Positions 1 through 64,000 of a stretch of 64,000 nt of DNA are shown here, in pieces. This stretch comes from Aphrocallistes beatrix. Its lineage: Eukaryota > Porifera > Hexactinellida > Sceptrulophora > Aphrocallistidae. The translations under genes and the position numbers were made by a program. Within the stretch, counting starts at the first letter, position 1. Each line of letters starts with the position of its first letter. Where the stretch lies: assembly GCA_963281255.1 (NCBI GenBank), contig OY725491.1, positions 930,001 through 994,000 of the forward strand, written 5' to 3'. The notes under the pieces are model-generated. The model did not search any database. It was not told the DNA's origin and worked only from the letters and a program-made list of their open reading frames with translations.

Positions 1-62
1 GGTGTTCGGATTGTAAGAATGAAGTGTTCGGACTAACGAGGTTCGGATTAGCGAGGGTGTAC
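1..62. repeat. Right end of a CAGTAC-type palindromic element, cut by the window
   Basis: Repeats of TTCGGA(C/T)TAnCGAG and an end GTGTACTG followed by TATTATGT. The element at 15575-15831 has the same end and the same flank TATTATGT. Confidence 0.6.
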
Positions 63-272
63 TGTATTATGTAGGAGCGGCGATCGCAAAACCTTTTGTG
101 AACAACTGCTTTCTCAAACATTTATTCAAATTACCTATTACGTCCTACTAACATTTAAGCGTAAAATACTATTTACAGGCGCTCCCCCACTCCCCCACTG
201 ATCGTACTTATCTGTTTATGATTTGCACATCTCGACTCAAAAACTATTTCACGCATTGCTGTTAATCTAAGT

Positions 273-455
273 CAGTGTTTCTTGACCTTTTCAGACCTCG
301 ATACCCCCAAAAATTATTCATTCAAAACAAATTATTATAAGGCGTAATTATTATGCTCAATAAAATTGAAAATACCTAGCAAATAGAACATTTTAGTTTT
401 ACCAGCTGATTGGATACCCCCATGGGGTATCGAGGCATAACGTTAAGAAACCCTG
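273..455. mobile_element. hAT-like non-autonomous element
   Basis: Ends CAGTGTTTCTTGACC and complement of CAGGGTTTCTTAACG; flanking 8 bp ATCTAAGT (265-272) and ACCTAAGT (456-463), one mismatch. Confidence 0.7.
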
Positions 456-498
456 ACCTAAGTTGTCTTATTCATAACAATCAATAAATATTTAAATA

Positions 499-941
499 CA
501 GTGGAACCTGTATATAACGGCCACCCAAGGGACTGGACAAAATTGGCCGTTATACACAGGTGGCCATTATATACAGGTGATTGTCTTAATCCCCAAAAGG
601 TATCAACGTAGTGAAATGAATATCAAGTTTTTGGAAATCTATTACTTGAAGTAATATAATGAAATTTGTTTATCGTTCGTAACAGGTCCTGTCATAAACA
701 CATAAAAAGGTGAAAAAGGTGATGGTCGTTATAGACAGGTAGTGACCATTATAGACATGATGGCCGTTATACACAGTTATTGGGTCAGTAAGGGACTGCA
801 AATGGGTGGCCGCTGGCCGCGTTGAGCAGGTGACCGCTATACACAGGGTCAATATTATGGATTTCGGACGGGACTGTTCAATGGTGACCGCTATAGACAG
901 GTGACCGTTATACAGAGTGGCCGTTATAGCAGGTTCGACTG
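499..941. mobile_element. Pogo-style palindromic element with internal subrepeats (family D)
   Basis: Ends CAGTGGAACCTGTATATAAC and AGGTTCGACTG followed by TA. The motif GGCCGTTATACACAGG and variants (GACCGCTATAGACAGG, GGTCGTTATAGACAGG) recur about nine times inside, in both orientations. Confidence 0.7.
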
Positions 942-1365
942 TATTTAGATCTGCAATCATTTTATTTCTTCCCCCTGAGCTGAACTATTCCATACATATC
1001 GGAAATCTTATTCTGGCAATTAAATTGTGTTTTTTTGGGGTTGCATTATTTGGAAATCTAATAAAATTAATGGAATTTATTTGCCAAAAATAATGTCATT
1101 CCAGTTTTTTACCAAAGTTATGGTACATCCATATCGAAAGCACCTTTAATTAAGCTCTGGGGGCAATATTTGAAGTAATCAAAATGTGATTAGATAATTG
1201 AGGTCATTTTTCAATGAATTAGCATAACTTCAATTCTATAGTTTGCTGAATAAACTCTTTTCTGTAGAAAAATTGTTGATAGATCGTGTTGTCTTATATT
1301 ATTATATTATCCCAATAAGGCATTAGAAAGTACATGATTCCATAACAATTACTTGTAGTATGCAC

Positions 1366-1740
1366 TTAGGGCATTAGTCAATCCTCAAAAAAAGGATCTT
1401 CGATCCGATCACGATCCCCAAAAAGATCCTTTCAATAATAGTCAGAGGACTATCATTTTTAGTACAGCTCCTGGAAGGAGATGCCTTATGGCATGGACGG
1501 CGTACAATATCCGTCCGTCTGCTGCAGCCTGAGGCGTACTTAGTGCTTAAGTTAGTATTCAAACCATAAAACACATATATTTAATCAACATAAATTTCAA
1601 CACTTTCACCTCCAACTTGGGGATTAAAAAGAAAAAGGATCGGATCGAATTCAGTAAAAGTTTCGATCCGATCTCGATCCTCAAAAAAAGGATCGCGATC
1701 CGGATCTTTCGACATGGATCGAAAGATCCTAATGCCCTAA
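1366..1740. mobile_element. Palindromic element with TTAGGGCATTAG ends (family S)
   Basis: Ends TTAGGGCATTAG and CTAATGCCCTAA. The inside is built of GGATC/GATCC palindromes (CGATCCGATC, GGATCGCGATCCGGATC). A 23-bp stretch (CATAACAATTACTTGTAGTA and variant) occurs on both flanks, suggesting the insertion lies in an older duplication. Confidence 0.7.
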
Positions 1741-1793
1741 TGATATCCATAACAACTACTTGTAGTATATACTATTACCACACTCTATCACAG

Positions 1794-3713
1794 GTATGAC
1801 AGGAAAGACACTTCTAAAATTAGCCTGGTGGACATCCAATTCCTGTGTGCCATGGGTCCACCAAGTGGCGGTCGCAACCCAATCACTCTCCGCTTCTCTC
1901 GACACTTTAATGTCTGCTCAATGACAACTTTCAGTGATGAGACAATGACTCGGATTTTCTCTACCATTTTCAGTGTATCTCTACGCGAAAGGAACTTCTC
2001 TTCTGAGTACCTTAGTATTGGATCTCAGATAGTAGCTGCAACCATGGATTTGTACAAATCTGCGATGAACAATCTTCTGCCTACTCCGGCCAAGTCCCAC
2101 TACGTGTTTAACCTCAGGGACTTCTCACGAGTTATCCTGGGCACTCTCTTAGTGCAGCAACAGTCCATCGAGAATAAACGAACTTTCATCAGGTAGGTTT
2201 GCCAATGCAGTGGAATTCGTTTGTTAGCAACTCCCTTATTAGCAATATTGCTCTATTAGCAACCAATTTTCAGATCCCTGGTGGAAATTTTGTGTTAATT
2301 CTGTTCCCTTATTAGCAACTTCGCGTATTAGCAACCATTTTATGAGCAAAACTCGAGTTGCTAATAAGCAAACTCCACTGTACTGCAATGCTACAATTGA
2401 ATATTATTAAACATTGATTTCAGAGGATCTATTGAACATTTTCAATTTCACTTCTAATCATGGCAATTGATAAGAAGTAAAAATTGAAAATTATCTAGTA
2501 ATTTGATGACTTTGCGAATGTGACATATATATTTTCGAGACATTCAAATTCTCCATTGTGATTTTTAGCACCTATGAAATATACCGTCTTTTCCTGAATA
2601 AGCTCCTCTGCACTTATTTTTTCATGGACGTTAAACCCCGTCTCTTATTCAATTCCCGGAGTTTATTCAGGGAAAGACTGTACCTACGGTATTGGGATTG
2701 CCCATCCATTGTTAAACTTCCTTAACTTCTCAATCCATGGTCCAATATCAGAATAATTGTATCTCATTCAGGTTGTGGGCTCACGAAGTGTACCGCGTCT
2801 TCTACGATCGACTCGTGGACAACTCAGATCGTAGTTGGTTGCACAAAGAACTGAAATCTCTCTGCAAACTACATTTCAAGGAAGAGTTCGGGATTGTGTT
2901 CAAGCATCTCGCCACACAGTCCCAACCTTCAGAAGATGATATGCGCTCTCTCATGTTCGGAGACTACCTCAAACCAGAAGCAGTGAGACATACAATTATT
3001 ACTGGCATGCCTAATTTCCGGGACGGGACGGGATCGTCCCGGAAATTAGGCATCTTAACCCGTCCCGTCCCGGAAATTAGGTACCTTTTTTGTCCCGTCC
3101 CGGAAATTAGGCATCTTGACTCGTCCCGTCCCGGAAATTAGGTACCTAGATTTTCCGGATGGTTCCGTCCCGTCCCGGAAATTAGGCATGCCCAATTATT
3201 ACATTTAAATATTCTCGAAATTGCCACATTAATTTACGTTTCAAAAAATGTTAATAATAGAAAAACAAATTCCTAATCAACACCCTCGGAATCCTGGATG
3301 AATCATTGAAAACTTAATCTATTTTTGGATTTGTTTACTTTGTGGATTTTTAAAACTATTTTTTTGAAAATAAAGTATTCGGAATCTACTTGTACTAGTA
3401 TTGTACATTGTATATACAGTAGACTTTGGACATAGTGAGAATTTACAGGCACTATCACTATATCCTATATCTACTGCATGTATGTATATATTCTGAAGTT
3501 TATTTACGGGATTATATAATATTAAATTATGTGAAAGTTTTCCTCAATTATCCTGAAGTGGAGAGTGGTTCAGTTTGAAGAGATCTGTTTGTTGTAGGAT
3601 GTCAAGCTGTATGAAGAAGTTCCTAGTTTGGATGAGTTCACTTCTGTGGTGGAGCAAGCTCTAGACGAATACAACCAGACACACAAGACTAGAATGAACC
3701 TCGTTATTTTCAG
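1794..3713 (+). CDS. Dynein exons 1-3: end of AAA3 and linker to AAA4
   Basis: Three exons code for the C-terminal lid of AAA3 (GPPSGGRN, then [20 protein letters not shown]) and the helical stretch before AAA4 ([22 protein letters not shown]). The first exon starts at 1794 after CACAG with the last base of a split codon, then YDRKD, which matches the usual WYDRKD of this family, so an upstream exon must exist outside the window. Exon 2 is read to 2982 because continuing past GCA leads straight into a repeat element with no dynein similarity, and GTGAGA follows. No dynein exon was found in 1-1793. Confidence 0.9.
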
Positions 3714-5840
3714 GTAACAACTATTTAGTAGTATTTCAGCATTCAGTTTCTCATTGAGAATTACTTAGGGCGGTCAGAAAGTTCTAATCAGTGCTATCAT
3801 ACACTCTTATTGTACCTTATTGGATCGATATTGAAGCTTGAATTTACTTCTTAACACATTCACAAGTGATACCAATTTACAGAATCAAAATCTAGAGAAA
3901 ACTCGTTGTATACCACGTCCTATATATTGTGTCGCTTGAGCCACCGTGTAAAATTATGGCCACAAATCACCCGTTCACCACTCGTCCTTCCCTAAAAAGT
4001 AGGCTCCATTATCAGATATTTGAATCTGATAGAGTATCATTCCCATCAACTTCCTAAGATTGATTTGTATTTGAGCATTCGTATCGCTTAGTAATGCCCT
4101 TGTAATGTCGTTACTCTTGAGGGAAGGTCGGGTGGTTTGTGGCCATAATTTTACACGGTGGCTCAAGCGACACAATATATAGGAAGTGGTATACAAAGAG
4201 TTTTCTCTAGATTTTGATTTTGTAAATTGGTATCACTTGTGAATGTGTTAAGAAGTAAATTCAAGCTTCAATATCAATCTAATAAGGTACAATAAGAGTG
4301 TATGATAGCACTGATTAGAACTTTCTGACCGCCCTAAGTATATACAAGTTTGTAATGCCAATTGTTATATGGAATATAAACAATATTGAAAAGCTATACA
4401 AACTTGTTATTTATCGATGGAATATAGTATTAGCTTCTATGTTTGGGAACCATTCCGTTCCTGGAGACTTGTCCCGATTAAGCGGAGTTGACTGTATTAA
4501 ATTTATTACAACTTTATGCATGCCAACCGTCCCGCTTTTTATTCATTCTTCCATTGAGCTAATTTTCACGAGTGTCCCGTTTTCACATGAAATTTCCCCA
4601 TTATGTCCCGCGAAATTCATCGTCGCGTCCCGCTTTTATCATGACTCAATGTTTGCAACTTTGTTTTTGTTTGAATAGGGTCAAAGAAATATAATCTGCT
4701 TGAAACAGAACATATTGATTAAGCGGAGTCACTGTATTTCTTTATATGTATACTGAATCAATATGCCATACCAGAGTTGCACGCGGGCCGTGTAGGCCGA
4801 ATATAATAGTTTGCGGGCTCCGTGGGCTGGAAATCTTGGCAGGACTCGATGACAACCGAGACGATGTTTTTAATTGTCACGAGGTACGAATTGAGGAATA
4901 CTTACGTCAATGGAACTTAGTTTCCACTTATTTGTGTTTGCAGAAATTCACTCCCATAAAAGGATTCCCTTGTCTCTCTGTAGTTAGTAACTTACAAAGC
5001 GTGGCAAAAATATTTATGCGGGATTCTTGCGGGCCGAATAATTTAGTTGCGGGCCGCGGTTACAAATTTCGGCCCGCGAGCAACTCTGTGTCATACATTC
5101 CTTTGCTACAGATACGTGCTAGAGCATCTGAGCCGCATATCCCGCATCCTGAAGCAGCCGGGAGGGAACGCACTGCTTGTCGGGGTCGGCGGCTCCGGGA
5201 GACAATCCCTGACGAGACTAGCCACCCACATGGCCGACTACTCCATCTTCCAGCCGGAGATTTCTAAGAGCTACGGTGATGTCGAGTGGAAGGAGGATCT
5301 GAAGGTTTGTGGACATAATTGGGTTTAGTTTATTTTAAGGTCCTATCTACACGACTAAACGTTTGACTGTTCAGCTGTATGTTGTTAAAACCCCGCGAAA
5401 AAATATGCTTACTCATTTTCGGTTTAAGCCATTTTGGGCGGGGAAACCGTAGAAAGTTGGATCGTTACTAAAAATAGAAATGACCCAAGTAGTTCCCAGG
5501 TTTTATGATTAATTAATTAGGCTACATCCAACTAGATAACACTCAATAAATAGAACGGAAGATTTATAGTTTTAAAAAACGCTACTATCTATTTAATATT
5601 ACACAAGCCAAACGCAATTGTAAAATTACAATACTACTGCATGAGTACTCAACTAATTCTCTGCTAGTAAGATTGGTGTGCATGAGATGGGAAAATATTC
5701 ACACAATTAAAAATGTTCTGGATTTGCATTATCTCCGTGGACCAACATGTTTAAACGTGTTCAACGCTCCTAGCAAACTTATAAATTTTCATGCGCCTAA
5801 ATCTATAAATAACATTATAATCTGAGGTAAATTGGGTGAT

Positions 5841-5885
<45 letters not shown>

Positions 5886-8800
5886 TAAACTTTCACGCTC
5901 CCAAACACTTTCGCGCATAAAACCAACGCCTAAAGGAGCGTCTCGCGCTCCTAGATAATCCTTTAATAAAAGCTAAGGTTCAGTTTGTGATTGTTATTTC
6001 CTACTTTTACTAGAAACTCCTTAAAACAGCTGGAAAGGAAGGGAAGACCACAGTATTCCTTCTAGCTGACACTCAGATAAAGTCTGAGTCATTCCTTGAA
6101 GACGTGGACGGACTTTTGAATGCCGGAGAAGTTCCGAATCTTTTCGCTGTGGACGAGAAAGCAGAAATAATGGAAGCAATGCGCCCTATCGCGATGCAGC
6201 AAGACAAAGATGCAGAGTTCACACCTCTTATGTTGTTGAATCTGTTTACTCAGAGGTGCCGGGAGCATTTGCACATCATTCTAGCAATGAGCCCAATTGG
6301 AGATGCGTTCAGGAATAGATTGAGAAAGTTCCCTTCCCTTATCAACTGCTGTACCATTGATTGGTTCCAAGTTAGTCGAAATCTCAATTTTTCCCAAACT
6401 TAATATGAACATTCCTTATATAGGAGTGCAATGACCGTATTTCCCTGAATAAGGCGCTTATCTTTTTCGTGCACCTTAAGCAATGTTGCCATATCATGAA
6501 CAAAGTTCATAGATTTGACCATTTTCATGAACTTTTGACTTGTGGCATGAATATGGCATAAACTTTTTACTTTTAGCATAAACTTGGCATGAACTTTATA
6601 CTTTTGACATAAACATGGCAAGAAAGTTTACTTTTGGCAATAACATGGCAAAAGACTTTGATTGGCATGAACATTTGAAGGTGTCTGTCATGAACATGCT
6701 AAGCAACTCATCTAACACTGACCTTAAACCCCTGGACCACAAAATTCAAAGCGCCGTATCGGTTGAAAAACAGTCGCATTTGGTAGAGATAAACGATTTC
6801 TAATCTCATTACTAATCAATAAGAGCATTCATTAATACAACTAGCCATAACAAATGGTTTACCTACCTTAAAATTTTCGCACCTTATCTAACCCCCCAGG
6901 GCTTATTCAGGGAAAGACAATATTCATATTTTCACACCTTGCCTCAAAAAGTGGCACGATATACTGTCCGATAACAGCACACATTCTTAACTTATCTGTT
7001 TCGATGTACAGGCCTGGCCGGATGATGCACTACAACTCGTAGCTCAGAAGTTCTTGGAAGAAGTGGAGTTGACAGACAAAATCCGAACTGAAATCGTATT
7101 TGTGTGTAAACATTTTCATCAGAGCGCGCGTATTCTCAGTGAGAAATACCTGGAAGAGATGTCCAGACATAACTACATCACTCCCACCAGCTATCTGGAG
7201 CTGATCACTTCGTTCAAGTCTCTGCTAGGGAAGAAGAGAAATGAGGTGAAGAATTCCTCTGTTTAAGATCAGATACCGAATATACTCGAATAGTAACCCC
7301 AGGCAATTATTAATTTCCCTATTTACCACTTGAAGAAAAATTAGTATTTCAGAGTTAAGAGAGTTTTCAATGAGTATTACCGAATGAGTGAATCAAGAAA
7401 TTGCAGAAGATAGGGGCAAGCCGTTAATCTTTTTAAAAAAATTCAGCATCCACTCAGGGCCGCACCTAGAAATAGTTATTGGGGGGGGGGGGGGGGTGTC
7501 GACCTAATTTTGCCGACTGCCGACTGAATTGTGAAACTGCCGACTATTTAGGAAATAACCGACTACATTAAAATAAAAGAAACGTGAAACTGCCGACTAA
7601 AATGTGAAGCTGCCGACTATATTGAAAATAACCGACTACATTAAAATAGTGGGGGGGGGTGTCACACCCCCCGTAGAACCGGTCCTGCATCCACTTTGGG
7701 GGAGTGATTATTCGAGTATATACAGAGATGGAATTTCCTCTAATAAACTTTACCTAGCATATACTTATATCTCAGGAATAGACCTATCCTTGAACCCCTA
7801 GGTGGTGAGGAACAAGCGTAGGTACGAGGTGGGGTTGGAGAAGCTAGCGTTTGCTGCTTCTCAAGTCGCACAGATGCAGACAGAGTTGGAAGAGTTGCAG
7901 CCGCAGTTGAAGGTTGCAGCAGAAGAGAATGACAAGATGATGGTCATCATTGACAAGGTAACAGTCAAGACTGTATTTGCTCCCAACCAATTCTCACACA
8001 GTTAAATCCGATTGTAATGAAATGCCTTTTATTCCCTGTCCCAGCATTACTGAGTCCCAAGATTACAATCGAATAGCTCAATAATCGGTTGGGAACCGAA
8101 TATCAATAACCGTATAACTCACTCGCAATGAAATTAGCTTTTGAGCGTCTCGTGGTAACTCCATCTCATCTCAAGTGCGGTGTCTATAGGAGAGCGTGCA
8201 GGTAGCCGCCAAGAAGGAAATCGTGGTGAAGGAGGAAGCTTCCGCCAATGAACAGGCCGCATCCGCTCAGGCTCTCAAATCCGAGTGCGAGTCCGAACTA
8301 GCCGAGGCTATCCCTGCGCTAGAAGCTGCCATCACTGCTCTCAACACACTCAAGGTAACTAGGAGCCAAGTTCCATCTAGGACAGAGATTCTTAGAATAA
8401 TCTCGGAATTACCTTTCCTTTACGGGAGTCAGCCATCTCTACCAACTACCAAAATGAAATACACTCGACTCCGCTTAATAGGGTCACTGTTGAATCGGGA
8501 CACTTTTGGCAGGAATAGCTCGGAATAGTAGCTCTCACACATAGAACCTAATACAAAATATTTTTGGTTAATTGGATTCTCCGCTAAATCGGGGCAAAAT
8601 GTCCTCTGACCGATGTGACCCTATTAAGCGGAGTCGACTGTATATGATTTTATAGTATTTTGGATGAGATATCTGTAAGGACACATGAAATGCAGGATTT
8701 TCTGTTGACTTGGTACGAGTTTGTATGTGGTATGAGTTGACTAGCATTCCCTGCTACATTAAAAGTTAGGTCAAATATTTCCACTCCAACATTAAAATGA

Positions 8801-11800
8801 CTGACGTCAAATTTAAATAAATCTTCAGCATTGACATATGTAGTAATTTGGTTTCGAAATCCATGGATTTAGCTTATAAGATCCTGAGAAGTTTTGTCTA
8901 TTTTAAGAAAATCGATTTATTCCAATTTGCTACCAGAGCTAACAATGTAACAATACAAATACAGTCGACTCCGCTTAATAGGGTCACATCGGTCATAGGA
9001 CATTTTGGCTCGATTAAGCGGAGAACCCTATTAACCGAAAATATTTTGTATTAGCTTCTATGTGTGAGAGCTATTCCGGTCCTGACAAAAGTGGCCCGAT
9101 TAAGCGGAGTCGACTCTACTTGGATTCCAGTTAGCTAGATTCCCTTCCTTCCTTCTAGCCGGCAGACATCACGCTAGTGAAGAGTATGGCGCAGCCTCCT
9201 TCTATGGTAAAACTCGTGATGGCTGCTATCTGTGTCATGAATGACTTGAAGCCGGACAAAATTAACGATCCAGCTGGCACCGGGCAGAAGATTCTAGAGT
9301 ATTGGGGTCCAGCGAAAAGGATGTTAGGAGATCTGAGTTTCTTGAAAAAACTGATTGATTACGATAAAGACAATATTGCGGTATTAGAATCTTTTTAATT
9401 CATTGGCTTGTTAGTTCTTTTATTTATTTTGACTTGCATTTTCATTATCTCATTTACGGATTTATGAGAATGAATGAATGTCCTCTTAGGTTGCGATAAT
9501 GACTAAAATTCGGAAGGAATTCATTCCCAATCCAGATTTCGACCCGAACAAAGTGAAGAACGCTTCTTCTGCGTGTGAGGGGCTGTGTCGATGGGTCATT
9601 GCGATGGAGATCTACGACAGAGTTGCGAAGATCGTCGCTCCGAAAAAGATTAAACTGAAAGAAGCAGAAGGAGAGTTGAAGGTTACGATGGCGCTACTAA
9701 CCTCCAAACGAGCAGAATTGAAAGAGGTGAGTTGATTCGATTTAAATGACAGTTGCCGTCTTTCCCTGAATAAGCGCCGGGGTTTGATAAAATGCGAACT
9801 TTTAAGGTAGGTAAACCATTCGTTATGGTTGTATTTATGAATGCTCTTAGTGATTAGTAATGAGAAATCGTTTATCTCTTCCAAATGCGACTGTTTTTCA
9901 ACCGATACGGCGCTTAATTTTTTTGTGCTCCGGGGGTTTAAGGTGTACGAAAAAAGTAAGCGCCTTATTCAGGGATAGGCTGTATTCCCAAATGAAGTCA
10001 GCATTCTATTTGTCATGTAATGCAGTTATTTAATAGCAAACTGTTGTCATCAAAGAGTTATTAATAGGATATTCCATCTACATTCCACAAATAAAAAGTT
10101 CTTATTCATAACCAAATTTCATTCACCATTTATTATGCCACAATAGAAAAGTATTATACATAAACTCAAAAATCGGGACATAATAGGAAATCTCATGTAG
10201 AAACGGGATCTCGAGAAAATTAGTTCATAAAAATGGATTAAACAGTTGGCATGTATGCACAGTATTGGTTGCCATTGTGTGACAGTATTGGTTGCCATTG
10301 TGTGACAGTATTGGTTGTCATTGTGTGACAGTATTGGTTGTCATTGTGTGACAGTATTGGTTGTCATTGTGTGACAGTATTGGTTGTCATTGTGTGACAG
10401 TATTGGTTGTCATTGTGTGACAGTATTGGTTGTCATTGTGTGACAGTATTGGTTGTCATTGTGTGACAGTATTGGTTGTCATTGTGTGACAGTATTGGTT
10501 GCCATTGTGTGACAGTATTGGTTGTCATTGTGTGACAGTATTGGTTGTCACATTGTGTGACAGTATTGGTTGTCACATTGTGTGACAGTATTGGTTGCCA
10601 TTGTGTGACAGAATGTTACCGCGATTTAGGTACAAGATCGGCTGGAGACACTGACCAATCAATTCCGAGACATGACCCTGAAGAAGGACTCTTTGGAGAA
10701 ACAAGTTGACCTCTGTGCCAAGAAGCTGGACAGAGCTGAGAAGCTGATTGGTGGGCTGGGCGGGGAGAGGACCAGGTGGTCAGATGCCGCCACTCAGCTA
10801 CAGATGACGTACGACAACCTGACAGGAGATGTGCTAGTAGCTTCAGGTGTGATTGCATATCTCGGCGCGTTCACTGCTAAGTATAGAGATGACTGCGTGA
10901 AGGATTGGACTAAATTCTGTAAAGTAAGTATTGCTTCTGTGCATACAGATAAACCTCCAAATACGACACTCTGAGATTATTCAGGAGATAATTATCTGTA
11001 TGTAGTGAAATCTAGATAAATATACAGTCAACTCCGCTTAATTGGGACAAGTCTCCAGGAACGGAATGGTTCCCATACATAGAAACTAATACTAAATTTC
11101 ATCAGTTAATTGGGAACTCCGCGTAAATCAGAACAAAATATCCGGGACCAAAGTGTCCCGATTAATAAGCGGAGTCACCTGTACATTCATTTAATAGTAA
11201 TTTCTGCTATATTTCCTTTGATAATATTAACAAAGCGTACTTAATCTCTCATACGAATTATTATTTAAAAACTTGTTCCTTGTAGTCCAAGCAGATAAAC
11301 TGCTCTTTGGATTTCAACCTCTCTCGCGTGCTGGGAGATCCCGTCAAGATCCGTGCATGGAACATTGCTGGGCTACCTGCTGACTCATTCTCTAACGACA
11401 ACGGTGTTATTGTTGATATGGCGAGGAGATGGTAAGTCGAGTATACTGTAATATCTCATAGAACTCCCTTGAGTTAAGTTGGAGATCTTAGTGCTGTGTG
11501 GAACCGTGCGAGGGTGAAGCCAAGTAGGACACTCGAATTCCACAACGACAAAATATAATGACAAATTGTCAAAAAATGTTCAGCCATCATCTCCTTTCTG
11601 CTACAGAACGAAAACTATCCAAAATCCACCATCAAAAGACAAAAGTATCAAAAAACTATTTTCAGAAATGTGTCCCCCACAGCAAGGCCGTAGTCGCCAG
11701 GTGTGAAGTGGTCTAGTTGAGACTAAGAAGTGATCAGATTGAAACCTGTCCGATCCTACAAAATGGTCCCTTTTGATGCTAAATCGGTCAAAAGTGGCCA

Positions 11801-14800
11801 GGTTGAAACCGGACCAATCGGACCGGTGGTTACGACCTTGCCCACAGTGGTACAGAGCTAGCGCGGTCTCTGTGTGTCCCCTTGGGTCCGGAATCCATGG
11901 TCCAGGGAATGACTGAGAAATATATTTTCTCATTTAGGTCTCTGATGATTGATCCCCAGGGGCAGGCCAACAAGTGGATCAAGAACTCAGAGAAGGAGAA
12001 GGGCCTCCACGTAGTTAAACTCACAGACGGAGACTACATCCGAACTCTAGAGAACTGCATTCAGTTCGGTAGGCCCGTCCTGATTGAAAATGTGGGAGAG
12101 GAGCTGGACCCTTCTTTAGAACCTCTTCTCTTGAAGCAGACTTTCAAACAAGGTTCGATACCGTACTTTTATATTCTATCAAAGTTGTAAAATCTTTTAA
12201 ATTCTTATTTGAAATTGCAATGATGTTTAGAAATCGTATTAGAAAATTTCACATTGGAAAATCTTAAAATGACAACAATTTCCATTATAATTATGCTACC
12301 TTATTTCCCACACTCTTCACTACTTCTTTGATTGATTTCTATATAGTATATCCTATTTAAATGACAATTGCCTCGACTCTTCACCCTACTTACTTACTTT
12401 TACAAACAGGCGGAGTTCAATGCATCAAGCTTGGGGACAACACAGTTGAGTACTCAGAAGATTTCAGACTCTACATCACCACGAAATTGAGAAATCCTCA
12501 CTACCTCCCAGAACTGCAAGTCAAAGTGTCTCTCCTCAACTTCATGATCACCCCACAGGGACTAGAAGACCAATTGCTCGGGATCGTGGTTGCTAAGGAA
12601 AGGTAAGGAATGTCTGTTATAAACTATTAGCAATTCTCTAGAAAATTCTTGGCATCTAAAAATGTGACTTATTCAATTCAATATTATTTTGGTTATTTAG
12701 AGTTGTAAAATATTGTAACTCTGTTACCTCTGTAACTTAAAAGAAATATATGTCCCCAATCCCAATTATTTGAGTCTATGATAATAGGAATATAATAATA
12801 ATGATCTAATTTACTCTCTAACCCTAGACCTGAGTTGGAGCAGGAGAGAAACGATCTGATCATACAGAGTGCTGAGAACAAGAAAGCTCTCAAGGAAATT
12901 GAAGATAAGATCTTGGAGACACTCTCAGCATCTGAAGGGAATATTTTGGAAGATGAGTCAGCTATTGAGATACTCAACTCCTCGAAAGTGTTATCCAATG
13001 AGATTCAAGAGAAACAAAAGGTATGGAATATAAGTGGTGGCAATCGGAGGCACAAATGCCAGCCTCAACCCAAATAATTTTGTGTCGCATCCTCATACAT
13101 GCCAACCTCTGCAAGAAAAAAAGCTGGACATAAGTAGCCTTTAGTGGGCCTTAGTATATTCGTATTAGTCCTACAAACTGAAAATCGGAACAATTCCACT
13201 TTTGGAACGTTTTCACAGGACATTACTTTCAAAATATGTCCGATAAAAGCGGGATGTCCCGCAAAAAACGAGAGATTTTGCAAGTATGCCCTATAATTCA
13301 GTTGTTAATACAGTCGAAACCGGTTTTTTCTTCCTGTTTCTTTACAGGTTCAAACAGTAAGAAAAAACTAATGGAAATTAATATATAGATTTGGAATTTT
13401 TTACATAATTAAGATTCTGAAATAGTAAGAAAAATGATAAGTAAGGATAAACCGGAGTGAGAAAAAACCGGTTTCGACTGTACATGCCACCATTTTTCTC
13501 ACAACTAAAATATATTTGGTTTGATTAACGAACTCGTGGTATGTTGACTGCCCAATCCTGTGTCTAGATTGCGGATGAGACAGAAAAGAAGATCAACCAA
13601 TCCAGGGCAGGCTACCGCCCAGTAGCTAGCCATGCTAGCATTCTCTTCTTTTCCATCAGCGATCTCCCAAACATAGACCCCATGTACCAGTACTCCCTCG
13701 TGTGGTTCATCAACTTGTTCGTGCTCTCCATTACTGAGAGGTGAGGATATGTCTGTGCATATTTGCAATGTTATATTTGTTGTATTAAACGAGTATGTAT
13801 TCCCAATAATCTACAAAAAAATTCATTGGAAAAGATTTATTTCACTTTTTTATTTATTTATCAAAGTTCATTTTATTATCAATCATACCATTGCAGTAAT
13901 GTTAAAAATAATATTTGAAAAATCGATTGAAAAAGTTGTAAAATTTCGTTGAAATTTAGGTTAAATATTGATTCGAAGATTATTGCTGTTTTAAAACTTT
14001 CTTTTGATAGTCCGAAATCTCGAAAACTGGATCGCCGGTTGAGTTTCCTCACCGACTACTTCACGTACAGTCTCTACTGCAACGTATGTCGGTCTCTGTT
14101 TGAGAAGGACAAACTCCTCTTCTCATTCCTTCTCTGCACTAACCTGATGAAGGCGAAGGGGGAGCTAGGGAGCCAGGAGTTCATGTTCTTCCTTACTGGA
14201 GGTGTCGGGTTAGAAAACAAGGTTTGTTGGTTTGTTAAGAATAAATACTTGCCAACTGTCTCGCTTTTCAGTTTGTAGGACTAATACGAATACAGCCAAA
14301 ATGTCAATTTGATTACTTTCTTGGCGACAAAAGAACGATATGCAAAAATATCCGAATATTTTATAATGAACTTAAATACATGAATAAAACAATTTATGCT
14401 ACAAAGATTTGATGCCATAAAACCCGATGAGACAAAAAAAACCCGATTTCGACTGTCTACTATTTCCCGCTAAATACTACTTATGCCCCGCTTTTTTCTT
14501 TCCAGAGGTTGGCATGTATGGAAATATGTTTTTGTTTTTAATGCAAATGAACGAATGTAATACACTGTACATGCTTTATGTCAAAGTCTGTATTCAGGGT
14601 ATTATACAGCCCTCCAGAAATACGCTCCTAATCTCAAACCCTAAATTTTCATACGCCTAAATCGATAAATAACATTATAATATAGGATAAATTGGGTATT
14701 ATTCTGAAATTTAACGCTCCTAAACATTTTGAGGCTTAACATTCCTTAACTGTGTGCTAGGTCTCCCGTTACAATTTCAACTTTTCTCTTCGTAGTTGGC

Positions 14801-17800
14801 TAATCCAGATTCCTCTTGGCTTTCTGACAAGTCCTGGGATGAGATTTGTCGGATGTGTGACCTACCAGCTTTCAGTGGTTTCAGAGACACATTTATGTCT
14901 GATTTATTCGAGTGGCAGAAACTCTACGACAACAGAGAGCCACAGACCGTCAAGATGCCGACTCCTTGGGACACGCAGCTGAACGATTTCCAGAAAATGA
15001 TCGTGATAAGGTGTATTCGCCCTGACAAGATGATCCCCATCATCATTGAGTTTGTTAAAGCTAAACTTGGTAAGCACTGCTACTATACTCATGTGTCATG
15101 TGCTGTACATCTTATGTGAGATTTGTTCGGAATTGATTGAGGAAAGTTCTGGAAATGCGAGGTGTCAGATGGTGAGTCTAGGAACATGTTCTCACATCCT
15201 TTTTCATACTTCTCTAATATGGACATAATCTTTGGGAGAATAGTATACTCTGTTTACATGGAAAATGAAGGAAGGCAGAAAGATGAAAAAAAGGAAGGGT
15301 AGTTTTGGTTGAGCTAACCACCACCATATAATATTAATCTTGCATCACTGAAAAGTAACAACATCAGATTACTAACCGCAGCCTTCTAGAAGAGGTTTGC
15401 GAATTTGAGGGATCAAATTTCTCATGAATTTCCCAGGAAATATAGAAAAACATGTGTTACCATTACCCTCTTAAATGTACATATCTCAGTCATCTGTGTG
15501 TTGAAAGAACACTCCTACACTTATTCTAGTTTTAGTTACATGTACTAGTATTTACTCTAATTTATATACACATCCAGTACACACTCCTTAGTCCGAACAC
15601 CCAAAATATAATTATTCACCTCTATGCTTTGAAAGAATGTTATAATCTTAGATCTTTCAATAAGATTGAGAAACCTCATTAAAGAAAGCAATCATAACAA
15701 AATATATTTAATATTCTAACAATACAAATTTATTGTTGTTGATACCCCATTGAATTAGTGTTATTTCACTAATCGGAACGATTTTTTCGATCATTGGCGC
15801 AGAGCTGTTCGGATTAGGAGGATGTACTCTGTATTATGTCCTAGAATCAAATTGTAGGTGACAAGTTTGTACAGCCGCCTCCATTCGATCTCGCGAAATG
15901 CTACGCCGATTCCAACAGTTGTTCCCCTCTCATCTTCGTCCTCACTCCTGGAGCTGACCCCATGGCTGCGCTACTCAAATTCGCTTCCGATAAAGGATTC
16001 GCGGACGATAAATTCAATGCCATTTCGCTGGGACAGGGACAGGGGCCAATCGCTTCCAGGATGATAGAGGAAGCGATACGGGTGGGGTCGTGGGTGGTCC
16101 TACAGAATTGTCACTTGGCGGTCAGCTGGATGGCTCCGTTGGAGAAAACGTGTGAAGATATGACACCTGGGAAAGTGCACGCCGATTTTAGACTCTGGCT
16201 GACTAGCTACCCCTCCGAAAAGGTCAGTACAACCCAGTTTACACTAAACTCAGTTAATATTATATTAATTTTAATATCAATCTAAGCATAGATTCCCAAT
16301 ATTGTGTTTTTGAAGCTCTGTGATTAATACAGTGGGTCCTGCCATAACGGCCACTCTATAGTAATTGCCTGTAAAAGAGTCCTGTCATCATAAATTGTTC
16401 CGTCTCATTATGGAATTATAACGTCATTACCACCTTTTTTAAAAATGATTAGAAATACAGTTTTTCGACTATAACTCCGCCATTTTAAGTGATATAATGC
16501 TGAGATTCTAATAGAATGTGTATACAGTCAGGGTCGCTTATTGTGAACCACCAGGGGACCAAAAAATCTGTTCATAATAGAGATACTTCATATTAAGCGA
16601 ACTTGGTTCAATACAAATCCTATCTCAAAAATGAAATTGAGACCAGGAGGTTAGTTCATAATAAACGAACGTTCATATTAAGCGGGTTCATAATAAGTGA
16701 CCCTGACTGTATTAATATTCTTCACATATGATACAATTATCACCTAAATACGATGACTCATCACTCTGTTATGACATCAAAAATTGAAATTTTTGATTTT
16801 TTGAGTGATATCGATTATATCAGTAAGACAGACATATTTAGAGATGTTATCTACCTTCGCATTAATCAATGTGAGCCTCGGCGCCCAAAGTCCACCTATT
16901 TAATTACGCAAACTCGATTTTGATTGGTTGTCAACCGTGGTTTTAGGCATCATAATACTACTTATGAGTAAGCAGATTCTTTTTACTTTTGAGTGATGCA
17001 AGAATTAAATTTCTTTCCAGTTTCCTGTGACAGTACTACAGAACGGAGTCAAGATGACGAATGAACCGCCCACAGGTCTCAGACAGAATCTGCTACAGTC
17101 CTACCTCAACGATCCTATCTCAGACCCTGAGTTCTTCAACGGATGTCCTGAGAAAGTCGTGGTCAGTTTCTAGCTCATACTTTCTAATTTATACTACACC
17201 GTTGCACTGTTAATCTTATATATTAAAACACAATGTTTTTGGTTTGTTTTTTTGTTTGTGCAAATTGAGTAAGGAATTGGGGAGTGCTAGAAACGTGAAA
17301 TTTGGCACGCAGGTAATTAATAATCAAACTAGAAGGGAGCTAGAAGGTCTAAGCGAATCTGACATTTTGGCCTAGTCTTTCGTGCATTAGGTAGGGATCT
17401 ACCATGGACTCCAACGTCTTAAATATTTTCTGAAATTATATTTATGTTTGTTACTAGCATTTTTCAGTCATTTGGATTTGTTTCATTTTGCAATTAAGCG
17501 CGCTTGTTAATTATAATTCTCTAATGCCAATACGAGACAATTAAATTTACAATTCCTTAGAAAATTTCTGTATACAGATGGATGATTCTGCATAATCGGG
17601 ACACTTTGGTCCCGGATATTTTGTCCCGATTAAGCGGAGTCCCCAATTAACCGATGAAATTCAGTATTGGCTTCTAAGTATGGGAACCATTTCGTTCCTG
17701 GAGACTTGTCTCAATTAAGTGGAGTTGACTGTATATTGGAGAAGATAATTCATCTTATAACAAAAAGAATTCTCATATCAGTGGCATATATACAGTCGAC

Positions 17801-20800
17801 TCCGCTTAATAGGGTCACTGTTTAATCGGGTCAACCCCTTAATCGGGCCACTTTGGGCAGGACCGGAATAGCACTCATACATAGAAGCTAATACAAAATA
17901 TTTTCGGTTAATAGGGTTCTCCGCTTAATCGGGGCAAAATGTCCTCTGACCGATGTGACCCTATTAAGCGGAGTCGACTGTACTTTGGTTCTAATTATCC
18001 CTACTTTGGAGTAGCAATCATAGTTACATCAGATTACTAACTATTTAAAACTTTTCCAGATTTGGGAGAAACTCCTGTTCAGTCTCTGCTTCCTCCACGC
18101 CCTGGTGCAGGAGCGTATCTCATTCGGTCCGCTCGGTTGGAACATCCCTTACGGGTTCAACGAGTCCGATCTCCGAATCTCAGTGAGACAACTGCAGACG
18201 TTTATCAATGAGTATGACGAGGTGCCGTTCAATGCACTGGTCTACCTCACCGGGCATCTCAACTACGGCGGTAGGGTTACTGATGACTGGGATAGGTGAG
18301 TAGGCCTATAGACCCCTTTTATAATCATACGGAATGTGTATGTAGATATTCACGGAGGAATTAACTTTAAATCCATGGGACTGTTTTGTCCAAACTCTTC
18401 CTTGTTTTTCTCTAGATTCAGGGAGAACAATATTTTATTGTCTGTGTTTGACCTTAACAATTGTGGAAACAAACAAATCAAAGCGAATTTTCTTAAAATA
18501 TTAAAACAGTGTTCGATGTTGCAACTCATTTCCGATTCATTCATTTTTAAGCGGGGAAGGAATAAAAATGCGGGCTCTTTATATAAATAGAATGAACTCC
18601 CAGTGGAAGTATTGAATATTTCTGATGGTTGATTATTGTACTGGCATTTATTCTCTAGACGCACTCTCCTCTCACTCGTCTCCATTTACTACAACAAAGA
18701 TGTCATAGAAGATCCTTGCTACAAGTTCTCTCCCAGTGGGACATACCACATTCCTCCCAAATCTTCCTACGAGGATTACATTGAGTTCATCAAAGAGTTT
18801 CCGTTGGTGCAACACCCAGAAATATTCGGAATGCATGAAAACGTTGATGTCTCTAAAGATCTTTTGAAAACTAAAACTGTGAGCTATTACCTTACAAGTT
18901 ATTGAAACATGTATTTTTCAAACTACATCATTGCTAATATCGACTCCACACTATTATATAGGTGTATACTACTATCTCACTCCACTTATTCATAATTGTA
19001 CGTATTTATAGTTATTCGATTCAGTTCTGTTGACACAAACTCAGGGCACTGGAGGAGGAAGTGGGAAGAAGAGCGATGAAACTCTCAACGAGATTGCTTC
19101 CGACATTCTTTCTAAGGTCTTGAATCATTTGCATTTGTGACAGTTTCATTACTAACAGTATGTGATCCAAATTCCATCCCATGTGTGATGATAAAAGCTA
19201 TGAATTCTACGGATCTGGCAGTTGAAAATAATGAGACACATTTCAGACGAATATTCCAAAAAAAACTGGTTGAAAACCTGATTATTTGCGACTGTTACTA
19301 TAAATAGCTATCGCGTATAATTTTCTAATCAATGGGTTCTTAGATTCCCTACTAGAGTACGTCTTATCTGAGTTTACTGTATCTCCAGCTGATAGCCCAA
19401 TTCGATCTGGAAGCCGCTAAAGCCAAATACCCAGTCCGTTACGAGGAGTCTATCAACACAGTATTAGTGCAGGAGATGGAGAGGTTCAATAGACTCACCT
19501 CAGTGATACGCAGCACACTAATGAACTTGCAGAAGGCGATAAAAGGATTGGTTGTTATGAATGCTGAGTTGGAGAACCTGGCTGGGAGCTTGTTGATTGG
19601 AAAAGTTCCCGCTTTGTGGGCTAAAAAGTCTTACCCCTCCCTCAAACCTCTCGGTAGCTACGTGAATGATCTGTTGGAGAGACTGAACTTCCTGCAGGTA
19701 CGAGGTTGCCAGTGACTCATTATCTTGTGTTCATTTAAACATACAGTCGACTCCGCTTAATAGGGTCACATCAGTCAGAGGACATTTTGACCCGATTAAG
19801 CGGAAAATATTTTGAATTAGCTTCTATGTGTGAGAGCTATTCCTGTCCTGCCAAAAGTGTCCCGATTAACCAGTGACCATAATAAGCGGAGTCGACTGTA
19901 ATTTTAAGTGGTTTTCTTGTTATTTGAAGTTTAATAGGCAATTTTTACAAATATTTTCAAGATTTAACTGTAGAATGCCCAGCATTTATATGGCTTCAGT
20001 GCCATAAAAAATGGCTTGGAGACATCCGCGATATCGGGGACACTGTGTCCCCTCTGGGCATTCTACGGTTAAGGTGTAAAATAAACTTATTTTCTAAGAA
20101 TTTCGCAATAATTTAGCCTCTTTGTGTTTTAATAATTTGTAGCGATCGTAACACTTTCGACAATCTCCGTTATTATAAATGGGATAGATTACTACCATTC
20201 TAATCTTTTGATTTCTAGAAATGGATGGATTTCGGTAAACCGAGCACATTCTGGATTTCTGGATTCTTCTTCACTCAGGCCTTCCTCACCGGAGCTCTGC
20301 AGAACTACGCGAGGAAGTACACCATCCCCATCGACACGCTTGGCTTCCTATTCAAGGCAGGTTTATGGAGATCTGTAACCTCTAATAAATACGTGGAAAT
20401 CTATAGGGAATATTTCCAGAAAATTTCGTGCGAAATTTATTTGTGGCGAAAAATTGGGCATTGTGTTAAATTATTAGTGCACAGTAGAACATCGTTAATA
20501 CGAACACGGATAATGCGAAACTCCGAACAGATACTCTATCTCCTAGGAGGAAAATACGTGTAAATCAGTCGAGTTAATACGAACAAATTTTGAGCGTCCC
20601 TGGTTTTCATATTAACGAGATTCTACTGTATATAAAACCACACTAAAACCACACGTAATACAGATGACTCCGCTTAATCGGGACACTTTGGTCCCGGATA
20701 TTTTGTCCTGATTAAGCGGAGTTCCCAATTAACCGATAAAATATAGTATTAGTTTCTATGTATGGGAACTATTCCGTTCCTGGAGACTTGTCCCCATTAA

Positions 20801-21507
20801 TCTGAGTTGACTGTATCTGTGTCTACAGATCCTGCAGGAAGATCACATGGACAAACATCCAGAGGACGGCGTGTATGTGCACGGACTGTATCTGGACGGG
20901 GCGAGATGGGACAGGAAGAAAGGAGTGCTCGGGGAACAGTTCCCGAAGGCACTCTACGACCTAGTGCCCGTCATCTGGATGAAACCAGGTTTCTGTGTAT
21001 TTAATGGAATTCTGATAAACTTGATGATAATCAATCAAAATATTTCCTGTTGCTAGGCTAATTTCGCAATATTATCCATTGTTAGAGACAGCAAGATATG
21101 TAGAACCTCATTGAGTCTAAGGAATTCTTTTCCCTATTACGTCATCAAATTGATCTTGTACTACAGTGTGAGCGAGGATGTGAAATGCAGCCAATTAACA
21201 TTATGATAATAATTTTAATGACGGGAAATTAACATTATGATCGTAAATTTTATGGAATTAGCATTATGAATCTAACACCTTTGTATGATTCTTTTTCAAC
21301 CAATACAATTCTTCAGAAATACGGGACAAAATGCCGGAGATCACTGCGTACAAGTGCCCAGTGTACAAAACCTCAGAGAGGAGAGGAGTTCTCTCCACGA
21401 CAGGACACTCCACCAACTACGTGCTGCCCATCATGATGCCCACTGACAAGCCTATCTCTCACTGGATTAACAGAGGTGTCGCCATGCTCTGTCAGCTGGA
21501 TGACTGA
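1794..21507 (+). CDS. DNAH3/7/12: Axonemal dynein heavy chain, DNAH3/7/12 group (3' half, 27 exons)
   Basis: Motor subunit of an inner-arm axonemal dynein that moves cilia by ATP-driven walking on the B-tubule. Exons: 1794-2192, 2772-2982, 3598-3713, 5112-5304, 6014-6370, 7012-7245, 7802-7957, 8190-8354, 9159-9380, 9490-9726, 10630-10923, 11286-11431, 11938-12152, 12410-12602, 12828-13020, 13568-13740, 14011-14221, 14796-15069, 15858-16222, 17021-17161, 18060-18295, 18659-18878, 19012-19116, 19389-19697, 20219-20356, 20829-20988, 21317-21507. Together they give 5854 nt, one base to finish a split codon and then 1951 codons including TGA, with no frame conflict. Motifs seen: [11 protein letters not shown] (AAA3), [10 protein letters not shown] (AAA4 P-loop), [40 protein letters not shown] near the end. 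The [20 protein letters not shown] segment and the [10 protein letters not shown] stalk end fit the DNAH3/7/12 group better than DNAH1 or DNAH6, by memory of those proteins. The gene is cut at its 5' side by the window; a full protein would be about 4000 residues. Confidence 0.95.
2208..2380. mobile_element. Palindromic element, family H
   Basis: Ends CAGTGGAATTCGTTTGTTAG and GCAAACTCCACTG, with TTAGCAA repeats inside. It begins 16 bp after the donor of dynein exon 1794-2192. Confidence 0.7.
2583..2682. repeat. Short palindromic element, family M
   Basis: Ends CCGTCTTTTCCTGAATAAG and TTTATTCAGGGAAAGACTG; relatives at 6433 and 9750. Confidence 0.6.
3003..3193. mobile_element. Mutator-like short element with GC-rich direct repeats
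   Basis: GGCATGCCTAATTTCCGGGA at the left and its complement at the right; AATTATTAC occurs exactly at both sides (2994-3002 and 3194-3202), 9 bp. Inside, CGTCCCGGAAATTAGG recurs four times in the same direction. It starts 20 bp after the donor of dynein exon 2. Confidence 0.8.
3417..3476. repeat. 60-bp minimal palindromic element, family J
   Basis: CAGTAGACTTTGGACATAGT at the left, its imperfect complement ending TATATCTACTG at the right. Confidence 0.5.
3765..4337. mobile_element. Foldback element with ~215-bp inverted arms
   Basis: TTAGGGCGGTCAGAAAGTTC at the left and its complement at the right; the arms match for over 200 bp with few mismatches and enclose about 140 bp. TA occurs at both ends. 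No coding capacity. Confidence 0.9.
4430..4736. repeat. Half element of family B with a family Q insertion
   Basis: 4430-4497 is the right half of family B, ending GATTAAGCGGAGTTGACTG. 4506-4690 carries GCATGCCAACCGTCCCGC and repeated GTCCCG blocks of family Q, and 4719-4735 is another GATTAAGCGGAGTCACTG end. Confidence 0.6.
4772..5088. mobile_element. hAT-like non-autonomous element
   Basis: Ends CAGAGTTGCACGCGGGCCG and CGGCCCGCGAGCAACTCTG; flanks TGCCATAC and TGTCATAC, 8 bp with one mismatch. GCGGGC blocks recur inside. It ends 23 bp before dynein exon 4. Confidence 0.75.
5112..7245 (+). CDS. Dynein exons 4-6: AAA4 module
   Basis: Exon 4 (5112-5304) carries the Walker A loop [10 protein letters not shown]. 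Exon 5 (6014-6370) carries [19 protein letters not shown] in the Walker B region and [18 protein letters not shown]. Exon 6 (7012-7245) ends AAA4 with [13 protein letters not shown] just before the stalk. AAA4 in dyneins usually binds nucleotide in a regulatory way; the glycine-rich loop and lysine/arginine context are intact here. The Walker A lysine position reads R (SGRQS), as in several inner-arm chains. Confidence 0.9.
5305..6013 (+). other. Dynein intron with family R and O repeats and a (TA)n tract
   Basis: 5405-5462 is a fragment of family R (CATTTTGGGCGGGGAAACC). About 5715-5965 is a family O element (CATGCGCCTAAATCTATAAA, CGCTCCTAGATAATCC) interrupted by about 20 TA dinucleotides at 5844-5883. 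Nothing coding is seen. Confidence 0.6.
6433..6921. mobile_element. Family M element carrying a degenerate tandem array
   Basis: Ends CCGTATTTCCCTGAATAAG and CTTATTCAGGGAAAGACAA. The stretch 6720-6890 is the reverse complement of 9760-9910. The stretch 6486-6715 is a degenerate 25-28 bp array around GGCATGAACTTTTGAC and is absent from the 9750 copy. Confidence 0.65.
7455..7687. mobile_element. hAT-like non-autonomous element with perfect 8-bp duplication
   Basis: CAGGGCCGCACCTAG at the left, AACCGGTCCTG at the right, CATCCACT on both sides (7447-7454 and 7688-7695). The inside has G tracts and four CCGACT(G/A) repeats. Confidence 0.8.
7802..10923 (+). CDS. Dynein exons 7-11: stalk coiled coil and microtubule-binding domain
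   Basis: Exons 7-8 give the outgoing helix (heptad-rich, [18 protein letters not shown], then [17 protein letters not shown]). Exons 9-10 give the globular microtubule-binding head ([20 protein letters not shown] to [20 protein letters not shown]). Exon 11 gives the returning helix and the entry to AAA5 ([30 protein letters not shown]). Exon junctions are all phase 0, so each exon is a modular piece of the stalk. The 903-bp intron 9727-10629 holds a decayed repeat and a 23-bp minisatellite. Confidence 0.9.
8462..8640. mobile_element. Pogo-style element, family A
   Basis: End CACTCGACTCCGCTTAATAG (second base changed) and complement of CAGTCGACTCCGCTTAATAG; TA on both sides. Confidence 0.8.
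8962..9117. mobile_element. Pogo-style element, family A
   Basis: CAGTCGACTCCGCTTAATAG at the left; right end decayed to CGACTCTA. It ends about 40 bp before the acceptor of dynein exon 9159-9380. Confidence 0.75.
9750..9982. mobile_element. Family M element
   Basis: Ends CAGTTGCCGTCTTTCCCTGA and TATTCAGGGATAGGCTG; it begins 23 bp after the donor of dynein exon 9490-9726 and shares its core with 6720-6890. Confidence 0.65.
10136..10260. repeat. Half element, family Q
   Basis: GCGGGAC-poor half ending AACAGTTGGCATGTATGC, similar to 54700-54839. Confidence 0.5.
10259..10613. repeat. 23-bp minisatellite, about 15 copies
   Basis: Unit ACAGTATTGGTTGTCATTG plus TGTG. Units alternate between GCCATT and GTCATT, and two units near 10545-10590 are 25 bp (extra CA). 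It ends 16 bp before dynein exon 10630. Confidence 0.95.
11025..11181. mobile_element. Pogo-style element, family B
   Basis: CAGTCAACTCCGCTTAATTG at one end and complement of CAGGTGACTCCGCTTATTAA at the other; the two ends differ consistently in this family. Confidence 0.8.
11286..14221 (+). CDS. Dynein exons 12-17: AAA5 and start of AAA6
   Basis: AAA5 is marked by [36 protein letters not shown] and [19 protein letters not shown]. The strut region follows in exon 15 ([29 protein letters not shown]). Exons 16-17 carry [34 protein letters not shown] and [16 protein letters not shown] at the approach to AAA6. Split arginine and serine codons at the 12602/12828 and 13740/14011 junctions restore the frame exactly. 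Confidence 0.9.
13095..13292. repeat. Family Q element
   Basis: Left CATGCCAACCTCTGCAAG, right TTGCAAGTATGCC, with GACATTAC and GTCCCGC blocks inside. Confidence 0.5.
13311..13480. mobile_element. Pogo-style element, family E
   Basis: CAGTCGAAACCGGTTTTTTC and its complement, TA on both sides, 170 bp. A half copy (CCCGATTTCGACTG) lies at 14440-14456. Confidence 0.8.
14245..14520. repeat. Family Q element with nested family E half
   Basis: Left TACTTGCCAACTGTCTCGC, right AGAGGTTGGCATGTATG. The segment around 14440 is a family E end. Confidence 0.55.
14602..14750. repeat. Family O fragment
   Basis: TATACAGCCCTCCAGAAATA, ACGCTCCTAATCTC and ATACGCCTAAATCGATAA; ends about 45 bp before dynein exon 18. 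Confidence 0.6.
14796..21507 (+). CDS. Dynein exons 18-27: AAA6 and C-terminal domain
   Basis: AAA6 motifs: [54 protein letters not shown]. The C-terminal domain contains [90 protein letters not shown] and [14 protein letters not shown], ending in MLCQLDD and TGA at 21505. Exon 25 ends at AAG 20356 followed by GCAGGT: the frame of exon 26 requires this GC donor, since the GT four bases later would shift the reading frame. Exon 26 begins only 15 bp after an inserted repeat (20661-20813). Confidence 0.92.
15070..15857 (+). other. Dynein intron with a CAGTAC-type element (family L)
   Basis: The element runs 15575-15831 with CAGTACACACTCCTTAGTCC at the left and TAGGAGGATGTACTCTG at the right, 26 bp before exon 15858. 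The rest (15070-15574) shows nothing recognisable. Confidence 0.6.
16331..16709. repeat. Family D half followed by a complete family C element
   Basis: 16331-16381 is a family D half (CAGTGGGTCCTGCCATAACG). 16525-16709 has CAGTCAGGGTCGCTTATTGT and its complement; an extra GCGGGTTCATAATAAG unit stands near the right end. Confidence 0.75.
17575..17731. mobile_element. Pogo-style element, family B
   Basis: Left end decayed (CAGATGGATGATTCTGCATA), right AAGTGGAGTTGACTG; core matches 11025-11181 in reverse. Confidence 0.75.
17793..17980. mobile_element. Pogo-style element, family A
   Basis: CAGTCGACTCCGCTTAATAG and perfect complement; this copy carries an extra CGGGTCAACCCCTTAAT repeat. Confidence 0.85.
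18346..18600. repeat. Intronic repeat ending in a family R fragment
   Basis: 18523-18600 resembles CATTTCCGGTT...GGAATAAAAATGCGGG of family R. No gene; the frames here are not conserved. Confidence 0.45.
19744..19898. mobile_element. Pogo-style element, family A
   Basis: CAGTCGACTCCGCTTAATAG and AAGCGGAGTCGACTG; TA on both sides; 46 bp after dynein exon 24. Confidence 0.8.
19963..20072. mobile_element. 110-bp twin element, family N
   Basis: TTAACTGTAGAATGCCCAG and CTGGGCATTCTACGGTTAA. About 95% identical to 60153-60261; both contain ACATCCGCGATATCGGGGAC. Confidence 0.8.
20482..20628. mobile_element. Pogo-style element, family I
   Basis: CAGTAGAACATCGTTAATAC and ATATTAACGAGATTCTACTG, in the intron between dynein exons 25 and 26. 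Confidence 0.75.
20661..20813. mobile_element. Pogo-style element, family B, next to a splice acceptor
   Basis: CAGATGACTCCGCTTAATCG and TCTGAGTTGACTG. It ends 15 bp before dynein exon 26 (20829), so branch-point sequence must lie within it. Confidence 0.8.
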
Positions 21508-22925
21508 TCATTTTATTCTTTAACTAAGATTCAACTTTGATTTTTCGATTCTCTTATCTGAACTATTTAACTTCTCTCTATGTACCCTCAAGCTCGATTT
21601 TACTGTAGTTAATTCTAATCTATTATTTTTCCCGCGTTTAACTGTAGTTTCAGTGGTTTTCAATCTTTTTGTTATTTCGGAACCCCAAATATGTTGCTAC
21701 AATCTAGCAGAACCCTACCCTTTCTCCATAAATAAATAATGCGTATAAATTTACCCTTGATAAGTTATTCCAGGTATGATGGAAATAGCACAAAAACCGG
21801 AAATAGTTCGGGCATGCCTAATTTCCGGGACGGGACGAGTCAAGATGCCTAATCTCCCGGACGGGACAGAAAAGATACCTAATTTCCGGGATGGGATTCC
21901 GTCCCGTCCCGGAAATTAGGCATGCCCAATAGTTCGGCTTTCCAAAAAAGGTAATAGTTCATATGGAAACCATCATTAATCCTAATGATAAAAAGTCGAA
22001 ATCTGCAATTCGAACTATTTCCTTTTTCGAAAAGTTGAACCGTTTCTGCATTACCTTTTGGAATATATCAGAAGAGTAATTCGGAATACATAGAGGTAGA
22101 AATTACAGGTCATCAACACAACAGCGAATATATTATTAGTCAATTCTCCAAAACATACAAGTTTCATCACTTTCTTGATTACGAAAATTGTGTTGTTACA
22201 CTAGCGTTGCGATAGACGACAATTATATATTCAATAATTGGGTTCAACCTTTGATCAATTTCAACTCAGAATAAGCATAAATATTCTCGAGAAGTCCCCT
22301 GAACCCTTAAGAATCACTGATCTATGTACACTATGTCAGATCTCAGAAAAAGTAGATATTTGTCATACGTATATTGACTAGTCATAATTTCGAACGGGTT
22401 TGTGTACCATGTTTATACAAGTTAATACATTATAAGGTCTATTTTGGTTGTTTGGCGATTTTAGGCTATAATAAGCACACAATGGAACTAACCAATCCTA
22501 ACATTACAAACGTCCCAATTCGTTCACTCTTTTATTGAGCTAATTCTCACGAGTTTCCCGTTTTTACATGAAATTTCTCCATTATGTCCCGCTTTTATCA
22601 TGGCTTAAGTTGGCATATGCAATCCTAGTATGAAAATTCAGCGAAGCATCAACTCATGAGATTTATAGTCAAAGAATTATACAACGAAATCATGTTGGTT
22701 AAAAGCATTGCATGACATTAGCTAATGAACAATTAATCCAATATATCCGCCTGCTAACCATGAAATTGGCTTCGTTCTGAAGTGAATTAAATTCTAAACC
22801 ACTGATACATATATAGGTACAATGTACAAGTGCTATGGCTAACTACCTAGTCTTCCTCTGCCAATTCAATAGTATAAATACACCACTGCATTCTCCGACT
22901 AATTTAGTTAGACTGCATATCCATC
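21508..22925. other. Spacer between dynein and SOWAH genes
   Basis: Contains the GGCATGCC element at 21811-21927 and a family Q half at 22505-22625. ATAAATAAATAA near 21729 may serve dynein 3' end formation. The rest shows no gene; SOWAH promoter sequence presumably lies in its last few hundred bases. Confidence 0.5.
21811..21927. mobile_element. Mutator-like short element, second GGCATGCC copy
   Basis: GGCATGCCTAATTTCCGGGA and its complement. AATAGTTCG stands at both sides (21802-21810 and 21928-21936); because of shared G bases the duplication is 8 or 9 bp. Confidence 0.75.
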
Positions 22926-24182
22926 ATGTCTCATGCCTTGTCTGCTGCCCAGAAGCAGTTCAATCAGTTCGGAACTCTCCCGGAGCTCACACACGGAATG
23001 GTACTCGACTACTTCATCGAGAATCATAACCGCGTGCAGAATATCACCTTGGTGAAAGATTTCCAGTTCTTTCTATCTAAGAACGAAGAACAAGTCCTGA
23101 ATCGTACGAAATTCAAAGAGTTTGTGGACGAATTATCTTTTATTAAAATTGAGCCAAGTGGCGAGAAGTATCTTCTTCTCAAAGAGCCATTTCGAGTGCC
23201 GAAGAGATTGCCGAAAACGAGCACCACACGAATGCCAGATTTTCGACACAGCTTGAAAGATAGTTTCACCCCTCCAGACCTCATATTGCCTTCTGATGCA
23301 TTTCCGGCGGCCAACGGTTCGCCAGTTCTCTCAGGAAATCCGCTGAGCAGGCAGTCGCTGTCACCGTCCAGACCTCCTCCGCATGCGCCGATCGTTTCCT
23401 CGATCTCAGTCCCCCCTCCGAAGGAGAGCACCAAGTACCCCAGCCCCCTCTTGCGTCCACACTCGGAGCACCACCGCAGCACCACACCCACATTCTCCCG
23501 CGGGAGACAAGAGTTGGACAAATTCATGCCGGCTGGTCTGCGGTCCAATTCGGACACCACTTCTTTCAACTCGTCCGAGCCAGACAGATCTTCCATGGAT
23601 CTCTCTCGCAGTCTGGAGCACGCCTGGGTCACGGCCTGTGTCACAGGGAATAACGAGCAGATCCACCGCATGCTCCTGGAAGACCCGAACTTCTGCCACT
23701 ACCAGGACTACATATTCGGGTACACAGGGGTTCATTGGGCCGGGAAGCAAGGCCATCTCGAGATCATGGCTTCCCTGATCATGGCTGGAGCAGATGTGAA
23801 CGCCAGGTCATTCGGAGGCTACACCCCACTGCACCTAGCTGCTCAGCAAAACCTTGAGAAAGTGATTGACTTCTTAGTCAATCAGTGTATCGCTGATATC
23901 GACGCTAGAGATAACTACGGAAAACCGCCGGCAGATTATCTCCCCGATTACGCATCGAAACGGTCCCGCTATTGGCTCCGGAAGCAGCTGTACCCCGCCG
24001 TGTACTCCCCCCTGCACTACAACCCTCAGGCGAAGCAGGAAGTGAAAAGGTTCTTCGGTTCTCAAGGAGAGTTGAATGCGTTGGAGAGGACTACATCCAA
24101 AATTCGCGCCAGCTTTCGCAGGAAAAGCAAATCGATCAACCTACAACGCTCCAATACTGTCAGTACGATTAATAGTACTTAA
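22926..24182 (+). CDS. SOWAH: Sosondowah-type ankyrin repeat protein (SOWAH), single exon
   Basis: Intact 418-residue reading frame with ATG in CATCATGTC at 22926. Residues about 25-87 (LDYFIENHNRVQNITLVKDF and onward to KYLLLK) match the N-terminal winged-helix-like SOWAH domain. Residues about 100-200 are a low-complexity Ser/Pro/Arg linker. Residues about 228-330 hold two clear ankyrin repeats: GYTGVHWAGKQGHLEIMASL followed by GGYTPLHLAAQQNLEKVIDF and IDARDNYGKPPADYL. The tail is basic and Ser-rich (RASFRRKSKSINL). SOWAH proteins are poorly understood; a scaffold or nuclear role is only inferred. Family members are usually 400-800 residues, so this is full length. No intron is visible. Part of it is duplicated downstream at 25149. 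Confidence 0.88.
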   Translation: MSHALSAAQKQFNQFGTLPELTHGMVLDYFIENHNRVQNITLVKDFQFFLSKNEEQVLNRTKFKEFVDELSFIKIEPSGEKYLLLKEPFRVPKRLPKTSTTRMPDFRHSLKDSFTPPDLILPSDAFPAANGSPVLSGNPLSRQSLSPSRPPPHAPIVSSISVPPPKESTKYPSPLLRPHSEHHRSTTPTFSRGRQELDKFMPAGLRSNSDTTSFNSSEPDRSSMDLSRSLEHAWVTACVTGNNEQIHRMLLEDPNFCHYQDYIFGYTGVHWAGKQGHLEIMASLIMAGADVNARSFGGYTPLHLAAQQNLEKVIDFLVNQCIADIDARDNYGKPPADYLPDYASKRSRYWLRKQLYPAVYSPLHYNPQAKQEVKRFFGSQGELNALERTTSKIRASFRRKSKSINLQRSNTVSTINST

Positions 24183-25148
24183 AGAGATTACCTAAATCCT
24201 TACCGACTAGTCCCTGCTACTAGATCTATGTATTTTAATATTACACAGTTTGTTACTCTTTTATTTGTTTGCTAATACAGTGGAGTCTCCGAATAACGGA
24301 CACATTAAGGACATGGGTTTTGTCCGTTGTAGATAGATGTCTGCTGCTTGGAGAGTGCTTAAAACTATTACATACGTACTACGCTTATACACATTAATCG
24401 AGTTTTAATACAGTAGAACTCGGTTAGTACGTACTCGTTTCTCTGAACCAGAATTCATTAATTATATAGATTTCTATGTAAAATCAACTCTGTTAGTACG
24501 TACTTACGGATAGTACGTACTTTTTTCCGCTTCCCGGAGGGGTACGTAGTAACCGAGTTCTACTGTAGTAAGGATTATTTCTGATCAAAATTCTACATAT
24601 TTTCTGATCAAAATATTCTCGTCAAAGGTGATCTGGTTGAAACTAGACCAATCAATCAATCATGAAATTGTTGAGTTCGTTAGAAGTCACATACCTAAGA
24701 AAGTACCTTTTCAAATCCCACACTATTTAGTCCCTTCCCCTTTATCCCCGTGATAAGGATGCAATCATTTTTTGGTTCATAGTGGTATCATGTCACGGTT
24801 AAAATTCTTTTGAGGTCAGAAATTTTTGCATTACGTAATGTTGAATAACTCAAACTCTTTGGATTCACTTTTTCATTTCTTCTCTGAAACTGCATTTACA
24901 ATTGACTTCCTGCTATTCGACAAAATTTATCAATGAGTATTTGTCTAATTGAGTCAACTTCCTTGAAACCCATGAACCTATGTATTAATCGGATTAGCTG
25001 TAATCAATCTCAGCTTCCTCGCTATCATCTTACTGACTATCCTTAATTATTACAAATTCACTTTGCAATTAAGTATTGCATACTATGGCTCTTGCACCAT
25101 CTGTTATTGTTTATGAATAATTATCTGAAAACAAAATCATTTCCGGAT
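24183..25148. other. Spacer between SOWAH and its partial copy
   Basis: 24278-24350 is a half element of family K (CAGTGGAGTCTCCGAATAAC). 24411-24565 is a complete family F element (CAGTAGAACTCGGTTAGTAC and complement). The remainder, 24570-25148, has nothing recognisable. Confidence 0.6.
24411..24565. mobile_element. Pogo-style element, family F
   Basis: CAGTAGAACTCGGTTAGTAC and GTAACCGAGTTCTACTG; internal GTACGTACT repeats; relative at 52598-52784. Confidence 0.8.
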
Positions 25149-25799
25149 TAGTTGGACAAATTCATGCCGGCTGGTCTGCGCTCCAATTCGGACACCGCTT
25201 CTTTCAACTCGTCCGAGCCAGACAGATCTTCCATGGATCTCTCTCGCAGTCTGGAGCACGCCTGGGTCACGGCCTGTGTCACAGGGAATTACGAGCAGAT
25301 CCACCGCATGCTCCTGGAAGACCCGAACTTCTGCCACTACCAGGACTACATATTCGGGTACACAGGGGTGCATTGGGCCGGGAAGCAAGGCCATCTCGAG
25401 ATTATGGCTTCCCTGATCATGGCTGGAGCAGATGTGAACGCCAGGTCATTCGGAGGCTACACCCCACTGCACCTAGCTGCTCAGCAAAACCTTGAGAAAG
25501 TGATTGACTTCTTAGTCAATCAGTGTGTCGCTGATATCGACGCTAGAGATAACTACGGAAAACCGCCGGCAGATTATCTCCCCGATTACGCATCGAAACG
25601 GTCCCGCTATTGGCTCCGGAAGCAGTTGTACCCCGCCGTGTACTCCCCCCTGCACTACAACCCTCAGGCGAAGCAGGAAGTGAAAAGGTTCTTCGGTTTT
25701 CAAGGAGAGTTGAATGCGTTGGAGAGGACTACATCCAAAATTCGTGCCAGCTTTCGCAGAAAAATAAAGCTTCGCCTATTTGAAAATGTTTTGTGAACA
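25149..25799 (+). pseudogene. Partial duplicate of the SOWAH ankyrin half
   Basis: From TTGGACAAATTC at 25149 to about 25765 the sequence copies 23513-24128 without indels. I count 10 base differences (6 silent, 4 changing the protein: Thr to Ala, Asn to Tyr, Ile to Val, Ser to Phe), about 98% identity. The SOWAH domain and most of the linker are absent; the first in-frame ATG is at 25164. After the homology ends the frame runs into KLRLFENVL and stops at 25797. The left breakpoint sits directly after ATTAG, which resembles a splice acceptor, so use as an alternative terminal exon cannot be excluded, but I find no donor in the parent gene that would join in frame. Most likely a recent, truncated tandem duplicate. 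Confidence 0.75.
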
Positions 25800-26226
25800 A
25801 ACCCCCTGAGTTGCTGAGAGTATGCGATTTCCATTGTAACTCCCTTTGCTGCATTTGCTGTGTATAATATTGATTTTAAATATTGTATAAATGAGCGAAT
25901 CTCAACCAATTATTATGTTGATAAATTCATTGAATTTTTGTGTTTTGAGTAGTATAATGCGGTTTGAACTTCTATGTTATACCAGCTGATGTCCTGTATT
26001 TATTGCGATATGGTTTCACAACAATTTACTGCAATCATTGTTACAATATCATTCTTTGATTTTAATTCATAGCGGAATATTCCATTTGGATGTAACCTAA
26101 TATTATAATTATTACTAAATATTGTGACTGTTTGAAGTTTTTCGTTATAAAACTTGTCACTTCCATTTCAACAAATATTGGTTAGCAATCTTATCGGTTG
26201 ATTAGAGAGATAGGTTAAAGTATATA

Positions 26227-26713
26227 CACTCGAACCTCTCTTATCCGGACCTCCGATATCCGGGCACCTCTCTCAACCGGGCAGCGCTTTCGACATTTAG
26301 TCAATATGCATTATCCTATTTTCAAGTCAATTATTAACCACAATTCCAACAATCATTATCATGTAATATTATTTAATGAACTTTGATAATGAATTTGGAA
26401 GATTGCGACATCTAATATATTCAGGGGTAAATACTGCTTAAAATGTATTAATCAATCGCAATGGAATAGTTTCTTTTCCTTTATAGAATATCTATTTTAC
26501 AATCAACTCTCTTATCCGGAACTCAAATTTTGATAACCTCTAAGTTCCGGGCACTAGATATTGTTTAAACTAACCCATTATACAAATTGACAGTTTTAAC
26601 ACTATAAACTGCTATTCAAGTTGATTTCTGAGTTACGGGCACCTCTCTTATCCGGACCTCCGATATCCGGGCACCCTCCGGTCCGGTACAGCCCGGATAA
26701 AAGAGGTTCGAGT
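26227..26713. mobile_element. Palindromic element, family G
   Basis: CACTCGAACCTCTCTTATCC and complement, TA on both sides. CTCTTATCCGGA recurs three times in the same direction, and the GGACCTCCGATATCCGGGCA block is present at both halves. Confidence 0.75.
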
Positions 26714-26806
26714 GTACTTGAAACAACATTATATCCTGCAACATCTAACAGTCCGATTTCTACCGAATTTCGTATGTAAGATTCCTTTAGATTTGTATTA
26801 GAAATA

Positions 26807-27296
26807 CAGTCAAGGTCGCTTAATATGAACATTCGTTTATTATGAACTAACCACCTGGTCCCAATTTCATTTTTTAGATAGGATTTGTATTGATTCAAGT
26901 TCGCTTAATATGAAGTATCTGGGATACAGACAATTCGTGACATTACAATTCGTGACATACAATTCGTGACATTACAATTCGTGACATTCTTGTAGTCGTG
27001 TAAACAATCATTAGTTGAGATTAAAGAGTTTCATTCAACTTTTTTTGATTAATTAAAGATGAAAGACAATTACAACTAAAAGAATTACTTCCCGAGAGAG
27101 AAATTCATTCTCACATTCTAACATTGAATTCATCAATTCTATGTTGAATAGTCACAAATAGCAATGTCACGAATAGTAATGTCACGAATTGTATGTCACG
27201 AATTGTAATGTCACGAATTGTCTGTATCCCCGAAGTATCTCTATTATGAACATATTTTTTGGTCCCCTGGTGCTTCACAATAAGCGACCCTGACTG
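26807..27296. mobile_element. Pogo-style element, family C, interrupted
   Basis: CAGTCAAGGTCGCTTAATAT and complement. The element is split by a 311-bp insertion at 26921-27231. Confidence 0.8.
26921..27231. mobile_element. Small foldback element with 9-bp duplication
   Basis: GGGATACAGACAATTCGTGA at the left and its complement at the right; GAAGTATCT on both sides (26912-26920 and 27232-27240). Arms consist of direct repeats of ACAATTCGTGACATT, four at the left and about five at the right. No coding capacity. Confidence 0.85.
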
Positions 27297-28611
27297 TACC
27301 ATCACTTCTGGTTTCTATATTATAAACCTTGACACCTTCACGGAATAGTTTATTTGATTCCTTTAAAACAGTTCTGCTGAGTTATCAATAAGAATCCTTC
27401 TGGCATTCATTAGTTGCTGGAACTAATGGAATGGAGAGTATTGCCATTATTTTGATTTTACTCAGAATCGTAGAGATATCGTATTAATGGTCTCCTTTCT
27501 TCTTAATTCTTACAAATGTTCCATAGAGTTTACGGCCATATTGTTCCATCCTTATGCATCTCTCGACTCTCCAGATGTTATCAATCTCTTCAATTCATTA
27601 TCTGGCTTTGCACTGACTGACCTTATCTGTGTACCATAATGTTATGAGTGGAATCACCATACATTGTTAGCGTCTCATTGTGAAAGGATACTCGTGTTCA
27701 TCTCATTGTCACTTTTGTCATAATTTCGTGGGTTGCAAGCATTGTTGAGTTTAGAACTCCACAAGATCTGAAAGTTTAATGTGAGAGATTTCTGTAAACA
27801 ATGGAAAGCTTCATGTTAACTCGATAGAGGTCCTCAAGCTGAATGCTACGGACCACTAGTCTCTTCTTATCTTACTTATCTGGTTGTGGATTTTTAAACA
27901 TGTAACATCTCAAATTTATGTTTAGACTATATATGTATTAAAAGGTGGATTTATTTTGATTGACTCGTCTTGGAATACTTGCGTCTATCACAGATAACGA
28001 ACATATATTCATTTGTATCCTTGTCCAATATACTAGAATCTTGGCAAAATCAGTTTATCCTTCTCCCAAAACGGACACTCCGAAAAGCGGAAAACCCTTC
28101 TAAAGCGGACAAAGCCATGTCCCCAATGTTTCCGTTATTCGGAGACTCCATTGTAAACAATTTTCTAGCAGAAAATTTTACACAAAATTAGATACTAAAA
28201 TTTCCGATTTGTCAATGGAATGGTTGCTATCATTTACAATACATATTTATGTATCCCACGTTACATGAATAGAATCTGTACTTAGAACATCTTACAGTAG
28301 TTTCTGATTACGTTATGCTGTAAGTATTTAATTAACCTGGAATGACCTGGGGTCCATTCTATTTATGCTTGGATCCCACATTTCTATGGCTTCCCTAAAT
28401 GACTTTCCCAAAATGACTTAACCGGAAATGAGTTAGCAAAATCCATTGTCATTGAAGGATATATTATTAATTAAATACGATAACTAACTTTTGGGAAGGA
28501 AATATGTCTAATTAATTGTCAGTGTGCATTCCTTCACCTCAAATGATGGTATAATCCTACTTAATGCTGATACACCGTTAGATGATTGGAAACATTTCCA
28601 AGGAAAATATA
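27297..28611. other. Spacer without a gene
   Basis: 28066-28152 is the other half of family K (TTATTCGGAGACTCCATTG); 28352-28452 is a family R fragment. Otherwise nothing recognisable. Confidence 0.5.
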
Positions 28612-28644
28612 ATAAACCCCGATTATCCGAAACGGCAACGGAAG

Positions 28645-29235
28645 CTTATAATAAAAAGTCGAGAGAGCATGCTCGTTAAGTCGAGAGAGCATGCTCGTTA
28701 GGTCGAGAGAGCATACTCGTTAGGTCGAGAGAGCATGCTCGTTATATACTCCATTGGGGTAAGCAGAACTTTCGTCCCTGGAATTTTTGTCTCATTAGAG
28801 ACCAAAATAACCGGGCACTAATATGTAAGGAACGGAAATTGAGGCTTTTGGAGTGGAGTATGTTTGAAAAAAAGGGTGAAAATGAGGCATTTTGATTGAA
28901 AAATCATTAGGTGCGAAAAGGGCATTTCAGGGGACGAAAGTTCCGCCATTCCTCCATTGGTTACCAACATCATACCTACTTATAATAGTAGGAAGTTATT
29001 ACATAGTATATGAAACTTCTCGAACTAATTTAAACCAATTTTACATCAGGATTTTTATAGTTGATACTCCGTCGGGAAGTACAGTATCTAGGGCGCATGT
29101 AGTAGATTCAAATCAGTAAATACTTGTACCTTTTTTGAACATAAAGAAGGTATAAATGTAAGGAGCATGCTCTCTCGACCTAATGAGCATGCTCTCTGGA
29201 CTTAACGAGCATGGTCTCTCGACTTTTCAATACCT
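28645..29235. mobile_element. Foldback element with 22-bp direct-repeat arms
   Basis: Four units of GTCGAGAGAGCATGCTCGTT at 28659-28745 face three inverted units at 29161-29228. CAACGGAAG occurs at both sides (28636-28644 and 29236-29244), 9 bp. The host sequence appears to be another palindrome (CCCCGATTATCCGAA before, TTCAGATAATCTGGG after). Confidence 0.8.
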
Positions 29236-29422
29236 CAACGGAAGTGGTACTTAGTGGCATTTGGGTGGCACGAGGGGTTCAGATAATCTGGGTTTCACCC
29301 ACCAATCAATCCTGTTTGCCTCAGAATATAACTGTGCGTATGAGAGCTAACTTTCAACATTAGTAAATTCTGTTATTCACAATCTAACCATGGATGCACA
29401 ACTAAAATAGTTTATCTATGCT

Positions 29423-31090
29423 ATGGGTGTGAAGTTAGCAGCACGTTCAGCAGCGAAAAGTGAGCAGGGTATAATTAGTCCCAGTTTCACAGTGCCTAGT
29501 AGGATCTTGATCAAATTTGAAACAGAACATTATAAGCGAGGTAGCTTTGTGTCATTTTAATATCTAACGGCTACTGATTAAAACCACTTGACAATGACGA
29601 TGCAAATTTGATGAAATTTCTATAGGATTTCAGTATAGCTCAAAGTGAGCAGGGTATAACTAGTTCTAGTTTCGCAGTGCCTTGTGGGATCTTGGTCAAA
29701 TTTGAGACAGGACATTATGAGCGAGGTAGCTTTGTGTCATTTTAATATCTAACGACTACTGATTAAAACCACTTGACAATGACGATGCAAATTTGATGAA
29801 ATTTCTATAGGATTTCAGTATAGCTCAAAGTGAGCAGGGTATAACTAGTTCTAGTTTCGCAGTGCCTTGTGGGATCTTGGCCAAATTTGAGACAGGACAT
29901 TATGAGCGAGGTAGCTTTGTGTCATTTTAATATCTAACGGCTACTGATTAAAACCACTTGACAATGACGATGCAAATTTGATGAAATTTCTATAGGATTT
30001 CAGTATAGCTCAAAGTGAGCAGGGTATAACTAGTTCTAGTTTCGCAGTGCCTTGTGGGATCTTGGCCAAATTTGAGACAGGACATTATGAGCGAGGTAGC
30101 TTTGTGTCATTTTAATATCTAACGGCTACTGATTAAAACCACTTGACAATGACGATGCAAATTTGATGAAATTTCTATAGGATTTCAGTATAGCGCAAAG
30201 TGAGCAGGGTATAACTAGTTCTAGTTTCGCAGTGCCTTGTGGGATCTTGGCCAAATTTGAGACAGGACATTATGAGCGAGGTAGCTTTGTGTCATTTTAA
30301 TATCTAACGGCTACTGATTAAAACCACTTGACAATGACGATGCAAATTTGATGAAATTTCTATAGGATTTCAGTATAGCTCAAAGTGAGCAGGGTATAAC
30401 TAGTTCTAGTTTCGCAGTGCCTTGTGGGATCTTGGCCAAATTTGAGACAGGACATTATGAGCGAGGTAGCTTTGTGTCATTTTAATATCTAACACCTCCC
30501 GATTAAAACCACTTGGCAATGACGATGCAAATTTGATGAAATTTCTATAGGATTTCAGTATAGCTCAAAGTGAGCAGGGTATAACTAGTTCTAGTTTCGC
30601 AGTGCCTTGTGGGATCTTGGTCAAATTTGAGACAGGACATTATGAGCGAGGTAGCTTTGTGTCATTTTAATACCTAACACTTCCTGATTAAAACCACATG
30701 ACAATGACGGTGCAAATTTGATGATATTTCTATAGGATTTCAGTATAGCTCAAAAGTGAGCAGGGTATAACTAGTTCTAGTTTCGCAGTGCCTTGTGGGA
30801 TCTTGGTCAAATTTGAGACAGGACATTATGAGCGAGGTAGCTTTGTGTCATTTTAATACCTAACACCTCCTGATTAAAACCACATGACAATGACGGTGCA
30901 AATTTGATGATATTTCTATAGGATTTCAGTATAGCTCAAAAGTGAGCAGGGTATAACTAGTTCTAGTTTCGCAGTGCCTTGTGGGATCTTGGTCAAATTT
31001 GAGACAGGACATTATGAGCGAGGTAGCTTTGTGTCATTTTAATATCTAACACCTCCCGATTAAAACCACATGACAATGACGATGCAAAAA
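29423..31090. repeat. Left arm: nine 185-bp direct repeats
   Basis: The marker TGAGCAGGGT recurs at 29461, 29646, 29831, 30016, 30201, 30386, 30571, 30757 and 30943, a spacing of 185, then 186, 186 bp. Inner units are nearly identical. The outermost unit is distinct (ATTAGTCCCAGTTTCACAG instead of ACTAGTTCTAGTTTCGCAG) and matches the outermost unit of the right arm. Confidence 0.95.
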
Positions 31091-31279
31091 TTGGACATTT
31101 CTATTTAACTCACTATAGTTAGTTTGCAATGTGAAATTATTGAATTGATTACTGACTAACAATATAACACATTTAGATGATTCTATAGCTTCTAATTTCA
31201 CAATTCGCTATCCTAATGTATGTCAAGGCTAATCCTTGTACATGTAAATATCGTTAACTAACATTTTCATCCTAAATGA

Positions 31280-34200
31280 TCAAATTAGTTTGGTTTGTGA
31301 TCCAATTTGTATGCTTCCAACTTCTTTCACCTGTATTACCGGTTGAAAATGATCTCTAAACAATCTCAGGTAAATCCTAGTCTCTGTCAGGTTATGAGAA
31401 GAATGTTTATCATTGAACCCATACCCTGAAAATTTCATCCAACATTTGCTTTCATCTTTGTAGACAAAAATGTCAGTACCTAGGATCTGTGCTGCTAAGA
31501 ATATTTCTAAGTCAGTACCCCAAGATCCTAATCGGTCCATCAAGCTTATTTTGAGATATTCTTCTATTGTGTTGCAACGCGCTTCGGGTAGCAAATCATT
31601 TCGAGCTTTACAATACTTGGAGCATGTTTCTCTATATTCTCCTTTCATTTTTTGTATTAAGAGCCCTCTTATTTGTTGGTGGTAGCTATCTGTCCCTGCA
31701 ATTACGTAAGAGAGTGATCTAAATAGGCAATTGCCATCTGGTGAGATTCTTTTCTCTCTAGAAGGTATTAGCTGTCGAATTTCCAGGGATTTTTCAATAG
31801 CTTCGTTCTTATACAAAACACCCTTTGTATACGTCATTTGCAGAAATTTGCATTTTTCTTTCTGCCAGCTTTGTGTTACTGGCTTGAAATTTCCGTGATA
31901 AAAGAATGTAATCCCTTCAACGGAGATAGGTTCGTCATCAAGGCTATCATCATAATGCATTGCTCCACTTTTTCCGATTGGTTTAAGTTCAGCTGAAGGA
32001 TTGCGATCACTTGTAGATAGGCATTCAGAACAAGGAGGGATGACAGGGATTCGATTGGATAGTGGTTGAGAAGTTGAAACCTTTCCAGGTTCAAAATAAC
32101 TTCGCTTCTTTTTTTTTTTCGCCCAAATTTCTTCTATTTGATCATCGCTTCTGAATTTTATTTTTCTTCTTTTTATAATTTTATCACTTAATGGTTCGAA
32201 TGCAAACCGAAATGCTCTGATTCTACCGACAATGCCTTCGCGTATTTTACGAATAAAATCTCCCGGCCTTAGTTTGGATTCGTTTTGTAATATTGTAATT
32301 TTGACAATTCTCATCCAGTTCTCAGCGACCGCATTTGTAAATGTAATTCTTGCACTATTTGGAAATAAATTCGGACCTAATATGATTCCTGACCAGAGGG
32401 AACATATGGGCATGTAATGTGTTACTAAGAATGTGGGTAGACTCGGTAGAAAGTGTATGTTTTCCTTGCAATGGTCGGTCCGTTTTTTCTTCTCTAATTC
32501 AGTAATAAATTGTGTGCATTTGTTTAGTTCGCTCTGAAAATAGATACCAAATGGTGATCTTGTTTTATAGGTATTGCTATCTCCCAAATTATTGTCTAGT
32601 TCTTCATCAAGGTCTTCCAAATATTCCAGATCAATATTATATTCGTCATTACTTAGGCTAATGGCATTGTCAAGCTTATGAAAAAAATCCTCAATTTCTG
32701 GGTAATACTTTTTAGCTAGACTTGTGATACATAATGCAACAAAAAGTTGCTTCAGTTCGTCTAACGCTGTACAGCTAACAAATCGTGCCATTATAAACAT
32801 GACTTTTCTTTTTCGTAGTTGATCGATTCTAAATTTACGGCTGAGTTTGTAGCTTAAGCGGTTCATGATGTGTGCTGAACATATGTGAATGATCGTTTTC
32901 GGGGGTTTGGTCGATTTTGGAGTATGAATAACTTGCCAAGATGTAGCCAGATAATCTTCTAGAGTTTGTTTATTGAAACTATTGCAAACGCTGTGCAACA
33001 TTGCCCAGCTATAATCAACTTCTACTTGACTTGGTGTAACTTCACTGTTTGTAACTTTCTTGACATCATATAGCCACTGCTTAAGAAAATGTGATATTTC
33101 CACATTTGTTTGTTTGCTTGATATCATTTCTGCAAGTGGAATTGGGCTTACACGGGATTCAGGATGTTGAACAGATAGCGCATAGTAGAGTATTCTATCT
33201 TGAGACTTCTCTAACTTTCTAACGACCGAGCCAGTTGCATCAAGATGAAATGTCAAACTTTTCTTCTCCAAGTATTTCAATAAAGAGATTTGTTCTTCGC
33301 TATACAAGTGAATTACGAATGGAGTATGGGATATTGTTTGAATATAACCATTCATTTTGTCACCTATGATAGTGCTTTTAAAAGATAGTTGGGTACTGAC
33401 TATGTCTTGCCACATGTCATTGTTAAACCTGGATTTTGACATGTGTTGGGATTTTACTTTTCTGAGTACATCAGTTGAATGCAAAGAATTAAAGTTACCA
33501 TGTTTCGCAGCAGTAAAAATGTCAGGTTTAGTGAACAGAGAATAATGGAAATTTGAAACACTTCTATTCTCGAGTTGTTCAGATATAGTTTCCCTTCTCT
33601 CGCCTGCTAAATGACGGCTTTGTGATACATGATTCGCGAAATGATCTTTTGAAATTGATCCAGTGACAAAATATGTAATTACGAAAACATTATTTGCATT
33701 CGTTTCAGGTTCTTCCATTATAAACTTGAACTTAAAACAATCGCTAAATTTGCAAATTGCGGCAGCTACAAGAAAAGAGCATTTATTGCTATTTGTACTA
33801 TTCTTATTAATCCTATGATATAAGAACTTTAGTACACAAAATGGATATTTCATTGACATCTTTTCATTCAATATGTTTGTCCATTCTGGTTCTAATTTGT
33901 TCTTAATTTCCAAAAACTTTGAGATTATTAACCATTCATGCATTGTTAAATGAATTTCGCCTTGTTCAATCTCATGGGTTGCATCATTCCTATTTGATAA
34001 GATTGCATCATCACGAAAATTATTTTCTGCTAATGGCGAACTTGGACACGATATACTTACAAAATCTGAAGAAATTTCACACGGTAGATCAGAAAATTTA
34101 ATACTTATAGGTAAGGATGTAGTGATAAAATTTGTTTGAACCTGTGATTGAATGTTGTATCTGTTGTTGCGCCATATATTCATAAGCTTTGCTCGTAGTT

Positions 34201-34474
34201 CTAGACGATTTCGACCATATACCATCTTTGCGAGCTTTCCCCAGAAACCAAACGGATTACGCCAATTTCTAGTCAGGCTAAGATTTTCCAGTACAGTGAA
34301 TTCACACAATTCAAATTTCGATAAAGCATTTAGTATCTTCGACGGTAGATTCTGACAAATGATAAATTTGTTATCATCATCTTCTAAAATTAAAAAAAAA
34401 GAATTTTAAAATCTATTTAGCTATGATGGAAATCCTAAGAATAAAAACTGACCATTCGAGTAATCTGCAGACAT
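31280..34474 (-). CDS. MULE/foldback-type transposase fused to an OTU cysteine-protease domain
   Basis: The minus strand reads as two exons. Exon 1 (34474-34453) is 22 nt and gives MSADYSN plus one base, followed by GTCAGT. Exon 2 (34383-31280) follows an AAAT-rich tract and TTTTAG. The join gives 1041 residues with no internal stop. Candidate DDE residues are D389 in FHLDATG, D464 in VEVDYSW and E695 in AVAENWMRIVK, with a CSAH pair after the second Asp. The C-terminal OTU domain has SPDGNCLFRSLSYV (Asp890, Cys893), RLGSWGTDLEIFLAA and RDHFQPV (His1019), so the catalytic triad looks complete. It sits between the arms of a complete element. Assignment as transposase rests on the catalytic spacing, the arms and the 9-bp target duplication; the link to Drosophila FB-NOF proteins is inference. 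The OTU domain may cut ubiquitin chains; its role in transposition is unknown. Confidence 0.78.
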
Positions 34475-35007
34475 CAAATGAACCAAATCGATTTGTTGAC
34501 AGTGAATTGTATAAGTATCAAATTTTATTGATTTTAGATAGTTTTATCATTTAAATATGACTATATTTTGGAAATATGCTATTTTCATTTGAAACCATAT
34601 TACATTTATTTTCGCATTGGCTAATCATAAGTGATATCAATTAATTAGTTATATTATATTAGTACATATTCATCATCATCCGCGGAAAACTAAGTTTTGG
34701 TTTCACTGGATGTTAATCTCAGCTCTGTGGTGAATTCATAAATTTGTTGGACAATAATCATAAACAGGTTTGACCAAGACTCGAAATCATCGCATTAAAC
34801 TGTATGGATTCCAGGTTTCCTCTGCACATTGAAATTCCAGAAGATCGGAAGCACTATTAGTAATTTGTAGAATTTAATATCATGAATTAACACTTATATT
34901 ATACTCGTATGTATTCAATTCTAATGACGTCATGACCCAACGGTTGGTCATGGTCACATTTGGCTTTGAAATATCAGGTGACTGTTGTCGCAATATTTTT
35001 CAATAGA

Positions 35008-36083
35008 GAGGTGTTAGATATTAAAATGACACAAAGCTACCTCACTCATAATGTCTTGTCTCAAATTTGGCCAAGATCCTACAAGGTACTGCGAAACTAG
35101 AACTAGTTATACCCTGCTCACTTTGAGCTATACTGAAATCCTATAGAAATTTCATCAAATTTGCATCGTCATTGTCAAGTGGTTTTAATCAGGAGGTGTT
35201 AGATATTAAAATGACACAAAGCTACCTCGCTCATAATGTTCTATTTCAAATTTGATCAAGATCCCACAAGGTACTGTGAAACTAGAACTAGTTATACCCT
35301 GCTCACTTTGAGCTATACTGAAATCTTATAGAAATTTCATCAAATTTGCATCGTCATTGTCAAGTGGTTTTAATCAGTAGCCGTTAGATATTAAAATGAC
35401 ACAAAGCTACCTCGCTCATAATGTCCTGTCTCAAATTTGACCAAGATCCTACAAGGCACTGCGAAACTAGAACTAGTTATACCCTGCTCACTTTGAGCTA
35501 TACTGAAATCCTATAGAAATTTCATCAAATTTGCATCGTCATTGTCAAGTGGTTTTAATCGGGAGGTGTTAGATATTAAAATGACACAAAGCTACCTCGC
35601 TCATAATGTCCTGTCTCAAATTTGGCCAAGATCCTACAAGGTACTGCGAAACTAGAACTAGTTATACCCTGCTCACTTTGAGCTATACTGAAATCCTATA
35701 GAAATTTCATCAAATTTGCATCGTCATTGCCAAGTGGTTTTAATCGGGAGGTGTTAGATATTAAAATGACACAAAGCTACCTCGCTCATAATGTCCTGTC
35801 TCAAATTTGGCCAAGATCCTACAAGGTACTGCGAAACTAGAACTAGTTATACCCTGCTCACTTTGCGCTATACTGAAATCCTATAGAAATTTCATCAAAT
35901 TTGCATCGTCATTGTCAAGTGGTTTTAATCAGTAGCCGTTAGATATTAAAATAACACAAAGCTACCTCGCTTATAATGTTCTGTTTCAAATTTGATCAAG
36001 ATCCTACAAGGCACTGTGAAACTGGGACTAATTATATCTTGCTCACTTTTCGCTGCTGAACGTGCTGCTAACTTCACACCCAT
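35008..36083. repeat. Right arm: six inverted 185-bp repeats
   Basis: The complement marker ACCCTGCTCA recurs at 35111, 35296, 35481, 35666 and 35851, with a variant (ATCTTGCTCA) at 36036, always 185 bp apart. The arm is the reverse complement of the left arm with three units fewer. Confidence 0.95.
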
Positions 36084-36184
36084 ATCTATGCTGGTCTAAT
36101 TATAGAATAAGGTAGCGTATTGTTATTTTAGTCGTTATTTATAAAATTTGTTTACCATGCATTCTCTACAGTCTGACAATTCAA

Positions 36185-39100
36185 ATGTCATCCTGTCATT
36201 CTGATACTCAGACTAGTGAAACAGAAGACGACTATATGAATGCAATAAACAGCAGCACCTATCAACTGGCACAGCCAGTTGTGAACACCACAGTCGAAAG
36301 GCCACTCGTCCCACCTCCTTTCCCACCCTTCCCTCCTCCTTTTGATCCTCAATTACTGCCACTCTTCCCTCCACTCTCAACTGCTCCCACAAACTCGACA
36401 CCTGGCGAGTTGAATCCGCCTCCACTTTTAATGCCACCCTTCCCGTTACCGCCACTCGATCCAAATAATCCGATTTTCATGCCACTTCCCGAACAGCTTC
36501 CTCCCCAACAACGGGTTCCTCCAACAGATATGGGAAATAGACCAATCGGTTCGCCTTCAGAGAAAAGTATGCGACCACCTTTTCAACACATTGACCCATC
36601 CAGCCATCCACAATTCCAACCACCCACAGTTTCTGCCACTCCTCCACTCTTCCCACCACCTGATCCTATCAACAGACCCCCATTCCAACCACTTGAACCA
36701 CCTAACCATCCACCATTCCAGCCACTTGATCCACCTAACCATCCACCATTCCAACCACTTGAACCACCTAACCATCCACCATTCCAACCACTTGATCCAC
36801 CTAACCATCCACCATTCCCAACGCTGTCGGATCAACAGAATTTGCCGCTCTCTCATATGCAATCGAATCAACAGTTTCAAACTCCTGATGTTATCGGAGT
36901 TCCGAACCAATTCCACTCAGATCATTCAAGCATGGCGCCATTCCAACCACCTAGTCAGCCACAATTTCCTGCCACCTCAGAACCAACGAATTCACACTTC
37001 CCTCATCCAGCTGATCTGCCGAGTAGGCCTCATTTCCTGCCTCCTGATATGCAGAATCGACCGCCATTCCCAAATCCTGAACGACCGCTACTTCCCCCCA
37101 TTGAGCACCCTCTCCCTCCCCTTGACGCCCAAAACCAGCCCTCCTTCCAACCCGCGGATCTGAATTTGCGGAATCCAGTCAACCACTCCAACCCACCCAT
37201 GTTCCAGCTGACAACTGACCCTCAAATGCAGCCGCGATTCCAGGGATTTTCAGAACTGCACAATCGCAATTCTGATCCGAACTTTCCCCCTCTTGTCCAG
37301 CCGAATCAACCGCGTTTTCAGCCGCCAGAAACGCGAAACAGGGAACATTTTGTGCCACCTGCACCCATTCACCCCCCTTTCCAACCTTCTGATCCGCCTG
37401 TCTGGGGGAGACGATCGCCGTCCGAACACTCGGACCATCCCCCTGACCCATCAGGCCCACCCCGCTTCCGCATTCCCTCCACTCACAATTTTCCTGACCC
37501 AAATCCTGAGGCACCAGTTCGCGATGCGAATAATGTCCAACATTTCCAACCAGCGGACACGATAACGTCACCAATCCTTCCTCCTAACCTGCAACACTTC
37601 CCCACTCCGCCATTCACATCTCCACCTCCACCCCCTCCACCCCCTCCTCCCCCTCCTCCCTCTCCTCCCTCTAACCCTGAACGTTTCCCGCCGGAGCACA
37701 GAGAAGCTGATCTCATCGCCTCACCAAAAAGTGACCCCAATATCGACCCCAAAGATAGTCCCCAATTCACACCTCCTCCACCCAGCCTCCCTTTCTTATC
37801 CAACCACCCGGACAACAACTCAAGACCACCCGAACCATGGATGCCACCGCCGAACCAGAATCTCCCGCATCCACAGTTCCCATTTCAAGAACCCGCGCCT
37901 TCTCTCAGCCCTTCCAAGGAGAGAACTCCGGACAGAAATGAACATATCCCATCGGCGCATGAACCCTCACAGGGGCAGATTTCTCCAGATCAGACCGGGA
38001 CACAAGCCCCCGCTAAACTCGATTCCCGCCCCCCGTTCGAAATGGCCAACGAACAAGGTTCAGTCAGACCGATGAATCTTCACCACGGAATGCCATTCAA
38101 CCATCCGGATGGAATGGAATTCGAACTGGAACCAAACTTCCATGATCCGCATTACCACCCCATGTCCCACCAAAGACCCCCTTTGGACCAGCCTTTTATC
38201 CGTCCGCCTTTCCATCGCCCTAGGATGTTAGGTCCGCCCCCGAGGGAATCATTTTACCCGCCATTCCACATGGGCCGTCCCATGCGACACAGGCCACCTC
38301 CACAAATGGGACATATGCCATTCCGTCCAGCTTGGTCTGAGCATGTGACGGTTGATGGACGAGTGTACTACTACAACCACCAGACCTTACAGTCCATGTG
38401 GGAACGACCGAATGATTTCGAAGGCGACCCCTCACACCCTCCACCGATGCTCCACCCCCCTATACACATGGAGGCAGAACAAGGGGTTCCGATGGAGGAA
38501 AAGAAAACTGAAACTGAACCTAAAGAGGAGCAACCAGCTGGTACGAAGCCCATAAACTCAACCCCTGTGCCTGGTACTGAATGGTGTGTTGTGTGGACTA
38601 ATGACAACAAAGTTTTCTTCTTCAATCCAGTTCTGAATAAGTCTGTGTGGTTGTTGCCGAACGAGTTGAAGGAGCATCCTATCGCTAGGAAACTAATGGA
38701 ACGCAATCCTGATCTCCCTGAACCGGAGCCTGCTCCTGTTGAAAGCACACCCAAACGTGCTAAAATCGAACCGGAAGTGGTTTTAGAAGAGGAAAAATCC
38801 AGTGACGATGAGAGTGAGACTGAAATGTCGAAAGGTGTCGAAATAATCTTGCAACAACCGAATAAAAAACAGAGTAAAAAAGCGAAAGAGGTTAAGACTG
38901 ATACTTTGGTTAGTGAAGCCGAAGCGAAAGTTCTCCGCTCTACCAGACCGATAGAATCTCGTGTTGCGGAGTATAAGGAGATGTTGTTACAGAGAGGAGT
39001 GTCCGCATTCTCCACTTGGGAGAAGGAACAACCAAAAGTTGCCTTCGACCCTCGCTACGTACTTCTAACAGCGAAAGAACGCAAGTCTGTGTTTGACCAA

Positions 39101-40115
39101 TTTACCCAGGAACGAATCCATGAAGAGAAACGGGAGAAGAATTTGAAATTGAAACAGAAACGAGATAAATTTTTCAGTTTACTTCAAGATGCAAAAGTTG
39201 GGCCGAAATCTTCTTTCCATGAGTTTATGTTAAAATGGTCCAAAGAACCGAGATTTAAAGAAATCGAAAGACTAAAGGAAAGAGAGAGTCTCTTCATAGA
39301 ATTTCAAGCTAATCTGAAGAAGAAAACTAAAACTCAGACAAAATCTTTATCTGAAACAATTCCTGAAACGAGACAAATTCCAGACGAAAAAGACTTGAAA
39401 CAGAATAGAATACAGGCGTCACTCCGAGAAAGGGAAAGAGAGGTTTATGAGAGTCGGAGGAACCAAGAGAGAGATTTGGAGGATCAACGAAACATTCACA
39501 AACGAGATGAAGCCAAAACTCAGTACAAAGCTCTCCTCACTGAAATGGTGAAGGACTCACGGACTAATTTCAAATCTTTTGAGAAGATTCTGAGAGAAAA
39601 CCCGGACAATGATGAGTTCTATGAGAGTTTGTCTCGAGACGAGAGACAGATTCAATTCGAAAACCATCTCGACCATCTCCAGAGCAAGAAACGACTGCAG
39701 TTCCAAGCTTGCATCGACGAATGCTCAGAAATAGACTATTCCACCACTTGGAAAAGAGCACGGAAACTGTTGAAATCGGATCCGCGGTTGGAAGCTGTTT
39801 CGAGTAGTGAGACGAAGCAGGAGACAGAATTCCTACGCTACATCGAATCCAAGAGTAAGCGAGCGAGAGAAGACTTCCTCCAGCTGCTGAAAGAGACGAA
39901 GCTAATCACACACAAAACAGAGCTAAACCTGAAACACAACCCGAAAGAGTTGAAAGAGATCCACTCGCTCCTCGCGAAGGACCGTCGCTACCTCGATCTA
40001 GACTGCCTCAGTGAGGACAGGTCTCAGATGGTACTGAGTCACGTCTCAGAACTGTCTAAGAAGGGAACCCCTCCCCCTCCCACCGCGACCAGTCCCAACA
40101 GAGCCCGACTCAAGT

Positions 40116-40117
<2 letters not shown>
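36185..40117 (+). CDS. TCERG1: TCERG1/CA150-like WW and FF domain protein, intronless
   Basis: 1310 residues in one uninterrupted exon. TCERG1 couples RNA polymerase II elongation to splicing in the nucleus by binding the phosphorylated CTD (FF domains) and splicing factors (WW domains). Residues about 30-700 are Pro-rich, including four tandem copies of an 11-residue PPNHPPFQPL-type unit and a run of about 14 prolines. WW domains lie near 716-745 (VDGRVYYYNHQTLQSMWERP) and 797-830 (TEWCVVWTNDNKVFFFNP), corresponding to WW2 and WW3 of the vertebrate protein; no WW1 is seen. FF1 starts near 925 (LLQRGVSAFSTWEKE, FDPRYVLL) and FF2 near 993. A charged linker stands where FF3 should be, then ASLREREREV and FF4-FF6, ending in Pro-rich GTPPPPTATSP. 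Five FF domains rather than six. The start is the first ATG, 101 bp after a transposon end. Confidence 0.9.

Positions 40118-40163
<46 letters not shown>
40118..40163. repeat. (CT)n microsatellite
   Basis: About 23 CT units directly after the TCERG1 stop codon, in its 3' UTR. AATAAA at 40189 and 40213 are plausible polyadenylation signals. Confidence 0.95.
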
Positions 40164-40165
<2 letters not shown>

Positions 40166-40715
40166 TCTATTCTGTCACTGTAACGCTTTGAATAAATTTA
40201 TTGAGTTAGAACAATAAATATATTTCAGACTTAGAAACAACACAGATTCACTTGTTTTATTTGGGTAGTCCTTAGAGAATTATCCACCTCAGTGTTCATA
40301 TGTACATTTCCCAAGGTAAATCTAGTAATAAATTATTCGTAAAATTTAGAACTACGTATCATGGTCTCGTTTTAATCCAGCTTCTACGAAAAGATACTTT
40401 ATAGCATGGACGGTGTCTTATTCATTTGGTAAGTTCAGAAGTTCTGAAATCTGACAAACTGATTTCTATCAAGCTTGGCATGCAGGATCCCTTCATTGTA
40501 TAGATTGGCGCCTGTTGATATTTTCTACCACGGAATATCACGACTATTTGATTTCCCTGAAATAGACCATCCCTGGTATATATTTATAAACAAGATTTAT
40601 TTTGGGGATATAACTTTATCAGTTTAAATGTTTGTTTAAATTCTTAAGTGCAAATACATATATTTATAGACCTTTAAATCAATTTTTAATAAATGCATTT
40701 TCTATGATAGAAATA

Positions 40716-41990
40716 ATGGCAACAAGTAGTCCAGGATCTGGTCCTGTTAGTTTGTTCCCAGTCAATAACAAACTCCAAGACAAAGTGAATTTGTTGAGAG
40801 AAGTGATTGACAGGAAGAAATTGGAGGTGAGGAGAGTGAGTAAAGAGATGAGAGATCTCATTGAGGAGAAAGAAGAGCAAACTATCCGAGAGTTGGAAGC
40901 TATTTGGGAACAAGTGAATGTCAGATTGGATCAGAAGAAAACCGATATGCAAAACAAAATCGACGAAATCGAGAAACAAAGGAATAGACTAGTTGAACTT
41001 ATGCAAGATTTCGGCTCAGTTGAAACAGCTCTACCTCAAATATCTGAGAAAATCGATTCAGTGAAAAGAGAAATGGACATTTCCATTCCTTATGTGAAGG
41101 TGACATGGAGAATCGATGAATTGAAAGAAGCTATAACTAGAATGTGTCGTTGTGAGGAACAGATTATCTCTTATAAGGAAGGAACTCCTTATCAACTGAA
41201 ATGGAGTAAGTGTGAGAGAGGAAATGGAGACAATCAACTTGAACGGTCATGTGGTATAGCGACAAACTCAATGAATGGAAATATTTATGTAACTGATGGA
41301 CCATCCAACAGAATTAAAATATTCTCCAAAGAAGGAGAATGGATCAGATCTGTGAAAGATGTCGAAATGATTAAGCCTGAAAATATTATATTTCACAAAA
41401 AATCAATCTACGTACAATGTTGTAGAGTAATTCTGAAATTGAATGAATTCACTGAGAAGAAAGAAAAGTCTAAATCTTATCATTTTATGATTGGAGGTAT
41501 TTGTACAGACAATAATCATATTTATGTTGGTAAGTACAGAGGAATGTGTTTAATAGTCTTGACTCTCGATTTGAATGAAGAAAACAGAATAACTCTACAA
41601 ACTCAATTCTGTAACCAAAATAAAACTGTAATCGGAGATATATCTCTAACTCAGGAAGAATTCTACATTTTACTATCTGAAACAGACTATCCGATTCAAG
41701 CATTCTCTAGAGAAGGAGTTCTTACAAGATGTGTTGTTCAGAAAGACAGCATTCATGATGGTTATTATTTCTGTTTAGATCAACAACTAAACATATTTGT
41801 AGCAGACTATGGAGACTCTAAAGTGAAAATATTCTCCAATGATGGGAAACTACTAACTCAGTTTGGAATGAAGGGATCAGAGAAAGGACAGTTCTCTTGT
41901 CTACAAGGAATATATGTAGATGAGTTAGGATGTGTTGTCACAGCAGATAATAGGCAGCACGACATGTTACAGACATTCTCTCTCTTCTAA
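40716..41990 (+). CDS. Coiled-coil/NHL-repeat protein, TRIM-like without RING (copy 1)
   Basis: 424 residues from the ATG at 40716, chosen because the downstream paralogue begins with the same MATSSPGSGPVSLF; an in-frame ATG-less extension upstream is not shared. Residues about 15-150 form a charged coiled coil (VIDRKKLEVRRVSKEMRDLI, KEEQTIRELEAIWEQ). From about 180 on there are NHL-type beta-propeller blades: CGIATNSMNGNIYVTDGPSN, NRIKIFSKEGEWIRSV, FVADYGDSKVKIFSNDGKLL, FGMKGSEKGQFSCLQGIYVD. This is the C-terminal half of TRIM2/3/71-type proteins, but RING and B-box are absent. Possible roles are protein or RNA binding; function unknown. A possible AATAAA lies at 42107. Confidence 0.85.
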   Translation: MATSSPGSGPVSLFPVNNKLQDKVNLLREVIDRKKLEVRRVSKEMRDLIEEKEEQTIRELEAIWEQVNVRLDQKKTDMQNKIDEIEKQRNRLVELMQDFGSVETALPQISEKIDSVKREMDISIPYVKVTWRIDELKEAITRMCRCEEQIISYKEGTPYQLKWSKCERGNGDNQLERSCGIATNSMNGNIYVTDGPSNRIKIFSKEGEWIRSVKDVEMIKPENIIFHKKSIYVQCCRVILKLNEFTEKKEKSKSYHFMIGGICTDNNHIYVGKYRGMCLIVLTLDLNEENRITLQTQFCNQNKTVIGDISLTQEEFYILLSETDYPIQAFSREGVLTRCVVQKDSIHDGYYFCLDQQLNIFVADYGDSKVKIFSNDGKLLTQFGMKGSEKGQFSCLQGIYVDELGCVVTADNRQHDMLQTFSLF

Positions 41991-42301
41991 ACGTGTTTTT
42001 GAATTTGAATTGAACTATTTAGGATTTCTATTTAATTTTAGGTTTGCTTCACTGTTTGAGCCTTCTACTTCGCTCTTTTTAGCCTTTGTTTTGTGGTAAT
42101 AGTTAAATAAAATATTGGAATATTGTTTTGTTCCTGTCATATCCTAATTACCCGCTGTGGCTTTCTAAATAGGATTGATGCACCAACGTATCGATTCTTA
42201 TCTGTAACTCACATCAAGTTCAAATGAATTGATATATTTTAAAGTTTTAGCATTCATGATTGTTTCTCTTTTTGTTCAGTCAACTCTCATAGTCATTAGG
42301 G

Positions 42302-42357
42302 TCCTGAGAAATACAATTCTCTACAGTTCTTACTGTGGAGAATTGTATTTCTCAGGA
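42302..42357. other. Near-perfect 56-nt hairpin
   Basis: TCCTGAGAAATACAATTCTC begins a 26-bp stem that is fully paired except for one G-U wobble; the loop is TCTT. It lies between the first NHL gene and the mariner element. It could be a small-RNA precursor or a minimal palindromic repeat; it is shorter than usual animal pre-miRNAs. Confidence 0.5.
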
Positions 42358-42583
42358 ATCCGTATCAACCGAAGTTATTTGTATGCACTTTATTGAGACT
42401 GACATTCCTTATCTGTGATCGTACCAGAGTCAGCTGTAATTAGCGTTTCAATACATTTGGGAATTCAATGCAGTCTAAGCGTCCAGGACAGAGACGGTCC
42501 AAGGGGTGGAGAGGCATTTGGGGATTTGTTCCGAGTTTGATCTGAATTTTCAATGAGAATATTTCATAGATTGGAACTCTATA

Positions 42584-43934
42584 CAGAGTGTCTCAAAAGT
42601 TTTTTCCGGTTTTATAATTAATCAAAATATTCCTTTTACATCAGTGCTTGCATTTAAACTCGCCCTTTTTTGATAATATTTAACTTGAGCGGTCATAATG
42701 TTTGAATGAAATACAAATCAATTGTATTTGTTAGCAGCTTGTGATTTTCTTGACCTCACTTCATCATCAATATAAAGTTTATATAATGGATGTCCAAAAT
42801 TCCAGAATTGGTCATAGATTACGTGCAATCGGTATGTTAAAATCTGGTATTAGCCAGAAACAGATTGCTCAGACCTTAGGAGTTACAGTTAAGACTGTTT
42901 GGAATTGGAAAACGAAGATTCTATCAGGCAAATCCATGGCGGACAAACCTCGGTCTGGGTGTCCAACACGGCTTTCTCGCGTTCCTAAAATCATTATCAG
43001 AAAATATCTAGGCAAACGTTAGCAGTCTACGCGAAAACTTGCTTGTATCGTTTCGAAAAATTCACAGAGTTAGTAAAGACACTATACATCGCTATTTAAG
43101 GAATACCATCGGAGCAAAGCCATACAAAAGACCTTCGCATCCAAAATAGTCAGAAAAACAGAAGGAATAGAGGCTACAATTCTGCCTTAGTCATAAATAT
43201 CGGGATGAACAGGATTGGAAAAGGGTTCTTTTTAGTGATGAGAGTTCTTTTGAACTTTTCCATCCAACAAATCGGCAGAACGATCTGGTTTGGAGTCAGA
43301 TTGCGCGAAACATTGAACATGTTCAAACAGTTAAATTCCCGCCTAAAATCATGGTCTGGGGGATGATGAGTGGCACTGGGCTCTCGGAACTCCATTTTCT
43401 TCCTCTCAAACAATCTGTAAACGCAGAATACTATATAAAAGAACTTTGGAGAAGTCCTGCCTTCCTACCTTGAAGAGAAGGAAAACTACAGGCCCAATGA
43501 CAGAACGGAAAATGTGTCGCTTGATGTCCGAGGCCATTTTTATGCAGGATGGGGCTCCTGCCCATACCGCCAAAAAGACGCAAACCTGGCTTTCCAATCA
43601 TATTCCAGGCTACTGGGCAAAAGGAATTTGGCCTAGCAATTCACCAGATTTAAATCCCATTGAAAATCTTTGGGCGATTATTCAAACAGAGCTTGATGTG
43701 ATCAGCCACTGAGACTAGCCACCAACTTGTCAGAGCTCGCTAATTACCTGAAAAATATCTGGAATGGACTCATGCCGTCGATTTTGGAGAATTTAATCTC
43801 AGGGATGCCTGCTCGAATTAATTCTTGTATCCAACTTAGAGGAGATTATATTGGCAAATCATGTAAGATTTCTATCTTATAGTTTACTAGTTATGGGTTT
43901 TAGTACAACCGGAAAAAACTTTTGAGACACCCTG
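42584..43934 (+). mobile_element. Tc1/mariner element, inactive
   Basis: Ends CAGAGTGTCTCAAAAGTTTT and the complement of CAGGGTGTCTCAAAAGTTTT, flanked by TA on both sides (42582-42583 and 43935-43936). The inside encodes a broken transposase. Length 1351 bp is normal for the superfamily. Confidence 0.93.
42786..43712 (+). pseudogene. Tc1/mariner transposase, decayed (DD37E-type spacing)
   Basis: The N-terminal helix-turn-helix is readable (MLKSGISQKQIAQTLGVTVK, KTVWNWKTKILSG) up to a stop at 43021. Catalytic pieces follow: LFSDESSF (first Asp), [16 protein letters not shown] (second Asp) and [11 protein letters not shown] (Glu). I count 37 residues between the second Asp and the Glu. In-frame stops near 43147 and 43470 and frame changes make it non-functional. 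Confidence 0.88.
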
Positions 43935-44120
43935 TAGAACTGGTACACCAGTAACTTGATATGTGATAATATCAGATACTATGCAGTACAAATTTGATAG
44001 TTCTAGTTCTACTGTATTAGTTCCACTTTATTCTATTCCTCCATTTTATTATTTAGAATAGAACTGTGAGATTTTATTGAACTCTGTCGATATACGAAAT
44101 AGAAGAATAGTGAAGGAATA

Positions 44121-45422
44121 ATGGCAACAAGTAGTCCAGGATCTGGTCCTGTTAGTTTGTTCCCAGTCAATAACAAACTCCAAAACAAAGTGAATTTGTT
44201 GAGAGAAGTGATTGACAGGAAGAAATTGGAAGTGAAGAGAGTGAGTAAAGAGATGAGAGATCTCATTGAGAAGAAAGAAGAGCAAACTATCCGAGAGTTG
44301 GAAGCTATTTGGGAACAAGTGAATGTCAGAATTGAAAACGAAGAGAAGGAAACTCAGAAATTGATTGAAGAAATCAATATGCAGAATAGCGAAATGCAAA
44401 AAATCTATGAAAAAATGGAAAACCTTTTCAAAGGAAAGAATCAAAGCTTAACTCCTCTAACTTTACTTCAAATATCTGAGAAAATCGATTCATTGAAAAG
44501 AGAAATGGACATTTCCATTCCTTATGTGAAGGTGACATGGAGAATCGATGAATTGAAAGGAGCTATAACTAGAATGTGTCGTTGTGGGGAACAGATTATC
44601 TCTTATAAGGAAGGAACTCCTTATCAACTGAAATGGAGTAAGTGTGAGAGAGGAAAGGGAGACAATCAACTTGAGAGCCCACGTGGTATAGCGACAAACT
44701 CAATGAATGGAAATATTTATGTAACTGACAGACCATCCCACAGAATTCAAATATTCTCGAAAGAAGGAGAATGGATCAGATCTGTGAAAGATGTCGAAAT
44801 GAAATATCCTGAAAATATTCTATTTCACAATAAATCAATCTACGTACAATGTTATAAAGTAATTCTGAAATTGAATGAATCCACTGAGAAGAAAGAAAAG
44901 TCTAAATCTTATGGTTTTATCATTGGCGGTATTTGTACAGACAATAATCATATTTATGTTGGTAAGTACAAAGGAATGCGTTTAATAGTCTTAACTCTCG
45001 ATTTGATTGAAGAAAACAGAATAACTCTACAAACTCAATTCTGTAACCAAGATGAAACTGAAATCAGAGATATATCTCTAACTCAAGAAGAATTCTACAT
45101 TTTGTTATTTGAAACAGACTATCCGATTCAAGCATTCTCTAGAGAAGGAGTTCTTACAAGATGTGTTGTTCAGAAAGATAGCATTCATAATGGTTGGTGT
45201 TTCTGTTTAGATCAACAACTAAACATATTTCTATCAGACTGTGGAGACTCTAAAGTGAAAATATTCTCCAATGAAGAGAAACTACTAACTCAGTTCGGAG
45301 AGAAAGGATCTGAGAAAGGACAGTTCTCTTGTCTACGAGGAATATCTGTAGATGAGTTAGGATGTGTTGTCACAGTAGATTTGAAGCAGCACGACATGCT
45401 ACAGACATTCTCTCCCTTCTAA
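44121..45422 (+). CDS. Coiled-coil/NHL-repeat protein (copy 2)
   Basis: 433 residues, start MATSSPGSGPV at 44121. Organisation is as in the copy at 40716: coiled coil, then NHL blades (RGIATNSMNGNIYVTDRPSH, LSDCGDSKVKIFSNEEKLL, FGEKGSEKGQFSCLRGISVD). The first ~205 nt and the stretch after ATATCTGAGAAAATCGATTC are nearly identical to copy 1, whereas residues about 69-115 of the coiled coil are unrelated (ENEEKETQKLIEEINMQN here), so the difference is a block rather than scattered. Both copies are open. Tandem duplication is the simplest explanation, with a mariner element now between them. Confidence 0.85.
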   Translation: MATSSPGSGPVSLFPVNNKLQNKVNLLREVIDRKKLEVKRVSKEMRDLIEKKEEQTIRELEAIWEQVNVRIENEEKETQKLIEEINMQNSEMQKIYEKMENLFKGKNQSLTPLTLLQISEKIDSLKREMDISIPYVKVTWRIDELKGAITRMCRCGEQIISYKEGTPYQLKWSKCERGKGDNQLESPRGIATNSMNGNIYVTDRPSHRIQIFSKEGEWIRSVKDVEMKYPENILFHNKSIYVQCYKVILKLNESTEKKEKSKSYGFIIGGICTDNNHIYVGKYKGMRLIVLTLDLIEENRITLQTQFCNQDETEIRDISLTQEEFYILLFETDYPIQAFSREGVLTRCVVQKDSIHNGWCFCLDQQLNIFLSDCGDSKVKIFSNEEKLLTQFGEKGSEKGQFSCLRGISVDELGCVVTVDLKQHDMLQTFSPF

Positions 45423-45778
45423 ACGTGTTTTTGAATTACAAGTAGTATTGAATTATTATTGAATTATCTAGGCCGAGTAATTATTTTAGTTTTAGTTTTG
45501 ATATTTTAGGATTTAAATGAATAAGTTTTATTTATATCTGTGCAGATACTTCGAAATTCTGACAGTAATCATTAACTTTTCTAGAATGGGATATCATGAG
45601 ATATTTCTTGAAACTTATTAAGGGACTCGAGCACTTTAATTTTTGGAACCTAAAAAAGGGCTGTCCTATACTAAATTTAGAATTTTTGACGAAAGTGTTT
45701 GTAATTGAAAGAATAATAACAACTCAGGTATGTATATGCCAATCGAAAGTGGTCAGTTAAGAAATCCAGCATCTAGAT

Positions 45779-45954
45779 CAGGTGTGTCAAACTCGAATCA
45801 GATAGTGGGCCAATTTCATAACCCCAGCTCTTCCCCCGGCCATGATAGAAATGAATAAATTTTGACTACTGATTCATTTAATTATAATATTTTTTCGCAA
45901 CTGGCTGGCGAGCCACCTCTGAGCAACCTGTGCGCCACCAGTTTGACACACCTG
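45779..45954. mobile_element. hAT-like non-autonomous element
   Basis: CAGGTGTGTCAAACTCG and complement; flanks ATCTAGAT and ATCTAGAG, 8 bp with one mismatch. Confidence 0.78.
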
Positions 45955-46059
45955 ATCTAGAGGGATACTTCCAAAACAACTCGTATGTACTTAGTTTATT
46001 AGCAATAGTATTAGTATTATCCATAGTATATTGATAATAGTTACAACTTAGGACATGTA

Positions 46060-46820
46060 TTAGGGCATTCAATAAGTTCTAATCCCAAATCTGTATCTCA
46101 AATGATGGTGAAAATAGGATATATTCAATTTGTCCATTGTATTCCTTAGGGGATTAGCTTCCAATTTGTATATTGGTTTATTATAAAAGGACAATTATTG
46201 TGGTTCCTACATTATATTTTTGTGCATCGGTTTAGGATAGTGTCGAAAAGTTGGAATCTTCCCATTGAAAATGACTTAAAACTAAATTTGGAGAATAAAA
46301 GTTGTGAAAATCGTAGAATAAGATCATTAAAAGGTGAAATAATTAAGAACCGATGTGAAAAAGTAATCGGGAGGTATTCAGTCGTATTGCCCGTAATGAA
46401 AAAAAATCATGCCACTTTTAGTGGATTTTTGATTAATTTTTTCCACTCAAAAAGTGGAACAATAATGGTAGTAAACACTTCAAAACACATTATTCCCTCA
46501 GCCTAAAACTAGAATACTTCAGAGAATTCAATTTATATGTTAGTTGATGAGTAGAATTCAATGGCGGATTCAGTTTTAATCTAAATCTGCTCAAAACTGA
46601 AATATATCAAAGGGAACCCCAAAATCACGTTCAAAGGCAGTGCCCTAAACCGATGTACAAAAATCTAATGTAGGAACGACAATAATTGTCCTTTTAAAAT
46701 AAACCAATATACAAATTGGAAGCTGATCCCCTAAAGAATACAATGGACAAATCGAAAATATCCTATTTTCACTATCATTTGAGATACAGATTTGGGATCA
46801 GTACTTATTGAATGTCCCAA
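46060..46820. mobile_element. Long-arm palindromic element (family U)
   Basis: TTAGGGCATTCAATAAGTTC at the left and a complement ending GAATGTCCCAA at the right; arms of about 150 bp. The middle has no conserved frame. Confidence 0.82.
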
Positions 46821-46846
46821 GTAAATTAAACAGCTAGAGAGATATA

Positions 46847-47017
46847 CAGTCGACTCCGCTTAATAGGGTCACTGTTTAATCGGGTCACTTTTGGCAGGAC
46901 CGGAATAGCTCTCACACATAGAAGCTAATACAAAATATTTTCGGTTAATAGGGTTCTCCGCTTAATCGGGGCAAAATGTCCTCTGACCGATGTGACTCTA
47001 TTAAGCGGAGTCGACTG
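46847..47017. mobile_element. Pogo-style element, family A
   Basis: CAGTCGACTCCGCTTAATAG and complement with TA on both sides; the cleanest copy in the window. Confidence 0.85.
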
Positions 47018-47211
47018 TACTTCGAAAACAACTCACTTTATTAGCAATACAAGAGTATTAGTGATATTATCCATAGTATACTGTTATTAGTTGGGAGATA
47101 TTAGCTATTTTGACTGTAGATATTCGGATCAGTTTAAACTGATATGGCATAGCAATACATCAGAAATATTTTAATTAAGATTTAACTTTTCTGACCCGCG
47201 AAAATGAACTA

Positions 47212-47381
47212 CAGTCAGGGTCGCTTATTGTGAACCACCAGGGGACCAAAAATCTGTTCATAATAGAGATACTTCATATTAAGCGAACTTGATTCAATAC
47301 AAATCCTATCTAAAAAATTGAAATTGGGACCAGGAGATTAGTTCATAATAAACGAATGTTCATATTAAGCGACCCTGACTG
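47212..47381. mobile_element. Pogo-style element, family C
   Basis: CAGTCAGGGTCGCTTATTGT and AAGCGACCCTGACTG; uninterrupted. Confidence 0.85.
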
Positions 47382-48626
47382 TATTGTGCAAAGATAGAAT
47401 ATTGTTGTGTGTTGTTTTTGTTTACTGTCTTGAATTACATAAACACGTGTACATATATTACTTCATTTAATCCTACAGAAGCTTTGTCTATCAAAAAACT
47501 GAAAAAATCCATTATCAAATTGCACAGACATTGCCTGATACATTTGGTAGAATAATAAGTTAATTATTGTAATCTGACTATCTCTAACTTTACAATTAAA
47601 TCAGCTGACTAAAGACACTCAGCTGTCTGTTTACGACTATAAAGTTTTATTTGACCGAAGCAGGTACACATCTGTTTTTCTTGCATAAACTGTTTCTTCT
47701 TAAAATGATTTTGTCTAACAACTGGATACTCTGTAGAGATGTGTTGTTTATATGGCAGAATAATAACTCCATTTGATCTCCTTTTATGGAAAACTGGATA
47801 CGGAACTATGTCAAACACCTATCCGGATTAGAAATAATTAACTTTCATTGATAAAGTTTTAAACCGAAATGATATTTGTGTTCAAGGTCAGTAACTGTAA
47901 CTGAACACAGTCAATCATATTAACTTATATCGAATTCAAAATAGTAAGTTATTCTGAATCTGATAAATTTAGATTGAAACATGGTACGTAATTGTAAGAA
48001 CGGGAGATATTAATTTTGAAAGCGTTAGTTTTTTCATTTTCATCTTGAGTTTGTTTCCAGTTATTTAGATGTCATGTTGAGTTCAATGATATCTCTTCTT
48101 TCCTGTTAGAGAGCCTATCTCTATATTTAGAAATTCGAGTAGATCTGATGTCCTAGCTTCTACGTAGATTGTCTGACGTGTCAGAATTTGTCCTATTTAT
48201 AAACTGTGAGTGTCATTGTGTAAGGATAATGTTTAAAGTGACGTATATCTCCTTGGCAGAACTTTTATGTGGACTACGTTATACATATATGCGTAACGAA
48301 GGAATGTATCGCTAATTCCGTACCTACTATCTAACTCTACCCGCTCGTTAATTAGTTAATTAATTATTCTGTTAGATATTCTATTTCGGGTCGTTCTTTT
48401 ATATGATATCTGTCTTGATGACAGTGGCCTACTTTGGAATGTGTACTGTCTACACAGTTTCTTTGAGTGACGCGTCCATGGTTTGATAGTACTGTATTTG
48501 ACTATAAATTCAGAACACATCACTTTAGATGCTAGATATCTGTATTGAGAATTAGGACATATTTTTGTAAATAAATTTTATAACACGTTTAGGAATTGTG
48601 AACATTTATAAAATTTATTTTTGGGA
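47382..48626. other. Spacer and presumed 5' region of the Raf gene
   Basis: No conserved frame or repeat is recognised. The Raf promoter and 5' UTR are expected here but no element can be named. Confidence 0.4.
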
Positions 48627-51600
48627 ATGGTTTCTACTGTGATGCAAATGAATGGATCTTGTTACGGAAATATTGATTTGAACGAGCAGAGTCCAGAAAT
48701 TCACGATCTGCTCCATGAGAATAGAGTTGATGAGAATGAAGAAGAGATTCACAGTGTGAGTTATCTTTGAAATAATGTTTTTTGTTCGTTTCCTCGCTGT
48801 AAATTCAGTGACTATTTTGCGTTGAATTCGATTATTTGTATGTTTTCTTCCTACTTGGCTATCAAATAACTTTCCCCTCTCATTTGTTATTATAAACGAA
48901 TCGATTATTTACCAGAATTCATCATATTTTGAAGCGTTACTAACATTCCTATTCCAGAAACAAAGCGAGTGCCTATTCGAATTGTTTCAACAAGACACCG
49001 AAACCATTGTAACTGCCAGCCATACGGTTTGTCTAATTTCACAAGGTTCCTATTTTCAGATTCATATCTGTCATCCAAACCACAAATACCACTATCTTCA
49101 ATTCCGTTTCTAAAATTCGATTCTTGAAACTAGGTTTCCGATCAATTCAGCTGAAATCCCCTAAAATTCGCCAGGCTTCTCTCAGCAATATTGTCTTCCA
49201 TTCATTCACATATTCTGCATTCCTATCATGCCTTACAATCGAATGAAAGGCACTGGCTTCAATCTGTAGATAGAATTGAGAATGATTCACAGGACAGCTT
49301 GGTAACTCAGGTTGCCATTCCTTGACTCGATATTTCGAATATATACAAGATAACTTATTCGGAGTAATGTCTATTCCAATATGAAGTGTCTTTAACTCGG
49401 ATTCGCTGTGTGAATCAAAGTTCGCCGAATCCTAGCAATCCCGTTAGTCAAGCATATTAGCATTATTATAGCACGAGTGGAATAGTATGTGAAATATCGA
49501 ATTTGAATTGGAGGGCAAAGTACTTGTACTAACTGATAGTTTATAGTTTAGTTCAGTGGAATATCATCATTACTCTTCTCAAACACTTCCATATTAGGCG
49601 ATATAGTACATTGAACGTAGTTTTCTTTGGGGATTCTGATTTGTGAGCATTGTACTATTAGCTAGGCTAATGCATGGGATTCGACTTTCGTATTCTTGAT
49701 TTAATAAAGTTTGGATTCATATAGCACTGTTATAGGACTTCTGTTGCGCAATATGCTTATATTTACGAGATAATGTATTGGAGCATATGTCTTTTACCTC
49801 ATTTATCTATCACCTGATGGAAAATTATATTTCAGTTATGAGAGACTTTTCAATAAATGTCACTGATGAATGTGAATGGAAAAAGAGAATAAGTTTTTTC
49901 TAAGGAGTAATAAGAATATATTTGGACCCCTTTGGGGGCTAATATTGAGTGACTGGCTCTATTCGGGTCCGTATATTACGATGTTATGCACGTCAATCGG
50001 ATTTCCAATTATTGATATTCTGTTCCGCTACACTCGTTCTATTCTCATATTCAATTTATTAGATTCAATTGATATCAGTTATTTGGTATTTGACCATGTA
50101 AGAAATCTTTTGTATAAAAAATCCATTTATTTTAATATTTTATGAACTCAAATATCGTTCCCAAAATATACTTAAATAAATCTTTAGTTTATATTGCGTT
50201 GTAGTCTTGAATGTTCGATAATTTATTCTTAATCAATTCCCTGAATCATGATTTTTATTTTTTTGTCTTTCTTAGAAAGAACTCTTCGAGATGATAAAGA
50301 AACAAGAGATTGACTACGGGGTATGTGAGTTTGATATCTTGAAATGACTTTCAACAGTCACATTGTATTGAGATAACATTTAGTTGCGTCCATCTCATTC
50401 TCTTACAGGACATTACAGTAGTAGTTCGGTACTAGATTCCGCACTTAGGAGTCTCGTCATTCTGAGTGTGACCGTATATGCGGCATCAGTTGATAAACTC
50501 TCTAATTAACTTAAGCATGAAATTTTACGGTTTGGTTATAATAGCATTGTACGTGGCTGTGTGATTACAGCTAGCAAGTTTTGCTCGAATAAATTTATGG
50601 TTTGTAAAGCCATTTGGTGTCTGTTATTGGTATATGAATTCTACACTGACTATAGGATATGTCTTGGTAATCAGAGGACATTCAAATAACTCTACATCTT
50701 TATACTCATGCAATATTTCCTAACTATAAACCAATTTGAAACTATATGAATTTTCAACCTAGTTTACCATGGCGATGAAAATGTGGTTTAAGAATGTTTA
50801 ATTAATTATTCTGGAGAGTAATGATCCTTGTTTAGGGATAGCCCACATTCTAAAACTGCTCGCAATGCAAGCTCCACCACGTCTGTTGTCAAGTAATCCT
50901 ACAACGGTATGTCGTAAACACTAAACAGGTGTGTATGCTGATCTCATTTCAGCCATAAGAACATTTGAAATTGTGATTAATATCTCTTACAACACCAAAT
51001 ACATTAAACTTAATCAAGCGAGTATTTGCTTACAGGGCCGTAATGCATAGAATTATCATGGGCGGATATTAGGTCATATAACTAGATCAAGTAGTCATAT
51101 CTGATTTCTTGCAAAAATTAATGAGACGAAGTTCTCTCTGTTGATTTCGAATGAGTAATATTAAATTTTCTCAGGTACACTGCATTCCATGCATACCGAT
51201 ACTCTCTCTCAAATTGGGTGGTAATAGTTAGACCTTTCTCCTACACCCATTTTGAAAACTATTCGAAGTATGCTATCACTGGGTGTGCGCTGCTATATGA
51301 ACACATGGGACAGGGCATTGATTACGTTTCTCTGTTCTCTAATTAGATTGCACCATTTGTATGACTTGTATTGTTCTAGTTTCATTACAGAAATATCTAT
51401 CCTAGCCTGTCTAACTACACCAGTGAGATTAATGCCACTTTTACCTGGGGTCTTTTCTATTGATAGTCTGGACCCCAAATTTATATGGCTTCCCCGCCCA
51501 AAATGGCTTAGACAGGAAATGACGCAACACATTCCTGGTATAGGCGGGGTTAATTGAGACAACACAAGTAGAACACATGCACAATGAAAATATCAAAGAT

Positions 51601-54600
51601 TTCTTGTCATTTACTTGAACTAAGTCTGAACTCGTTAGGTAATTACGTCATTAGAGAGATGACGCACCTCATTCTATGCTGTGACTGTACTAATTTTAAA
51701 CGTTTCATATTCATTATTAATTAGTTTTTCACTGTTTCTGTGTTGATAAATTCGACGTGTGCAGACGATGATTTTTCACTGAATGTACCAAAATCGCGAT
51801 TTCCGCTCCCCAAGTTGAGTTACTTTTACATTCACACCGGATAGGATTACTTTCCTGCTTTCTGAGATAAACTTACACACATTGTTTCAACCATAGTACA
51901 TGGATTGCTCTGACCTAATAAGTACTGTATTTAATTAACATTGCAGATTCTATTTTAAGAAAAAATTAATGGTGAATTTACTTACTCTGAACAGACATGT
52001 ATACTGACACATGGTTAGTTTATTTGCCATCATTATTCCCTGATCTATCTTGATCCTTACTAGTCTCGACTTAACACGTGTTTGAACTCACTGCAAGAAC
52101 CAATGAAGTCTCTGAGACTAGACTGGAGAGTATCATGAGTTTGCTCCTTTCATGGAGAATTATCCATAGCAGAAGGACCGATGGATAATAGGAAGCATCC
52201 TTCTATATTTAAATCTAAAATTCTGCAACTTTCCTTCTCCATTTTTGGATAATTCATTATCTCTAAGTATAATTTCATCATAATAAACATAAGGACATTA
52301 GATCTCACACAGTAGTACTATATTTCTTCAAATTTGCATTAGTTCTAGATCATATAATTACTCTTGAACATATCCATTAGTCGTCTCCTGAGTTCAGATC
52401 ATCCTACGATCGATCGCATACGTACACACATGCGTAGAATATGATTGTCTCTGAGAATGGAGTTAGAGTATGTTTATCGAATAGGTGGAAAGCAAGGGCT
52501 TATCTAGGACCGCGAGACGCTCCTTTAGGCGTATGACTTTAAACCCGAAATGTTTTATGAGCGTGAAAATTTAGAATATCACCCAATGTATCCTATACAG
52601 TAGACATCGGTTAGTACGTACTCGGATAATACGTTCTTCGGTTTAGTACGTACTCCTTTCTCTGAACCAAAATTCATCTATAATATAGATTTCTATGTGG
52701 TATAAACTCGGTTAGTACGTACTTACAGATAGTACGTACTAATAATTCCTTCCCGAAAGGGTACGTCTTATCCGAGTTCTACTGTATTAGAATGTCATTT
52801 ATCGATTTAGGCGTATGAAAATTTATGGGTTTGAGAATAGGAGTGTATCTCTGGAGGGCTGTATAATACTCCGTGTGAAGGAGAAATTTTAGAATAAAAC
52901 ATCCAGACTCCTTTGGACCCTATGCTATTTCACTAAAGCATGCATCCCTTAACAACCTCTTGTCATCCGAATTGTATTGAATTAGTCATCACTGTGAGTT
53001 GTACAGCACAAGATTATTGTCTGAGAAATAATTTGCTAATTAAGAATATTATTAACATATCAAAGTCTAGTACATGGGTGATTAGAATCTCGGCTTGATG
53101 ACTCCTGATTCTGAATCCTGCCACGTGTATAGAATGTTGTAGGATTGGATTCTCGTTACTCTAGTGAAAGAATGCTCTTAGCTCTGAGCAACGATAACAT
53201 TATTTATTTGAATTAAGGAAATATGTGGTACCCATTAGTGCATGATATTAATTATTAGATAGAACTAAGGCTAGTTTCTTTGTCTTATTTTATACCGAAT
53301 TGAATCTATTGTATCTCATTTCAATCCGTTCATGCCAGCTCTTCATGCTACGATTTTATTTCCCATTCCTTTATCCTACTATGCAGAATTAATCACTGGA
53401 ATAATGAAGTAATACAGGTGACTCCGCTTAATCGGGACACTTTGGTCCCGGATATTTTGTCCCGATTAAGCGGAGTTCCCAATTAACTGATGAAATTTAG
53501 TATTAGCTTCTATGTATGGGAATCATTCCGTTCCTGGAGACTTGTCCCGATTAAGCGGAGTTCCCAATTAACTGATGAAATTTAGTATTAGCTTCTATGT
53601 ATGGGAATCATTCCGTTCCTGGAGACTTGTCCCGATTAAGCGGAGTTCCCAATTAACTGATGAAATTTAGTATTAGCTTCTATGATTGGGAATCATTCCG
53701 TTCCTGGAGACTTGTCCCGATTAAGCGGAGTTCCCAATTAACTGATGAAATTTAGTATTAGCTTCTATGTATGGGAATCATTCCATTCCTGGAGACTTGT
53801 CCCGATTAAGCGGAGTTCCCAATTAACTGATGAAATTTAGTATTAGCTTCTATGATTGGGAATCATTCCGTTCCTGGAGACTTGTCCCGATTAAGCGGAG
53901 TTCCCAATTAACTGATGAAATTTAGTATTAGCTTCTATGTATGGGAATCATTCCGTTCCTGGAGACTTGTCCCGATTAAGCGGAGTTGACTGTATTTCAA
54001 TAATCTAAATGTATACAATTGTTAAGGTTACTGAAGACACAGAACTGATCAATTCCCCTGAATTCCTCGACCTCAACCCGATTCCCTCTGGGGACTCCAG
54101 CCCTGCTTCTCGGTCTGGACACTCCTCCAGTCCCCTCATCATCTCAACTCCCAACACCCCCGGCAACAACTACAGTTGCTGCGACTCAGCTTCCTCCACC
54201 AACAGCCGATTTGTGTACCCCTGTGGGGCGACAACTCCTGAAGGGAACAACGGAGGACTTGTGAGTTGGAGATTTAGCTGTTACATTTTGTGATTCTCAA
54301 TACTATTCGTGAGATGAATAAAACTGAATGGTCTGCATCCAAATATATTCCAAATATTTATTAAATTGAAAACCTCACCAAATCCATAAAAAAATATCCG
54401 CTAGCAAATTTTAAAATAATAAAATATATAAATTATTTAAAGAAGGATATTTTCAGTAAATTCGGTAAGGAAAAATTATTAATTTTGTTATATTTATAGT
54501 CACCACGACCTTTTCACGGCAAACAGAGCACCACTATCACTCCTCCGGGACACGTGTATGGCAGAGCAGAATCCCACACACCCTTCGCTACTCCCTCCAG

Positions 54601-54611
54601 TCCTTGTCCAG
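48627..54611 (+). CDS. Raf exons 1-5: acidic N-terminus and Ser/Pro-rich linker
   Basis: Exon 1 begins ATG GTT TCT at 48627 and ends AGT before GTGAGT. Exon 2 gives KQSECLFELFQQDTETIV, exon 3 KELFEMIKKQEIDYG, exon 4 a Ser/Pro/Asn-rich segment (SPASRSGHSSSPLIISTPN), exon 5 PRPFHGKQSTTITPPGHVY. All junctions keep the frame. The short amphipathic helix of exon 3 sits where B-Raf has its N-terminal coiled helix, but similarity is weak. Confidence 0.7.
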
Positions 54612-57600
54612 GTAGTCTGCTTTAATTATAAATCACTTCAGCATACATGCCAACCTTAGCCGTGATATAAGCGGGACGCAGCGTTGAATTTCGCGGGACA
54701 TGGCGGAACGCATAGAAAAGTATTATACACAGAATTAAAAAAAGCGTGACATAATGGGAAAATTCATTTAAAAGCTTGAACACTCGTGAAAATTAGCTCA
54801 ATAGAAGATTGAGTAAACGGGACAGTTGGCAAGTATGCTTAATAGCTTTATTTCTTTTTTATGGGTTGTTTGTGTTTACAGTTTATACAATTAGAGAAAC
54901 AAATTGGGAGATTATAAGATTTTAGGACTTGGCTTCGAAGCTTGCTTTCCAATGTAGACCTAAGTGAATCTAATAAACATCAAATTCCATTCATTTTTGC
55001 ATGCTATTATTACATATTAACATTTTTCGGTGTCTCGATTTATTCCAACTCATCACTATTTCTATGCAAAAACATGTAAATTTAGAATATTTAGAATATT
55101 TAGAATCTTCTCGCGAAATGCATCACTCAATTTATCGCTTATTCATTTAAGACAGAAACATGTTTATTGACCAATTAACTCTCTCCGATTTGTCTAATTA
55201 TAAACGAATCAATTCATCTGCAATCTTAAAGACTTAAAAGCGCCGTTTTCTCTGATCTTGTTATTACCTGAAATCAATCCTATTAGATAGCTGACTCAAG
55301 CTTACTTGGGCAGACTAAAATTAAACACACAAATCTACAGTGTAGACGTACACAACAGAAGTATACCCAATTTAAAACTGCACTAATATACATTACGTGA
55401 CTGCATTCTATTGTACCATACTGGTAGCTATGGACTAAGTCACTGTGCTAGCCAGCCCATATCGATTTCACTGACTGAGACGTGGCCATTTCTACTATCA
55501 TTATACCCATGTAATGGTTACAATGACAAGCAAGTGGTAATGTCCCCAACTGCGCGTAGAGTTATCAAGCGTTTTCTATGTTTAGTTAGGATTGCCTCAA
55601 AGCAGAAGGAACCATTACAATTAATTCCATGTCCATTCCATGTTTCATGATCTGCTCATATGATCCCATTACAACCTGAAAGTATGCTTGAAGATCCTAA
55701 TCAACTGGTTATCTATCAGAGGTGGGATCAACCCCACATTTGATGAATTGGTCTGAATTTGTTTTTCTGACGATTACATATTTTAAGCATTCTGGATTTA
55801 TCAGTAAACAAGGCATACCTTTCTTGAACTGATAAAAGCAATTATTCTGAAAGGAAATTTTAGAGTGGAATTCCTAGGATGGGCAAAATTTGCAACCTTA
55901 ACCTATTCCATTAAGTAATTTATGAGAGTTTAGTTTGGTCAGTTATTTTAATGCACTGGAAAATTTACTGATATGATTAATTTTTGAAAATTATGTAGTC
56001 AATAAATTTTAATTAAAATAATCTCAGCGTGAGAATGTAGTGAAAACCTGAGGCTGTTAGTATGACGAATATTAACATCCATACTTCCGGCTGTACATTC
56101 GTCACGCTGAATTGCAATTTAATAAACTCATTGTCTCTCTGATCAAAGTTTGTAGATCACAGGGTAGGGCACACACCCACTTCTCACGTCTGAATCCTAA
56201 CTTTAATCATTCAGAGTAGACATAAAACTGCTGCGCTCCAACTGTTCACTCCTTAATCAATTAATTACATCAAGCAATAGTCTGACGCAGTTCAGTCTAT
56301 CTCGTCGTGAATAATTTGATATTCTGTTTTCACGTTGTGATATCTTCTCCTTCGTGTCTGATCCAGCTACGATACATTGACTGTCTCGATTCCACTCCAC
56401 AATATGTTTAGACTTGAGCATTTCTAATGAGTTAATTCAATACTGTTACTCGTGTGTGTTTACTGGGATTCTATGTCACTCCACTACTTGCTAAGCAGTA
56501 ATTACTATGTAAGCTTACTACTGTATAGGATAATTGCAATCAGATATTACCCTCTAGATGAGATTAATAACTTGTTGAGATAATGTTCATGCCTACTGTT
56601 AGAAGTTAATTTGGGGAGGGAAGAGAAGTATGTGTAATGTAGATTTTAGCTTTTCTGCTCTGTAAAGGTTTGCAACGTTAACTAATGTGTCAACTTTTAT
56701 AAAGAAAATTACCGCCCAGCTCTTGCAACTCAATTCACCGATGTGGACAATAGTTATCTAACATAATTGTCACCATACTTATTATGACGTTGTATTGCTA
56801 TCATTATAAATTGCCTCCTTTAGAGTACAAATCTCGTCCTAGCACCACATCTCTACCCTCCCTCCCCTTAACCGCCCCCTACTACACCACTCCTCGTTGC
56901 TCCAGCATCATCACTGTACACCTCCCATACGGAATGCATACCAAGGTTTGTACTTGGATAATTTATAATTAAATATATTTGTACTACGCAAACACATGGG
57001 TTAGAATAGCAGTCACAACAAGAAGTATCTGATTTGGATATCCTCATTACCGGTAGCTACTAAGCAGTTTCAAATCCTTCTTGCATAATAACTAACTTTG
57101 CTGGAAAATAATGTTTTGGCAATCTCTCTACTTTTCTTATGCTAGCTTGTAACACACAATTATTACGCTTACTTTCCGTACAATTTTGGATTTGCTGTGA
57201 ATTACATTATTTCATTCCACTCGTGATATTTCATAGCTCTTCTTACTCTGCATGTGTATCCTCTATTGAAAAATTTGGAATCATCATTATTATCAGCAAA
57301 CACCTGATTTTCTGAAATTAGATATATCTCATCATTTTACAACTAAATATTATACAGTTATGCTCCAACTGTACAATGTGATTAGGTCAGCTGTGATAGA
57401 ATAAGGGTAGTATCCTATGTACAGCTGTATGTAGGAAGATATTATGGCAAATGACATTCCTGTTCAATTACACGTATGCTGCTTCCTTTTTGAAGAGATT
57501 TCGTTTCGAATTCTGCAGTAAAGTTCCTAATCATAGATACATCATTGAGATATACTGCTAGATGTTGACTAGGATATATTGTTTCTTTTTGAACCCGTTG

Positions 57601-60600
57601 GAGGTCATCTATTGCACCAACTTTTTGTCTTATTATGTCTCATGTTCAAAGGCAGAGCTCCAAGGTACAGGTGGTTCTAAAATGGGTACAGGTGGTTGAG
57701 TCATGACCTTACAGGTGGTATGTAGGTAGAGAGATCGGACCTAATTTCTATGACTAATGCCTGTGGATAAATTTGTTTTAAAATGTTTGCTTTAGGCAAT
57801 CGAATCTAGAATACTACTTTAATATATTCAAATAAATTCAATAAAAACGAGAAAGTTTTAGAAAGCTTTAGTACCTTGGTTTGAAGGAACATCTGTTTTT
57901 GAGAAAGTGGATATTCTAATAGGTTTATAAAGTAGACTCGGTTTAAAGTTTCTCTCTCCTACTCCCTATTACCTGATCCCTACTCTGGATAATGAGTAAA
58001 AATCTTTCCGAAAAGGTCAAAATAGAGTCAGTCATGCTGAAAACAGTTCAAACCTTAGTTAAGTTCACATCTCAGAGATACCTCCTAAATCCCAATGATA
58101 TCTAAGTAGACATCACTGGAGTGTTTTAGTGTTGTAATTGAAGAAAACAATCAACATACAATATGACCCAAATCCAGCTATTGTAGAATGAATTCCTTAC
58201 TGCCTGGCTTCCCATTTGAATTCAGTAACCCTAGCTCCCATCATGACTAACCCAGCCTGTGTTCACAAAGTTTTTCTGTTAGTTGAGAATTAGTGCTATA
58301 GTTTCCCACTCTACTTATCCCATTGTGTAGACTGGTAGGAAGTACTTCTTGTAAGTATGCATGTGTGAGTCCACGAGACATATTCCACATAGCTAGTCTG
58401 TTCAATCCGATTGGAATACACATTTTCGGAGTGAATAATAATTCTCATCAGTAATCAACACGCATCAAACAAATTATTGGGAGCTATTCTAGATCTTTGG
58501 ATGAAATGGTAGATATTGGACATAGAAGTCTATACTTTTGCATGATACACAAAGCAGTGCAATTCCAGCAATTAATTCATTTCAGATACAGTCAACTCCG
58601 CTTATTAATCGGGACAACCGCTTAATTGGGACAAGGAATGAAATGATTCCCATACATAGAAGCTAATACTAAATTTCATCGGTTAATTGGGAACTCCGCT
58701 TAATCAGGACAAAATATCCGGGACCAAAGTGTCCCAATTAAGCGGAGTCACCTGTAATTGCTTAGTTATGTGATAATCCTTAATGACATGCTAGTACCAA
58801 ATGCATACATATTGGACCGTGGATACCTTCCCATCCTTCACTCACTAATACACTTCTCCTAACCATTTGCTCAAAGAGTGATTACTTGCAATGTTAGTCA
58901 TATTTATCAATTGATGTATTTGTTTATTCTAGGTCAAGCGGAATAAACTGAAAGATACAATCCTTAAAAGTTTAAACTTGAGAAATATTCAAGTTCGAGA
59001 TTGCAACATCTATCAGATGGTCAGAGTTCCTTCATACAGAACGTGAGTGTGGATACTGAATTCTTTAATACGTATATGGTAGCTATGGTATAATTAGGTT
59101 GGAAACATGTTGATGACTCGAAATATTATTTTCATTAATTTGAAAGAAACTTTCTGTTTCGACAATTCTACTAATAAGCTAACTCATTTCCGGTTGTCAT
59201 TTTGGACGGGAAGCCATAGGAATGCGGGATTCATGCTATAAATAGAATGGACCTCATTGTCGATAAATTAAATACATTTTTCTTCATTAGAATATGACTG
59301 CTATTTTTATTTTCTGTCTAGCCAAAGGATGGAGCTAGATCTTGACAGTCTAGACAAGATGTATATCACTAACGAGGTAAGGAAAATACTTTTGTTTGAT
59401 TATTTTTTTACAACTTTTTTATTCTAATAATTCGTTAGCTTTTTGTTGAACACAAGAAGGAGAAATTAACTTCAAACTCACCACACAAATTTGTAAGTCA
59501 ATTTATAACAAAGATCCTTTAATCAACAAATGCAAATTTTTAAAAATTCTATTCCCAGACAAAGAAGAAACTTCATCTAGAACACTGCTCAGTTTGTAAG
59601 AAATATCTCTTCAAAGATGATTTCTTCACGTAAGTCAATTTCTTCCTGTCCAGAAGTTTAAATCTACTCTCAGGCCTCTCTATAACTAAATTTGTTTTTT
59701 AGATGTGAAAAATGTAAAGCAGGATTCCATGGGAAATGTCTACAAATGGATCTTGTGTGTACAGCTGGACCTTTCAAACCCTAGTGAGTTCTCCTCGAGT
59801 TTCAAAGCAAACTTTTTATTAAAAAAACTAACATTGACAGTAGAGTTCGCTCATTTGCAACTTCCCAATTAGCAATATTGCTCTATTAGCCAATTTTAAG
59901 GTCCCAAGTGTAGATTTTGTATTAATTCTCTTCGCTTATTCGCAACCTTTTTCTGAGCGAAACCCGATTTGCTAATAAACAAATCCACTGTGTGCTATTT
60001 TTAACCTATTTTATGGTTTAATCTATCTGATCTAAACGTATTTAATTGTGATATAGTCCAGCTGAGAACGTAATCAGAAATGGTAACACTGCAGAAAGAA
60101 AGACTTGCTCTGCTCTAGGATTTCGCTCTCGATCGAATAGTGAAGTGAGTTCTTAACTGTAGAATGCCCAGCATTTATATGGCTTCAGTTGCATAGAAAA
60201 TGACTGGGAGACATCCGCGATATCGGGGACACTGTATCCCCTCTGGGCATTCTACGGTTAAATCAGATCTTTTGAATAGCATAGCTTTCCATTCAATGAT
60301 GCATCTTTCATTATAACTGTTTTATTATAATATTTATTTTAGCCGAAAGACCCTCTTGATGCATCCTCCCCTCCCCCTATCACCTGTAAGTGCTGATTTT
60401 AACTTGCAATTGTGAATGTTATTATTGTTATTATTGATGATTATTATTCTTTTAGCAAACAAAAAGACGGAAGAAGAACGTCGTGTGATGACTAAGTATT
60501 TGGTGCCGCTTGGAGAGAAGATAAATCAGGCACAGAAATACCCTCATAAGGTAAGCCAATCTACCCACCATTCCACCAAGGGACTGTCTAGGAGCGTAGG

Positions 60601-63442
60601 CGGAGGATGCAGCCCCCTGCACCCCTGTTCCACCCCCCTGAATGGGTGCCAGGGGGAAATATATATACACGTGTATATATATATAAGCGATCAGTAAAAT
60701 CAGCGCCCCCTGTCCAACTCCCGGCACATCCCTTGCACCCCCTTGCACCCCTCTGCACCCCTGCACCCCTGCACCCCTGTACCCCTGTACCCCCTACACC
60801 CCCTGCACCCCTGCATCCCTTGCACCCCTTGCAACCCTGCACCCTTTGCACCCCTGCACTCCTGTACCCCCTGCACCCCTGCACTCCTGTACCCTTGCAC
60901 CTCCTATTCAGGAAGCTGGCGCCGCCCGTGTCTAGGAGTGCGAGACGCTTCGCTTTCAAGCCAGAAAGTGTCGAGGAGTTTGAACATTTTGAAGATTCCC
61001 TTACATCATAGATTCATAATGTTATTTATCGATTCAGGCGTAAGGACGTTTCAGGGTTTCAGATTAGGACGTATCTCTGGAGGGAATATTACCCTGAATT
61101 CCACTGCATACGTGTGCAGCACCAGTTATTAGAATCAAACTAGCAACATGAGTTAGAATATTCTCTCCATCGACGTAAGTTCCCTATGACAATATCATAC
61201 CCAAAAAGGGAACTCAAAGCTTTTACGTAAATTCAACTCATTTCTGTGATTCCATCAAGATAGGATTAGATTGCGTAACTATAAAGTTTCCATTGTATAT
61301 CTCGATAAAATTTGCGATGTAAGATTAACTCGTAATTATCTAGAGAACAATACCATCCTAAGTTCAGGCTTACTTTCAAAGGGAATGCAATACCATGCTA
61401 CAACGGGCAGAAACGATATAATTACTCCCCTCAAGGATGTATTGTGAGATCACATTCAAATTGTTCCATGCATTTTTTGCTATGGAATTCGTAGAGCGTA
61501 GAACTGTGTAGTGAAGTGTAGTCATTGTTGTATTAGCTAGGTTTCTCCTGCATAACCTATGCCTAAACTCCAGCTATTCAACCTTTCATTTATTTGATGA
61601 TTATTGATAATGATACTGAGAGATGTAGTTATCATTGGATATTATTACGAGCCATTTTCTTGCTCGAATTAATATGAAAAGACCGTAAAAAAACGTGTAA
61701 TATACTTCTTAAAAATAACGTTATGCCAAAACCTACAAGCTAATTGACTGAATAAAGACGGTTTCTTTACATGTACGAGTTTCAAATTTGTCAAAAAGTC
61801 AAATGCTTTCCGCTACCACGTAAAATATATTAAAGTTATTTACTTCTTGGTTGGTTGTCTCCGGTTATGTCATTTTAGGCGGGAAAGCCATATAAATATG
61901 GGGGAAGTTATTATTAATAGAAAACACCCCAAGGCTAACTAGCTCTGAGTTCAACTTCTCATTGACAATGACTTTTGCTTGCTCATTTCCGGTTAAGTCA
62001 TTTTGGGCGGGGAAACCATAGAAATGTGGGGTCCAAGATATAAATAGAATGGACCCCAGGCCCTTGATGGGTTTAAAGTACTTCAAGTCAATATCAAAGG
62101 TTTTGCAGTTTCCATCGGGAGTCAGAGAACACGTATGCAGTATATGTATGCGTTTATTTATTTATTTATTTATTTGTTTGTTTCACAGGCTGTCTCAAAT
62201 GCAAGCTCTTTCCCAACCAACCCTGTATCTAACGAACTGAAAAGACGCATTTCTGACACTAACTACCTGCACAAGAGCCCACGACGCCAGCACAAAATCT
62301 CCCTGCCACATCCTCTCCGAGAGTGCGAACGTAAGACCCATGCTGGATACCTGAACAAGAAACGGTCGCTAGGGGTGTTAGCGGACCATGACAACCAGCG
62401 ATCCAAGTCCATTTCGAACCTTGACATCGTCACATCCGGGAACAGTCCCGATCCTGTTCTCACTGAGATGCGTATTGGGTCTGCCCCCACGAGTCCAAAG
62501 TCAAACACCCCCACCCCCACCTCTCCCCCTCTCAGCTCCACTCCCTACGGGAGGAGGGAGCCGATATACTCGGCGTGTGAGCCGACCATGCTTAGGTTAG
62601 TTTAGTACAGTGGTTCCCAGCCTTGGGTACATGGACCCCTTAGTGGTCCAAGGAAGATATCAGGGGGATCCACAGGATTCGAAATTTTGTATTACGGTTA
62701 ATTGGAGGAGGTCTACAGAATATAGAAAATTGCTATAAGGGGATCCACAGCCAAAAAAGGTTGAAAACCGCTGGTTTAATACAGCAAATATTTGAGTCTA
62801 ATAAAGTCGATATAAATAGGGTGGAACTTATGCTGCTATAACAGCCACTCTCCATAACGGCCACCTGTCATAACGATCATTTTGTGCTAGTTAGTGCCTT
62901 GAGCTGCCATTATAGACAGGTTTTTAAAAAAGATTTCTTCAATTGTCCCATTTCCCTTCACAATTCCATAGTTACGTTTATATGTAATGATATAAGTATA
63001 AGATAGACAGGATTGCCAATACTCAACAAATGTACGTAATTGATACGTCTAAACTTCTACAATCGTGACTAAGAGAAATTTATTAACCAATTATATGCAT
63101 AGGAATACGAACAAGGCCTCCAACTGCACTCGATTCTCCACATGGGAGCTCCCCTCTGAGATGATAAAGAAGGAGGAGCTGATAGGACAGGGGTCGTACG
63201 GTACTGTGTACAAGGGGGAGTACCATGGAACCGTCGCTATAAAGATGCTCACGTGTAACGATCCCAGTGTGGAACAGTTGGAAGCGTTTAAAATCGAGAT
63301 TGAAATGCTGAGACAGACACGACATGATAACATCTTACTGTTCATGGGGTATATCACACAGCCACTGTCTATTGTGACGTCATGGTGTGATGGCAACACT
63401 CTATACTATCATATTCATGTCAGTGAGGAGGAATTGCCTCAG
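48627..63442 (+). CDS. RAF: Raf serine/threonine kinase (5' part, 16 coding exons; continues beyond the window)
   Basis: Raf kinases bind Ras-GTP and phosphorylate MEK. Exons: 48627-48755, 48958-49026, 50276-50320, 54027-54260, 54500-54611, 56824-56945, 58933-59042, 59322-59376, 59439-59492, 59559-59629, 59703-59783, 60057-60144, 60343-60385, 60456-60550, 62189-62595, 63103-63442. Joined they give 2055 nt = 685 codons with no stop. Order of domains: acidic N-terminus, Ser/Pro linker, Ras-binding domain, C1 zinc finger, a long basic Ser-rich region with a 14-3-3-type site (RSKSISN), then the kinase N-lobe. The lysine of VAIKML is present, which argues for Raf rather than KSR. The first two or three exons have no recognisable motif, so the start at 48627 is less certain than the rest. 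Confidence 0.88.
52505..52895. mobile_element. Family O element split by a family F element
   Basis: Left CGCTCCTTTAGGCGTATGAC, right TATCTCTGGAGGGCTGTATA. The intruder (52598-52784) has CAGTAGACATCGGTTAGTAC and complement. Confidence 0.75.
53415..53992. repeat. Family B element expanded to six 85-bp tandem units
   Basis: CCCGATTAAGCGGAGTT recurs at 53461, 53546, 53631, 53716, 53801, 53886 and 53971, exactly 85 bp apart. The outer ends are normal family B ends (CAGGTGACTCCGC and GGAGTTGACTG). Units differ by only a few bases. Confidence 0.95.
54641..54839. repeat. Family Q element
   Basis: GCATACATGCCAACCTTAGC and GACAGTTGGCAAGTATGC; starts 29 bp after Raf exon 5. Confidence 0.65.
54840..56823 (+). 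other. Raf intron sequence without recognised content
   Basis: AT-rich, no conserved frame, no clear palindromic element. Confidence 0.4.
56824..59492 (+). CDS. Raf exons 6-9: Ras-binding domain
   Basis: Exon 6 ends with strand 1 (SIITVHLPYGMHTK), exon 7 holds the helix and following strands (KLKDTILKSLNLRNIQVRDC, NIYQMVRV), exon 8 RMELDLDSLDKMYITNE, and the short exon 9 (59439-59492, 54 nt, flanked by TTCGTTAG and GTAAGT) closes the domain with LFVEHKKEKL. The pattern fits the ubiquitin-like Raf RBD (compare VFLPN..RTVV, LKVRGL, CCAV in human Raf). Basic residues of strand 2 and the helix (K, R, K) are kept. Confidence 0.85.
56946..58932 (+). other. Raf intron with a family B element at 58589-58754
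   Basis: The element has CAGTCAACTCCGCTTATTAA and complement of CAGGTGACTCCGC. Outside it nothing is recognised apart from an ACAGGTGGT triplication at 57667-57720. Confidence 0.6.
59439..59783 (+). CDS. Raf exons 9-11: C1 zinc finger
   Basis: All eight zinc ligands can be placed only if the 54-nt exon 9 is included: His in SPHKF, then Cys in EHCSVC (two), FTCEKC (two), His in GFHGKC, Cys in the same motif and Cys in LVCTAG. The spacing from the first His to the first Cys is 11 residues, one fewer than in human Raf. In exon 11 AAA CCC TA is followed by GTGAGT; the next exon restores Tyr, avoiding the TAG that would follow by read-through. Confidence 0.85.
59838..59990. mobile_element. Palindromic element, family H
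   Basis: CAGTAGAGTTCGCTCATTTG and AAACAAATCCACTG; about 54 bp after Raf exon 11; relative of 2208-2380. Confidence 0.7.
60057..62595 (+). CDS. Raf exons 12-15: linker with 14-3-3-type site
   Basis: Exons 60057-60144, 60343-60385 and 60456-60550 code for a basic linker (ALGFRSRSNSE, DASSPPPITSNKKTEEERR). Exon 62189-62595 codes for RRISDTNYLHKSPRRQHK and QRSKSISNLDIV; RSKSISN resembles the RSxSxPN inhibitory 14-3-3 site in CR2 of B-Raf and C-Raf, with Ser in place of Pro. A Pro/Ser/Thr tract (SPKSNTPTPTSPPLSSTP) follows. The intron 60551-62188 contains a nested repeat and GC-rich minisatellite. Confidence 0.8.
60153..60261. mobile_element. Family N twin element, 8 bp from a splice donor
   Basis: TTAACTGTAGAATGCCCAG begins 8 bp after the last base of Raf exon 60057-60144; see 19963-20072. 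Confidence 0.8.
60583..61095. repeat. Family O remnant containing a GC-rich minisatellite
   Basis: GTCTAGGAGCG and GTATCTCTGGAGGG mark family O. Inside, 60715-60905 is an array of 8-9 bp CCCTGCACC/CCCCTGTAC units, and 60660-60683 is an AT palindrome around CACGTG. Several long frames on both strands here are produced by the C-rich array and are not genes. Confidence 0.6.
61860..62062. repeat. Two family R copies in tandem
   Basis: Copies at 61862-61935 and 61985-62062 share TCATTTT(A/G)GGCGGG(A/G)AA and TATAAATAGAATGGACC-type ends. Other fragments: 5405, 18523, 28352, 51443, 59183. Confidence 0.65.
62608..62773. mobile_element. hAT-like non-autonomous element
   Basis: CAGTGGTTCCCAGCCTTGG and GGTTGAAAACCGCTG, a widespread hAT end type; flanks GTTTAGTA and GTTTAATA (8 bp, one mismatch). 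It starts 13 bp after Raf exon 62189-62595. Confidence 0.88.
63103..63442 (+). CDS. Raf exon 16: kinase N-lobe
   Basis: FSTWELPSEMI, then the glycine-rich loop IGQGSYGTVYKG, the ATP-anchoring lysine in TVAIKML, the alpha-C glutamate region (FKIEIEMLRQTRHDN), ILLFMGYI and the hinge IVTSWCDGNTLYYHI. TRHxNILLFMGY is close to diagnostic for the Raf family. The exon ends at CAG before GTAAAT; HRD, DFG and the rest lie beyond the window. Confidence 0.93.
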
Positions 63443-64000
63443 GTAAATATTCGTATTTATCCGGTATTGTTTTTGTTGTGTGAGATTAGTGCACCAATGG
63501 AATGTTCAGATCTGTAAGCAATTTATATAAAAGGGAAAAAGCTTGAATTTTTTACCTAGCAGATAGTTTACTACCTCAACCTGATTCTTAAACTTCTCAA
63601 GAACATACACAGTCGACTCCGCTTAATAGGGTCACATCGGTCAGAGGACATTTTGCCTCGATTAAGCGGAGAATCCTATTAACCGAAAATATTTTGTATT
63701 AGCTTCTATGTGTGAGAGCTATTCCGGTCCTGCCAAAAGTGGCCCGATTAAACAGTGACCCTATTAAGCGGAGTCGACTGTATATGCATAAGTGGATTTT
63801 GTGTGTATTTAATTTTAAGATTTCAGCAGATGTGCCTTGGTATTATACAGCCCTCCAGAGATACGCTCCTAGTCTCAAACTCATAAGTTTTCATACGCCT
63901 AAATCTATAAATAACATTCTAATATATGGTAAATTGGGTAATTTTCTAAACTTTCACGCTCCTAAACACTTTCGAGCTTAAAATCATACGCCTAAAGGAG
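63443..64000 (+). other. Raf intron with family A (63610-63780) and family O (63838-64000) elements
   Basis: Family A has CAGTCGACTCCGCTTAATAG and its complement. Family O begins TATTATACAGCCCTCCAGAG and is cut by the window edge. Confidence 0.75.

What the first reader, a model, noticed from the sequence alone, without database searches (positions are those of the whole stretch)
29423..36083. Complete foldback/Mutator-like transposon encoding a transposase-OTU protease fusion
The sequence shows a perfect 9-bp duplication, inverted arms made of 185-bp direct repeats, and one open two-exon gene. The encoded 1041-residue protein has a plausible DDE set (D389, D464, E695) and an OTU domain with its Cys, His and Asp. 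The design is that of Drosophila FB-NOF, and 9-bp duplications are typical of Mutator-like elements. A deubiquitinase-like domain on such a transposase could protect the protein from turnover or remodel chromatin; that is inference. The element looks recently active.
Basis: partly seen in the sequence, partly recalled or inferred. Interest (0 to 1): 0.87.

Follow-up and report, generated by a model that had tools for sequence, protein, structure and literature searches.

The report
Jumping gene with ubiquitin-protease tail
A complete, recently mobile transposon, apparently of an invertebrate animal, whose transposase ends in an OTU domain (the kind of enzyme that removes ubiquitin); such tails are known from other transposons, and this one resembles those of an unrelated transposon family in the same genome.

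Summary
Window 29423-36083 is a complete transposon: perfect 9-bp duplication, inverted arms of 185-bp tandem units, one open two-exon gene (1041 aa). Five loci share an identical 3909-nt core; 12 of 14 same-family elements with both ends found have perfect, mutually different 9-bp duplications, so the family moved recently. The proposed D389/D464/E695 are nearly invariant among relatives; the predicted fold aligns best with ISCth4, then P element, Hermes, RAG1. The tail is an OTU domain, as conserved between subfamilies as the catalytic core.

Closest published description seen: Rehavkus, treated as a MULE relative. FB-NOF could not be tested. OTU-tailed transposases are already known from Ginger1.

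New here: (1) OTU on a foldback MULE-like transposase, in a family whose other branches carry UCH or Ulp1 proteases; (2) this OTU scores far higher against Ginger1-type OTU exons of the same genome than against four cellular OTUs; (3) sister subfamilies have a leader exon with a 2A-like motif.

That the tail is an active deubiquitinase used in transposition is inference.

The parts
29414..29422 (.). left copy of the 9-bp target-site duplication ATCTATGCT
36084..36092 (.). right copy of the 9-bp target-site duplication ATCTATGCT
29423..29451 (+). left terminal inverted sequence ATGGGTGTGAAGTTAGCAGCACGTTCAGC, identical at the right end; its first 20 bases fit the motif found 35 + 33 times in the genome
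36055..36083 (-). right terminal inverted sequence
29457..31088 (+). left arm, about 8.8 tandem units of 185 bp
35008..36049 (-). right arm, about 5.6 tandem units of 185 bp, inverted relative to the left arm
34453..34474 (-). exon 1 of the transposase gene (MSADYSN), inferred; lacks the leader and 2A-like motif that sister elements L029/L030 have at the same intron position
31280..34383 (-). exon 2 of the transposase-OTU gene, including the stop codon
   Evidence: identical in five loci
33638..33832 (-). probable zinc-binding DNA-binding region (C218, C223 conserved in 54 of 54 aligned rows; H255 in 36 of 56); predicted beta-sheet; WRKY-like by motif, only a weak Foldseek row (AtWRKY18, E 0.44)
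   Evidence: the WRKY/FLYWCH comparison is recalled
32177..33361 (-). RNase H-like transposase domain with D389, D464, C509..H512, E695
31322..31876 (-). OTU tail with conserved upstream WQKEKC stretch; D890-G-N-C893 and H1019

Best explanation
An autonomous, recently active cut-and-paste DNA transposon of a foldback, MULE-like (Rehavkus-type) group. Its transposase probably binds the terminal sequence and perhaps repeated sites in the arms through a zinc-binding domain, excises and inserts the element with a DDE RNase H-like core, and leaves 9-bp staggered cuts. The C-terminal OTU domain is most likely an active ubiquitin or ubiquitin-like protease that works in cis during transposition, removing ubiquitin from the transposase or from chromatin and repair proteins at the excision or insertion site. 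Shown: anatomy, copies, duplications, conserved catalytic residues in both enzymes, predicted folds, conservation of the OTU. Inferred: binding sites, catalysis, the OTU substrate and its use in transposition.
Against: No Pfam transposase model matches; Foldseek found no PDB match at E 0.001 or better for the core (best 1.3e-3). Profile comparison with classical MULEs is weak: E 0.03, probability 1.7%. The pair L031-L032 shows more replacement in the OTU (0.023) than in the RNase H region (0.001), partly because the L032 frame ends differently. L012 and L015 lack duplications. Position +2 from the catalytic His is Gln or Glu in the aligned relatives, where many OTUs have Asp or Asn (recalled). 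The OTU model has mean pLDDT 64.9 and only 4 sequences. No expression, excision or enzyme data.
Confidence: 0.62

Rival explanations
1. The OTU protects the transposase itself from ubiquitin-dependent turnover (self-deubiquitination), with no role at DNA.
For: Fused in cis, as conserved as the core; relatives carry different ubiquitin or SUMO protease families, which suits a simple stabilising role.
Against: Ulp1 (usually SUMO-specific, recalled) in other branches fits turnover less well; nothing here tests stability.
Confidence: 0.35
2. The OTU acts in trans on host chromatin or repair factors (for example histone ubiquitin or damage signalling), easing gap repair or silencing. The repair version was proposed for Ginger1.
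For: Same proposal in PMC2836005 (passages); PHD fingers accompany several relatives (P0046, P0052, P0055, P0057 above the Pfam cut-off).
Against: No PHD in the window protein at E up to 1; no functional data.
Confidence: 0.35
3. The OTU is a passenger captured with little function.
For: Transposons often capture coding sequence (recalled); relatives with truncated or no recognised tail exist, though many of those records are fragments.
Against: Conserved as strongly as the catalytic core across subfamilies that are synonymously saturated, with Cys and His kept in P0001, P0003 and P0012.
Confidence: 0.08
4. The DDE core belongs to another RNase H transposase group (P, hAT, RAG/Transib) rather than to a MULE-like one.
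Confidence: 0.1

Closest known systems
Rehavkus elements (Rehavkus-1_TC, Rehavkus-1_HR; MULE outgroup in Dupeyron et al. 2019, PMC6446971, abstract and passages; Tribolium satellite paper PMC10218199, passages)
   Same: 9-bp duplication; one ORF; [quoted passage not shown] here 185 bp, about 5.6 and 8.8); relatives of the window protein carry PHD fingers, the zinc finger listed for Rehavkus.
   Different: No PHD finger found in the window protein; C-terminal OTU, a word absent from PMC6446971. No direct sequence comparison with a Rehavkus protein was possible.
Ginger1 DNA transposons (PMC2836005, passages)
   Same: Transposase with a C-terminal OTU (or Ulp1, PHD) domain; OTU tails of Ginger1-type loci in this genome are the closest OTUs found.
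   Different: Ginger1 has a Gypsy-integrase-like core with an H2C2 finger and CCGG/CCGT target duplications; the window element has another core, 9-bp duplications and foldback arms.
Drosophila Foldback / FB-NOF (recalled)
   Same: Inverted arms made of tandem repeats, 9-bp duplications, central gene (recalled).
   Different: NOF kinship not testable here; an OTU in NOF is not known to me.
Classical Mutator/MULE elements (MuDR, Phantom; Ulp1-bearing Mutators named in PMC2836005)
   Same: 9-bp duplication; D-D-E with C..H between the second D and E; ubiquitin-like protease domains in some.
   Different: PF10551 does not match; profile similarity weak; OTU rather than Ulp1.

Membership tests
MULE superfamily (broad sense, Rehavkus included) | 9-bp target-site duplication | tested here: met
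   12 of 14 elements perfect; 3 of 4 sister elements (flanks)
MULE superfamily (broad sense, Rehavkus included) | DDE RNase H-like transposase with C..H motif between the second D and E | tested here: met
   that the C..H motif marks MULEs is recalled
MULE superfamily (broad sense, Rehavkus included) | sequence match to classical MULE transposases | tested here: inconclusive
   PF10551 absent at E up to 1 although 121 matches exist elsewhere in the genome; hhalign E 0.03, probability 1.7%, catalytic motifs in register
Rehavkus | tandem satellite repeats in the inverted termini | tested here: met
   description from passages of PMC10218199
Rehavkus | PHD finger in the transposase (as listed in PMC6446971) | tested here: not met
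   no PHD in the window protein at E up to 1; present above cut-off in relatives P0046, P0052, P0055, P0057. So the element is described as Rehavkus-like, not filed as Rehavkus
Rehavkus | direct homology to a named Rehavkus transposase | not testable with these tools
   no named Rehavkus protein among 65 homologues
FB-NOF | homology to the NOF protein | not testable with these tools
   no protein named NOF returned
Ginger1 | Gypsy-like integrase core with H2C2 finger; CCGG/CCGT duplication | tested here: not met
   no rve or H2C2 match at E up to 1; duplications are 9 bp of varied sequence
OTU cysteine protease domain | Pfam OTU above cut-off, OTU fold, Cys and His present | tested here: met
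OTU cysteine protease domain | deubiquitinase activity | not testable with these tools
   needs an enzyme assay

The most novel reading that the evidence does not exclude
One OTU module has been passed between two unrelated transposon superfamilies, Ginger1 (Gypsy-integrase-like core) and a Rehavkus-type foldback MULE, while sister branches of the latter recruited UCH and Ulp1 proteases instead, and some subfamilies put a 2A-like leader in front of the transposase. Ubiquitin-protease tails would then be a recurrent, exchangeable requirement for the mobility of these animal DNA transposons.
Probability: 0.4. Interest if true: 0.75.

Novelty: new variant of a known kind. Interest (0 to 1): 0.6.

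Why it matters
Several identical, open copies with intact ends make this a natural system for asking what ubiquitin proteases do for a transposase, a question raised for Ginger1 in 2010 (PMC2836005, passages) and open in the passages I saw. The closeness of the OTU to Ginger1-type tails suggests that transposons exchange accessory enzymes among themselves rather than each taking one from the host, and the family offers OTU, UCH and Ulp1 versions of one transposase for comparison.

Tried and rejected
FB-NOF kinship: sought through three homologue searches; no NOF or named Rehavkus protein was returned, so it stays untested. One search scored only the 7990 candidates sharing most words.

OTU tree: the 19 transposon OTUs are not one clade in the best tree; holding them together is not rejected (p-AU 0.256), but long branches make this weak. 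The closeness claim therefore rests on scores, against only four cellular OTUs, two of them human segments of 122-123 residues, plus the whole-PDB search (best OTU hit 16.2 bits).

Ginger1 identity: integrase domains were found upstream of L041 (Integrase_H2C2 54.9 bits, above its cut-off; rve 29.0, below its cut-off of 32.6) and, by eye, of L059; none was seen in 1.1 kb upstream of L051. L040, L043 and L060 are similar to L041 in DNA; L052, L058 and L063 were not checked. L049 was meant for the tree but dropped out because the motif search did not find it.

DNA folding of one arm unit: no unusual structure (z -0.37). Rfam: no match in the window. Host: the COX1 reading fits the invertebrate mitochondrial code; no taxon was named. 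L012 and L015 without duplications are unexplained; ectopic recombination between arms is possible but was not tested.

Literature: all 10 searches used. No passage that I saw describes an OTU on a Rehavkus or MULE transposase or a 2A-like motif in one; the six papers listed were not opened, and Repbase Reports are not held.

Full report
Observation. The element runs from 29423 to 36083 and is flanked by a perfect 9-bp duplication, ATCTATGCT. Its ends share a 29-bp terminal inverted sequence. The arms are tandem arrays of a 185-bp unit, about 8.8 copies left and 5.6 right. Between them lies one gene on the minus strand, exon 1 34474-34453 and exon 2 34383-31280, giving 1041 residues. The junction is inferred; the same sites are present in 5 of 8 older copies examined.

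Copies. An arm probe gave 163 matches in the 100.5-Mb genome, a lower bound. I fetched 20 loci. With the window, 14 of 21 had both ends; 12 of the 14 have perfect, mutually different 9-bp duplications, while L012 and L015 have none. The window, L009, L010, L011 and L012 share a 3909-nt core at 100% identity, and five loci encode the identical 1033-residue exon-2 product. Arm unit numbers differ among these copies (for example 6 and 8 matches in L009 against 6 and 9 in L010), and the right arm of L012 is interrupted by about 1.35 kb. Four of the five therefore are separate, recent insertions.

Subfamilies. The protein search gave 64 matches, among them open relatives at 59, 52, 50, 38, 37 and 35% identity. 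Four such loci were fetched (L029-L032). All four have inverted arms. L029, L030 and L032 have perfect 9-bp duplications; that of L030 (GAAGAGGAG) is visible in the printed flanks but was skipped by the script's complexity filter; L031 shows 8 bp, or 10 with a shifted end. The motif ATGRRTGTGAAGTTRGCAGC occurs 35 + 33 times in the genome, control 0 + 0. All four proteins have an OTU above Pfam's cut-off.

Tails of relatives. Of the 65 homologues 61 were scanned with Pfam (P0015, P0035, P0041 and P0051 were not). OTU: P0001, P0003, P0012. UCH: P0010, P0043, P0052, P0053, P0054. Ulp1 (Peptidase_C48): P0011, P0047, P0048, P0055, P0056, P0059, P0060, P0065, and also P0052 and P0054. One search counts a third C48 member at E up to 0.01 that I did not identify. 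PHD fingers above cut-off: P0046, P0052, P0055, P0057. Many of the rest are fragments. In a FastTree tree of 69 rows (P0051 dropped) the eight OTU rows fall in one branch with support 1.0 that holds no row with another recognised tail; the five UCH rows fall in another (support 1.0), together with the PHD row P0046; the eight Ulp1-only rows fall in a third. This suggests few captures, each followed by descent.

Source of the OTU. The genome holds at least 149 OTU matches. Many are last exons of 210-243 aa without this transposase nearby. Upstream of one, L041, lie an integrase H2C2 finger (54.9 bits, above cut-off) and an rve core (29.0 bits, below the cut-off of 32.6; E 1.4e-6), and the same arrangement is visible upstream of L059: Ginger1-type transposons, judged by the description in PMC2836005 (passages). 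None was seen upstream of L051. The window OTU scores 56-96 bits against nine such exons and 23-37 bits against four cellular OTUs; a profile of the element OTUs scores 73-113 against 7-26. The likeness includes a WQKEKC stretch before the OTU proper. The best OTU hit in the whole PDB was 16.2 bits. A tree neither shows nor rejects a single transposon clade (p-AU 0.256).

2A-like leader. In L029 the first exon reads as a hydrophobic leader followed by CGDVEVNPGP, spliced at what looks like the same position as exon 1 of the window element; L030 has the motif with a different sequence before it. The window has none in six frames. A degenerate pattern for CGDVE[V/L or similar]NPGP hits 15 genome sites, control 0. 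Seven of the 15 lie 93-751 nt upstream, on the same strand, of one of the 23 transposase places I entered; four more lie near a terminal motif, one has an OTU match 2.5 kb downstream, and three are unassigned. That 2A motifs make the ribosome skip a peptide bond, and their use in signal-like leaders, is recalled.

Comparison. PMC6446971 (abstract and passages) lists Rehavkus as an outgroup or early branch of MULEs with 9-bp duplications, one ORF, a PHD finger and a minisatellite, in arthropods and annelids. [quoted passage not shown] The window element shares the anatomy, lacks a detectable PHD finger and has an OTU instead, so I call it Rehavkus-like within MULEs in the broad sense. FB-NOF is untested. 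PMC2836005 (passages) already reports OTU or Ulp1 on Ginger1 and Ulp1 on Mutators and proposes a role in repair.

Mechanism. Most likely the tail works in cis during transposition; whether it stabilises the transposase or clears ubiquitin at the DNA site is open, and I hold the two about equally likely.

Host and neighbourhood. One COX1 match, on C28, reads well under the invertebrate mitochondrial code; the species is not known to me. The element sits about 90 bp upstream of the ORF of a TCERG1-like gene with FF and WW domains, 36185-40117.

Noticed in passing
L029:2744-2890 and L030:2861-2886; 15 sites in G000: 2A-like motif CGDVE[V/L]NPGP in a leader exon in front of foldback transposase genes of sister subfamilies; absent from the window element.
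   Followed up: partly
L040, L041, L043, L047, L059, L060 and others; G000-wide: At least 149 OTU-domain matches in the genome; two groups confirmed as last exons of Ginger1-type transposons (L041, L059).
   Followed up: partly
P0052, P0053, P0054, P0057: Related transposases with several extra domains: PHD + BAG + UCH + Ulp1 (P0052, 1841 aa), HMG box + UCH (P0053), HMG box + UCH + Ulp1 (P0054), PHD + YqaJ (P0057).
   Followed up: partly
P0005, P0009, P0023, P0025 C-termini: A shared NTC..D-type motif (for example NTCPVDNLL) after the core, with no Pfam match; possibly another cysteine protease tail.
   Followed up: no
L012 (G000:C6:4037908-4046319): Copy with the identical core and intact ends but no target duplication, and about 1.35 kb inserted in its right arm.
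   Followed up: partly
window 36185-40117: TCERG1-like gene (FF, WW domains) whose ORF starts about 90 bp beyond the right duplication, so the insertion lies close to its 5' end.
   Followed up: partly
window 22926-24182 and 25152-25796: Two similar ankyrin-repeat ORFs in tandem; the second looks like a partial copy.
   Followed up: no
window 40632-41990 and 44121-45422: Two similar ORFs in tandem; NHL repeat found in the second.
   Followed up: no
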